In this document: positions 1-43,290 of the stretch, one piece after another
How the letters are laid out: every line of letters starts with the position of its first letter
Numbering within the stretch: position 1 is the stretch's first letter
Assembly: GCA_947588605.1 (NCBI GenBank)
Contig: CANPYK010000019.1
Span: 1-43,290 of the forward strand
Length of the DNA stretch: 43,290 nt
Reading direction: 5' to 3'
DNA from: an uncultured Oscillospiraceae bacterium
Lineage (GTDB): Bacteria; Bacillota; Clostridia; Oscillospirales; Oscillospiraceae
Translations under genes and position numbers: made by a program
Notes under the pieces: model-generated
Databases searched by the model: none
What the model saw: only the letters and a program-made list of their open reading frames with translations
Told to the model about the DNA's origin: nothing

Positions 1-59
1 CGTTGGGGGTTGACTTTTTATTTGCAGGCTTTTTCGGAAAAACTACGCCCGCAGGCGTG

Positions 60-446
60 TTTCGGAGGCCAACCGCCGCGTAGCGGCGGCTCTTAGGCCG
101 GAGATGGGGTGCCGCCGCAGCGGCGGGGTATTCGAGCCCCCGTCTCTCGTCCTAGCCTTCCCCGCAGGGCGGGGAAGGTGGCACCCGCAGGTGCCGGATG
201 AGGTGGGTGCGTTCATCGAAACCGGTTACAGCCCTTTGGCTCCCACCTCACCCCTCCCCCTCCCCGCCCCGCGGGGAGGGCTCTGAATCGGGGGCGGGTG
301 CGATTATTTGGACGGTCGGATAGACGGAACCACCCCGGCGCTTCGCGCCACCCCTCCGTTGGAGGGGCAACCCTTCCGCCTCGCTTCGCTCGGCACCTCC
401 CCCCAGGGGGGAGGTTAAAAAGGGCGGGTTTGGAACCCGCCCCTAC
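60..446. repeat. Palindromic mosaic island A
   Basis: No credible gene lies in the first 517 bases. The stretch is a string of GC-rich palindromes: ACGCC/GGCGT with loop CGCA (45-58), CCGCCGC/GCGGCGG (72-88), CCTTCCCC/GGGGAAGG (156-178), GGCACC/GGTGCC with loop CGCA (180-195), and GGGCGGGT/ACCCGCCC (422-442). The same modules recur in the islands near 22, 38.3 and 41.5 kb, in one or the other orientation. The island ends just before a rightward promoter. Short ORFs across it read the palindromes and are not believed. Confidence 0.85.
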
Positions 447-466
447 ATTGCCTTACTTAATATTAC

Positions 467-495
467 TTGACATCTAGTTAATTTTGTGGTATAAT
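467..495 (+). promoter_or_regulatory. Orphan consensus sigma-A promoter pointing into the 3' end of the cellulase gene
   Basis: TTGACA (467-472), a 17-base spacer and TATAAT (490-495), with an extended -10 TGG. Both hexamers match consensus. The only gene to the right within 8 kb is on the other strand, ending at 518, so a transcript from here would be antisense to it. Confidence 0.6.
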
Positions 496-517
496 GCGGG
501 TATCGGACTCGGACCGG

Positions 518-2161
518 TCAATTCAGGAAGCGTAAGATGACGCCGATGTCCTGGAGGGTGGCGGTGGGGGCGAGGGAGGCGTTCCAGGGGGCGTTGGTGA
601 GGGTGAGGGTGTTGCCGGAGGCGGTGGCGGTGGTGTTCCAGGCGTTGTCGATGGCGAAGGGGGCGTCCAGAACGACCTGCGCCTGCCAGGACTCCACGGG
701 CGCGGCGGTGGTGTTCGTGACGGTGACGGCGTACTGGCGGTAGGTACCGTCGGCGGAGGTCCACTCGTTCACCAGGGTAAGGTCGGCGGTCAGGTAAGCC
801 ACATTCACGGTAGTCTCCGAGGGAGGCGTGGTCGACGGGGTCACGGGAGCGGGTCCCGACGGCTCCGGCGGGGTGGTGGACGGGGGCTCGGGCGTGGCCG
901 GGACCGTGCCGGCAAGGGTGCGCAGAAGCCATTTCCCGGCGGCGGTGAGGTCGGATTCGGCAAAACCGCTCACCTTGGAGCAGGAGCTGCGGATGGCGGC
1001 GGAGTCCTCGGCCTTGTTGGAGAGGCTCCACATGAGATAGCTGACGCCCCGCTCGTTCAGGGCCGTCGCCCAGCGGTCGGCCTCGGCCTCGTCGACACCG
1101 CCGTTGCCGCTGGCGTCGGTAATGCCGAATTCGCTGACGAAGACGGGAAGGCCCGCGTCTAGGGCAGCGAGCATGGTGTTTCGCAGGTCGGCCCGGTGGG
1201 TACCGGCGTAGAAATGGAGGGTGTACATGATGTTGTCAAACTCGGACAAGGGCGCTCTGGCAGCCTCGTCCACCCGCTGGGACCAGTTGGGGGTGCCCAC
1301 CAGGATGACGCAGTCCGGGTCGTTTTGGCGGATGACGGGGATGACCTCCCGGGCGTAGGCGGCGATGTCCTGCCAGGTGGCGCCGCCGTTGGGCTCGTTG
1401 CAGATCTCGTAGAGGACGTGGGTCTTTTGGGCCAAAAGGGCGGATATCTCCCGGAAAAAGGCGACGGCCTCGGCCTTGTGGGTGTTGGGGTTCCCGTCGG
1501 AGAGGATGTGCCAGTCGATGATGACGTAGAGGCCCGCCCGCTCGGCGTAGTCCACGCCGTCCAGGACCAGCTTTTTCAGGGCCGCCCGGTCGCCGCCGCT
1601 GCACCAGCCGCCGTACTCGGCGGTATAGAGGGCAAGCCGCACGGCGTTGACGCCCCAGCTTTGGGCCATTTCGGCGAAAAGCGCCTCGTTGACGAACTGC
1701 GGGAACCAGGCAAGGCCGTGGGTGCTGACGCCCCGCAGCTGGACAGGCTCGCCGGCGGCGTTCACAAGATTCGTGCCCCGCACCGCCAGTGGGCTCAGGC
1801 TCCCGCTCCCCTGCTGGGGACGCGCAAATGCGGCGGTGGGCTCAGGGGGCGGCTGGGTGGACGGTTCGGTGGGTGGCTCGGTGGGGGGCTGCGTGACGGG
1901 CCGCGTGGGGGGCTCGGTGGCAGGTTCGGTGGGGGGCTGCGTAGGAGGCTGCGTGGCAGGTTCCGCAGTGGGCTCCGTGGGAGTTCCGGTGGAGGGCTGG
2001 GCGGATGGGGCGGCGGAGGGCTCCGAGGAAGGCTCCGTTGCCGGCTGGGTGGACGGGGCCGTGGGGGCGTCCCGGGTGTCCCGGTCCTTTGGGAGGACCA
2101 GGAGGAGCAGGGCCAAAAGGAAGAGGGCCGCGGCTATGGCGGCCACGGCTCCCCGCTTCAT
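518..2161 (-). CDS. GH5 endoglucanase with proline-rich linkers and C-terminal cellulose-binding-like module
   Basis: A 547-residue secreted or membrane-anchored cellulase-type glycoside hydrolase. Residues 4-23 form a hydrophobic signal or anchor after a short basic start. Residues 30-110 are a Pro/Thr/Glu/Gln-rich tether. The GH5 barrel spans about 120-410: the acid/base Glu is E256 in YEICNEPNGG and the nucleophile is E344 in FVSEFG, and the full set resembles subfamily GH5_2. A second P/T-rich linker (about 415-455) leads to a roughly 95-residue beta domain with the spaced Trp residues of a CBM2-like module. The expected reaction is hydrolysis of internal beta-1,4-glucan bonds outside the cell. 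The start overlaps the stop of the Nudix gene (ATGA), making this the last gene of the operon. No terminator is seen before the repeat island that follows. The family call is firm; the substrate is inferred. Confidence 0.93.
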   Translation of the reverse strand: MKRGAVAAIAAALFLLALLLLVLPKDRDTRDAPTAPSTQPATEPSSEPSAAPSAQPSTGTPTEPTAEPATQPPTQPPTEPATEPPTRPVTQPPTEPPTEPSTQPPPEPTAAFARPQQGSGSLSPLAVRGTNLVNAAGEPVQLRGVSTHGLAWFPQFVNEALFAEMAQSWGVNAVRLALYTAEYGGWCSGGDRAALKKLVLDGVDYAERAGLYVIIDWHILSDGNPNTHKAEAVAFFREISALLAQKTHVLYEICNEPNGGATWQDIAAYAREVIPVIRQNDPDCVILVGTPNWSQRVDEAARAPLSEFDNIMYTLHFYAGTHRADLRNTMLAALDAGLPVFVSEFGITDASGNGGVDEAEADRWATALNERGVSYLMWSLSNKAEDSAAIRSSCSKVSGFAESDLTAAGKWLLRTLAGTVPATPEPPSTTPPEPSGPAPVTPSTTPPSETTVNVAYLTADLTLVNEWTSADGTYRQYAVTVTNTTAAPVESWQAQVVLDAPFAIDNAWNTTATASGNTLTLTNAPWNASLAPTATLQDIGVILRFLN

Positions 2162-3039
2162 CCGTTCTCCTTTCCGGTGATGTGCTCGATGTCCAGGCGC
2201 AGGACGGTCATGGCGGCGTACTCGTCGTCGATGGCCTTTTGGCGGTGCTCGTCCGCGTCATAGGGGTTATACTTCCGGGCCAGGGCCTGCGCGGCGCGGC
2301 GGCGCTGGGGCTCGTCGGTGACCTCCGAGATCCGGCCGAAGGCGATGACGCTGGCGTAGTGGGTGGTGTAGTTGTCCGGGTCCACGTCGTCCCGGACCAC
2401 CACGCAGAAGGAGCACCGGGGCTCCCGGCGGGCGGCCTCCGGCCTGTGGCCGGTCCTCGCGCCGTGGAACCAGAGGGAATCGCCGTCACAGACGAAGCTC
2501 ACCGGCACGGCGTAGGGGTAGCCGTTGTCCCCGGCCAGGGCCAGGACGCCGGAGGTGGCGGTCTTTAAGAGCTCCCGGCATTTGTCCCCGTCCATCTGCC
2601 GCGCCCTCCGCCGCATGGGGCGAAAATCCGGGGTCCGAGCGTTCAAAAACCGGTCCGCCGCCAGGACAGTCTCCCGGTCGGACTGATGGGTGAGGACGGT
2701 GAGGGCGTCGGGTAGGGGCAGCCACTGGCAGGCCGTCACCTCCTCCGGCTGGGAGACGGTGTCCGTCGTGTCGCTCTCCGCCAGGAAGAAGACGACCTCC
2801 TTGAGGCACCCCTCATAGGGGCTATATTCGATGGTATGGCGAAAGCCGTCGAGGAAACGGACGGAAAGAGCCGTCTCCTCCCGGATCTCCCGGGCCGCCG
2901 TCTCGAGCTCTGTCTCGGTTCCCTCCACGTGGCCCTTGCAGATGGAGGTGTGGCCCTTGACCATGCGCTCCACAAGGTAAAGGCGCGCGCCCTCCCGCAC
3001 CGTGAAGACCACAGCGCCGCAGCTTTTTTCACGGATCAT
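2158..3039 (-). CDS. Nudix hydrolase fused to a pyridoxamine-5'-phosphate-oxidase-like (NimA-type) flavin domain
   Basis: A 293-residue fusion. The N-terminal half (1-135) is a Nudix domain with an almost perfect Nudix box from G36 to L58 (G, five residues, E42, seven residues, then REIREETAL); the box Gly near its end is Ala57. It is of the general NUDIX type that hydrolyses nucleoside diphosphates linked to another moiety; the substrate cannot be read. From about 142 the protein has a PNPOx-like split barrel resembling NimA/flavoredoxin proteins, which bind FMN. The start overlaps the stop of the fRMsr gene upstream and the stop overlaps the start of the GH5 gene, both by ATGA, so the three are translationally coupled. 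Lying beside a methionine-sulfoxide reductase, a role in detoxification or redox housekeeping is plausible but inferred. Confidence 0.9.
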   Translation of the reverse strand: MIREKSCGAVVFTVREGARLYLVERMVKGHTSICKGHVEGTETELETAAREIREETALSVRFLDGFRHTIEYSPYEGCLKEVVFFLAESDTTDTVSQPEEVTACQWLPLPDALTVLTHQSDRETVLAADRFLNARTPDFRPMRRRARQMDGDKCRELLKTATSGVLALAGDNGYPYAVPVSFVCDGDSLWFHGARTGHRPEAARREPRCSFCVVVRDDVDPDNYTTHYASVIAFGRISEVTDEPQRRRAAQALARKYNPYDADEHRQKAIDDEYAAMTVLRLDIEHITGKENG

Positions 3040-3521
3040 GGGGCAAACCTCCTCAGGACCTCAGTCGAGGCCGTCAGGCCGGCCTCGTCCTCCTCGTCGA
3101 AGGCGGCGTACGCGGCGCTGTCCATATCGAGGACGCCCCAGATGCCGCCGTCCTCCCCCCGCAGGGGGATGACGATCTCGGAATGGGAGGCGCAGTCGCA
3201 GGCGATGTGGCCCTCAAAGCAGGACACATCCTCCACCACCTGGGCCCTGCCCTCCCGCCACGCCGCGCCGCAGACGCCGGCCCCGAAGGGGATGCGGGTG
3301 ACGGCCGGGCGGCCCTGGAAGGGGCCGAGCACCAGCTCCTCGCCGTTCACCAGATAAAAACCGGCCCAGTTGGCCCGGGGGAAGGCGAGCTTCAGCACGG
3401 CGGAGGCGTTGGCCAGCGCCGCCGTGCGGTCGCTCTCCCCGCCGGCGTAGAGCGCAAGCTGCTCCCGGAGGAGCTTGTAGAAGTCCCGCTTGTCGGCGGG
3501 ATATTGGACGTCAAGATACAT
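3036..3521 (-). CDS. msrC: Free methionine-(R)-sulfoxide reductase, GAF domain (fRMsr)
   Basis: A 161-residue single GAF domain, the usual length for fRMsr, which reduces free L-methionine-(R)-sulfoxide to methionine. The family signature is plain: WAGFYL at 52-57, LGPFQG at 65-70, GVCG with C84, and GHIACD with C108, followed by SEIVIPL. C84 and C108 sit in the redox-active positions of the family. C101 and C110 are additional cysteines. The gene begins 17 bases after the last zinc-ribbon gene and its stop overlaps the Nudix-PNPOx start, so it belongs to the same transcript. The protein is cytoplasmic. The family assignment is secure; the gene symbol follows the E. coli name. Confidence 0.92.
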   Translation of the reverse strand: MYLDVQYPADKRDFYKLLREQLALYAGGESDRTAALANASAVLKLAFPRANWAGFYLVNGEELVLGPFQGRPAVTRIPFGAGVCGAAWREGRAQVVEDVSCFEGHIACDCASHSEIVIPLRGEDGGIWGVLDMDSAAYAAFDEEDEAGLTASTEVLRRFAP

Positions 3522-3538
3522 ATTCGCTCCCGATTTGA

Positions 3539-4318
3539 TCAGATGAAGGGCTCAAAGAGCTCGTCGTTGAGAGAGTAGATGTCGATGTACCAGCCGCTGC
3601 CGATCTTGACCAGGGGGACATAGAAGTCGTCGAAGGTGTCCTTGTCGCCGTCCACGGTGACGGTGATGGTGCCGGTGTAGGCGGCGAAGTCCTTCACGGT
3701 GACATCATATGTGTCGGCGTAAGCGTCCACGACCTCGTCCTTCAAATAGTTCGTCTCGTTCCGGTCCTTCTTGAGGCCGCTGACCTTGACCTTCACGTCG
3801 TCGGGATCGGCGCCGTAGAGGATATCGACCTCGTCATAGAAGGCGTCGGCTATATCCTGGAGGTCGCTCTTGATAGACCTTTTTGCCTGGCTGGCGGAGT
3901 CATAGTCCCCCACCTCCACCGCGGCCTCGAGGAGCGCTTCGGGGACCTGGTCCGCCATGGTGCTCGCGTCGTTTTTGAACAGGGCGACAAGGAACGTCTC
4001 CACCACGTTCTCTTCCTGGCTCTTGGTGTCGTCGGTGTCCTTGTTGGTGTCCTTCTCCTCGGTCTTGGTATCGTCCCGGTCGGATCGGCTGCCGCTGCTG
4101 CCACTGTCGCGGGTGAGCAGGACGACCGTCAGGACGATCACGGCAATGAGCAGGACCGCCGCCAGGGCGATGACGGCGATGAGCGCGGTGTTGTTCTTTT
4201 TGGGCGGCTGGGGTTGGGGCTGGGGCTGGGGCTGGTACGGCAGGCTGGTGCTCGACCCGCAGATGGGGCAGAAGGCGTTGCCATCGGGGATCTGGGAACC
4301 GCAGGTTTGACAAATCAT
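3539..4318 (-). CDS. Zinc-ribbon membrane protein, paralog 6 of 6
   Basis: 259 residues. A four-Cys zinc ribbon (C3, C6, C17, C20) is followed by a short PQ repeat (about 29-39), a KK stop signal, one membrane segment (about 45-69) and a long acidic, Ser/Asp/Lys-rich stalk (70-105). The outer domain (about 105-259) ends in the family motif VKIGSGWYIDIYSLNDELFEPFI-like tail. Topology is inferred as ribbon inside and C-terminal domain outside. It is closest to the neighbour at 4352-5167: both end in LNELF/LW-EPFI and share the SRDSGSS stalk start. The function is unknown. The gene lies 17 bases before the fRMsr gene and 33 bases after paralog 5. Confidence 0.88.
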   Translation of the reverse strand: MICQTCGSQIPDGNAFCPICGSSTSLPYQPQPQPQPQPPKKNNTALIAVIALAAVLLIAVIVLTVVLLTRDSGSSGSRSDRDDTKTEEKDTNKDTDDTKSQEENVVETFLVALFKNDASTMADQVPEALLEAAVEVGDYDSASQAKRSIKSDLQDIADAFYDEVDILYGADPDDVKVKVSGLKKDRNETNYLKDEVVDAYADTYDVTVKDFAAYTGTITVTVDGDKDTFDDFYVPLVKIGSGWYIDIYSLNDELFEPFI

Positions 4319-4351
4319 GGCATTCTCTCCTTTATTTATTGGATATACAAA

Positions 4352-5167
4352 TCAGATGAAGGGCTCCCACAGGAGTTCGTTGAGAGTGAAGAGATCGACG
4401 TACCACTTGCTGCCGAGCTTGATCAGAGGAACAGAGAACTGAAAGGACTCCTTGCTGCCGTTCGCGGTGACGGTAAACTCGCCGTTATAGACGGCGGCGT
4501 CCTTCACTTTCAACCCATAATCGTCGGCGTAGGTGTCCGTGACCGCGGCCTTCAGAGCCTCCGTCATCTCCCGGTCCTTCTCCGTGCTGCCGAACTCGAC
4601 CTTTACGTCCTCGGGTTCGAGGCCGGCGATAAGATCCACATCGCGATAGAGCTGGCGGCAGGCATCCCGGAAGAGGTCCTTCAGGTCGCTCTTGGATCGA
4701 TAGAGCTCGCCGAAGAGATAAACCCCCGACTCCTCGATGGCCTTGATGAACTCGTCGGGCAGGAGGTCCAGCATGGCGTCCGCGTCGCTGGCAAACCAGG
4801 TGAGGACGGCGGCCTTCGCCACGGATCCGGCGTCGGAGGCGCCGCTTCCGGGGTCGTCGGCGTCCGGGTCGTCCCCGGCGTCCTTATCCTTGGCGGCATC
4901 CTTATCCTTGCCGGTGTCCTTCTCCTCGGTTTTGGAGTCGTCCCGGCCGGAGTCGGAGCTTCCGCTGTCGCGGGAGACGAGGACGATGGTCAGGACCACC
5001 GCGGCGATGAAAAGGGCCGCCACGAGGGCGATGAGGACGATGAGCAGGGTGTTGTTTTTCTTGGGCGGCTGGGGTTGGGGCCGGGACTGCTGGGCGGCGC
5101 TCCAGCCGCAAGCGGGGCAGAAGGCGGCGCCGTCGGGGAGCTGGGTACCGCATTTTTGGCAAAACAT
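4352..5167 (-). CDS. Zinc-ribbon membrane protein, paralog 5 of 6
   Basis: 271 residues with the cluster architecture: zinc ribbon (C3, C6, C17, C20), a very short PQPQPP linker, a membrane segment (about 41-64), and an exceptionally charged stalk (about 65-115) of repeated KDKDA/DDPDAD units. The outer domain starts about 115 and finishes with KLGSKWYVDLFTLNELLWEPFI. The stalk is long enough to hold the outer domain off the membrane in the thick wall of a Gram-positive, which is an inference. The linker, membrane segment and tail show that it and paralog 6 arose by a recent duplication. The function is not recognised. Confidence 0.88.
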   Translation of the reverse strand: MFCQKCGTQLPDGAAFCPACGWSAAQQSRPQPQPPKKNNTLLIVLIALVAALFIAAVVLTIVLVSRDSGSSDSGRDDSKTEEKDTGKDKDAAKDKDAGDDPDADDPGSGASDAGSVAKAAVLTWFASDADAMLDLLPDEFIKAIEESGVYLFGELYRSKSDLKDLFRDACRQLYRDVDLIAGLEPEDVKVEFGSTEKDREMTEALKAAVTDTYADDYGLKVKDAAVYNGEFTVTANGSKESFQFSVPLIKLGSKWYVDLFTLNELLWEPFI

Positions 5168-5212
5168 TGTGTTCCCTCCTTTTTTAAGCTTGGAACCGCG
5201 AGGGGTAAACGA

Positions 5213-6022
5213 TCAGAATATCTCGGTATTGAGGCCGCCGTAAACGGACATGGTGTTGGTGGCGGCGCTTTCGGAGGTCAAATACCAGGAGCCGCCGATC
5301 TTGACCATATCGACGCCGGTGACCTTGTACTTGTACTCCTCGCCGTCATGCTTGACAGTGAGCTTGACCTCCACGGTCATGCCCTCTTCGATGTTGATCT
5401 TAACGTTGTGATTGTCCTCGTAATCCTCGTTGTAATCGCGGACCTCCTTGCTGGTCCACTTGTCCTTGTCGCGGATCTCCACGGAGACTTTGCTGACCTT
5501 TCTGGGATCGACCTCCTCGTAAACATTCTCAAAATCATCCAGGATGTCCTGGAGGTCGTCGATGACCTCCTGCTTGGCCTCGCTCTTGCTGATGTCCTCT
5601 TCCTCGGCGTAGTCTTCAATGTCCGCGTCGGGGATGCACTTGACGACCTTCTTGGCGTCCAGCGTGAGCACGCCCTCGACGTAATACTCCAGCAAGTCCT
5701 CGGGTTCGGAGAAGCTGTCCTTCTCCTCGGTCTTGGAGGAGGAGCCGCCGGAGCCGGAGCCGCTGTCGCGGGAGACGAGAACGATGACCAGGGCCACAGA
5801 GGCGATGAAGAGGACCGCCACGAGGGCGATGAGGACGACGCGCACGGTGCTTACCTTTTTAGGCGGCTTCGGCTGCCGGGGCTGCTGGGGCGGTTGGGGC
5901 TGCTGGAGCGGTTGGGGCTGGGGCTGGGGTTGGGGTTGGGGCTGCCGGCCGGTGCTCGAACCGCAGGTGGGGCAGAAGGCGGCGCTGTCGGGAAGCTGTG
6001 TACCGCATTTTTGGCAGAACAT
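5213..6022 (-). CDS. Zinc-ribbon membrane protein, paralog 4 of 6
   Basis: 269 residues. Zinc ribbon C3, C6, C17, C20; a PQ-rich linker (27-54) with a QPQPQP run; membrane segment about 62-83; Ser/Gly-rich stalk; outer domain from about 105. The outer domain is closely similar to paralog 3: both carry GVLTLDAKK/EKM, the EEDISK element, VSVEIRDKDKWT, EEGMTVE and end in VKIGGSWY then YGGLN. The zinc ribbon and membrane segment, however, resemble paralog 5 (MFCQKCGTQLPD and VLVSRDSGS). The protein therefore looks like a mosaic of two paralogs, as expected if the tandem copies recombine. The function is unknown. Confidence 0.88.
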   Translation of the reverse strand: MFCQKCGTQLPDSAAFCPTCGSSTGRQPQPQPQPQPQPLQQPQPPQQPRQPKPPKKVSTVRVVLIALVAVLFIASVALVIVLVSRDSGSGSGGSSSKTEEKDSFSEPEDLLEYYVEGVLTLDAKKVVKCIPDADIEDYAEEEDISKSEAKQEVIDDLQDILDDFENVYEEVDPRKVSKVSVEIRDKDKWTSKEVRDYNEDYEDNHNVKINIEEGMTVEVKLTVKHDGEEYKYKVTGVDMVKIGGSWYLTSESAATNTMSVYGGLNTEIF

Positions 6023-6091
6023 GGCGTTCTCTCCTTTTGATGATTTGAAAAAAGGCGCGTGGCATTGCCACGCGCCATAGGGAGCGGGGAA

Positions 6092-6787
6092 TTAGTTGGA
6101 CAGCTCGGCGTTGAGGCCGCCGTAAACCTCGGCAATACTGAGCGAATCCACATACCAGGAGCCGCCGATCTTGACAACGTCAATGTTGGAGATCCTGTAC
6201 TTGTACTCCTCGCCGTCGTACTTGACAGTGATCTTGATCTCCACGGTCATGCCCTCTTTGATGTTGATCTCAACGTCGTTGTTGTCCTCGTAATTCTTGT
6301 TGTACTCACGGACATCCTTGCCGGTCCACTTGTCCTTGTCACGGATCTCTACGGAGACCTTGCCAACTTCCTCGGGGTCGACCTCGTCGTAGTTATCCTC
6401 CAGCATGTCCAAAACCTTCTGGAGGGATTCGGTCAGCTCCTCCTTGGCCTCTCTCTTGCTGATGTCCTCCTCGTCGGCGTATGCCTTGATCTGCGCGTCG
6501 GGCACGTTATCCATCATCTTCTCGGCATCCAGCGTGAGCACGCCCTTGATGTAACTCTCCAGCGCGGACTCGGCGCTCCTGCCGCTGAACACGAGGACGA
6601 GGATCAGGATGAGCGCCACAAGGACGACGGCGGCGATGACGCCGAGGCCGATGAGCTTGTTCCTGTCCATGCTCTTCAGGTCAAAGCCGGCCTTCTTGGC
6701 GGGCTTCTCCGGGGTGAGGGGTGCGCCGCAGACGGTGCAGATGACTGCTCCGTCGGGGTTCTGGGATCCGCAGTTACCACAAAACAT
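6092..6787 (-). CDS. Zinc-ribbon membrane protein, paralog 3 of 6
   Basis: 231 residues, one of the two shortest copies. Zinc ribbon C3, C6, C17, C20 (MFCGNCGSQNPDG), a Lys-rich linker without PQ repeats (27-44), membrane segment about 45-67, almost no stalk, then an outer domain (72-231) that matches paralog 4 over most of its length and ends VKIGGSWYVDSLSIAEVYGGLN. The two share the acidic motif YADEEDISK/YAEEEDISK. A strong Shine-Dalgarno (AAGGAGG) precedes the start. The function is unknown. Confidence 0.88.
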   Translation of the reverse strand: MFCGNCGSQNPDGAVICTVCGAPLTPEKPAKKAGFDLKSMDRNKLIGLGVIAAVVLVALILILVLVFSGRSAESALESYIKGVLTLDAEKMMDNVPDAQIKAYADEEDISKREAKEELTESLQKVLDMLEDNYDEVDPEEVGKVSVEIRDKDKWTGKDVREYNKNYEDNNDVEINIKEGMTVEIKITVKYDGEEYKYRISNIDVVKIGGSWYVDSLSIAEVYGGLNAELSN

Positions 6788-6857
6788 GGTGTGATTCCTC
6801 CTTAAAAATAATTTGGATGGAAATATGTTATAGCGGCTTTCGCCGGTCTATACCGGG

Positions 6858-7913
6858 TCAATCAAACTGTTCGGCAAAGGCGTCCATGCTCATGAAGTCC
6901 ATGTACCACTTCGAGCCCACCTTCACCAGGGGGATCTCCATGTCCTTTAAGGACTCCCGCTGGCCGTCATAGGTGGCGACGGCGTCCGCGAGGATGAGCT
7001 TGGCGTCGTCGATGGACATGTTCAGGTCGTCATAGGCGTTCCGGAGGTCGGAAAGCTCTTTACTGGAGTAAGTTTTCTCCCCCTTCACCATGACCCTGAT
7101 CTTGACCTCGTCCGTGTCGTAGCCGGGGTCGATCCCGCCGGCGTACATCTCCATCATCATCAGCATGTAGTCCTTGGCCTCGCTGGCGGACATGTCGCCC
7201 TGCGCGGCCATGGCCTTATAGAGCTCATCCGGGAGAAGGTCCACGACGGTGTCCATGTCCAGCCTGATAAATGACTCCACCATCCGGACGGCCACCTCGT
7301 TGCCCTCCACGGATCTGTTCTGGAGGATCTTCGCCATGGCGATCACCAGGAGCGCCACCAGCACGATGGCGACGATCGCGCCGGTGTGGGACTTCTTCTT
7401 GGGAGCGGCCGGCGGAACAGGCGTGAAATTGTTGTTATACGCCTGGGCCTGTGGGGCCTGCCAGGGCTGAGGCCGAGGCGCGGGCTGGGGTTGAGGTTGC
7501 GGCTGAGGAGCCGGCGCGGGCTGGGGCTGAGGTTGAGGCTGAGGGGCCGGCGCAGGCTGAGGAGCCGGCGTGGGCTGAGGGGCCGGCGCGGGCTGAGGGG
7601 CCGGCGCAGGCTGAGGAGCCGGCGTGGGCTGAGGGGCCGGCGCGGGCTGAGGGGCCGGCGCAGGCTCAGGTTGGGGTGCGGGCTGGGGAATGGGCGCGGG
7701 CTCGGGGGCCGGCGCGGGCTGGGGTTGGGGCGCGGGCTGGGGAATAGGCGCGGGCTGGGGGGCCGGCGCGGGCTCAGGTTGGGGCGCGGGCTGGGGAATG
7801 GGCGCGGGCTGGGGGGTAGACTCTATCTCCATCTCCGCAGGCAGCCTCGAGCCGCAGGCGTTGCAGAACGCCGCTCCCTCGGGATTGCGCGCGCCGCATT
7901 TCGGACAAAACAT
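6858..7913 (-). CDS. Zinc-ribbon membrane protein with a long PQPAPAPQ repeat linker, paralog 2 of 6
   Basis: 351 residues, the longest copy. The zinc ribbon (C3, C6, C17, C20) is followed by about 130 residues made almost wholly of Pro, Ala and Gln in short repeats such as PQPAPAPQ (about 33-160), encoded by a tandem DNA repeat at roughly 7440-7820. The membrane segment is about 177-197 and the outer domain 205-351 ends in VPLVKVGSKWYMDFMSMD-like sequence with the usual LLPDELY element. The linker is on the ribbon side of the membrane, so if the topology is right it is cytoplasmic, which is unusual for such a stiff repeat. Paralog 1 has the nearest outer domain. The function is unknown, and the repeat length probably varies among strains. 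Confidence 0.87.
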   Translation of the reverse strand: MFCPKCGARNPEGAAFCNACGSRLPAEMEIESTPQPAPIPQPAPQPEPAPAPQPAPIPQPAPQPQPAPAPEPAPIPQPAPQPEPAPAPQPAPAPQPTPAPQPAPAPQPAPAPQPTPAPQPAPAPQPQPQPQPAPAPQPQPQPQPAPRPQPWQAPQAQAYNNNFTPVPPAAPKKKSHTGAIVAIVLVALLVIAMAKILQNRSVEGNEVAVRMVESFIRLDMDTVVDLLPDELYKAMAAQGDMSASEAKDYMLMMMEMYAGGIDPGYDTDEVKIRVMVKGEKTYSSKELSDLRNAYDDLNMSIDDAKLILADAVATYDGQRESLKDMEIPLVKVGSKWYMDFMSMDAFAEQFD

Positions 7914-7993
7914 GGGAACTCCTCTCTTTCATTCATTGGTCAAGCGGATTCGATCAAAAGGGAACCAGATAAATCCGGGGCAGTCTCGCCGGG

Positions 7994-8695
7994 TCATTGG
8001 ATCTCCAGGAGGGGATCCTCCAGACCCATGACAAAGTCCTGGATGTGGGAAATATCCAGGTACCACTTCCCGCTCACCTTCACCAGGGGGACCTCCAGGT
8101 CTTCAAAGGTAAACTTTTCGCCGTCGTAGGTGGCGGTGACGTCCACAAAGACAAGCTTGGCGTCGGTGACGTTCGTATTTATCTTATCATCGTATTCGGC
8201 GACGATCCCGTCACGCTTTTCCTTGTCGTACGCTTCCCCTTTTTTCGCGGCGGCCTTGACCTGGAGCTCTTCCGGGTCGTAGCGGATACCGCCGTCTTCC
8301 CGGAGGAGATCGATAAACACTTTTGCCCGCTCCCTGAGCTCCGGAACGGTCAACCCGCTTTTCGGTACCGCGGCCTCGTAGTACTCGTCCGGGAGCAGGT
8401 CCGGAAAGGCGTCCCTGTCCCAGGTGAAGAATACCTCCACCGCCCGGACGGCCACATTGCCGCCCGCCACGGACTTCCTTCCGCCTCCTCCGCCGCCGCT
8501 CTCCCACGGTCTCGTAATCAGGAGGACCACCGCCGCGAGGACGACGACCGCGCCCGCCGTGATTCCGGCGATCAGGCCAGCTCCAGGCTTCTTTTTCGCG
8601 CCGTTCGGCCGGGGGACGGTCTGCAACGCCGCACCGCAGGAGGTGCAAAATTTACCTTCGTCGGGATTGTTGGCGCCGCATTTCGGACAGAACAT
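7994..8695 (-). CDS. Zinc-ribbon membrane protein, paralog 1 of 6 (first gene of the operon)
   Basis: 233 residues. Zinc ribbon C3, C6, C17, C20; short basic linker with KKK; membrane segment about 39-60; a short glycine-run stalk (66-72); outer domain with LLPDEYYEAAV, then DLEVPLVKVSGKWYLDISHI. It shares its outer domain subtype with paralog 2. It is the promoter-proximal gene: a sigma-A promoter lies at 8739-8767 and the Shine-Dalgarno AAGGGAAG is just upstream of the start. The protein resembles annotated zinc-ribbon domain-containing membrane proteins of Clostridia, for which no function is established. Confidence 0.88.
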   Translation of the reverse strand: MFCPKCGANNPDEGKFCTSCGAALQTVPRPNGAKKKPGAGLIAGITAGAVVVLAAVVLLITRPWESGGGGGGRKSVAGGNVAVRAVEVFFTWDRDAFPDLLPDEYYEAAVPKSGLTVPELRERAKVFIDLLREDGGIRYDPEELQVKAAAKKGEAYDKEKRDGIVAEYDDKINTNVTDAKLVFVDVTATYDGEKFTFEDLEVPLVKVSGKWYLDISHIQDFVMGLEDPLLEIQ

Positions 8696-8738
8696 AAAAA
8701 CTTCCCTTCTTATTGGCGAAGCGACTCAATAATATGGT

Positions 8739-8767
8739 ACTTTACCACATTCCACAAAAAATTTCAA
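8739..8767 (-). promoter_or_regulatory. Sigma-A promoter of the zinc-ribbon operon
   Basis: On the minus strand TTGAAA (8762-8767), a 17-base spacer and TAAAGT (8739-8744), with TGG before the -10. It reads into the gene starting at 8695 and lies back to back with the promoter at 8816-8844. Confidence 0.65.
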
Positions 8768-8815
8768 TACGTTTTCTAACCAACTTCATATTTTTTCTTT
8801 TTTCTGAGGGAAAAA

Positions 8816-8844
8816 TTGACTTCCCTAGCGGTTTGTGGTAAAAT
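8816..8844 (+). promoter_or_regulatory. Sigma-A promoter of the 8886-9931 pair
   Basis: TTGACT (8816-8821), 17-base spacer, TAAAAT (8839-8844) with extended TGG. The Shine-Dalgarno TGAGGTG follows at 8874-8880. Confidence 0.7.
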
Positions 8845-8885
8845 ATTCTCCGCTGTTCCGGTCAAACTGACTTTGAGGTGATACC

Positions 8886-9203
8886 ATGCCCTGCGGCGGA
8901 TGCGGACAAGAGCTGATTTTGACAAAAAGTGCCATCGAGCTTCTGGAGGCGCTGGGGGAATTTGCCTTTTTGCCTGTGGGCGAGCGCGACGGACGGGCCT
9001 TCGCGGTGCTGCCCGACGGGAGGCGCTTTGAAAGCGCCCTCACGGCGCTGAAGCTCTACGGGCTCGCGGACGTGGACCCGGACCTTCCCCTCCGGGGCTT
9101 CGATTACGCCGCCATGGGCGAGACGGACCGGCGGGGCAGCGCGGCGCTCACGAAGCGCGGGCAGGACGCCCTGGAGGCGCTGAGCGTCCAGGGGGCGGAG
9201 TGA
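8886..9203 (+). CDS. Small protein of unknown function, co-transcribed with tcdA
   Basis: 105 residues, not recognised. It opens with a Cys/Gly cluster (MPCGGCGQE) followed by a helical segment (about 11-25), a beta pair around FAFLPVGERDGRAFAVLPDG, and helices with ALTALKLYGLADVDPD; the order suggests a small winged-helix-like fold, but this is a guess. There is no signal peptide or membrane segment. It has its own promoter and a good Shine-Dalgarno. The stop overlaps the start of tcdA, so the two are coupled. A role linked to tRNA modification is possible but rests only on position. Confidence 0.8.
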   Translation: MPCGGCGQELILTKSAIELLEALGEFAFLPVGERDGRAFAVLPDGRRFESALTALKLYGLADVDPDLPLRGFDYAAMGETDRRGSAALTKRGQDALEALSVQGAE

Positions 9204-9931
9204 TGGAGGCGTGGCTTTCCCGGACGGGACTTTTGCTGGGGCGCGAGGGGCTCGAGCGCCTGCGCCGCGCCCGCGTGGCCGTCTTCGGCGTGGGCGGCGT
9301 AGGGGGCTACGCCGTGGAGGCGCTGGCCCGCTCCGGCGTGGGCGCGCTGGACCTTGTGGACAATGACGTGGTGTCCGAGAGCAATTTAAACCGCCAGCTC
9401 CACGCCCTGCGGTCCACTATCGGCATGGCGAAGGTGGACGCCGCCGCCGCGCGGATACGGGACATCGACCCCGGCATCCTGGTGCGTACATATCGGCTCT
9501 TTTTCACCCCCGAGACGTCCGGGCAGTTCGATTTTTCCGTTTACGACTACGTCATCGACGCCATCGACACGGTGACGGGCAAGCTGGAGCTGGCGGTGCG
9601 GTGCTTTGAGGCCGGGACGAGGCTCATCAGCTGCATGGGCGCGGGGAACAAGCTGGACCCCACGGCCTTCGAGGTCACGGACCTTTTTGAAACGAGCTTC
9701 GATCCCCTGGCGCGGATCATGCGCAAGGAGCTGCGGCGGCGGGGCGTGGACAGGCTCACGGTGGTCTACTCCCGGGAGCCGGCGCTGACGCCGGACGAGG
9801 AGGGCGAGGCCCTGGCGAGGCTTGAAGATCCCGGCCGGCGGGACGTGCCGGGGTCCTCGGCCTTCGTGCCGGGGACGGCGGGGCTTATCGCCGCCTCCAG
9901 GGTAGTGCGGGACATCGCCGGAGGCAAATGA
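9203..9931 (+). CDS. tcdA: tRNA threonylcarbamoyladenosine dehydratase (TcdA/CsdL, E1-like)
   Basis: A 242-residue ThiF/MoeB-fold protein. In this family the enzyme uses ATP to convert t6A at position 37 of ANN-decoding tRNAs to its cyclic form. Visible features are the nucleotide-binding GVGGVGGYA (29-37), DNDVV ending the second strand (53-57), the RQLHAL segment (64-69) and YDYVIDAIDTV at about 112-122. The Cys in LISCMGAGNKLDP is in the usual family position, and the sequence ends with the TAGLIAASRVV helix. GTG at 9200 is directly followed by ATG at 9203; ATG is chosen, with Shine-Dalgarno GGGGGCGGAG just upstream. The two lack of a partner MoaD or ThiS gene nearby fits TcdA rather than ThiF or MoeB. 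Confidence 0.9.
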   Translation: MEAWLSRTGLLLGREGLERLRRARVAVFGVGGVGGYAVEALARSGVGALDLVDNDVVSESNLNRQLHALRSTIGMAKVDAAAARIRDIDPGILVRTYRLFFTPETSGQFDFSVYDYVIDAIDTVTGKLELAVRCFEAGTRLISCMGAGNKLDPTAFEVTDLFETSFDPLARIMRKELRRRGVDRLTVVYSREPALTPDEEGEALARLEDPGRRDVPGSSAFVPGTAGLIAASRVVRDIAGGK

Positions 9932-9949
9932 GAAAAATTCAGCTTTTGG

Positions 9950-9978
9950 GGAACTTTTCCGGACTGCGGGGCGTCTAA
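9950..9978 (+). promoter_or_regulatory. Probable ECF-sigma promoter
   Basis: GGAACTTT (from 9950) and CGTCTAA (9972-9978) are separated so that 17 bases lie between GGAAC and CGTC. This is the classical GGAAC-17-CGTC pattern of envelope-stress ECF sigma factors. It stands 19 bases after the tcdA stop and 50 bases before the lipoprotein start, and no sigma-A hexamers are seen here. Confidence 0.6.
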
Positions 9979-10029
9979 AGCGTGGATGCCGCGAATGCGC
10001 GGCGATCAAGCAGAAAGGAAATAGAGACA

Positions 10030-10851
10030 ATGAAAAAATTTCTGACCGCGCTTTTGGCGCTCGTTATGGTCCTGTCTCTGGCCGCCTGCGGCGGCAAATC
10101 CACGGGCCAGCCCGCCGGCTCGGGCCCCTCCGGGTCCGAGCCGAAGCCCTCCGAATCCCAGGCCCCCGAGACGAAGCCGCCTGAGACGAAGCCGGAGGAG
10201 ACCGTCCCGCCTGAGACTCAGCCCGCCGAGACGCAGCCGCCTGAGACCGAGCCTCCCGAGACCGTCCCGCCCGAGACGGAGCCTCCCAAGACCGAGCCGC
10301 CTGAGACGGAGCCGCCCAAGACCGAGCCTCCCGTGACCGAGCCGGAGGAGACGGAGCCCCAGGGCAGCACGCCCGGACTTGTGGGACCCGGCTTCCAGTT
10401 TGGGCCCGGCGGCATCATCACCCCCGGCGGCCAGGGCGGCGACGAGCCGGAGGAGGAGATCCCCGTGGCGGACGCCGGGGATTTGGTGGACAAGCTGGAC
10501 GCGCTGTGCGCGGACAATGTTGATGGAATGAAAGTCTCTACCGGTTCCCTTAATTCATCCGCTATTTTCGCTAATTATTTTGGACACAAGGTACAGTACG
10601 TAGAGGGTATGCGTGTTGCCGTGAACAGCCCTGACATAATGACCAAAATGCATGTCGTTTTACTTATTGAGCCCACAAGTGATATGAATATAAATGAATT
10701 TGCTACACTTCTTGAGGAAAACGCAAATCTCCGATGGGCCACATGTTCAGCCGCCGATGTTTGTAAAGTAGCCGTTAAAGACGGACTTATTCTTGTTGTA
10801 ATGTCAACTGAGGAAGTTGCTGATGCTATTGTCGCCGCGTTCAACGGTTGA
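10030..10851 (+). CDS. Lipoprotein with ETxPPE repeat linker and a 120-residue C-terminal domain (AT-rich 3' half)
   Basis: 273 residues. The start is taken at 10030 (MKKFLTALL), with AAGGAA 10 bases upstream; a longer GTG start at 9982 lacks a ribosome site. The signal peptide ends in lipobox LSLAAC, so lipidation is expected at C20. Residues 25-118 are a Glu/Pro/Thr tether of PPETEPPKTE-type repeats, followed by a Gly/Pro segment. The C-terminal domain (about 150-273) is clearly related to that of the next gene: both have a HVVLLI strand, an A-x-L-x-x-N-A-N segment, and VKDGLILxVM. From about 10515 the base composition falls to about 41 percent GC (hand count over 10561-10800), against roughly 65 percent before and after. 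The function is unknown; the surface lipoprotein call is firm. Confidence 0.88.
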   Translation: MKKFLTALLALVMVLSLAACGGKSTGQPAGSGPSGSEPKPSESQAPETKPPETKPEETVPPETQPAETQPPETEPPETVPPETEPPKTEPPETEPPKTEPPVTEPEETEPQGSTPGLVGPGFQFGPGGIITPGGQGGDEPEEEIPVADAGDLVDKLDALCADNVDGMKVSTGSLNSSAIFANYFGHKVQYVEGMRVAVNSPDIMTKMHVVLLIEPTSDMNINEFATLLEENANLRWATCSAADVCKVAVKDGLILVVMSTEEVADAIVAAFNG

Positions 10852-10885
10852 CATACATTTTAAAAAAGTAAGGAGAAATGAAAAG

Positions 10886-11485
10886 ATGAAGAAAGCAATT
10901 GCCCTGATCCTGGTCCTGATGATGGTGCTGGCCCTGGCGGCCTGCGCCAAGGAGGACGCCAACGGGACCGAGCCGCCCAAGACGAGTGGCAGCACCGAAC
11001 CCGAGGGATCCGAACCTCCCGAGACGAAGCCTGAGGAGACCAAGCCCTCCGAGGGTGAGCCCGCCGCCCGTCTGACGGACGAGGAGCTGGTGGCCAAGAT
11101 CACCGCCATCTGCGACGGCAAGACCGGCGAGATGCCCGTGGAGAACACCTCCTTTGCCGCGCTGAAGGAAGCCGGCTTTGAGACGGAGGGCCTCTGGGCT
11201 AACTGGTTTGGCGGCATGGCCGTCCCTGAGGGCGCGGATATCGCCGTCAACCAGCCCGTGATGGGCCAGGCCCACGTGGTCCTGCTCATCCAGCCCGCCG
11301 AGGGCGCCTCCGCCGAGGACCTGAAGGCCGAGCTCGACAAGAACGCCAACCCCAACTGGATGATCTGCATGACCGCCGACTCCGTGGGCTCCGCCGTGAA
11401 GGACGGGCTGATCCTCTTCGTGATGACCTCCAAGGAAGAGCTGGGTCTGGACGCCCAGAGCTTCATTGACGCTTTCAACGCGTAA
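10886..11485 (+). CDS. Lipoprotein, paralog of the preceding gene
   Basis: 199 residues. The start is set at 10886, preceded by AAGGAG; upstream in-frame codons lie in the spacer after the previous stop. The signal peptide ends in LALAAC (lipidated C20). A short Glu/Pro/Thr tether (25-58) leads to a domain (about 60-199) homologous to the C-terminal domain of the 10030 gene: it shares AHVVLLIQP, the NANPNW segment and SAVKDGLILFVMTSKEE. Unlike that copy it is uniformly GC-rich. The gap to the preceding gene is 34 bases, so one transcript is likely. It ends before a strong hairpin at 11508-11530. The domain is not recognised. Confidence 0.88.
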   Translation: MKKAIALILVLMMVLALAACAKEDANGTEPPKTSGSTEPEGSEPPETKPEETKPSEGEPAARLTDEELVAKITAICDGKTGEMPVENTSFAALKEAGFETEGLWANWFGGMAVPEGADIAVNQPVMGQAHVVLLIQPAEGASAEDLKAELDKNANPNWMICMTADSVGSAVKDGLILFVMTSKEELGLDAQSFIDAFNA

Positions 11486-11507
11486 GCCTCTATAATAAAA
11501 GAACCTT

Positions 11508-11530
11508 GGGGAGGCCCCGGCGGCCTCCCC
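11508..11530 (+). terminator. Hairpin after the lipoprotein pair
   Basis: A 9-base-pair GC stem (GGGGAGGCC/GGCCTCCCC) with a 5-base loop, followed by GTGTTGT rather than a T run. It separates the lipoprotein pair from the acyltransferase cassette, though read-through is possible. Confidence 0.55.
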
Positions 11531-11552
11531 GTGTTGTAAGGGAGAGACGCCT

Positions 11553-12944
11553 ATGCTTTTTTCGGGAGCTACCTTCCTCTACGCCTTTTTGCCCGTCGTG
11601 CTGCTGCTCTACGCCTGCGCGCCGGGGGTGAAAGCGAAGAACTACGTGCTGCTGCTGGCAAGCCTCGTCTTCTACTTCTTCGGCGAGCCGGTGTATGTGC
11701 TGCTGCTCATCTTCTCCTCCATCTCCGACTGGCTCCACAGCATCTATATCGAGAAGCACCGGGGCGAGAAAAAGGCGAAGATCGCCCTCATCTCCAGCAT
11801 CGTCATCAATCTGGGGATGCTGGGCTTTTTCAAGTATACGGACTTCCTCATCGGGACGGTGAATTCCATCCTCGGCACCGCCATTCCCAAGACGGGGGTG
11901 CCCCTGCCCATCGGCATCAGCTTCTTCACCTTCCAGACCATGAGCTACACCATCGACGTCTACCGGGGCCGGGCCCACGCCCAGCGTGATCTGTCCACCA
12001 TGGCGACCTTCGTGTGCCTCTTCCCGCAGCTCATCGCCGGACCCATCGTGCGCTACGTGGACGTGGCGGCGGAGCTGGAGGAGCGGCACCACTCCCTGGA
12101 GGACGTGGCGCTGGGCATCCGGCGCTTTGCCTTCGGCCTCGGGAAAAAGGTGATGATCGCCAACATCATGGGCGAGTTCACCCAGGTCTTTCGGGATTCC
12201 TCGGACAAGTCCGTGCTCTTTTTCTGGGTCTACGCCATCGCCTACTCGCTCCAGATCTACTTTGACTTCTCCGGCTACTCCGACATGGCCATTGGCCTCG
12301 GGCGGATCTTCGGCTTTAAGTTCCCGGAGAACTTCAACTACCCCTACATCTCCAAGTCCATCACCGAGTTCTGGCGGCGCTGGCACATGACCCTGGGCGG
12401 CTGGTTCCGGGACTATGTGTACATACCCCTGGGCGGCAACAGGACCACAAAGCTCAAGTGGCTCCGGAACATCGCCATCGTCTGGATCCTCACCGGCGCG
12501 TGGCACGGGGCGGAGTGGAATTTCGTGCTGTGGGGCGTGCTCTTCGGGGTCCTGCTCATCATTGAAAAGCTCTGGCTGGGGAAGGTTCTCGACAAGCTCC
12601 CCGGCGTTTTCCGGCACATCTATGTGCTCTTTGTGGTGGTGCTGAGCTTCGTCATCTTCAACGCCCAGGGCCTTTCCGGCGTGGTGAGCGACATCGGCGG
12701 GCTCTTCGGCGCGGGGGGCATCCCGCTGGTCTCTGCCGCCGCTGTATACAACCTGCGCAGCTACGGCGTCGCCATTGTCCTCGCCGTCATCGGCGCCACG
12801 CCCCTGCCCAAATGGCTCTACGGCAAGCTCCATGAAGGCGCCAAGGTGGCGCTGGAGCCCCTGGCCACGGCGGCGCTTTTGATCGTCTGCACCGCGCTCA
12901 TCATCAACGGCTCCTTCAACCCCTTCCTGTATTTCAGATTTTAA
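11553..12944 (+). CDS. MBOAT family O-acyltransferase (AlgI/DltB-like)
   Basis: A 463-residue polytopic membrane protein with about 10-12 segments. MBOAT proteins of the AlgI branch pass acetyl (or another acyl) groups across the membrane for O-acylation of exopolysaccharide. The family histidines are H278 in WRRWHMTLGGW and the catalytic H318 in TGAWHGAEWNF; other family blocks are FPQLIAGPIVRY (157-168) and DFSGYSDMAIGLGRIFGFKFPENFNYPY. It is followed after 14 bases by a DHHW/AlgJ-like gene and then a second one, the arrangement of an AlgI-AlgJ acetylation cassette. Alginate itself is not expected in this kind of organism, and no polymer-synthesis genes are visible, so the polysaccharide is unknown. 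A Dlt-like role is less likely, as no dltA, dltC or dltD is present. Confidence 0.93.
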   Translation: MLFSGATFLYAFLPVVLLLYACAPGVKAKNYVLLLASLVFYFFGEPVYVLLLIFSSISDWLHSIYIEKHRGEKKAKIALISSIVINLGMLGFFKYTDFLIGTVNSILGTAIPKTGVPLPIGISFFTFQTMSYTIDVYRGRAHAQRDLSTMATFVCLFPQLIAGPIVRYVDVAAELEERHHSLEDVALGIRRFAFGLGKKVMIANIMGEFTQVFRDSSDKSVLFFWVYAIAYSLQIYFDFSGYSDMAIGLGRIFGFKFPENFNYPYISKSITEFWRRWHMTLGGWFRDYVYIPLGGNRTTKLKWLRNIAIVWILTGAWHGAEWNFVLWGVLFGVLLIIEKLWLGKVLDKLPGVFRHIYVLFVVVLSFVIFNAQGLSGVVSDIGGLFGAGGIPLVSAAAVYNLRSYGVAIVLAVIGATPLPKWLYGKLHEGAKVALEPLATAALLIVCTALIINGSFNPFLYFRF

Positions 12945-12958
12945 AGGAGGGAACGTAT

Positions 12959-14089
12959 ATGACCAAGCTTTTAAAGGTAAAATATTGGTTGACCATCGGC
13001 GTGTTCGTGCTGATCGTCTTCGGCCTTGCCGTCACGGCCATGTTCCTTCCCGACAAGGACGTCAGCGAGTCCGAGCGCCGGGAGCTCACGAAAATGCCGG
13101 ACGTGGTGGAATATTCCGTCTTCGACCGGGAGTTTTCCGAGAAGCTGGAGTCCTATAACCTGGACCAGTTCCCCGGCCGGGAGCTTTTCCGGACCGTCAA
13201 CTCCGTCTTCCGCTTTTACGGCATCTGGCAGATGGACGCCAACGGCCTGTGGATCAAGGACGGCACCGTCTTCAAGACGGAGACGAGCACGAATTATGAC
13301 CAGATCCACTACGCCGCCCGGTATTATACGAGCCTCATCGACAAGTATCTCAAGGACTGCAACGTCTACTTCTCCGTCATCCCCGACAAAAACTACTTCG
13401 CCGCCGAGGAAAACGGCTACCCGCACTTAGACTATGACGAGATCTACCGCATCATGACCGAAGAGCTGACAGCCGCCGAGTATATCGACATCCGGGACAC
13501 CCTGGACATCGGCAAATACTACCGCACCGACACCCACTGGCGTCAGCCGGAGCTCTTTGACACCGTGGCGCGCCTCGGCGAGGCCATGGGCATCCGGGAC
13601 GCGCTGACCCCCATGGACGCCTACACGCCCCACACCCTCACGCCCTTCAAGGGGGTCTATATGTACCAGGCCGCCCTGCCCATCCGTGCCGACGACCTCA
13701 CCTACCTCACCAGCGCCTACACCGACAGCGCCAAGGTCCGCTGGATCGACTCCAAGACCTTCCAGGTCGTGGAGAACGGCGACGGCGTCTACACCCTGGA
13801 CCGCTTCGCCGGCACCGACGGCTATGAGGTCTTTCTGGGCGGTACACAGCCGTTGATCTTCATCGAGAACGAGGACGCCAAGACCGACAAGGAGCTCTAC
13901 ATTTTCCGGGATTCCTTCGGCTCCAGCCTCACGCCCCTCCTCACCGGGGCCTACAAGAAGATCACGGTCATCGACATGCGCTACATCACCAGCGCGTTTC
14001 TGGGGACCATGGTGGACTTCACCCCGGGCAGCGACGTGCTGATCATCAACTCCACCCTGACCCTCAACTCCGCCTCCAACATGAGGTGA
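12959..14089 (+). CDS. DHHW-family (AlgJ/AlgX-like) membrane-anchored acetylation protein
   Basis: 376 residues with an N-terminal membrane anchor (about 10-30) and an outer SGNH-like domain. The defining pair for this family is the DxH motif, here DTHW with D191 and H193, and a serine in FRDSFGSSL (S319), which together resemble the triad of AlgJ/AlgX. Family segments RELFRTVNSVFRFYG and YFSVIPDKNYF are present. It would take acyl groups delivered by the MBOAT protein and place them on the polymer outside the cell; that is inferred from the family and position. The Shine-Dalgarno AAGGAGGG precedes the start. The gap to the paralogous gene is 3 bases. Confidence 0.9.
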   Translation: MTKLLKVKYWLTIGVFVLIVFGLAVTAMFLPDKDVSESERRELTKMPDVVEYSVFDREFSEKLESYNLDQFPGRELFRTVNSVFRFYGIWQMDANGLWIKDGTVFKTETSTNYDQIHYAARYYTSLIDKYLKDCNVYFSVIPDKNYFAAEENGYPHLDYDEIYRIMTEELTAAEYIDIRDTLDIGKYYRTDTHWRQPELFDTVARLGEAMGIRDALTPMDAYTPHTLTPFKGVYMYQAALPIRADDLTYLTSAYTDSAKVRWIDSKTFQVVENGDGVYTLDRFAGTDGYEVFLGGTQPLIFIENEDAKTDKELYIFRDSFGSSLTPLLTGAYKKITVIDMRYITSAFLGTMVDFTPGSDVLIINSTLTLNSASNMR

Positions 14090-14092
14090 CCT

Positions 14093-15142
14093 ATGGGACG
14101 AAGGACCTTTTTATGCCGCGCCCTGGCCCTGGCGCTGTGCCTCACGGCGCTCACGGCCCTGGCCGCCGGGTGCGGGGGCCCCATCCCCTCCCCCGCCGGC
14201 TCCTCCGTCCCCACCGGGACAAACCCCGCCGGGCCGCCCGCCTCCTCCGCGCCCACCGAGCCAGCGGCCACCGAACCCGCGGCCACCGAGCCCGAAGAGG
14301 CGAAGGCGCTGGGAAACGGCATCTGGCAATGGAACGGGATGCTCTTCCGGGAGGAGCCGTCCACCAATCCGGACCAGTTAAGCTACGGCGCCAGGTATTA
14401 CAGCACTCTCATCGACACGTACCTCAAGGACTGCCATGTCTACTGCGCCGTCATCCCCGACAAGAACTATTATGTCCGCGGCGAGGCCGGCTTCCCCGTG
14501 CTTAACTATGAAACGCTGCTGGACACCTTCACCGGGGGGCTTCAGGGGGCGACGGTCGTGGACATCCTGGACACCCTGACGCCGGAGGACTACTACCTCA
14601 CGGACAACCACTGGCGGCAGACGGAGCTTTTTGACACCGTCGCGGCGCTGGCCCGGGCCATGGGCGTGGAGCCGTACCTCACGCCCCGGGAGGACTACGC
14701 CGCCCACACCCTCTCCCCCTTCTACGGCGTCTTCGCCAGAGACGCCGAGACGCGGGCCCTCTCCGACGAGCTTGTGTACCTCACCAGCGCCTACACCGAC
14801 TCCGCCGCCGTCTCCGGGCCGCTTTACGACTTTGACACCGTCTATGTGCCCGAAAAATTTGAGGGCGAGGACGGCTACGACATCTTTCTCGGCGGTGCCC
14901 AGCCGGTGATCTTCCTGGAAAACGAGGACGCTAAAACGGATAAGGAGCTCTACATCTTCCGGGATTCCTTCGGCTCCAGCCTTGTTCCCCTCTTCCTGGG
15001 TGCCTACCGCAAGATCACGGTCATCGACATGCGGTATATCACCGGCGCCTATCTTCCCAACGTCGTGAGCTTCACGCCGGGCAGCGACGTGCTGATCCTG
15101 AACTCCGTGCTGACGTTGAACACGGCGGCCATTATGAGGTAA
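14093..15142 (+). CDS. DHHW-family (AlgJ-like) lipoprotein, paralog of the preceding gene
   Basis: 349 residues. Instead of a membrane anchor it has a lipoprotein signal ending LAAGC (lipidated C27) and a Pro/Ala/Thr/Glu tether (28-70). From about 73 it matches the preceding protein closely to the end: DNHW with D171 and H173, FRDSFGSSL with S292, and a nearly identical last 40 residues. It lacks the N-terminal 70 residues of the outer domain seen in its neighbour (the RELFRTVNSVFRFYG region). Two members with different anchoring in one cassette suggest separate steps or acceptors. It ends with a hairpin that opens the structured element at 15145-15321. Confidence 0.9.
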   Translation: MGRRTFLCRALALALCLTALTALAAGCGGPIPSPAGSSVPTGTNPAGPPASSAPTEPAATEPAATEPEEAKALGNGIWQWNGMLFREEPSTNPDQLSYGARYYSTLIDTYLKDCHVYCAVIPDKNYYVRGEAGFPVLNYETLLDTFTGGLQGATVVDILDTLTPEDYYLTDNHWRQTELFDTVAALARAMGVEPYLTPREDYAAHTLSPFYGVFARDAETRALSDELVYLTSAYTDSAAVSGPLYDFDTVYVPEKFEGEDGYDIFLGGAQPVIFLENEDAKTDKELYIFRDSFGSSLVPLFLGAYRKITVIDMRYITGAYLPNVVSFTPGSDVLILNSVLTLNTAAIMR

Positions 15143-15144
15143 TT

Positions 15145-15321
15145 TTCTCGGAAAAGGCCGCTGGCCTTTTTCGAGAAGGGGGAACGTGCGGAAGATTCTT
15201 CTTGAATTTTGCGAAATTCAAGCAGAATCTTCCTGCCGTCACGGTTCGCGCACTCGCTTCGCTCGCACACTCACCGTGACAAAAGGTATTTTTTCCGACG
15301 TACATGCCGCCGGAAAAAATG
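15145..15321 (+). repeat. Multi-hairpin gene-end element, copy 1
   Basis: Starting 2 bases after the stop at 15142 are four hairpins. Hairpin 0 (15145-15177) is built around AAAAGGCC. GGGGAACGTGCG (15179-15190) follows. Hairpin 1 (15190-15233) has 19 of 20 pairs and loop TGCG. Hairpin 2 (15238-15280) is GTCACGGT/ACCGTGAC. AAAAGG comes next, then hairpin 3 (15289-15319), TTTTTTCCG/CGGAAAAAA. Copy 2 lies at 41683-41859 on the other strand; 34 bases around hairpin 3 are identical (15288-15321 against 41683-41716). No T run follows hairpin 1 here. The element fills the 215-base gap to the next gene. Confidence 0.8.
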
Positions 15322-15357
15322 CTCGATGGGAGTTTTTAGACAAACTGAGGTGGTCTT

Positions 15358-16722
15358 ATGTTCAAAACAGGAAAAAAGGTTTTGGCGGCGGTGCTTTGTG
15401 TCGCGGCGCTTTTGGCGTGCCTTGCCGGGTGCGGTGAGGACACGCCGGCGGGGTCTGAGCCGGACGGGTCCGGGTCTGTCCAGACCGGGCCGTCGGAGCC
15501 GGAGCTCACGGCGCGTCAGCGCCTGACCGCCGCCGTGGACAAGACTATGGCGGACCTCCAGGCGCGGCTGGACGCCTCGCCGCTTGCGGGCCTTCGGGGC
15601 CTTTCGGCGGACGACACTGTCACCGCCAACGTGACCGTGGGCTTCCCCGACGAGGCCGGGGAGGCGCTGGGGACCCTCTCCGGGACGGCGGTCTACAACG
15701 CCGCCACGGGGCAGGCCCGGGCGGACCTTACCATCTCCACGGATGAGATGCCCCTGGACGTCTACTATGGGCCGGAGTTCGCGGGGGTCTCCTGCCAAAA
15801 GCTCTTCGTGGACGAGGTGTTTTACGGTCTGCGGCCCTACGGGCTCACGGAACAGCTCCAAGGCTCGGCGCTGGCGGAGCTTGTGGATCTGGACATGGAC
15901 GCGGTGGCCCAGCTCGACGCGCTTCTCGCGTCCGTCCCCCAGGACGTGAACGTGTTCACCCTGCCGGAAAAGGAGCAGATCGACAACGCCGTCCATCAGC
16001 TTCTCGCCAGGCTCGACCCCACCGCGTCGGAGGCGGCCGTCACCGTGGACGGGCGGGAGGTCCGGGGCGAGCGCTTCGAGGCCGTCATCCCCGCCGGGGA
16101 CATGGCCGACTTTTTGAAGGCCCTGTCCAACGCCCTCCCCGACTGGGTGCTGGCCTACGGCCTGGGCACCGGGGACGACAGCGCCGCGGCGGTGGACGAG
16201 GCCCTGGAGGCCCTGCGGCAAAGCGGCGCGGAGACGGAGGCCGCCTTCACCGTGGCGGAGGGGAAGCTGCGCCACATCAGCGCCAGGTACGTCGAGAACG
16301 GCTCCACTACCCTGGTGGAGGCGGAGCTCTACGGCGACAACGGCGAGACGGTGCGCATCGCCGTGGAGCCATCCTTTACCTTCACGCTGGACCTCGCCGC
16401 CGGCGTCTCCATGGAGCTCACCGTCCCCCAGGGCCAGGCCACCAGGCTCGACTGGACCGGGGACGGGACGCTCTCCTTCATCACCTACGCCGGCGACTAT
16501 ACCGATTTTGCCCTGGAGGGGATGCTGACGGCGGAGGACGGGAAGGTCCGGTATGACGGCATCTGGTACTCCGGCGAGCGCGGGGACCGGAACGTTCTCA
16601 CCGTCGCCACCACTCCCGGCGGCGCCATCGAGCTCCCGGCCCAGACGCGCAACATCACCGAGCTTTCCAAGCGCCAGCTCTACGGCGCCCTGATGAAAGC
16701 GGTCTTCAACCTTTTTAAATGA
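15358..16722 (+). CDS. Lipoprotein of unknown function, paralog of the 16901 gene
   Basis: 454 residues. The signal peptide ends LACLAGC (lipidated about C24), followed by a Gly/Ser/Glu/Pro tether to about residue 48. The mature part begins with a helix TVDKTMADLQARLDASPLAGLRGLS, matched in the next lipoprotein by [21 protein letters not shown], and continues with beta-rich segments typical of long repetitive outer-surface domains. Other shared features include a KLFVDEVFYGLRPYGLTEQL-like block (the neighbour has [13 protein letters not shown]) and the final [15 protein letters not shown] region. The Shine-Dalgarno is weak (GAGGTGG). No promoter is obvious in the hairpin-rich gap before it. 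It is extracellular and membrane-tethered; the function is not recognised. Confidence 0.87.
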   Translation: MFKTGKKVLAAVLCVAALLACLAGCGEDTPAGSEPDGSGSVQTGPSEPELTARQRLTAAVDKTMADLQARLDASPLAGLRGLSADDTVTANVTVGFPDEAGEALGTLSGTAVYNAATGQARADLTISTDEMPLDVYYGPEFAGVSCQKLFVDEVFYGLRPYGLTEQLQGSALAELVDLDMDAVAQLDALLASVPQDVNVFTLPEKEQIDNAVHQLLARLDPTASEAAVTVDGREVRGERFEAVIPAGDMADFLKALSNALPDWVLAYGLGTGDDSAAAVDEALEALRQSGAETEAAFTVAEGKLRHISARYVENGSTTLVEAELYGDNGETVRIAVEPSFTFTLDLAAGVSMELTVPQGQATRLDWTGDGTLSFITYAGDYTDFALEGMLTAEDGKVRYDGIWYSGERGDRNVLTVATTPGGAIELPAQTRNITELSKRQLYGALMKAVFNLFK

Positions 16723-16728
16723 CCCCCT

Positions 16729-16762
16729 CCCCCCGGCGTCCGGACCCTTCGGCGCCGGGGGG
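16729..16762 (+). terminator. Terminator-like hairpin after the 15358 lipoprotein
   Basis: Ten pairs (CCCCCCGGCG/CGCCGGGGGG) with a 14-base loop, beginning 7 bases after the stop and followed by TTCGTCT. Confidence 0.55.
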
Positions 16763-16840
16763 TTCGTCTGCCCGGGCCTTTTCCGGCGGCTGTTTTTTCC
16801 GCAGACGAGTAAAAACTGTCAAAAACGGGGAGGTTTACAC

Positions 16841-16868
16841 TTGATTTTACGTCCGAAAGGAGTATAAT
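16841..16868 (+). promoter_or_regulatory. Sigma-A promoter of the 16901 lipoprotein
   Basis: TTGATT (16841-16846), 16-base spacer, TATAAT (16863-16868). The ribosome site GGGAGG lies at 16888-16893. Confidence 0.7.
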
Positions 16869-16900
16869 AGTCTCTATCATTTCAGCTGGGAGGCAACATA

Positions 16901-18361
16901 ATGAAACATACAATAAAACGTATTTTTGCTCTTATCCTCGCTCTGACCATGGCGCTGTCTCTGGCGGCGTGCTCCGAGTCCGAGGGCGGCGGTGGGAGCG
17001 GCGGCAAGGAAAGCGGCAAGGAAAGCGGCCGTCTGACGCCCGTTGTCAAATCCCCCAAGGACGACCCGGCCGGGTATCTGGCCATGGCTCTGGAGAATAC
17101 CGTCAATGATCTGAAGGGCCGCTATGCCGGCTCTCCCCTGGCCGCTCTTGCCGGCGTGCTGGACACCTCCGGCACCGTGGCGGTCTCCGGCGAGATAGAC
17201 ACCGACGACGGGTACGTCTCTATCGACGACCTCTCCCTGGCCTATGACCTGGAGAATAAGTCCTTCCTTTTGAATCTGGACGTGACCAGCGCCGGCATCG
17301 AGCTCACCGGCGGGGCCTGCCTGACCCCGGACTTCCTGGGCGTCTCCTTCCCGCTCCTCACCGGCAGCGACGACTATTACGGCATCAAGCCCCGGGACAT
17401 CGGCCGGCAGCTCAAGAGCAGCTTCCTGTGGGAGTACGCTCAGGATGAGATCAGCACCGGCGACCTGGATCAGATCGACGAGATGCTGGACCTTTTCTGG
17501 GACTCCGAGTTCATCGACATCGACAAGTTCATCAAGGACTCCCAGGCCCTCGGCACGGACTTCATCAAGGACCTTGACGTGGACTACGAGGAGGACACCG
17601 TGGAGCTGGACGGCAAGGACGTGGACGGCTACGTCTTCACCGCCACCGTGGACAGCGACGACCTGGCGAACCTCATGGAGAAGATCTACGACATGATACT
17701 CGAGATGCCCATGTGGGATACCCTCGTGGAGCTCGGCAGGATCACCGGCGAGGACTTTGACAGGGACGACCTGCAGGCGATCATGGACGACGCCCTGGAC
17801 GAGGCCCTGGACGGCATCCGCAGCGAGGACCTGCGGCTCAGCATCAGCTACTACGTGGCCGACAAGAAGGTCGTGTCCATGTCCGCCCGCGAGCGTGAGT
17901 ACGGGATCGACTACTCCGTCAACTTCTTTGACGGCGGGGATATCACCGGCACCGTCGAGTCCGAAGATAATGCGATCTCCTTTGCAAGCCACGTGAGTGA
18001 CCGGAACGGCTACACCCACGAGATCACCCTCTCCTCCGACGGCGAGACCATGACCATCGCCGCCCAGTGGGATGGGGACGACCTCAGCCTGGATGTCGAC
18101 GTCCCCTATGAGGACCCCATGTCCCTCACCTGCGGCCTCAAGATCACGAAAAAGGGCTTCGAGCTCAGCAACCTCGTCTTTGACAACGGGGACTACTACG
18201 ATTACCTGGAGCTGCCCCTGACCGTCACCTACACCGCCGGCGGCTCCGTGTCCACGCCGCGGAACACCAACAACCTCCTGACCCTGGACGAGCAGGAGCT
18301 GCGCGACCTCATCAGCGGCATAGGCGACCTCATGGGCGGCATGATGGACAGTGACTGGTAA
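16901..18361 (+). CDS. Lipoprotein of unknown function, paralog of the 15358 gene
   Basis: 486 residues. The signal peptide ends SLAAC (lipidated about C21), followed by a Gly/Ser/Lys tether with a repeated [10 protein letters not shown]. The mature protein is acidic and beta-rich, rich in Asp, and shares with the 15358 product the [19 protein letters not shown] helix, [16 protein letters not shown], the IDKFIKDSQ region and a C-terminal block ending in a [14 protein letters not shown] helix. Its own promoter suggests separate control from the paralog. The last 11 bases overlap the start of the GIY-YIG gene. The family is not recognised. Confidence 0.88.
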
Positions 18362-18599
18362 GTACACGGTCTACATCCTGCGCTGTGCCGACGGGACGCT
18401 CTACACCGGCATCACCAACGACCTGCCAAAGCGCCTCAGGACCCACAACGCCGGCCATGGCGCCAAATACACCCGCGCCCGCCTGCCCGTGGCCCTCGCC
18501 TACTCCGAGGAGGCCCCCGACAAGCCCGCCGCCCTCCGCCGGGAGCTGGCCATCAAGGCCCTGACCCGAGAGCAGAAGCTGAAGCTCATAGGACAATAA
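18351..18599 (+). CDS. GIY-YIG nuclease superfamily protein (UPF0213/YhbQ-like)
   Basis: 82 residues, a stand-alone GIY-YIG domain of the usual UPF0213 length. The motif is [16 protein letters not shown] with the conserved Arg in KRLRTHN, then H and GAKYT; the C-terminal Glu is in RRELAIKAL. The start is GTG at 18351, overlapping the previous stop by 11 bases in another frame; no upstream start is possible without more overlap. Related single-domain proteins have been linked to DNA damage and repair, but the role of this one is not known. It is followed by a bidirectional terminator. Confidence 0.9.
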
Positions 18600-18602
18600 A
18601 AA

Positions 18603-18633
18603 TTCTCCCGGCACTTCAACGGTGCCGGGAGAA
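18603..18633. terminator. Bidirectional terminator between convergent genes
   Basis: Twelve perfect pairs (TTCTCCCGGCAC/GTGCCGGGAGAA) with a 7-base loop, in the 37-base gap between the GIY-YIG gene and the XRE regulator gene. It is the only convergent junction in the window without a mosaic island or multi-hairpin element. Confidence 0.75.
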
Positions 18634-18636
18634 CGT

Positions 18637-18831
18637 TTATTCCTCCCAAAACAGCTCGTCCAGCGTCTTCCCCAATGCCTTGCAGATGGCGATACAGAGG
18701 TTGACGGTGGGGTTGTAGTCGCCCTTTTCGATGGCGTTGATGGTCTGGCGGGAGACGCCCACCCTGTCCGCCAGGGCCTGTTGAGATAAGTCCAGCGCGG
18801 CCCGGGCGGCCTTGAGGCGGAGATTCTTCAT
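18637..18831 (-). CDS. XRE-family transcriptional regulator (YozG-like)
   Basis: 64 residues, nearly all one helix-turn-helix domain (MKNLRLKAARAALDLSQ... with DRVGVSRQTINAIEKGDYNPT). The start at 18831 overlaps the stop of the membrane-protein gene (ATGA). The small size and the ending DELFWEE are typical of single-domain regulators paired with a small membrane protein in Firmicutes. It probably controls its own two-gene operon; no operator could be picked out. Confidence 0.92.
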   Translation of the reverse strand: MKNLRLKAARAALDLSQQALADRVGVSRQTINAIEKGDYNPTVNLCIAICKALGKTLDELFWEE

Positions 18832-19346
18832 TCCCCGTGCCTCCGATCCCAAAGCGTTTTGATGAGCAGCGTCACGGCGATGATCCCGCACACCGCCGCC
18901 TGCATGGCGAACACAGCGCCGGAGCGGAGCGTGGCCGTCTCCGAAAGCCTCAGCCCGTCGTCGATCCGCACGGCGGCGTTCACGGTAAAGCACGCCGTGA
19001 GGATCCCCATGGCGGCGATCTCCCCCGCGGCGCTTTTGCGAATGCTCACGTAGGCGTCCCGGAGGATGCAGTATTCGGCGAAGGCCACAAGCCCCAGGTC
19101 CGCGCAGATCACCAGCGCCACAGAGGTATCCAGAAGCTCCCGGTCCAGGATCGCCTCGGCGAGGACCACCGCCAGGGCGTATGCCAGCATCACCGAGAAG
19201 CCCACCATAAAGCCCCGGCCCTGGATGATGAGCTGCCGCTCGTCAAACCGCTTTTTGTCGTGGCGTTCCCCGGAGAACGCCACCACCCCCACCGTAAAGC
19301 CTCCCACCAGCATGATCAGCACCACCGGCACGATGACCGACCTCAT
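18828..19346 (-). CDS. Membrane protein paired with the XRE regulator
   Basis: 172 residues with about five membrane segments (near 5-25, 47-65, 74-94, 110-127 and 141-162). Between the first two is a basic stretch GERHDKKRFDERQLIIQGRG; the DERQ-x-x-x-x-G pattern is common in small membrane proteins encoded with XRE regulators in Firmicutes. It is first in a two-gene operon with its own consensus promoter. The function is unknown; it may be the partner that the regulator responds to, as an inference from pairing. Confidence 0.85.
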   Translation of the reverse strand: MRSVIVPVVLIMLVGGFTVGVVAFSGERHDKKRFDERQLIIQGRGFMVGFSVMLAYALAVVLAEAILDRELLDTSVALVICADLGLVAFAEYCILRDAYVSIRKSAAGEIAAMGILTACFTVNAAVRIDDGLRLSETATLRSGAVFAMQAAVCGIIAVTLLIKTLWDRRHGE

Positions 19347-19374
19347 AAGACCACGTTCCTTTCGTTTTTTCTTG

Positions 19375-19403
19375 AGTGTAGCACTTGCCCGCTAATTTGT
19401 CAA
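19375..19403 (-). promoter_or_regulatory. Sigma-A promoter of the membrane protein-XRE operon
   Basis: Minus strand TTGACA (19398-19403), 17-base spacer, TACACT (19375-19380), 29 bases before the start at 19346. Confidence 0.75.
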
Positions 19404-19429
19404 GTATATTTTACAATTTATCCGATAAA

Positions 19430-19457
19430 TTTTCCCCGCCTGGTTTGGCGGGGAAAA
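19430..19457 (-). terminator. Terminator after the flavodoxin-family gene
   Basis: Eleven pairs (TTTTCCCCGCC/GGCGGGGAAAA) with a 6-base loop; on the minus strand the stem runs into AAAATTTAT. It lies 3 bases past the stop at 19461 and just before the next promoter. Confidence 0.75.
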
Positions 19458-19460
19458 CGC

Positions 19461-20081
19461 TCAATGGATAAAGTTGGTGTTGACCCGCGGCTCCAGCGCC
19501 GGGACCTCGACGCCGACGGCCTTCCCGGCCTCGATGCACTTTAAAAGCCACGCCAGATTCCGCCCCAGATGGCGCATGATCTGGAGGCCCTCCAGATCCT
19601 CACGCACCTCCTCCGGGGTGTTGCCGTGGACCATGGGCCAGTACTGGCTGGTGGCGATGGGCATCCCGTTGATATAGAAGTATTTATTGAGCTGGTCGAG
19701 GGCGGCGGTGGTGCCGCCCCGGCGGGCGGAGACGACGCCGGCGGCGGGCTTGCCCCGCAGCTTCCCGCCGGCGGAGTAGAAGACGCGGTCCATGAAGCCG
19801 GTCATGGAGCCGCCCATGGCGGCGTAGTGGACCGGGGAGCCGAAGACGAAGCCGTCGTATTCGCCGCACTTTTCCGTAAACTCCGCCACGGGCCCGCCGA
19901 AGACGCATTTGCCCGCCTTGCGGCAGCCGCCGCAGCCGATGCACCCGCCCAGGGGCTTGTTGCCGATCCAGAAATGCTCCGCGCCGATGCCCTCCCCTTC
20001 CAGGGCCTTTGCCACCTCCGCAAGGGCCGCGGCGGTACAGCCGCGCTCATGGGGGGAGCCGTTGACAAGCAGGACTTTCAT
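19461..20081 (-). CDS. Flavodoxin-fold NAD(P)H-dependent FMN reductase
   Basis: 206 residues of the iron-sulfur flavoprotein/FMN reductase type. MKVLLVNGSPHERGCT is the FMN phosphate loop, and FVFGSPVHYAAMGGSMTGFMDRVFYS is the second flavin-contact region. CIGCGGCRKAGKC (four Cys, about 47-59) is placed as in related Clostridial proteins, where such cysteines may bind an Fe-S cluster or be redox-active. The C-terminal part is helical. It lies 15 bases after the Fe-S aldo/keto reductase gene in the same direction, so the two probably form a redox operon. The electron donor and substrate are unknown. Confidence 0.88.
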   Translation of the reverse strand: MKVLLVNGSPHERGCTAAALAEVAKALEGEGIGAEHFWIGNKPLGGCIGCGGCRKAGKCVFGGPVAEFTEKCGEYDGFVFGSPVHYAAMGGSMTGFMDRVFYSAGGKLRGKPAAGVVSARRGGTTAALDQLNKYFYINGMPIATSQYWPMVHGNTPEEVREDLEGLQIMRHLGRNLAWLLKCIEAGKAVGVEVPALEPRVNTNFIH

Positions 20082-20096
20082 ACGATCACCTCAAAA

Positions 20097-21218
20097 TCAG
20101 TTTTCAAAGGCCGCGGCGGCGTCCGCCAGCGCCTTCACCACGCCCAGGTGCTGGGGGCACGCGCCCTCGCACTGGCGGCAGGCCACGCAGTCGGAGGCTT
20201 TGGCGTGGTCCTTCACGAATTCGTCGTACTTCTCTTTGCCCGGGTCGCGCCAGGCTCTCAGGAGCTTGGCCTTGGCGCTTTCGTTGTACATAGCCAGGAT
20301 CGTGGGGATGTCGATGCCCATGGGGCACCCCTCGGTGCAGTAGCGGCAGGCGGTGCAGGGCACGGCGGTATAGTTGTTGATGATGTCCGCGCACCGCGCG
20401 AGCATAGCCCGCTCGTCCTTGGTGAGGGGCTTGAAGTCGGACATGAAGGTCGTGTTGTCCTCCAGCTGGGCCATGCTGCTCATGCCGGAGAGGACCACAT
20501 GGACCTCCGGCAGGCTTGCGGCGAAGCGCACGGCCCAGGAGGCGACGGAGGCGTCCGGGTCGGCGGTCTTCAAAAGCGCCTCGGCGTCCGCCGGGAGCTG
20601 GGCCAGGGCCCCGCCCTTCACCGGCTCCATAACGATGACCTTCTTCCCGTGCCGGACGGCGGTCTCGTAGCAAAGCCGGGACTGGACGCGCTCGGACTCC
20701 CAATCCAGGTAATTGATCTGGAGCTGGACGAACTCCGCCTCCGGGTGCTCCGTCAGAAGCTGGTCGAGGAATTGGGCGTTGTCGTGGAAGGAGAAGCCGA
20801 TGCGGCGGATCTTCCCCTCCTCCTTGAGCCTCCGGGCAAAGCCGAAGGAATCCAGGCGCTCCACCGTCTCATACACGCGCCTGTTCATATTATGCAGGAG
20901 GTAGTAGTCGAAAAACTCCACGCCGCACTTTTGGCGCTGTTCCTCAAAGATGCGCTCCTGGTCCCCCTCCTCCTTCAGCGCCATGGTGGGCAGCTTCGTG
21001 GTGAGGGTGAAGGCGTCCCTGGGGTGGCGCTTCACCAGCGCCTCCCGGATGGCGATCTCGCTTTGATGGTCGTGGTACATCCAGGCGGTGTCGAAGTATG
21101 TATACCCGCGCTCCAGGAACGTGTCCACCATGCGCTCAAGCTCCGCCATGTCGATGCTCTTGGGGTCTTGCTTGTCCGTCACGGGCAGGCGCATGAGGCC
21201 AAATCCCAGTTTCTTCAT
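20097..21218 (-). CDS. Aldo/keto reductase with two C-terminal [4Fe-4S] motifs
   Basis: 373 residues. The N-terminal 280 form the aldo/keto reductase barrel with the catalytic tetrad D43, Y48, K75 and H109 (FDTAWMYHDH, TTKLPT, YLLHN). The C-terminal part has two ferredoxin-like Cys groups, C288/C291/C294/C298 and C344/C347/C350/C354 (CTACRYCTEGCP, CVACRQCEGACP). Such fusions are common in anaerobes, where they can pass electrons between ferredoxin-like centres and a carbonyl substrate; the substrate is not predictable. Its sigma-A promoter is at 21252-21280 and AGGAGGG precedes the start. Together with the flavodoxin gene it forms a redox pair. Confidence 0.92.
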   Translation of the reverse strand: MKKLGFGLMRLPVTDKQDPKSIDMAELERMVDTFLERGYTYFDTAWMYHDHQSEIAIREALVKRHPRDAFTLTTKLPTMALKEEGDQERIFEEQRQKCGVEFFDYYLLHNMNRRVYETVERLDSFGFARRLKEEGKIRRIGFSFHDNAQFLDQLLTEHPEAEFVQLQINYLDWESERVQSRLCYETAVRHGKKVIVMEPVKGGALAQLPADAEALLKTADPDASVASWAVRFAASLPEVHVVLSGMSSMAQLEDNTTFMSDFKPLTKDERAMLARCADIINNYTAVPCTACRYCTEGCPMGIDIPTILAMYNESAKAKLLRAWRDPGKEKYDEFVKDHAKASDCVACRQCEGACPQHLGVVKALADAAAAFEN

Positions 21219-21251
21219 AACGGTCCCTCCTTTTGGGTTTCATTGTTATCT

Positions 21252-21280
21252 ATTATAGCGTTTTCGGCCTGTTTTGGCAA
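21252..21280 (-). promoter_or_regulatory. Sigma-A promoter of the aldo/keto reductase operon
   Basis: Minus strand TTGCCA (21275-21280), 17-base spacer, TATAAT (21252-21257). Confidence 0.7.
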
Positions 21281-21330
21281 GGATATCGGGAAAAGTCCGC
21301 AATTTTTTCATGCTTTTTTGAAAATTTCTC

Positions 21331-21359
21331 TTACATCTGGTCAAGAATTATGATATACT
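21331..21359 (+). promoter_or_regulatory. Probable promoter of carD
   Basis: TTACAT (21331-21336), 17-base spacer, TATACT (21354-21359). The -10 is good and the -35 weak, as often for housekeeping regulators. Confidence 0.5.
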
Positions 21360-21411
21360 GTATGCAGAGGAAATAGTTTCGCGTGAAGGTATTTTTGGGA
21401 GCGTGCGACAG

Positions 21412-21939
21412 ATGTTTGACATGGGAGATTATATCATATACGGCGGCGAGGGGGTCTGTGTCGTGGAGGACATCGGCTGTCCCAACGTCTCCGGCGCCAA
21501 TAAGGACAGGCTCTACTACACCCTGTCCCCTCTCTACCGCACGGGGCGGGTCTTCGCCCCGGTAGATTCGCCTGTGTTCATGCGCCCCGTCATCTCCCGG
21601 GACGAGGCCATCGATCTCATCCGCTCCATGCCGGGGGTGAAGGCCGAGCTTTACGAAAACTCCAACCTGCGCTTCCTCACCGAGCACTACCAGCAGGCCA
21701 TCCAGGCCTATGACTGCACCGGCCTTGTGAAGCTCATCAAGGACGTCTACTTAAAGCGCGCCCACGTCAACGCCCAGGGCAAAAAGCTGGGCCAGATCGA
21801 CGAGCGCTACATGAAGCGCGCCGAGGACATGCTCTACGGGGAGCTTGCCGTCGCCCTGAACATCGACCGCCGCGAGGTCGACGCCTACATCAAAAACGCC
21901 CTGGCCCTCATCGAAGCCGGGGAGGAATTCAACGGATAA
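21412..21939 (+). CDS. CarD family transcriptional regulator
   Basis: 175 residues. CarD proteins bind RNA polymerase beta through an N-terminal Tudor-like domain and stabilise open promoter complexes. The domain is plain: MFDMGDYIIYGGEGVCVVEDIG, then LYYTLSPLYRTGRVFAPVDS, and the last two thirds are helical, with a basic loop and AEDMLYGELAVALNIDR before the last helix. ATG at 21412 is chosen, with GGGAG 10 bases upstream; a GTG at 21403 is too close to it. The length fits the Clostridial subgroup of CarD proteins. A terminator follows 9 bases after the stop and then mosaic island B. Confidence 0.92.
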   Translation: MFDMGDYIIYGGEGVCVVEDIGCPNVSGANKDRLYYTLSPLYRTGRVFAPVDSPVFMRPVISRDEAIDLIRSMPGVKAELYENSNLRFLTEHYQQAIQAYDCTGLVKLIKDVYLKRAHVNAQGKKLGQIDERYMKRAEDMLYGELAVALNIDRREVDAYIKNALALIEAGEEFNG

Positions 21940-21947
21940 GAACGGTA

Positions 21948-21968
21948 GGGCGGGTCCAAGACCCGCCC
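21948..21968 (+). terminator. Terminator of carD
   Basis: Nine pairs (GGGCGGGTC/GACCCGCCC) with loop CAA, followed by GTTTCTTTT. It is a variant of the island palindrome GGGCGGGT-ACCCGCCC. Confidence 0.7.
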
Positions 21969-22557
21969 GTTTCTTTTCCGCCGCCCGACCTCTACAGCCC
22001 CTCCTAGGTCGGGGGTGGCGAGCAGCGCCGGGGTGGTTCCGTCTATCGGGCCGCCCAAATAATCGCACCCGCCCCCGATTAAGAGCCCTCCCCGCAGGGC
22101 GGGGAGGGGCAGGGGTGAGGTGGGAGCCGAAGGGCTGCAACCGGCCCCGATGAACGCACGCACCTCATCCGGCGCCTGCGGGCGCCACCTTCCCCACTTT
22201 GTGGGGAAGGCTAAGACGGGGGACGGGGGACGAGGGCTCGAATACCCCGCCGCTGCGGCGGCACCCCTTTTTCCGAAAAAGGGGTCCGGGGAATAAGGAT
22301 GCGGCGCTTCGCGCCGCCTTTATAAAAAATTGCGCCGCTATGCGGCGCAAACCTTTTTGACCCCCTTCGGGGCAAAGGGGTCAGGGGGGATTCGAGCCCC
22401 CGTCCTTCGTCCCCCGTCCCCGCCGCAGCGGGCAAATCAAAAAATGCGCCGCAGGCGCAAACCTTTTTCGCCCCCTCCTCGTAGGAGGGGGGCAGGGGGG
22501 CAGCGAGCGTTGGATGACAGGCCGCTCCCCAAACCGGGCGGGTATCCCCGCCCGTTC
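21969..22557. repeat. Palindromic mosaic island B (inverted relative to A and C)
   Basis: A 600-base gene-free gap between convergent genes, made of repeat modules in reverse orientation. They include GGCGCC/GGCGCC (22171-22186), CCTTCCCC/GGGGAAGG (22188-22210), a GCGCCGC..GCGGCGC stem near 22330-22356 with the same TTTTTTATAAA spacing as in C, CCCCCTCC/GGAGGGGG (22481-22501) and CGGGCGGG/CCCGCCCG (about 22534-22553), which probably serves as the terminator of the leftward gene ending at 22558. No believable gene lies in it. Confidence 0.85.
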
Positions 22558-23079
22558 CTATTCCTTCTCCGTCTCCTCGACAGACAGCATCAGGATCTCC
22601 TTGCCCATGCTTTTGGCGTAGTTCACCGTCTGCATGGTGCCGCCGGGCTTGCCGTCGAAGGCGGCGATGAGCATCCGCGCGGCGTCCACCATGTACCGGT
22701 TGCGGCGGAGCATACACTCGGGGGTATACTCCCGTGAGATCACCGTCTGGCGGTCGCACTGGTGGAGGATATAGTCATACCGCGCCCGGTCCTCCCGGCT
22801 CCAGCTCCCCGACTGCGTCTCGCAGGGGATCGCCGCCTCCAGCGTGATGTCCGGGTACTCGTCCCGGAGTGCCAGCACCGCCTCGGCAAAGTACGTGTCG
22901 CACCCCTTGGCCATCCCGCAGATAAAATGCCGCGCCCCGGCGTTGTAGACCTCCTCCACGGCGTCCGCGATGCGCCTTTTCAGCGCCACACAACGTTCGT
23001 CCCGTTCGTCATACCGCCACGGCAGCTTCTCCGGCCTGTACCCCGTAAAGGCGCAAGCCGCTCCCGATTTCATCTCCAC
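22558..23079 (-). CDS. SLOG family protein (DUF1273/YpsA-like)
   Basis: 173 residues of the SLOG superfamily, with the family opening CAFTGYRPEKLPW, then HFICGMAKGCDTYFAEAVLALR and IPCETQSGSW. SLOG domains bind nucleotide-derived ligands, and some sense or process them, for example in the stress-related YpsA and in Lonely-guy-like proteins. The exact ligand here is unknown. The start at 23079 is GTG with AAAGGGGG seven bases upstream; an ATG two codons in (23073) is the alternative. It has its own promoter (23104-23132). Confidence 0.87.
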   Translation of the reverse strand: MEMKSGAACAFTGYRPEKLPWRYDERDERCVALKRRIADAVEEVYNAGARHFICGMAKGCDTYFAEAVLALRDEYPDITLEAAIPCETQSGSWSREDRARYDYILHQCDRQTVISREYTPECMLRRNRYMVDAARMLIAAFDGKPGGTMQTVNYAKSMGKEILMLSVEETEKE

Positions 23080-23103
23080 GCGCCCGCCCCCTTTCCGGTT
23101 CCC

Positions 23104-23132
23104 ATTGTAACCTATTCTTCAGAAAAAATCAA
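23104..23132 (-). promoter_or_regulatory. Sigma-A promoter of the SLOG gene
   Basis: Minus strand TTGATT (23127-23132), 17-base spacer, TACAAT (23104-23109). Confidence 0.65.
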
Positions 23133-23189
23133 CTGGTTATCCAAATTTTTCCTTTCAGTCTTGTCGGCATTGCCGGGAGGACCGTCAAA

Positions 23190-23227
23190 AAGGCCTCCGG
23201 GAAGGTCGTACGCTTCCCGGAGGTCTT
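23190..23227 (-). terminator. Terminator of the exonuclease gene
   Basis: A 15-base-pair stem with one wobble pair (15 bases on each side, loop of 8), followed by T residues on the minus strand. It begins 5 bases beyond the stop at 23233. Confidence 0.75.
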
Positions 23228-23232
23228 TCGTA

Positions 23233-24162
23233 TTATCTTCTCCTCTTCCTCCGTCTTCTCCGCTTCCTCAGGCACACAACGCGCTCGCCGTTTTGGGCGG
23301 CGCGGAGGCGGCCCAGGTTGGAGGGGTTGACCGGGAGGGTATCGTTGTACGTCCAGTAGGCGCCGTCCGGTTGGCGCGCCAGGCGCAGCTTGCGCAAAAT
23401 GGGTCCGTGCTTGGGGCAGATCGCTTGTCCAAAGAAGATGTCTCCCCCGCCGCTGTACCACTCCCCCACCCGCGCCACATGACGGCACGCGGGGCAGACG
23501 GCGCGGCGGGAGCCCAGGTTGTTGAGGGCATCCTCCCGCGTTTCAAAGGGCCCCATACGGATCTGGTTCTTCTTGGCCGGCTTCGGCTTGAAGTCCGGGT
23601 GCGTGTCCTTATAGGTGATCTCGCACATGGACTCCCGGGCGGCCTTCTCCGTCACGAATCCGGCCACGAGGCACGTATACAGCGCGTCGTTGAGGGCGTT
23701 ATGGAAGGTGAATGTGTCCGGGACGCGGCAATACTCCGCCGCGTGGTAAAGGGGGAAGACGTTCGTCTCTCCCAGCGTCTTGCCGAAGGCGGCCTGGATG
23801 TCCAGATACGACTCGGGCAGCTTCATGTCGATGCCCCAATAGACTGCGTTCCGGCCCAAGATCTTGAAGTCGTCCCGCCCCCACTCGGCAAACCGCGTCT
23901 CCCCGGCGCACCAGTCCAGGAACAGCTCCAGCGCCTCGGGAAAGCTGATGTCGCTCTCCAGGCTGGCCTCCAGCTCCGGCAGGACCCGCGCCCCCGGCGA
24001 GAGGCGCTTATGTACCTTGGGCCGGATGAAGACGTTGAAGGTGTCCGTGATGGGCCCGCCCAGCCTGTCGCACCGCACGGCGCCGATTTGCAAAATCTCC
24101 TCCAGCCTCTCTCCGTACATACCGCTGTTGAATTCCAAATCCAGAAAGATTACCGGGCCCAC
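23233..24162 (-). CDS. DEDDh 3'-5' exonuclease with C-terminal zinc ribbon and poly-Arg tail
   Basis: 309 residues. The N-terminal 165 form a DEDDh exonuclease (RNase T-like, KapD-like): D8 and E10 in FLDLEF, D97 or D98 in WGRDDF, and H154 with D159 in FHNALNDALYT. Residues 223-252 carry a zinc-binding set CPAC (C223, C226) with C249 and H252. The C-terminus is intensely basic: an 11-residue Arg/Lys block ends the protein. The start is GTG at 24162, since an in-frame stop lies four codons upstream; the GGGG ribosome site is unusually close. The tail is inferred to bind nucleic acid. The gene follows ftsH after its terminator. Whether it degrades RNA or DNA is unknown. Confidence 0.9.
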   Translation of the reverse strand: MGPVIFLDLEFNSGMYGERLEEILQIGAVRCDRLGGPITDTFNVFIRPKVHKRLSPGARVLPELEASLESDISFPEALELFLDWCAGETRFAEWGRDDFKILGRNAVYWGIDMKLPESYLDIQAAFGKTLGETNVFPLYHAAEYCRVPDTFTFHNALNDALYTCLVAGFVTEKAARESMCEITYKDTHPDFKPKPAKKNQIRMGPFETREDALNNLGSRRAVCPACRHVARVGEWYSGGGDIFFGQAICPKHGPILRKLRLARQPDGAYWTYNDTLPVNPSNLGRLRAAQNGERVVCLRKRRRRRKRRR

Positions 24163-24199
24163 CCCCTTTTTTCAGCCGACAAGGCGGCCATTTTCGTCA

Positions 24200-24227
24200 C
24201 GGTCCCTGCCGTTGCCGGCAGGGACCG
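24200..24227 (-). terminator. Terminator of ftsH
   Basis: Eleven pairs (CGGTCCCTGCC/GGCAGGGACCG) with a 6-base loop, about 28 bases past the ftsH stop, followed by a weak AT tract. Confidence 0.6.
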
Positions 24228-24255
24228 ATGGATTTTCTTATTGCCCGACGGGCCC

Positions 24256-26289
<2,034 letters not shown>

Positions 26290-26328
26290 CGATTCGTCAC
26301 TTCACTTTCCTGCGGGAAAATAGTAAGT

Positions 26329-26868
26329 TTAGGCGTAGATCTCGCTTTTCAACACGCCTATGTACGGAAGATTGCGGTACCGCTCGGCGTAATCGAGCCC
26401 GTACCCCACGATGAAGGCGTCCGGGCACTCGAATCCCACGTAGTCGGCGTGGATATCCGCCCTGCGCCGCGCCGGCTTATCGAGAAGCGTGCAGATGCGC
26501 ACGGAGGCGGGCTTGCGCGCCTCGATGTACTTCTTGAGGTAGGAGAGGGTCACGCCGGAGTCCAGGATGTCCTCGATGAGGATGATGTGCCGCCCCTCCA
26601 CGCTGTAGCTCAAGTCCTTGTTGATCTTCACCGCCCCGGTGGTGGTGGTGCCGGAGCCGTAGGAGGACACCGCCATGAAGTCGATGTCGCAGTAAAGGTC
26701 CACGGCCCGCATGAGGTCGGCCATGAAGACGAAGGACCCCTTCAGCACCCCCACGAACAGCGGGTCGCGTCCCTCGTAATCCCTGGTGATCTGCGCCCCG
26801 ATCTCACGGACCTTATTCTGGAGCTCCTCCCCGGAGAAAAATACGCGGTCGATATCCTTTTCAAGCAT
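26329..26868 (-). CDS. hpt: Hypoxanthine phosphoribosyltransferase
   Basis: 179 residues. Salvages hypoxanthine and guanine to IMP and GMP using PRPP. The PRPP-binding loop is [12 protein letters not shown] (about 97-108) and the family's early motif [15 protein letters not shown] is present. The start overlaps the tilS stop by 8 bases, and ftsH follows. tilS-hpt-ftsH is a long-conserved order in Gram-positives. A typical single-domain cytoplasmic enzyme. Confidence 0.97.
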
Positions 26869-28198
26869 CTTCTGTTCTCTCCTCTATTTTGATGATGAGC
26901 GCCGGAGCTCCCTCCTCCGGCCGGTAATCCCGGTCCATACCCACGCCGTACACGGCGATGACGCCGCCTTCATCCGCGAGCACCGGCAAAAGCGCCCGCC
27001 GCGCGCGGGGGATCTTCCGATCGATGAGAAGCTTTTTGAGGCTTCGGCTCATGCCGCCGAGCCGTATGGCGTCCCCGGTCCGCCGGGGCCTCACCGTCAG
27101 CTTCCCCACAATTTTATCCCATTTGATAGGAAAAGTAGTTAAGGAATTGTAAATCCCGCCTTGAAAAACGGTTTTTTCGCCGGAGACGACGAGCCCGGCC
27201 TCCTCTATTATAACAGCCTTGTCAAGAGGCGCCTCGAAGGGCTGGAAGGAAGTCTCCTCTCCCCCGTCGATAACGATCCGCCCGTACTCCCGCCGGAGCC
27301 CCATCCCCGGCAGCGACACCCGCGCCGAAGGGTCCTTAGACCCCGCCAGCGCCAGCACCGCCTCCACATGGGCCCGCTCCAGCTCACGGTGGCAAAAGCG
27401 CCGCACCACTCTGGCCGCCACGGGCCGGGGAAGCGCCAGCAGCGCCGCCGCGTCCAGGGCCCCGTCCTCCTGGCCGGCCAGAAAATCTCTCGCCAGCCCG
27501 TCCAGGACCACCTCGTCCTCCCGCAAAAGCGCCGTCATGTCCGTGACCCTCAGCGCCGGGTTGAGCTCCCGGAGCACCGGGACCACCCGGTGGCGCAGGA
27601 CGTTTCTGGTGCACCCGTCCTCAAGATTCGTGGAGTCCTCCCGGTGGGGGACGCCGTTTTCCTCGTTGTACGCCCGGATCTCGGCCCTGGTGACGCCGAG
27701 AAGCGGCCTTATGAGCTTCCCCCGCACCGGCGGGATGCCCCCCAGCCCCCGAAGCCCCGTGCCGCGCGTAAGGCGCATCAGCACCGTCTCCAGGTCGTCG
27801 TCGGCGTTGTGCGCCGTGGCTACGCGGCTTATGCGCAGCTCCCCGGCGGTCCTGAAAAAGAAGGCGTAGCGCAGCTCCCGCGCCGTCTCCTCGATGCCTT
27901 TTTTCCGCCTCGCGGCCTCCGCCGCCACGTCCCCGGCGCCCACGGTGAGGGGCACGCCCAGCTTATCGCAGGCTTCCCGGACGAAGGCCTCGTCCCCGTC
28001 GGACTCCTCCCCCCGGAGCTTATGGTTGAAGTGCGCCGCGCAGAGCGTGAACCCCATGGGGCCGGAAAGCTTTTGGAGCGCGTCCAGCAGACACATGGAA
28101 TCCGTCCCGCCGGATACGCAAACAAGGACGCTCCCGCCCTCCGGGATCATACGGTATTCTTGACAAAATCGCCTGATTTCAAAAAGCAGATCACTCAT
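26861..28198 (-). CDS. tilS: tRNA(Ile)-lysidine synthetase
   Basis: 445 residues from the ATG at 28198. An earlier in-frame start would run far into dnaB and its extra residues are not TilS-like. The enzyme adds lysine to C34 of the CAU-anticodon tRNA(Ile), letting it read AUA. The PP-loop is [11 protein letters not shown] (SGGTDS 29-34). TilS signatures [32 protein letters not shown] and PLL are present. A substrate-binding C-terminal domain occupies the last 100 residues. The start overlaps the dnaB stop by 8 bases and the stop overlaps the hpt start by 8, so three genes are coupled. Confidence 0.96.
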
Positions 28199-29534
28199 CG
28201 TGTCTCCGGTCGATGGAGGCGAAGGACGCGAATTCCGGCATCCAACGAAGCTCGATGGTGCCCGTCTCGCCCCGGCGGTTTTTAAGGATGATGCACTCGG
28301 CCACGTTGGGCCGCTCGGATTCCTTGTTGTAGTAGTCGTCCCGGTAAAGCGCCAGCACGATGTCCGCGTCCTGCTCGATAGCGCCGGATTCCCGAAGATC
28401 CGAGAGCATAGGCCGCTTATCGGACCTCGCCTCGTTGGCGCGGCTGAGCTGTGAGGCGCAGATGACCGGAACATTCAGCTCCTTGGCCATGATCTTCATC
28501 ATCCGGCTGATGTCGGAGACGATCTGCGTCCTGTTCTCCCCGTAGAGCTTGGTGCTCCCGCCGGAGGACTGCATGAGCTGGAGGTAGTCGATGACCACCA
28601 GCCCCAGATTCTTCACCCGCCGGCAGGCGGCGTTGATATCCGCCACCGTCAGCATGGGGTTGTCGTCCAGCCTTATGTCCATGCCGCCGATGGCCACGGA
28701 GGCGTCGGCGATGCGCCGCCAGTCGTCCTCGGTGAGCGCCCCGGACTGGAGCTTCTTCCGGTCCACCTGGGCCTCGCTGGACAGGAGCGACATGCAAAGC
28801 TGCTCCCGGCTCATCTCCAGCGAGAAGACGGCCACCGTCTTCCCGGAGGTCCTGGCCACGTTGAGGGCAATGTTCAGGGCGATGGTGGTCTTGCCCATAC
28901 CGGGCCGCGCCGCCACCAGGATAAGGTCGGACTTATTGAGCCCCATAATGGCGTTGTCCAGGTCATAGAGCCCCGTGGACAGCCCCGGGATGCGGTTCCC
29001 GCTTTTGGCGGCCTCCTGGAGCTGGTTGTAGACGTCCACCAGCACCTTGGAGACGCTCTCCAGCCCCCCTACCGTCCGCCCCTGGCGAATGGCGTAGATC
29101 TTCTGCTCCGCCAGCTCCAGAATGTCGTCCGCCGAGCCCTGGGAGGCCATGGCCAGCTCGTTGATCTCCCCGCCGGTGTCCGCCACCCGGCGCAAAAGCG
29201 CCTTGTCCCGGACAATGGCGGCGTAGTCCATGACGTTGCGCGCCGTGGGCGTGATCTCCATGAGCTTCAGGATGTAGTCCTTCGTCCCGTCGGAGTACGC
29301 CCCCACCTTCCTCAGCTCGTCGATGACCGTCACCGGGTCGATGGTCTGGGAGAAGTTGAACATGGAGAAAACAGCCTCGAAGATGCTCCTGTTCACGTCG
29401 GAATAGAAGTCCTCGGCCTTCAAAAACCCCACCACGTCCGCCACGCACCGGGAATCGATGAGCATGGAGCCGAGGACCGACTGCTCCGCCTCCACGCTCT
29501 GCGGCATCTGCCGGGGATCGAGAATGTCGGGCAT
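28191..29534 (-). CDS. dnaB: Replicative DNA helicase DnaB
   Basis: 447 residues, the usual length for the Firmicutes enzyme that unwinds DNA ahead of the replisome. It has the N-terminal helical domain (about 10-110), a linker helix and the RecA-like domain with Walker A ARPGMGKTT (209-217). Walker B is VIDYLQLM and the arginine finger lies in the DLRESGAIEQDADIV region. It has no intein. It lies 27 bases after rplI and is coupled to tilS by overlap. Confidence 0.97.
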   Translation of the reverse strand: MPDILDPRQMPQSVEAEQSVLGSMLIDSRCVADVVGFLKAEDFYSDVNRSIFEAVFSMFNFSQTIDPVTVIDELRKVGAYSDGTKDYILKLMEITPTARNVMDYAAIVRDKALLRRVADTGGEINELAMASQGSADDILELAEQKIYAIRQGRTVGGLESVSKVLVDVYNQLQEAAKSGNRIPGLSTGLYDLDNAIMGLNKSDLILVAARPGMGKTTIALNIALNVARTSGKTVAVFSLEMSREQLCMSLLSSEAQVDRKKLQSGALTEDDWRRIADASVAIGGMDIRLDDNPMLTVADINAACRRVKNLGLVVIDYLQLMQSSGGSTKLYGENRTQIVSDISRMMKIMAKELNVPVICASQLSRANEARSDKRPMLSDLRESGAIEQDADIVLALYRDDYYNKESERPNVAECIILKNRRGETGTIELRWMPEFASFASIDRRHDE

Positions 29535-29562
29535 AAAAAGCCCCCCTTACTTAGCTTCCGTC

Positions 29563-30012
29563 TTACTTCGCTTCCGTGATCAAAAGATGGATGGTCCCGT
29601 TGATCTCATAGCCGAACTTGCACTTGACATCATAAGGCCCGAAGGACTTGATGGGTTCGGCGACGACGATGCGGCTCTTCTCAATGCTGATATCGTGCTG
29701 GGCCTTCAGGGCGTCGGAGATGTCCTTGTTGGTGACGGACCCGAAAAGCTTGCCGTTCTCCCCCGCCCGCGCGGAGATCTGCACCACCACGGCCTCCAGC
29801 TTTTTGGAGTTTTCCAGCGCCAGCGCCTTCTCCTCCTCGATCTTCCGGAGTCTCGCCTTCTCCTGGAGCTTCATGGTGTTCATGGCGTCCGCCGTGGCCG
29901 GCACCGCCAGCTTTCGGGGGAAGAGGAAGTTCCTGGCGTACCCGTCGGACACCTCCACCATCTGCCCCTTCTTCCCCTGGTCCCTCACGTCCTGCTGTAA
30001 AATGACTTTCAT
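29563..30012 (-). CDS. rplI: 50S ribosomal protein L9
   Basis: 149 residues, typical L9. The N-terminal domain begins [30 protein letters not shown], followed by the long connecting helix with [20 protein letters not shown] and the C-terminal rRNA-binding domain. It binds 23S rRNA near the base of the L1 stalk. The gene sits between gdpP (49 bases upstream) and dnaB, the classical order. Confidence 0.98.
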
Positions 30013-30061
30013 AGGTTTCCGATTCCTTTCAATAGGTTTTCTTTTTCCCGGTCCGTCCGGT

Positions 30062-32107
30062 TTATTGGTCCTCCTGGATGGAATAATCCTCCAGGTACTT
30101 GTCGATGACCCGCAAAAGCTCCTCCACGACCTCCCGCTGGGTCTTCCCGGAGATCTGCGCCCCGGCGGTGGACTTGTTGCCGCCGCCGCCCATGCGCTCC
30201 ACGATGACCTGGACGTTGATGTCCCCCAGGGACCGGGCGGAGATGTTGATCTGGTCGTTCAGCGGGAAGACCACGAAGGACGCCTGGATGCCGGAAATAT
30301 TGAGAAGCTCGTCGGCGGCCTGGGCGGCCACCACCTTGTTGTCCGCCGTCTCCGGGGCGGCAATGGCGATGCCGGCCTTGTAGATCCGGGCCTTCTGGAC
30401 CATGGAGTATTTCGCCAGCGCCGACTTGAGGTCGGACTGCAAAAGATGCTTCACGTCCGAGGTATCCGCCCCGGCCCGCCGCAAAAACGCCGCCGCGTCG
30501 AAGGTCCGCCCGCCGGTGCGCAGGGTGAAGTTCTTGGTGTCCAGCACGATCCCCGCCAAAAGCGCCTCGGCCTCCATGCGCAGGATGTCCGACTGCTCCA
30601 CCATGTACTGCAAAAGCTCCGTCACCAGCTCCGAGGCCGAGGAGGCGTAGGGCTCGTGGAAGGAGAGGGCCACGTTCTGGATGTAATCGGCGGCCCTGCG
30701 GTGGTGGTCGATGACCGCCACCCGGTTGCAGGACTGGAGGAGCGATTCCGACTCCACCTGGTCCGGCCGGTTGGTGTCCACGATGATAAGGAGCGTGGAG
30801 CCGTCCATAGCTAAAAGCGCGGCCTGGGGGTCGATGAACACGTCCTTATATTCCGGCAGGGCCAGCACCCGATCGATGAGCGGCTGGCTCACCTGGGTGG
30901 CAAGGTCGATGACGATCTTAGCCTGCTTCCCCAGGGACCTGGCGGCACAGCACAGCCCCACCGCCGCGCCCACGGAGTCCATGTCCGCGTACTTGTGGCC
31001 CATGACGAAGATCTCCGAGGCCGAGCGCATGAGCTCGGAGAGGGAGCTTGCCATGACGCGGCTTTTGACCTTGGTGCGCTTCTCCGCCTGACTGGTGCGC
31101 CCGCCGTAGAACTCGAAATTGTAGCGGTTCTTGATGACCGCCTGGTCCCCGCCCCGGGAGAGGGACATCTCCAGCGCCAGGGCCGCGAACTGGTAGTTCT
31201 CCTCCAGGTTCCGCCCATCCAAGCCCACGCCGACGCTGATGGTGGGGTGCATCCCCTTGGGCGTGGTCAGCTCCCGCACGGCGTCCAGAATGGCGAACTT
31301 GGTATCCACGTACCCCTGGAGGTACCGTTCCTCAAAGATGAAGATGTACCGGTCCCGGTCCGTGCGGGTGATGTACCCGCCCCGGTCCCTGGCCCAGCCG
31401 GTGAGCTTGTCGTCCACGGCGGAGACCAGCATCGACTTATCCTTCTCGCTCATGCCCGACGTCAGCTCGTCGTAGTTGTCGAGGGCTATGATGGAGAAGA
31501 CCGGGCGGGTGGAGACGAACTCGTCCCGGATCCTGGCGTACTCCGTCTCGTCCACCCAGTAGGTGGTGGCCACGTAGTTCTTGACCCCCGGCGTGTCCGT
31601 GCCCCGCACCAGGTTCCCGAAGACCCGGAACCGATGCTCGCCCACGGTGACAAGGTCCGGATACTCGTTTTTCCCCTCCATGAGCCACCGGGCGGTGAAG
31701 CCGGGGACGACGGAGGAGATGTTGATGGCGAAAAGCCTCTCCCCGCCGCCGATGAGGGCCAGGAACGCCTCGTTGGCGTAGATGATCTCGCTCTCCTCCA
31801 GGGTGAAGGTCGCCATGGGGAAGGGGAAATTCTGGAGGGTATTTTTCGTGGCGTTGTCGATGTTGCTGGTGACGGACTCGATGTACTTGAGCATGTCCCG
31901 GCTCCTGCGCCGGCTGGAAAAGCGGGTGTAGATCATCAAAAGGAGGATGACCGTCATCTCCGCCAGCGCCAGCTCCAGCTGGTACTGCCCCAAAAAGATG
32001 GTGGCAATGGCGAAGAGCACCAGGGCGGCCACATAGAGATGAATGTTGGAGCTCAAAAGGCTCTTGAGCTTTCTGTTGATGGGAAGCACCCCCTCTGCCC
32101 GCGTCAT
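30062..32107 (-). CDS. gdpP: Cyclic-di-AMP phosphodiesterase GdpP
   Basis: 681 residues. Two membrane segments (about 22-40 and 46-62), a PAS-like domain (about 85-180), a degenerate GGDEF domain (about 190-310) and a C-terminal DHH/DHHA1 phosphodiesterase. The DHH metal residues show in [15 protein letters not shown], the IDHHRRAAD block and the DHHA1 motif [10 protein letters not shown]. It hydrolyses c-di-AMP to pApA and so controls osmotic and wall homeostasis. It is first gene of the conserved operon, with its promoter at 32127-32155. The degenerate GGDEF is normal for the family. Confidence 0.96.
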
Positions 32108-32126
32108 GAAAACGCTATTCTAAGTC

Positions 32127-32155
32127 ATTATACCAGAACATTCCGTCTGAAACAA
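32127..32155 (-). promoter_or_regulatory. Sigma-A promoter of the gdpP operon
   Basis: Minus strand TTGTTT (32150-32155), 17-base spacer, TATAAT (32127-32132) with extended TGG, about 20 bases before the start. Confidence 0.65.
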
Positions 32156-32237
32156 GGGATTCACCATAAATTATTTTTTTCCCCGTTGGAAAACTAGTCT
32201 TATCTCGCAAGACCAGAAAGAAACGGGGAGAAAAGAT

Positions 32238-34505
32238 ATGAAAGCAATCGTCATGGCCGGCGGCGAGGGGACGCGCCTGCGCCCCCTGACCGCCTCCAAG
32301 CCCAAGCCGCTGGTGGAGCTATATGGCCGGAGCGTCCTCTGGCACACCGTGGAGCGCCTTCGGCGTCTTGGCATCGAGGACATCGCCTTCACCGAGCGCT
32401 ATATGCCGGAAAAGATCGAGGCGGCCTTCGGCGACGGGGAGTCCCAGGGCGTGCGTATCCTCCACATGGTGGAGCGGGAGCCCCTGGGCACCGCCGGCGG
32501 CGTCCGGGCCTGCCGGGACTTCATCGGCGGCGAGGACGTGCTGGTCCTCTCCGGGGACGCGGTGTGGGACCTGGACCTTGCCCCCATCCTCCGCGCCCAC
32601 CGGGAGCGCCGCGCCGACGCCACCATCGTCCTCTACGACGCCCCGGACCCCACCCCCTTCGGCCTTGTGCTGACGGACAGTACCGGGCGCGTCACCGCCT
32701 TTTCCGAAAAGCCCTCCTGGGACCGGGTGGTGACGGACCGGATCAACACCGGCATCTACGTCCTGGGCCCCCGGGCGGTGGACGCCATCCCGGAGGGCGT
32801 GCCCTATGACTTCGGCAAGGACCTCTTCCCCCGCCTGGTGCGGGAGGGGTACGACGTCTACGGGCAGGACGCCCCCGGCTACTGGTGCGACATCGGCAGC
32901 GTCCCCTCTTACCTTGCCTGCTGTCTCGATATCCTGGCCGGCAAGGCCGACGTGGACACCGGCGCGGGTGAGGCCGAGGCCTTCAAAAAATCCGGCGTCA
33001 CCGTGCTCGCCCCGGCCTTCATCGCCGCCGGCGCGAAGGTCGCCCCTGGCGCGGTCATCGGCCCCAACGCCGTAGTCGGTCCCGGCTCCACTGTGGAGGC
33101 GGGGGCGGTGGTCGCCGGCAGCGTCCTCAACGGCGCCTGCCTCGGCCCGGAGTGCGAGGTGCGCGGCGCGGTCCTGGAGCGGGGCGTCAAAATAGGCCGC
33201 CGCGCGCGCGTCCTGGAGGGGGCGTGCCTCGGCGAAGGAGCCTCGGTGGGCGACGGCGCGGTGATCGCCGCCAACGTCCGCCTGGACCCCGGCAGGACCG
33301 TGAAGCCCGGCGCGGTGCTGGCCCACGACCTTGTGGGCCGCCCCTCCGACCGGCCGCCGGTCTTCGCGGACGAGCGCCGCCTGCGCGCCGACGCCGCCGC
33401 CCTTCTGGACGCCGCCCTCCCCCTGGGAGCCCGCCTTGGCCGCGCCGGCCGCGTGGCGGTGGCCCACACCGGCGGGGCCGCCGCGCGCCTCATCGCCGAC
33501 GCCCTTTGCTGCGGCGTCATCGCCGCCGGCGGGGAGGCCGCGCGGGTGGACTGCGACTTCGAGGCGGAGCTCGCCTCCCTCTCCCACGTCTTCTCCTTCG
33601 ATCGGAGCGCCTTTGTGAGGGGGTCCGAAGGGGTGTCGGTGACCCTTCTGGGACCCTTCGGAGCCCCCTTGGACCCCCCTGAGAGGGGTGCCTTAGAGGG
33701 GTCTCTCAGGCCCCTTTCCGGGTCCGATCTCACTCGTATCGGCGTTACAGACGCGATCTCCGGCTCGTCGCGGGCGTATATCTCGGATGTCTGCGCCGCC
33801 GTTCGCGCCCTGGACGCCCCGGCGGGAAAGCCCGTGCGCGTAGGGGTCACGGGCCGGGGCGCGCCGGGCCGCGCTTTGCGGTGCGTCCTGGCGGCCCTGG
33901 GCCACGAGGTGGTCCGCCCCGCCCCCGGCGTCCCTCAGCTCACCGTCACCCCCGGCGGCTTCTCCTTCACCGCAAAAGACGAGAAGGGCCGGGAGATCGA
34001 CGAGGCCCGCGCCTCCCTCTTGGCCTGCGAGGCCGCCATGCGGCTGGGCCTCAAGAGCCTCGCCGTGACGCCAAAGGAGCCGGAGGCCCTGCGGCGTCTG
34101 GCGGTGCGCTACGGCTGTACCGTCCTCGAGAGCTCCACCCCCGAGGGGCGGGCCCTCTACGCCAGGCAGCGCCTTTTGCGCGACGGCGTCCTGGCCGCCG
34201 CCGTGGCCGTCACCGCCATGGCCCGGGACGGCGTGACGCTTTCGGGGCTTCTGAACGCCCTCCCGGACTTTGTGGTGGCGGAGAAAAGCGTCAAGGTGGC
34301 CGTCCCCCGGGCTCAGGCCATGCGCAAGCTCTCCGAGGAGAACGGCGAGCTCACCGCCGACGCCGCCCGGGGCCTTCTCTTCACCACGCCCCACGGCGGC
34401 GTGAACATCCGCCCGGACGTCAGAGCCAACGCCCTCGTCTTCCGCGCCGAGGCGGAGACCATGGAGGCCGCCCAGGAGCTCCTGGCCCGCTTCGCCCCCC
34501 AATGA
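32238..34505 (+). CDS. Sugar-phosphate nucleotidyltransferase fused to a left-handed beta helix and a degenerate phosphohexomutase domain
   Basis: 755 residues. The N-terminal 235 are a nucleotidyltransferase with the signature GGEGTRLRPLT (8-18), the KPK-type loop and LSGDAVWDLDL. Residues about 250-345 are hexapeptide repeats of a left-handed beta helix. The rest (about 375-755) aligns in order with phosphoglucomutase/phosphomannomutase, but lacks both the TASHNP serine loop and the DGDxDR metal loop: the equivalent segment reads TVTPGGFSFTAKDEKGRE. So the first domain should make NDP-sugar, while the mutase part cannot be a normal mutase and may be regulatory. It sits divergently from gdpP. 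Residues 455-510 show odd codon use and two palindromes. A fused ManC-like protein is the closest description. Confidence 0.88.
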   Translation: MKAIVMAGGEGTRLRPLTASKPKPLVELYGRSVLWHTVERLRRLGIEDIAFTERYMPEKIEAAFGDGESQGVRILHMVEREPLGTAGGVRACRDFIGGEDVLVLSGDAVWDLDLAPILRAHRERRADATIVLYDAPDPTPFGLVLTDSTGRVTAFSEKPSWDRVVTDRINTGIYVLGPRAVDAIPEGVPYDFGKDLFPRLVREGYDVYGQDAPGYWCDIGSVPSYLACCLDILAGKADVDTGAGEAEAFKKSGVTVLAPAFIAAGAKVAPGAVIGPNAVVGPGSTVEAGAVVAGSVLNGACLGPECEVRGAVLERGVKIGRRARVLEGACLGEGASVGDGAVIAANVRLDPGRTVKPGAVLAHDLVGRPSDRPPVFADERRLRADAAALLDAALPLGARLGRAGRVAVAHTGGAAARLIADALCCGVIAAGGEAARVDCDFEAELASLSHVFSFDRSAFVRGSEGVSVTLLGPFGAPLDPPERGALEGSLRPLSGSDLTRIGVTDAISGSSRAYISDVCAAVRALDAPAGKPVRVGVTGRGAPGRALRCVLAALGHEVVRPAPGVPQLTVTPGGFSFTAKDEKGREIDEARASLLACEAAMRLGLKSLAVTPKEPEALRRLAVRYGCTVLESSTPEGRALYARQRLLRDGVLAAAVAVTAMARDGVTLSGLLNALPDFVVAEKSVKVAVPRAQAMRKLSEENGELTADAARGLLFTTPHGGVNIRPDVRANALVFRAEAETMEAAQELLARFAPQ

Positions 34506-34511
34506 CCCCAA

Positions 34512-34531
34512 AAAGCCGGGAAACCGGCTTT
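34512..34531 (+). terminator. Terminator of the nucleotidyltransferase gene
   Basis: Eight pairs (AAAGCCGG/CCGGCTTT) closed by a GAAA tetraloop, with a T-rich tail some 10 bases later. Confidence 0.7.
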
Positions 34532-34577
34532 ACATAAGCTGGTTTTTGTCCGTCCCTTTAAAAATTTCAAAAACTTC

Positions 34578-34606
34578 TTGTCAACCGGCGGGAAATAGAC
34601 TAAAAT
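34578..34606 (+). promoter_or_regulatory. Sigma-A promoter of the 34645-36784 operon
   Basis: TTGTCA (34578-34583), 17-base spacer, TAAAAT (34601-34606). Confidence 0.7.
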
Positions 34607-34644
34607 AAGACATTGACCGTGAAATAGACCGCGTGGGGATGACC

Positions 34645-35379
34645 ATGAAGAAGCTTTTTCCGGCGGCGCTGGCCGCCTTTCTGATAGCCGCCCTCGCCGC
34701 CTGCGCTTCGCCGGCGGGCATCCGGGGGCGGGAGGATATTCTGGATAAGAGGGTCGCGGTGATCGACGGCTCCGTGGCCGAGGGGCTCGTGTCCCACTTA
34801 GACCCCGAGCTTACGCTGGTGGTCTGCGACAGCGCCGCCTCCCTGAAGGACGCCCTCAAGGCCGGCCGCGCCGACTGCGCCGTGGCGGACGAGGCCGCGG
34901 CGGAGGAGCTCACGGGCTTTCTCTCCGGGCTGGAGACCGCCGAGGAGCCTTACGCCGCCCCGCAGTACGCCATCGCCGTCTCCGAGGACAACCGCCTTTT
35001 GCTGGAGCGGCTCAACGCCGCCCTTGCCGATCTTGAAAGCTCCGGGCGTCTCCGGGCGCTCCTGAACGGCGAGGCCGGGAGGACGGTTGCGTCGGGCGCC
35101 GCCCTGACCGTGGCGGTGGAGCCGGACTTCTATCCCCTCGCGTATCTCGACGAGAACGGGGAGCTGCGGGGGATCGAGATCGAGCTTGTCCGGGAGCTGT
35201 GCGCCAATTTAGGGCTTACGCCCCAATTCATGACGGTGGACGCGGACATGCTCCTCTACATGGCCGGGAGCGGCAAATGCGCCTTCGCCATCGGCCGCCT
35301 CACCGCCGGGGAGGGCGAGGGACTCCTCTACACCGCCAGCTACATGGACGCCACCCAATACATCATTGTGAAGAAATGA
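34645..35379 (+). CDS. Solute-binding lipoprotein with circularly permuted SBP_bac_3 domain
   Basis: 244 residues from the ATG at 34645, with GTGGGGA as ribosome site; GTG 34633 and ATG 34639 are alternatives. The signal peptide ends AALAAC (lipidated near C19). Residues 28-135 match the second lobe and C-terminal helix of amino-acid-type solute-binding proteins: [51 protein letters not shown]. Residues 145-244 match the first lobe, starting with [29 protein letters not shown]. The lobes are thus in swapped order. No transporter genes lie near. The gene ends 10 bases before asnS and probably shares its transcript. Ligand binding is inferred from fold only. Confidence 0.82.
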
Positions 35380-35389
35380 GGTCGCACAT

Positions 35390-36784
35390 ATGCAAGCAAC
35401 AAAAATCGCCAGGATCTTCGCCGACGCCGAGGCCTTCGGCGGCAAGACCGTCACCGTCAGCGGCTGGGCCCGCACCATCCGGGACATGAAGAATTTCGGC
35501 TTTGTGGAGCTCAACGACGGCAGCTGCTTCAAAAACCTCCAGGTGGTCATGGAGCGGGAGAACCTCCAAAACTACGGCGACATCGCCGCCCAGAACGTGG
35601 GCGCGGCCCTCACCGTCACGGGCACGGTGACGCTCACCCCCGAGGCCAAGCAGCCCCTGGAGCTCAAGGCCGCCGAGATCTGCGTGGAGGGCACCAGCAC
35701 GCCGGACTACCCTCTCCAGAAAAAGCGCCACAGCGTAGAGTATCTGCGGACCATCCAGCATCTGCGGCCCCGCACCAACCTCTTCTCCGCCGTCTTCCGG
35801 GTGCGCAGCGTGGCGGCCCACGCCGTCCACACCTTCTTCCAGGACCGGGGCTTCGTCTACATCCACACCCCCATCATCACCGGCTCCGACTGCGAGGGCG
35901 CGGGAGAGATGTTCGAGGTCACCACGCTGGATATATCGAATCCCCCGCGCCTGCCCGACGGGAGCGTGGACTATTCTCAGGACTTCTTCGGCAAGCGGGC
36001 CAACCTCACTGTCTCGGGCCAACTCAACGCCGAGAACTTCGCCATGGCCTTCGGGGACGTCTACACCTTCGGCCCCACCTTCCGGGCGGAGAACTCCAAC
36101 ACCCAGCGCCACGCCGCCGAGTTCTGGATGATCGAGCCAGAGATGGCCTTCTGTGACCTGGACGGGGATCTGGAGGTCATGGAGGCCATGGTCAAATTCA
36201 TTATCAACACCGTGCTCGAAAAATGCCCCGACGAGATGGCCTTCTTCAGCTCCTTCGTGGACAAGGGGCTTCTCGACCGCCTCCGGAACGTGGTGGAGAA
36301 CGACTTTGCCCGCGTCACCTACACCGAGGCGGTGAAGATCCTGGAGCAAAACAACGACAAATTCGACTACAAGGTCAGCTGGGGAACGGACCTCCAGACC
36401 GAGCACGAGCGGTTTTTGACCGAGCAGGTCTACAAGCGCCCGGTGTTCGTCACCGACTACCCCAAGGAGATCAAGGCGTTCTACATGCGCCTCAACGACG
36501 ACGGGAAGACCGTGGCCGCCGCCGACTGCCTGGCCCCCGGCATCGGGGAGATCATCGGCGGGAGCCAGCGCGAGGAGCGCCTGGACATGCTGACGGCCCG
36601 CATCCGGGAGCTTGGTATGCGGGAGGAGGACTACTGGTGGTACCTGGACCTCCGGCGCTACGGCGGCTGCAAGCACGCCGGCTTCGGCCTGGGCTTCGAG
36701 CGCATGGTCATGTACCTCACCGGCGTTTCCAACATCCGCGACGTGGAGCTCCACCCCCGCACGGTGGGGAACGCGGAATTTTAA
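35390..36784 (+). CDS. asnS: Asparaginyl-tRNA synthetase
   Basis: 464 residues. A class IIb enzyme that charges tRNA(Asn). The N-terminal OB-fold anticodon-binding domain (about 15-105) has [12 protein letters not shown]. Motif 2 is [20 protein letters not shown] with the Arg and acidic residues in place, and motif 3 is [12 protein letters not shown]. The length and the start [10 protein letters not shown] are typical. The Shine-Dalgarno TGAGGT overlaps the end of the upstream gene. Confidence 0.98.
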
Positions 36785-36794
36785 GAACGCCTGT

Positions 36795-36823
36795 ATTATA
36801 CCATAAGTCAAAGCAAAAATCAA
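36795..36823 (-). promoter_or_regulatory. Promoter-like sequence antisense to the end of asnS
   Basis: Minus strand TTGATT (36818-36823), 17-base spacer, TATAAT (36795-36800) with extended TGG. It lies 10 bases past the asnS stop and points back into the gene. Confidence 0.45.
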
Positions 36824-36871
36824 GTATTATTTTCGCGTTTTAAAATAATTCTTCCCGGATGAGGTGAGGAT

Positions 36872-38017
36872 ATGGCTGACAGGAAACCGCCGAAGAGCTA
36901 CGGCACGAACATCGACTTCAACGCCTACCATCTGCGTCCGGCGGCGTCGTACCTGGACGACATCAAGCGCTTAAAGGACGAGCTCACCGTCACCCTCACG
37001 GGCTTTGGAGAGACGGAGAAGAAGCCGGCGGAGAAGCCGAAGACGGCGGAGAAGAAACCGGCGGCGGACCTTTCCGGGCTCCAGTCCTCCATGGACGAGG
37101 CCAAGCGCGCCGCCGACGAGCTTTTGCGGGAGATGGAGGCCAAGGGCGGCGCCATCGGTCCCGAGGCCCCCAAGACCGAGGCGGAGAAGAGCCCGGAGAA
37201 GCCGGACCTCGATAAGCTCCTCGCCGAGCTGGACGAGCTGGTGGGGCTGGAGGAGATCAAGAAGAACGTGCGCAGTCTCATTAACCTGGCCAAGGTCCGC
37301 AAGCTCCGGGAGGAGCACGACCTGCCCACCCCGGCCATGAGCCTGCACCTTGTGTTCATGGGCAACCCCGGCACCGGCAAGACCACCGTGGCGCGGCTCA
37401 TCGCCCAGCTTTACTACGCCATCGGCGTTCTGAGCAAGGGCCAGCTGGTGGAGGTGGACCGGTCCGGCCTGGTGGCCGGCTTTGTGGGCCAGACGGCGAT
37501 CAAGACCGACGAGGCCATCAAAAAGGCCATCGGCGGCGTCCTCTTCATCGACGAGGCCTATTCCCTGGCGGCCAACACCGGGGAGAACGACTTCGGCCGG
37601 GAGGCCATCGAGACGGTCTTGAAGGGCATGGAGGACAACCGCAAGGACCTGGTGGTCATCGTGGCGGGGTACGAGGACCTGATGGAGCAGTTCATCAGCT
37701 CCAACCCCGGCCTTGCGTCCCGCTTCAACCGCTACTTCCTCTTTGAGGACTACACTGGGGAGGAGCTCTACGAGATCTTTCTCTCCATGTGCCGGAAGAA
37801 CAAATATACCCTTACCGTGGAGGCCCAGGAGTATGCCAAGGACCTCTTCGCCCGCCTCTACCGGGACCGCGGCGAGAACTTCGGTAACGCCCGGGACGTG
37901 CGCAACATCTTCGAAAACGTCATCGGCATCCACGCCGACCGCATCGCCTCCGACCCCGACATCGACGAGCGGGATCTGACGCTGGTGATGCGGGAGGACT
38001 TGGAGAAGCTGGCTTGA
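36872..38017 (+). CDS. AAA+ ATPase of the CbbX/SpoVK type
   Basis: 381 residues. An N-terminal extension (1-115) with Lys/Glu/Pro repeats and a predicted coiled segment (65-90) precedes one AAA module. Walker A is GNPGTGKT (164-171), Walker B is VLFIDEAYSL (D227/E228), sensor 1 lies in VIVAGYEDLM and the arginine finger near NPGLASRFNRYFLF. This is the family of CbbX Rubisco activase and sporulation protein SpoVK; related proteins occur widely in Firmicutes with unknown clients. The Shine-Dalgarno GAGGTGAGG lies just before the start. The stop codon lies inside a 12-base-pair hairpin (38014-38040). Confidence 0.9.
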   Translation: MADRKPPKSYGTNIDFNAYHLRPAASYLDDIKRLKDELTVTLTGFGETEKKPAEKPKTAEKKPAADLSGLQSSMDEAKRAADELLREMEAKGGAIGPEAPKTEAEKSPEKPDLDKLLAELDELVGLEEIKKNVRSLINLAKVRKLREEHDLPTPAMSLHLVFMGNPGTGKTTVARLIAQLYYAIGVLSKGQLVEVDRSGLVAGFVGQTAIKTDEAIKKAIGGVLFIDEAYSLAANTGENDFGREAIETVLKGMEDNRKDLVVIVAGYEDLMEQFISSNPGLASRFNRYFLFEDYTGEELYEIFLSMCRKNKYTLTVEAQEYAKDLFARLYRDRGENFGNARDVRNIFENVIGIHADRIASDPDIDERDLTLVMREDLEKLA

Positions 38018-38060
38018 AAGGCCGCTTTGCGGCCTTTCAATGCCAAGGGGATGCGTGCGG
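38014..38060 (+). repeat. Truncated gene-end hairpin element, copy 3
   Basis: A perfect 12-base-pair hairpin (TTGAAAGGCCGC/GCGGCCTTTCAA, loop TTT) overlaps the stop codon of the AAA gene. It is followed by ATGCCAAGGGGA and a changed TGCGTGCGG, where copy 2 has ATGCCAAGGGGAACGTGCG. The rest of the element is missing, replaced by island C. Confidence 0.65.
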
Positions 38061-38612
38061 GCCATCGGGACCGCCCGGTCATCCCACGCTCGCTGCCCCC
38101 CTGCCCCCCTCCTACGAGGAGGGGGCTTTTTTAAAAGGTTTGCGCCGCATAGCGGCGCATTCTTTGATTTTCCCGCTGCGGCGGGAACGAGGGACGGGGG
38201 ACGAGGGAACGGGCGGGTTTGGAACCCGCCCCTACCAAAAAGGTTTGCGCCGCTATGCGGCGCAATTTTTTATAAACGCGGCGCGAAGCGCCGCAACCTT
38301 ATTCCCCCGACCCCTTTTTCGGAAAAAGGGGTGCCGCCGCGGCGGCGGGGTATTCGAGCCTTCGTCCGCCGTCCTAGCCTTCCCCGCAAGGTGGGGAAGG
38401 TGGCGCCCGCAGGCGCCGGATGAGGTGGGAGGGTGCGTTCATCGGGGCCGCCCAAAGCCCTTTGGCTCCCACCTCACCCCTCCCCGCCCTGCGGGGAGGA
38501 CTCTTTGTCGGGGCGGGTGCGGGTTATCGAAACTGCTCTATCATCCCACGTTCGCTACCCCCCTGCCCCCCTCCTACGAGGAGGGGGCTTTTAAGAGGTT
38601 TGCGCCTAACGG
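38041..38612. repeat. Palindromic mosaic island C
   Basis: Fills the convergent gap between the AAA gene and coaBC. Modules seen: CCCCCTCC/GGAGGGGG at 38105-38125 and again near 38566-38587, GGGCGGGT/ACCCGCCC (38211-38231), GCGCCGC/GCGGCGC around 38241-38264 followed by TTTTTTATAAA, CCTTCCCC/GGGGAAGG (38378-38400) and GGCGCC/GGCGCC with loop CGCA (38402-38417). The order and orientation match island A; B is inverted. ORFs in it read through palindromes. Confidence 0.85.
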
Positions 38613-38620
38613 TGCATTCT

Positions 38621-39808
38621 TTATTTCCCCACGATCGCGTCCAAAATGGCGTGGGCGGCCTCGTCTTTGGTCATGAGGGGGAGCTCACGCTCTCCGTCCG
38701 GGGTGATGAGGGTGAGGACGTTGGTGTCGGTGCCGAAGCCGGCGCCAAATTGGCGCAGGGAGTTGGCGCAGATCATGTCGCAGTGCTTCTCCGCCAGCTT
38801 TTTCCGGGAGTTTTCCAGCACGTGCTCCGTCTCCATGGAGAAGCCGCACAGGAACTGATGGGGCGGCTTGTGTTCGCCCAGGTATTGAAGGATGTCCTTC
38901 GTCCGGCGCAGCTTGAGCGTCAGCGCGCCGTCGGATTTCTTCAGCTTGTTCTCCGCCGTCTCCTCCGGGGTGTAATCCGCCACGGCGGCGGCCTTGAGGA
39001 TGATGTCCTGCTCCGGCGCGAGGCGCGTCACGGCGTTGAACATGTCCTCCGCCGACTCCACGTTCACCACCTCCACGAAGGGCGGCGGGGCGGCCTCGGT
39101 GTGGGCGGCCACAAGGGTGACCTGAGCGCCGCGCAGCATGGCGGCGCGGGCCAGAGCGATACCCATCTTGCCGCTGGAGTGGTTGGTCAGGAACCGCACC
39201 GGGTCCACGGCCTCCCGGGTGGCCCCGGCGGTGACGAGGACGCGCTTGCCCTCCAAATCGTGCTCGCAGGCGATGTGCCGCAGGATGTGGTCGAAAAGCT
39301 CCCGCTCCTCCGGCATCCGCCCGTCGCCGGTGTCGCCGTTGGCCAGCATCCCGTGGGCCGGGTCGACGATCTCGTAGCCGAAGCGGCGGAGCTTTTGGAG
39401 GTTGTCCTGGACGATGGGGTTATGATACATATTGTGGTTCATGGCCGGGGCGATGAGCTTTTGGCACGGGCAGGCCATGACGGTGGTGGTGAGCATATCG
39501 TCGGCGATGCCGGAGGCGATCTTCCCGATGACGTTGGCGGATGCCGGCGCCACCAGGACGATGTCCGCCTCCTTGGCCAGGGCCACATGCTCCACGCTGT
39601 ATTGGAAATTCCGGTCGAAGGTGTCGATGAGGCATTTTCGGCCGGTGAGGCTTTCGAAGGTGATGGGGTTTATGAAGTTTGCAGCGTTCTTCGTCATCAG
39701 CACCTGCACCGCCGCGCCCTCCTTGAGCAGCATCCGGGCCAGGTTCGGGATCTTATACGCCGCGATGCTCCCGGTAACGGCCAGGACCACGGTCTTTCCT
39801 TTCAGCAT
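38621..39808 (-). CDS. coaBC: Bifunctional phosphopantothenoylcysteine decarboxylase/phosphopantothenate-cysteine ligase
   Basis: 395 residues from the ATG at 39808, preceded by GGGAG; an in-frame ATG 33 bases upstream has no ribosome site. It makes 4'-phosphopantetheine from phosphopantothenate and cysteine in CoA synthesis. The N-terminal flavoprotein domain has VTGSIAAYK, EHVALAKEADIVLVAPASAN and the PAMNHNMY substrate loop. The CoaB half starts about 185 with VLVTAGATREAVDPVRFLTNHSSGKMG. It is transcribed away from the PanT and CoaX genes, which supply the same pathway. Confidence 0.96.
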   Translation of the reverse strand: MLKGKTVVLAVTGSIAAYKIPNLARMLLKEGAAVQVLMTKNAANFINPITFESLTGRKCLIDTFDRNFQYSVEHVALAKEADIVLVAPASANVIGKIASGIADDMLTTTVMACPCQKLIAPAMNHNMYHNPIVQDNLQKLRRFGYEIVDPAHGMLANGDTGDGRMPEERELFDHILRHIACEHDLEGKRVLVTAGATREAVDPVRFLTNHSSGKMGIALARAAMLRGAQVTLVAAHTEAAPPPFVEVVNVESAEDMFNAVTRLAPEQDIILKAAAVADYTPEETAENKLKKSDGALTLKLRRTKDILQYLGEHKPPHQFLCGFSMETEHVLENSRKKLAEKHCDMICANSLRQFGAGFGTDTNVLTLITPDGERELPLMTKDEAAHAILDAIVGK

Positions 39809-39831
39809 ATGATCAGCTCCCTTCTGAGGGC

Positions 39832-39837
39832 AGTATA
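39832..39837 (-). promoter_or_regulatory. Extended -10 promoter of coaBC (tentative)
   Basis: TATACT on the minus strand with a preceding TGG; no good -35 at 17 bases, and a TTGACA nearby is only 9 bases away. Confidence 0.35.
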
Positions 39838-39860
39838 CCACAAACTTGTCAAAAAAGATA

Positions 39861-39889
39861 TATACTTTTTTTCATCGAAGTGCTATAAT
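39861..39889 (+). promoter_or_regulatory. Promoter of the panT-coaX operon (weak -35)
   Basis: TATAAT (39884-39889) with TGC extension; the -35 position holds TATACT. The Shine-Dalgarno TTAGGAGG precedes the start at 39947. Confidence 0.5.
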
Positions 39890-39946
39890 GGGCCCCGTGC
39901 CGTATCCGCGCGGCGGAATGGCAACATTATTTTAGGAGGTTTCCCT

Positions 39947-40570
39947 ATGGAAACGACAAAAAAATGGATGAAGCCGAGAGAGCTGGCGCTCCTTGGACTT
40001 CTCACCGCCCTGCTCCTGGTGCTGTACTTCACGCCCCTGGGGTATCTGAACATCGGGCCGCTGGCCATGACCATGAACATGATCCCGGTGGCCATCGGCG
40101 CTATCGCCCTGGGCATCCCCGGCGGGGCGATCCTGGGGGGCGTCTTCGGTATCACCAGCGTGCTCCAGGCCATGGGCGTCGGCGGGACCAGCCTCATGGG
40201 CGCGGCGACCTTCGCCTTCAGCCCCTTCCTCACCATCGTCCAGCGCTTCGGGACGCGGGTCCTGGTAGGCGTCTGCGCGGCGCTTGTTTACAAGCTCTTC
40301 AAAAAGATCACCAACCACACCGTGGCCTGCTTTGTCACCGGCTTTTCCGCCGCTTTTCTGAACACAGTGTTTTTCATGGGCACGCTGGTGCTCATGTTCA
40401 GCAAGACGGACTTTGTGCGGGACGCCATGGGAGCGCAAAATCCCGTTTTGTGGATCTGCACCTATGTGGGCGTCCAGGCGCTCTTTGAAATGGCCCTGTC
40501 CACCGTCATCACCGGCGCGGTGGGCGTGGCGCTGGAAAAGGCCCACCTTTTGAAGGAGCGGAAACAATGA
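39947..40570 (+). CDS. ECF transporter S component, probably pantothenate-specific (PanT-like)
   Basis: 207 residues from the ATG at 39947 with TTAGGAGGTTTCCCT in front. About six membrane segments, with the S-component features MKPRELALLGLLTALLLVL, IPVAIGAIALGIPGGAILGGVFG and SLMGAATFAFSPFL. S components bind a vitamin and work with a shared EcfAA'T module encoded elsewhere. Pantothenate is inferred from the overlap (ATGA) with coaX and the divergent coaBC gene. No riboswitch is visible upstream. Other S-component ligands are possible but less likely. Confidence 0.88.
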   Translation: METTKKWMKPRELALLGLLTALLLVLYFTPLGYLNIGPLAMTMNMIPVAIGAIALGIPGGAILGGVFGITSVLQAMGVGGTSLMGAATFAFSPFLTIVQRFGTRVLVGVCAALVYKLFKKITNHTVACFVTGFSAAFLNTVFFMGTLVLMFSKTDFVRDAMGAQNPVLWICTYVGVQALFEMALSTVITGAVGVALEKAHLLKERKQ

Positions 40571-41331
40571 ATCTGGCGGTGGACGCGGGCAACAGCCACA
40601 TCGTCATCGGGCTTTTCGAGGGTGAGCGCCTGCTGGCCGCGGAGCGCGTGGCCACGGACAGGTCCGCCACGGACTTCCAGGCCGCCGTCCTTTTGAAGAA
40701 CGCCCTGGCGGCTCACGGCGCGGCCCCGGAGGACCTGCGGGGCGGCATCGTCTCCTCCGTGGTCCCCTCCCTGACCCCCGCCCTGGCGGGAGCCATGGAG
40801 CTCCTGGCGGGGATCCGGCCCCTGGTGGTGGGGCCGGGGCTCAAGACGGGTCTCGACGTGGTCACCGACGTCCCCGCCGCCGTAGGCGCGGACAGGATCG
40901 TGGACGCCGTGGCCGCCCGGGCCCTCTACGGCGCGCCGGTGGTCACCGTGGACATGGGCACCGCCAACACCGTCTCGGTGGTGGACGGCGCGGGGCGATT
41001 CCTGGGCGGGATCATCATGCCGGGCCTGCGTCTTTCCATGGAGGCCCTGACGCGCACCGCCTCCCTCCTGCCCCAGGTGAGCCCGGAGCCCCCCGCCCGC
41101 GTCATCGGCCGCAACACCGCCGAGAGCATGAAAAGCGGCCTCGTTTTAGGCGCCGCCGCCACATTGGACGGCATCCTGGACCGCGTGGAGCGGGAGCTGG
41201 GCATCCCCTTCCCCGCCGTCGCCACCGGCGGCCTCGCCCCCACCGTCCTCCCCTTCTGCCGCCGCAAGCTTATCCACGACCCCGACCTGCTTTTGAAGGG
41301 GCTGGTGATGCTGTACAATATGAACGCGTAA
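40567..41331 (+). CDS. coaX: Type III pantothenate kinase
   Basis: 254 residues. Phosphorylates pantothenate, the first step of CoA synthesis, without feedback by CoA and with a monovalent-cation need. Family blocks are DAGNSHIVIGLF (6-17), GPGLKTGLDV, GADRIVDAVAA, VDMGTANTVSVVD and a C-terminal TGG motif. Its start overlaps the PanT-like stop (ATGA), so import and phosphorylation are coupled. Beyond its stop lies mosaic island D. Confidence 0.96.
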   Translation: MNLAVDAGNSHIVIGLFEGERLLAAERVATDRSATDFQAAVLLKNALAAHGAAPEDLRGGIVSSVVPSLTPALAGAMELLAGIRPLVVGPGLKTGLDVVTDVPAAVGADRIVDAVAARALYGAPVVTVDMGTANTVSVVDGAGRFLGGIIMPGLRLSMEALTRTASLLPQVSPEPPARVIGRNTAESMKSGLVLGAAATLDGILDRVERELGIPFPAVATGGLAPTVLPFCRRKLIHDPDLLLKGLVMLYNMNA

Positions 41332-41351
41332 ATCGACACCCACCCGCGTCA

Positions 41352-41586
41352 AAGCCCCTCCCTCCGGGAGGGGTGGCCGCGCGAAGCGCCGGCCAGGGTG
41401 GGTGCGTTTATCGACACCCCCCAGAAACCCCCACCTTCGCTACCCCCCCTGCCCCCCTCCTACGAGGAGGGGGGCTTAAAAAGGTTTGCGCCGCGGAGCG
41501 GCGCAATTTTTTATTCCCCGCGCGGCGGGGACGGGGGACGAGGGACGAAGGACGGGGGACGGGCGGGTTTGGAACCCGCCCCTACA
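41352..41586. repeat. Palindromic mosaic island D
   Basis: A shorter island in the convergent gap between coaX and the ABC gene. It holds CCCCCTCC/GGAGGGGG (41452-41474), GCGCCGC/GCGGCGC (about 41481-41503) and GGGCGGGT/ACCCGCCC (41561-41581). Its last module is followed, as in island A, by a consensus rightward promoter. No gene is present. Confidence 0.8.
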
Positions 41587-41616
41587 TAAAAATATTTCTG
41601 TTTTACTAAAAAATAC

Positions 41617-41645
41617 TTGACAAATTGCTCAATTTATGGTATAAT
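41617..41645 (+). promoter_or_regulatory. Consensus promoter without a gene, facing the multi-hairpin element
   Basis: TTGACA (41617-41622), 17-base spacer, TATAAT (41640-41645) with extended TGG. The nearest gene to the right is on the other strand. Confidence 0.6.
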
Positions 41646-41682
41646 ACGCACACTCCAAAAAAACGGCCACCCCCCATTGAGC

Positions 41683-41859
41683 CATTTTTTCCGGCGGCAT
41701 GTACGTCGGAAAAAATTCCTTTTGTTTTGCGGAGTGGGAAGCGTTGCGAGTGCGCGGAGCAAAACAGCAGAAAAAAATTTCGGAAATGTCCGCAGACATT
41801 TCCGAAATTTTTTTCGCACGTTCCCCTTGGCATTTGAAGGGCGCGAAGCGGCCTTCAAA
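41683..41859 (-). repeat. Multi-hairpin gene-end element, copy 2
   Basis: Read on the minus strand from the ABC stop at 41867: hairpin 0 (41833-41859), ATGCCAAGGGGAACGTGCG, hairpin 1 (41771-41814, 20 perfect pairs, loop TGCG), hairpin 2 (GTTTTGC/GCAAAAC, 41724-41765), AAAAGG, and hairpin 3 (identical to copy 1 over 34 bases). Hairpin 1 is flanked by A and T runs, so it also reads as a terminator on both strands. Confidence 0.8.
41771..41814 (-). terminator. Strong terminator of the ABC exporter gene (hairpin 1 of the element)
   Basis: Twenty perfect pairs with 7 A residues at one end and 7 T at the other and a 4-base loop. It should stop transcription of the ABC gene and, on the plus strand, of any transcript from 41617-41645. 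Confidence 0.8.
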
Positions 41860-41866
41860 GCCAGTT

Positions 41867-43290
41867 TTATTCATACTGGCTCGCGTACAGCTTGTAGTAG
41901 AAGCCGCGCATGGCCATGAGCTCGTCGTGGGTGCCCTGCTCGATGAGGGAGCCGTGGTCGATGACCAGGATCTTGTCGGCGTTCTGGACGGTAGAGAGGC
42001 GGTGGGCGATGACGAAGCTGGTTTTTCCCTTCATGAGGCCCCGGATGGCGCTCTGGACCTGGCGCTCGGTGGTGGTGTCCACGTTGGAGGTGGCCTCGTC
42101 TAAAATCAGCATACTGGTGTTGTAGAGCATGGCCCGGGCGATGGTCAAAAGCTGCTTCTGGCCCTTGGAGATGTTGCCGCCGTCCTCGGAGATGACGGTG
42201 TTGTACCCCTCGGGCAGGCGCATGATGTAGCCGTGGATCATGGCGGCTTTTGCGGCGGCTATGACCTCCTCCTGGGTGGCGTTTTCCTTGCCGTAGGCGA
42301 TGTTGTCGAAGATGGTGCCGTTGAAGACCCAGGTGTCCTGAAGGACCATGGCGTAGCTGCGGCGCAGGGAATCCATGGTGTACCGCCGGGCCTCCAGACC
42401 GTCCACCAGGATTCTCCCGGTGTTTACATCGTAAAAGCGCATGAGGAGGTTGATGATGGTGGTCTTGCCCGCGCCGGTGGGGCCCACGATGGCGACGGTC
42501 TGGCCGGGCTTGGCCTCCAGGTCGATGTTCTTGAGGATGGTCTTCTCCGGGACGTAGCCGAAGCTAACGTCCTCCACGCGCACCTCGCCGCGGCAGTCGG
42601 TGAGGGTGGCGGCGTCCGGGACGTCCCGGGGCTCCTCCGGCTCGTCCAGGAACTCGAAGACGCGCTCGGCGGCGGCCAGGGCGGAGTAGATCTCGTTGAT
42701 GATGTTGGAGATCTCGTTGATGGGCCCGGAGAACTTCCGGGAGTAGAGGACGAAGCTGGAGATCTGCTTCAGGCCCACGATGTTCAGAAGGTACAGCATC
42801 GCGCCGCCCATGCCGATGGCGGAGAGGCCGAAGTTGTTGATCATGCCGATGGTGGGGCCCATGGTGATGCCCAGGCTGTCCGCGTCGCGGTACGCCTCGG
42901 CGGCGGCGCGGTTGATGGCGGAGAAATTCTCCGTCACCCGGTCCTCGTTGGCGTAGGCCAGGATGGTCTTCTGCCCGGAGAACATCTCCTCGGCAAAGCC
43001 GTTCATCTCGCCGTAGGCGGCGCTGCGGCGGGAGTAGAGGGGCCTGGTCTTTTTGGACATATGGCGGGTATACCACACCGACACGGGGATGGTGAAGATC
43101 ATGCACAGCACCATGGGCGGGGAGATGATGACCATCATGACGAAGCTCCCCGCCACCGTCACGGCGCTGGTGATGATCTGCACCACGTCGGAGGAGAGGC
43201 TCATGGTCACCACGTCCACGTCGTAGCTGACGCGGCTGATGATGTCGCCGGCCTGGTTGCGGTCAAAGTAGCTCACGGGCATGGCCATGA
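41867..43290 (-). CDS. ABC exporter, fused membrane and ATP-binding domains (5' end outside the window)
   Basis: At least 473 residues are visible. The start lies past the window edge; the MAMPVSYFDRNQAGD segment is internal, being the second intracellular loop of type IV exporters, so roughly 100-150 residues are missing. The membrane part continues to about residue 230, and the nucleotide-binding domain has Walker A GPTGAGKTT, Q-loop MVLQDTW, signature ISKGQ, Walker B MLILDEATSNVD and H-loop IAHRLST. The signature is KGQ in place of GGQ, which is common in one half of heterodimeric exporters. The partner half may be encoded just outside. Substrate not predictable. The stop is 8 bases before hairpin 0. 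Confidence 0.93.
   Translation of the reverse strand, partial: MAMPVSYFDRNQAGDIISRVSYDVDVVTMSLSSDVVQIITSAVTVAGSFVMMVIISPPMVLCMIFTIPVSVWYTRHMSKKTRPLYSRRSAAYGEMNGFAEEMFSGQKTILAYANEDRVTENFSAINRAAAEAYRDADSLGITMGPTIGMINNFGLSAIGMGGAMLYLLNIVGLKQISSFVLYSRKFSGPINEISNIINEIYSALAAAERVFEFLDEPEEPRDVPDAATLTDCRGEVRVEDVSFGYVPEKTILKNIDLEAKPGQTVAIVGPTGAGKTTIINLLMRFYDVNTGRILVDGLEARRYTMDSLRRSYAMVLQDTWVFNGTIFDNIAYGKENATQEEVIAAAKAAMIHGYIMRLPEGYNTVISEDGGNISKGQKQLLTIARAMLYNTSMLILDEATSNVDTTTERQVQSAIRGLMKGKTSFVIAHRLSTVQNADKILVIDHGSLIEQGTHDELMAMRGFYYKLYASQYE

Follow-up and report, generated by a model that had tools for sequence, protein, structure and literature searches.

A dispersed multi-hairpin repeat of Oscillospiraceae, a probable non-autonomous partner of an IS1182-family transposase

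Bacteria carry MITEs and composite repeats, of which pneumococcal BOX and RUP are examples; these are small, intergenic, non-coding and modular, and they fold into hairpins. The repeat family analyzed here shares these properties, but it differs from BOX and RUP in carrying a palindromic target duplication and in having stems that vary between copies with pairing kept. Among transposable elements, IS1272 and TnSha1, which belong to the IS1182 family and occur in staphylococci, target stem-loops, often terminators, with no sequence preference, and they are reported to delete or replace the stem-loop without duplicating the target (PMC5678879, PMC4923244). A hairpin-duplicating route is drawn there as a possible pathway for IS1272 (PMC5678879), and some members of the IS1182 family are said to target palindromes (Siguier et al. 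2015, as cited in PMC5678879 and PMC4923244). The insertion sequence (IS) described below has the same transposase family and stem-loop targets. However, most of the repeats (21 of 32) and of the IS copies (7 of 8) have the whole stem-loop on each side, whereas IS1272 and TnSha1 are reported to lose it without duplication.

Template switching has been reported to correct hairpin arms and to invert loops (PMC8794818), and hairpin evolution of this kind, including multi-base compensatory changes, is described for RNA genes and yeast genes (PMC8794818, PMC8604942). Arms matched to each other, multi-base compensatory changes and inverted loops were also found here, but in a mobile repeat family. 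In the literature searched, with ISfinder and most subscription papers lying outside the search, we found no description of this repeat family or of a multi-hairpin non-autonomous partner of an IS1182-family element. We consider it probable, at roughly two in three, that the repeat is a non-autonomous MITE-like element of about 200 bp that depends on an IS1182-family DDE transposase, that its hairpin targets are recognized by structure, and that its stems change chiefly at the DNA level.

The two window copies and the repeat family

The window, that is, the whole stretch of 43,290 nucleotides that was analyzed, contains two copies of the element on opposite strands (Table 1). Re-reading of the coordinates bore out what the initial annotation had described, namely, the places and strands of the two copies, the order of the hairpins, the AAAAGG spacer, the stems, the length, loop and pairing of hairpin 1, and the 34 identical bases around hairpin 3 (15288–15321 and 41683–41716). 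When folded as single-stranded DNA, both copies were much more stable than 200 dinucleotide shuffles, with z scores of -7.0 for copy 1 and -7.1 for copy 2.

Table 1. Features of the two repeat copies in the window
Feature	Position	Strand	Description
Copy 1 hairpin 0	15145..15177	+	15-bp arms; altered left terminal repeat here is TTTTCTCGGAAAAGG
Copy 1 conserved box GGGGAACGTGCG	15179..15190	+	
Copy 1 hairpin 1	15190..15233	+	44 nt, loop TGCG, 19/20 pairs
Copy 1 hairpin 2	15238..15280	+	stems GTCACGGT/ACCGTGAC, with GCGCACTCGC inside
Copy 1 hairpin 3	15289..15319	+	sequence-conserved part
Copy 1 right terminal repeat TTTTTAGACAAACTG	15333..15347	+	matches the IS right end at 15/16 bases
Copy 2 hairpin 0, type-B kind (CTGGC...TGCCAA)	41829..41862	-	begins a few bases 3' of a stop codon
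Copy 2 conserved box GGGGAACGTGCG	41815..41826	-	
Copy 2 hairpin 1	41771..41814	-	44 nt, loop TGCG, 20/20 pairs
Copy 2 hairpin 2	41724..41765	-	stems GTTTTGC/GCAAAAC
Copy 2 hairpin 3	41685..41715	-	

Across the family, the element consists of hairpin 0, GGGGAACGTGCG, hairpin 1, CTGCTG, hairpin 2, CAAAAGG and hairpin 3, in this order. Hairpin 1 is 40–46 nt long with a loop that is mostly TGCG, the inner module of hairpin 2 is of several kinds, and hairpin 3 is conserved in sequence. Copies having both ends, with the right terminal repeat after hairpin 3 and a length of about 200 bp, were classified as type A, and those without the right repeat as type B. In unworn type-A copies, hairpin 0 overlaps the left terminal repeat CAGCCTGTCGAAAAAGG. 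The right terminal repeat was found in 9 of the 41 copies of the own genome (within 50 bases, with three mismatches allowed).

Copy 1 is probably a worn type-A copy. It extends beyond the end initially annotated to its right terminal repeat, and its left terminal repeat is altered, as is the hairpin-0 arm that pairs with it. In a relative (G016), the same insertion has lost internal sequence but retains CCTGTTGAAAAAA and the right end. Copy 2, which has no right terminal repeat within 50 bases past hairpin 3, is type B and on that feature was not assigned as a MITE of the IS1182-family IS.

A perfect match to a sigma-70 promoter (12/12, with TG) is located just past copy 2 at positions 41617–41645 (+) of the window and is directed back through copy 2, antisense to the gene that copy 2 follows. 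Inward promoter-like sites (one mismatch allowed) were found in 8 of the 160 elements with enough flank, and six of these eight, situated 38–41 bases from hairpin 3 and near-identical in sequence, are another repeat module.

Searches of the own genome and its relatives were carried out with a query and with a hairpin-3 pattern, and revealed a dispersed family rather than just a pair. The 261-base query had at least 51 matches in the own genome (40 of 72 candidates scored, copy 2 not among them), a number that includes short pieces and hits of the palindromic hairpin 0 to itself. With as many as three mismatches allowed, the hairpin-3 pattern occurred at 51 places in the own genome, and its reversed control at none. 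This pattern was present in 23 of the 34 genomes of the genus, 21 of which had at least five copies (maximum, 106), and in 11 of a sample of 295 genomes from the order. Among these 11 were four members of a single genus in another family, each with 16–24 places, and a genome from a third family, with five. An exact-pattern scan of public genomes yielded at least 111 stretches; the titles among the matches listed were those of rabbit-gut and other uncultured Oscillospiraceae, together with one each of Eubacteriales, Clostridia, Dysosmobacter and Candidatus Oscillibacter. Copies from another genus of the family and from another family (L226/L246 and L219/L228) retain the hairpin order and the hairpin-3 sequence although their stems are quite different, which suggests some selection on the architecture and weighs against mutation as the sole explanation. 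Something keeps it, and mobility or a role at gene ends would do so.

The whole window had no Rfam match at the gathering threshold, and copy 1, searched at E values up to 10, hit only chance-like miRNA models, all far under their cut-offs. The initial annotation had recognized no known family in this element; this stands for Rfam but in part not for insertion elements, because many copies have IS1182-family ends.

Some copies deviate from the common plan. Long insertions rich in inverted repeats occur in the apical part of hairpin 2 in some of them (L037, L034 and L086), and L109 contains, near 1387, a rearranged chain in which a hairpin-2-like unit, a hairpin-3-like unit, a TGCG-loop hairpin and hairpin 3 stand in succession.

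Terminal repeats and host hairpins

The terminal repeat pattern CAGYYTGTCRAAAAA occurred 22 times in the own genome with one mismatch allowed, including 12 exact occurrences, compared with two for the control. An exact inverted pair of this pattern, 1.5 kb apart (C8:19858 and 21353), flanks a transposase frame of 473 amino acids that matched the IS1182-family model NF033551 above its cut-off (E 5e-115) and also PF13751, PF05598 and PF01609. In a BLAST comparison of two type-A copies with this IS, the last 16 bases agreed in full, and no further shared stretch exceeded 10 bases; for copy 1, 15 of the 16 bases of the right end agree. We therefore rejected the idea that the repeat is a sequence derivative of the IS, since only the ends are in common. 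Type-A copies have several features of MITEs: they are short and transposase-free, their terminal inverted repeats are those of an autonomous element present alongside them in the genome, and many have a target duplication or an element-free site. The transposase is the putative mobilizer of type-A repeats in trans.

A PF13751 match was found in 12 of the 21 copy-rich genomes, defined as those with at least five hairpin-3 copies (one match below the cut-off), versus 2 of the 13 others (one a broken fragment); because the genomes are related, this association with copy number is suggestive only. The profile search gave no PF13751 match in the other nine copy-rich genomes, whose mobilizer may be missing, unassembled or something else. 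The terminal repeats of the IS leave 32 of the 41 own-genome copies unaccounted for, copy 2 included, and movement of type B by the same IS is not supported by terminal repeats.

Fragments with PF13751 similarity were observed at contig ends of the own genome (G000 C7, C16, C26, C40 and C44) and suggest additional near-identical IS copies that broke the assembly. The C16 fragment represents a different subgroup, and a search for its ends did not find them. The right terminal repeat TTTTTTGACAAACTG (e.g., window positions 15333–15347, and L014) contains TTGACA, a candidate -35 box reading outward.

Type-A copies were further examined for their flanks. A host hairpin of 19–35 bp was repeated on both sides in 21 of the 32 two-ended type-A copies, this set being the 33 rows obtained minus L060, an artefact with a negative element length. 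None of 992 mismatched flank pairings reached the repeat score (best 8; threshold 14). A perfect stem of at least eight pairs was present in 19 of the 21 flanking repeats, compared with 9 of 1050 shuffles. The remaining 11 of the 32 copies had no flanking hairpin repeat. Among IS copies with both ends, seven of eight lie between direct copies of a palindrome (L174, L176, L177, L181, L182, L209 and L210), and the exception, L178, carries a transposase fragment only. In this family the target is accordingly duplicated, in 21/32 repeats and 7/8 IS copies, rather than lost without duplication as in stem-loop replacement of the IS1272 type.

Orthologous sites free of the element were found to contain the hairpin once in three cases, L083 (for L101), L107 (for L134, itself outside the set of 32) and L166 (for L086). 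The element-free site L039, compared with L138, had no hairpin. Among the other site comparisons, L047 and L167 proved to be copies with partial deletions, divergence was too great for a clean call at L148, L109 and L155, and L048 gave no useful alignment. Outside the genus, flanking repeats of at least 12 bp, palindromic by eye, were detected in 4 of 20 copies (L228, L229, L230 and L246); none were detected in the copies from the other-family genus that were fetched among these 20.

Comparison of copies and sites thus established the common terminal repeats, the whole host hairpin on both sides and the single hairpin at three element-free sites. The ends shared with the IS and the host hairpins flanking both repeats and IS suggest a non-autonomous element of a structure-directed transposon that is IS1272-like but target-duplicating. 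The transposase would select hairpins, mostly terminator-type palindromes just 3' of genes, by structure and not by sequence. It may join the element at both feet of an extruded hairpin (cruciform), in which case repair would copy the whole hairpin, as in the 'pathway b' possibility outlined for IS1272 in PMC5678879. If this duplication model is true, the flanking hairpins were identical at insertion, so that later loop flips and substitutions could be counted directly. With dozens of copies per genome, the family is a natural experiment on the selection and copying of folded targets by a DDE transposase.

Palindromes that are intergenic and present in many copies are also what REP-like elements moved by a RAYT/Y1 tyrosine transposase would look like. 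Duplication of the whole target hairpin and the presence of inverted terminal repeats are instead consistent with a DDE element, and Y1_Tnp (PF01797) had no match in the own genome, with the control matching in 5 of 14 genomes. For this genome, a REP/RAYT origin is thus extremely improbable and was rejected.

Stem covariation and exchange of hairpins

Covariation was measured by pair counts against shuffles and slid controls. In 46 distinct 42-nt sequences of hairpin 1, 96.6% of 874 cells were paired, and two-sided changes were found at 17 of the 19 pairs. The covariation score was 0.707, compared with 0.230 in shuffles (above all 500) and at most 0.279 in slid controls. Of 178 elements, hairpin 1 was parsed in 111, the 67 with unreadable boundaries or symmetry being excluded, which may inflate the perfection of the following counts: the 111 hairpins contained 2143 pairs, comprising 2076 Watson-Crick pairs, 21 G-U pairs (about 1%) and 46 mismatches, and 66 hairpins were perfect.

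Nearest-neighbor comparisons (73 pairs) revealed 73 two-sided Watson-Crick changes, including 24 transversions, for which no passage through G-U is possible. The same comparisons contained 52 other changes, of which 20 were one-sided to G-U and 24 one-sided to mismatch. G-U accounted for 21 of 67 mispairs in the 111 hairpins and 20 of 44 in the nearest neighbors, whereas the unconstrained expectation is 17–38% for a transition bias of 1–6. This share is at or somewhat above the expectation, so that some tolerance of G-U is compatible with the data.

Loop inversions are a more telling sign of template switching than G-U counts. The loop was reverse-complemented between the two flanking repeats in 2 of the 21 target duplications (L087 and L149). 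Within the element, the loop of hairpin 1 was inverted in 1 of 111 cases (L019, CGCA, with arms as in L011 and L021), and that of hairpin 0 was inverted between L067 and L125.

Eleven orthologous copy pairs were aligned, and a hairpin-by-hairpin comparison was possible in five. In L070/L139, whose flanks are 97% and 91% identical, hairpins 0 and 3 are common and hairpins 1 and 2 are unrelated. Hairpins 1 and 2 also differ in L027/L145 and L019/L202. L067/L125 have hairpin 1 in common and differ in hairpin 2, and L038/L161 have hairpins 1 and 2 in common and differ in a second hairpin 0. The remaining pairs had lost or different parts (L036/L114, L039/L138, L043/L088, L088/L110, L109/L155 and L109/L064). 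The arms of L019 hairpin 1 are also found in L011, L021 and L028 of the same genome, indicating that donors exist. Independent shuffling of hairpins was not taken as support, because the four-way-combination test gave 0 of 60 for hairpin 1 versus hairpin 2, that is, no independent shuffling, and 7 of 18 for hairpin 0 versus hairpin 2.

The strong covariation of hairpin 1 is what a dispersed structured RNA, acting in 3'-UTRs or as a regulator and covarying through a selected RNA fold, would show. This explanation also agrees with the conservation of the 0-1-2-3 order and of the hairpin-3 sequence across other genera and families, where the stems differ, and with the location of many copies without the right repeat directly 3' of a stop codon on the gene's strand (33/51). 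However, G-U pairs are rare and not in excess over mismatches, whole stems are replaced at the same locus between close relatives, loops are inverted, target duplications and element-free sites indicate mobile DNA, and Rfam contains no match. We regard a structured RNA as unlikely. The initial annotation had left the choice between selection on structure and a copying process that rebuilds palindromes: the covariation itself was confirmed, rebuilding appears to explain it at least as well as selection in view of the rare G-U, transversions, loop inversions and stem swaps, and some selection on the architecture is supported by the order conserved across families.

Selection on RNA fits these observations no better than DNA template switching combined with module exchange. 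Template switching within a hairpin would copy a change made in one arm into its partner arm and occasionally flip the loop, and exchange among dispersed copies would swap whole hairpins at conserved junctions. Selection for several hairpins probably also acts; the retained hairpins may serve mobility or stand in for the host terminator. A more radical possibility, to which we give little weight, is that the hairpins are interchangeable cassettes, in that the transposase would recognize the cruciforms of host and element alike and duplicate, replace or flip them, producing a self-rearranging chain that is kept paired by template switching and persists across several families.

Under the preferred reading of a non-autonomous element with stems changing chiefly in DNA, the family is also a natural experiment on whether compensatory stem changes, usually taken as proof of selection on RNA, can stem from DNA template switching. 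It is also a caution against inferring a functional RNA from strong covariation when the sequence is a dispersed repeat.

Type-B copies and gene ends

Type-B copies lie nearer to the stop codon of the upstream gene than type-A copies do. Of those with an upstream gene, 33 of 51 have their start between -12 and +2 bases relative to the stop codon and share the gene's strand; hairpin-0 starts are approximate in these distances, and the type-B set includes worn type-A copies. Of the type-A copies, 6 of 22 begin within this range and the other 16 begin 20–56 bases away, which leaves room for a duplicated hairpin. At the L016 site, the position taken by a type-B element in the own genome is occupied in a relative (G021) by a hairpin that resembles a terminator and has a T run. 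By analogy with IS1272, this is a hint, no more, of hairpin replacement.

The adjacency to stop codons and the L016 site would also suit a terminator-like or insulating repeat, retained because it substitutes for or repairs host terminators at the ends of genes. Hairpin 1 of copy 2, and hairpin 3 in antisense, fit a loose terminator pattern. On the other hand, copy 1 has no terminator-like site in sense orientation, one site was found in all versus 0.5 expected, no T run follows hairpin 0, and the replaced hairpin is a single example, with L025 giving no such picture. We judge a terminator-like role as the reason for the repeat to be distinctly improbable. Type B as a simple terminator replacement was likewise not adopted: one site supports it (L016/G021), L025 was uninformative, and at L019 the relative also has an element, with other stems.

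Past hairpin 3, type-B copies (e.g., L036, L039 and L027) are followed by further repeated palindromic modules, GCCCCTCCTAGG..., AACCTCCCCC... and GGGCGGGTTTGGAACCCGCCC, so that these intergenic regions resemble mosaics of hairpins.
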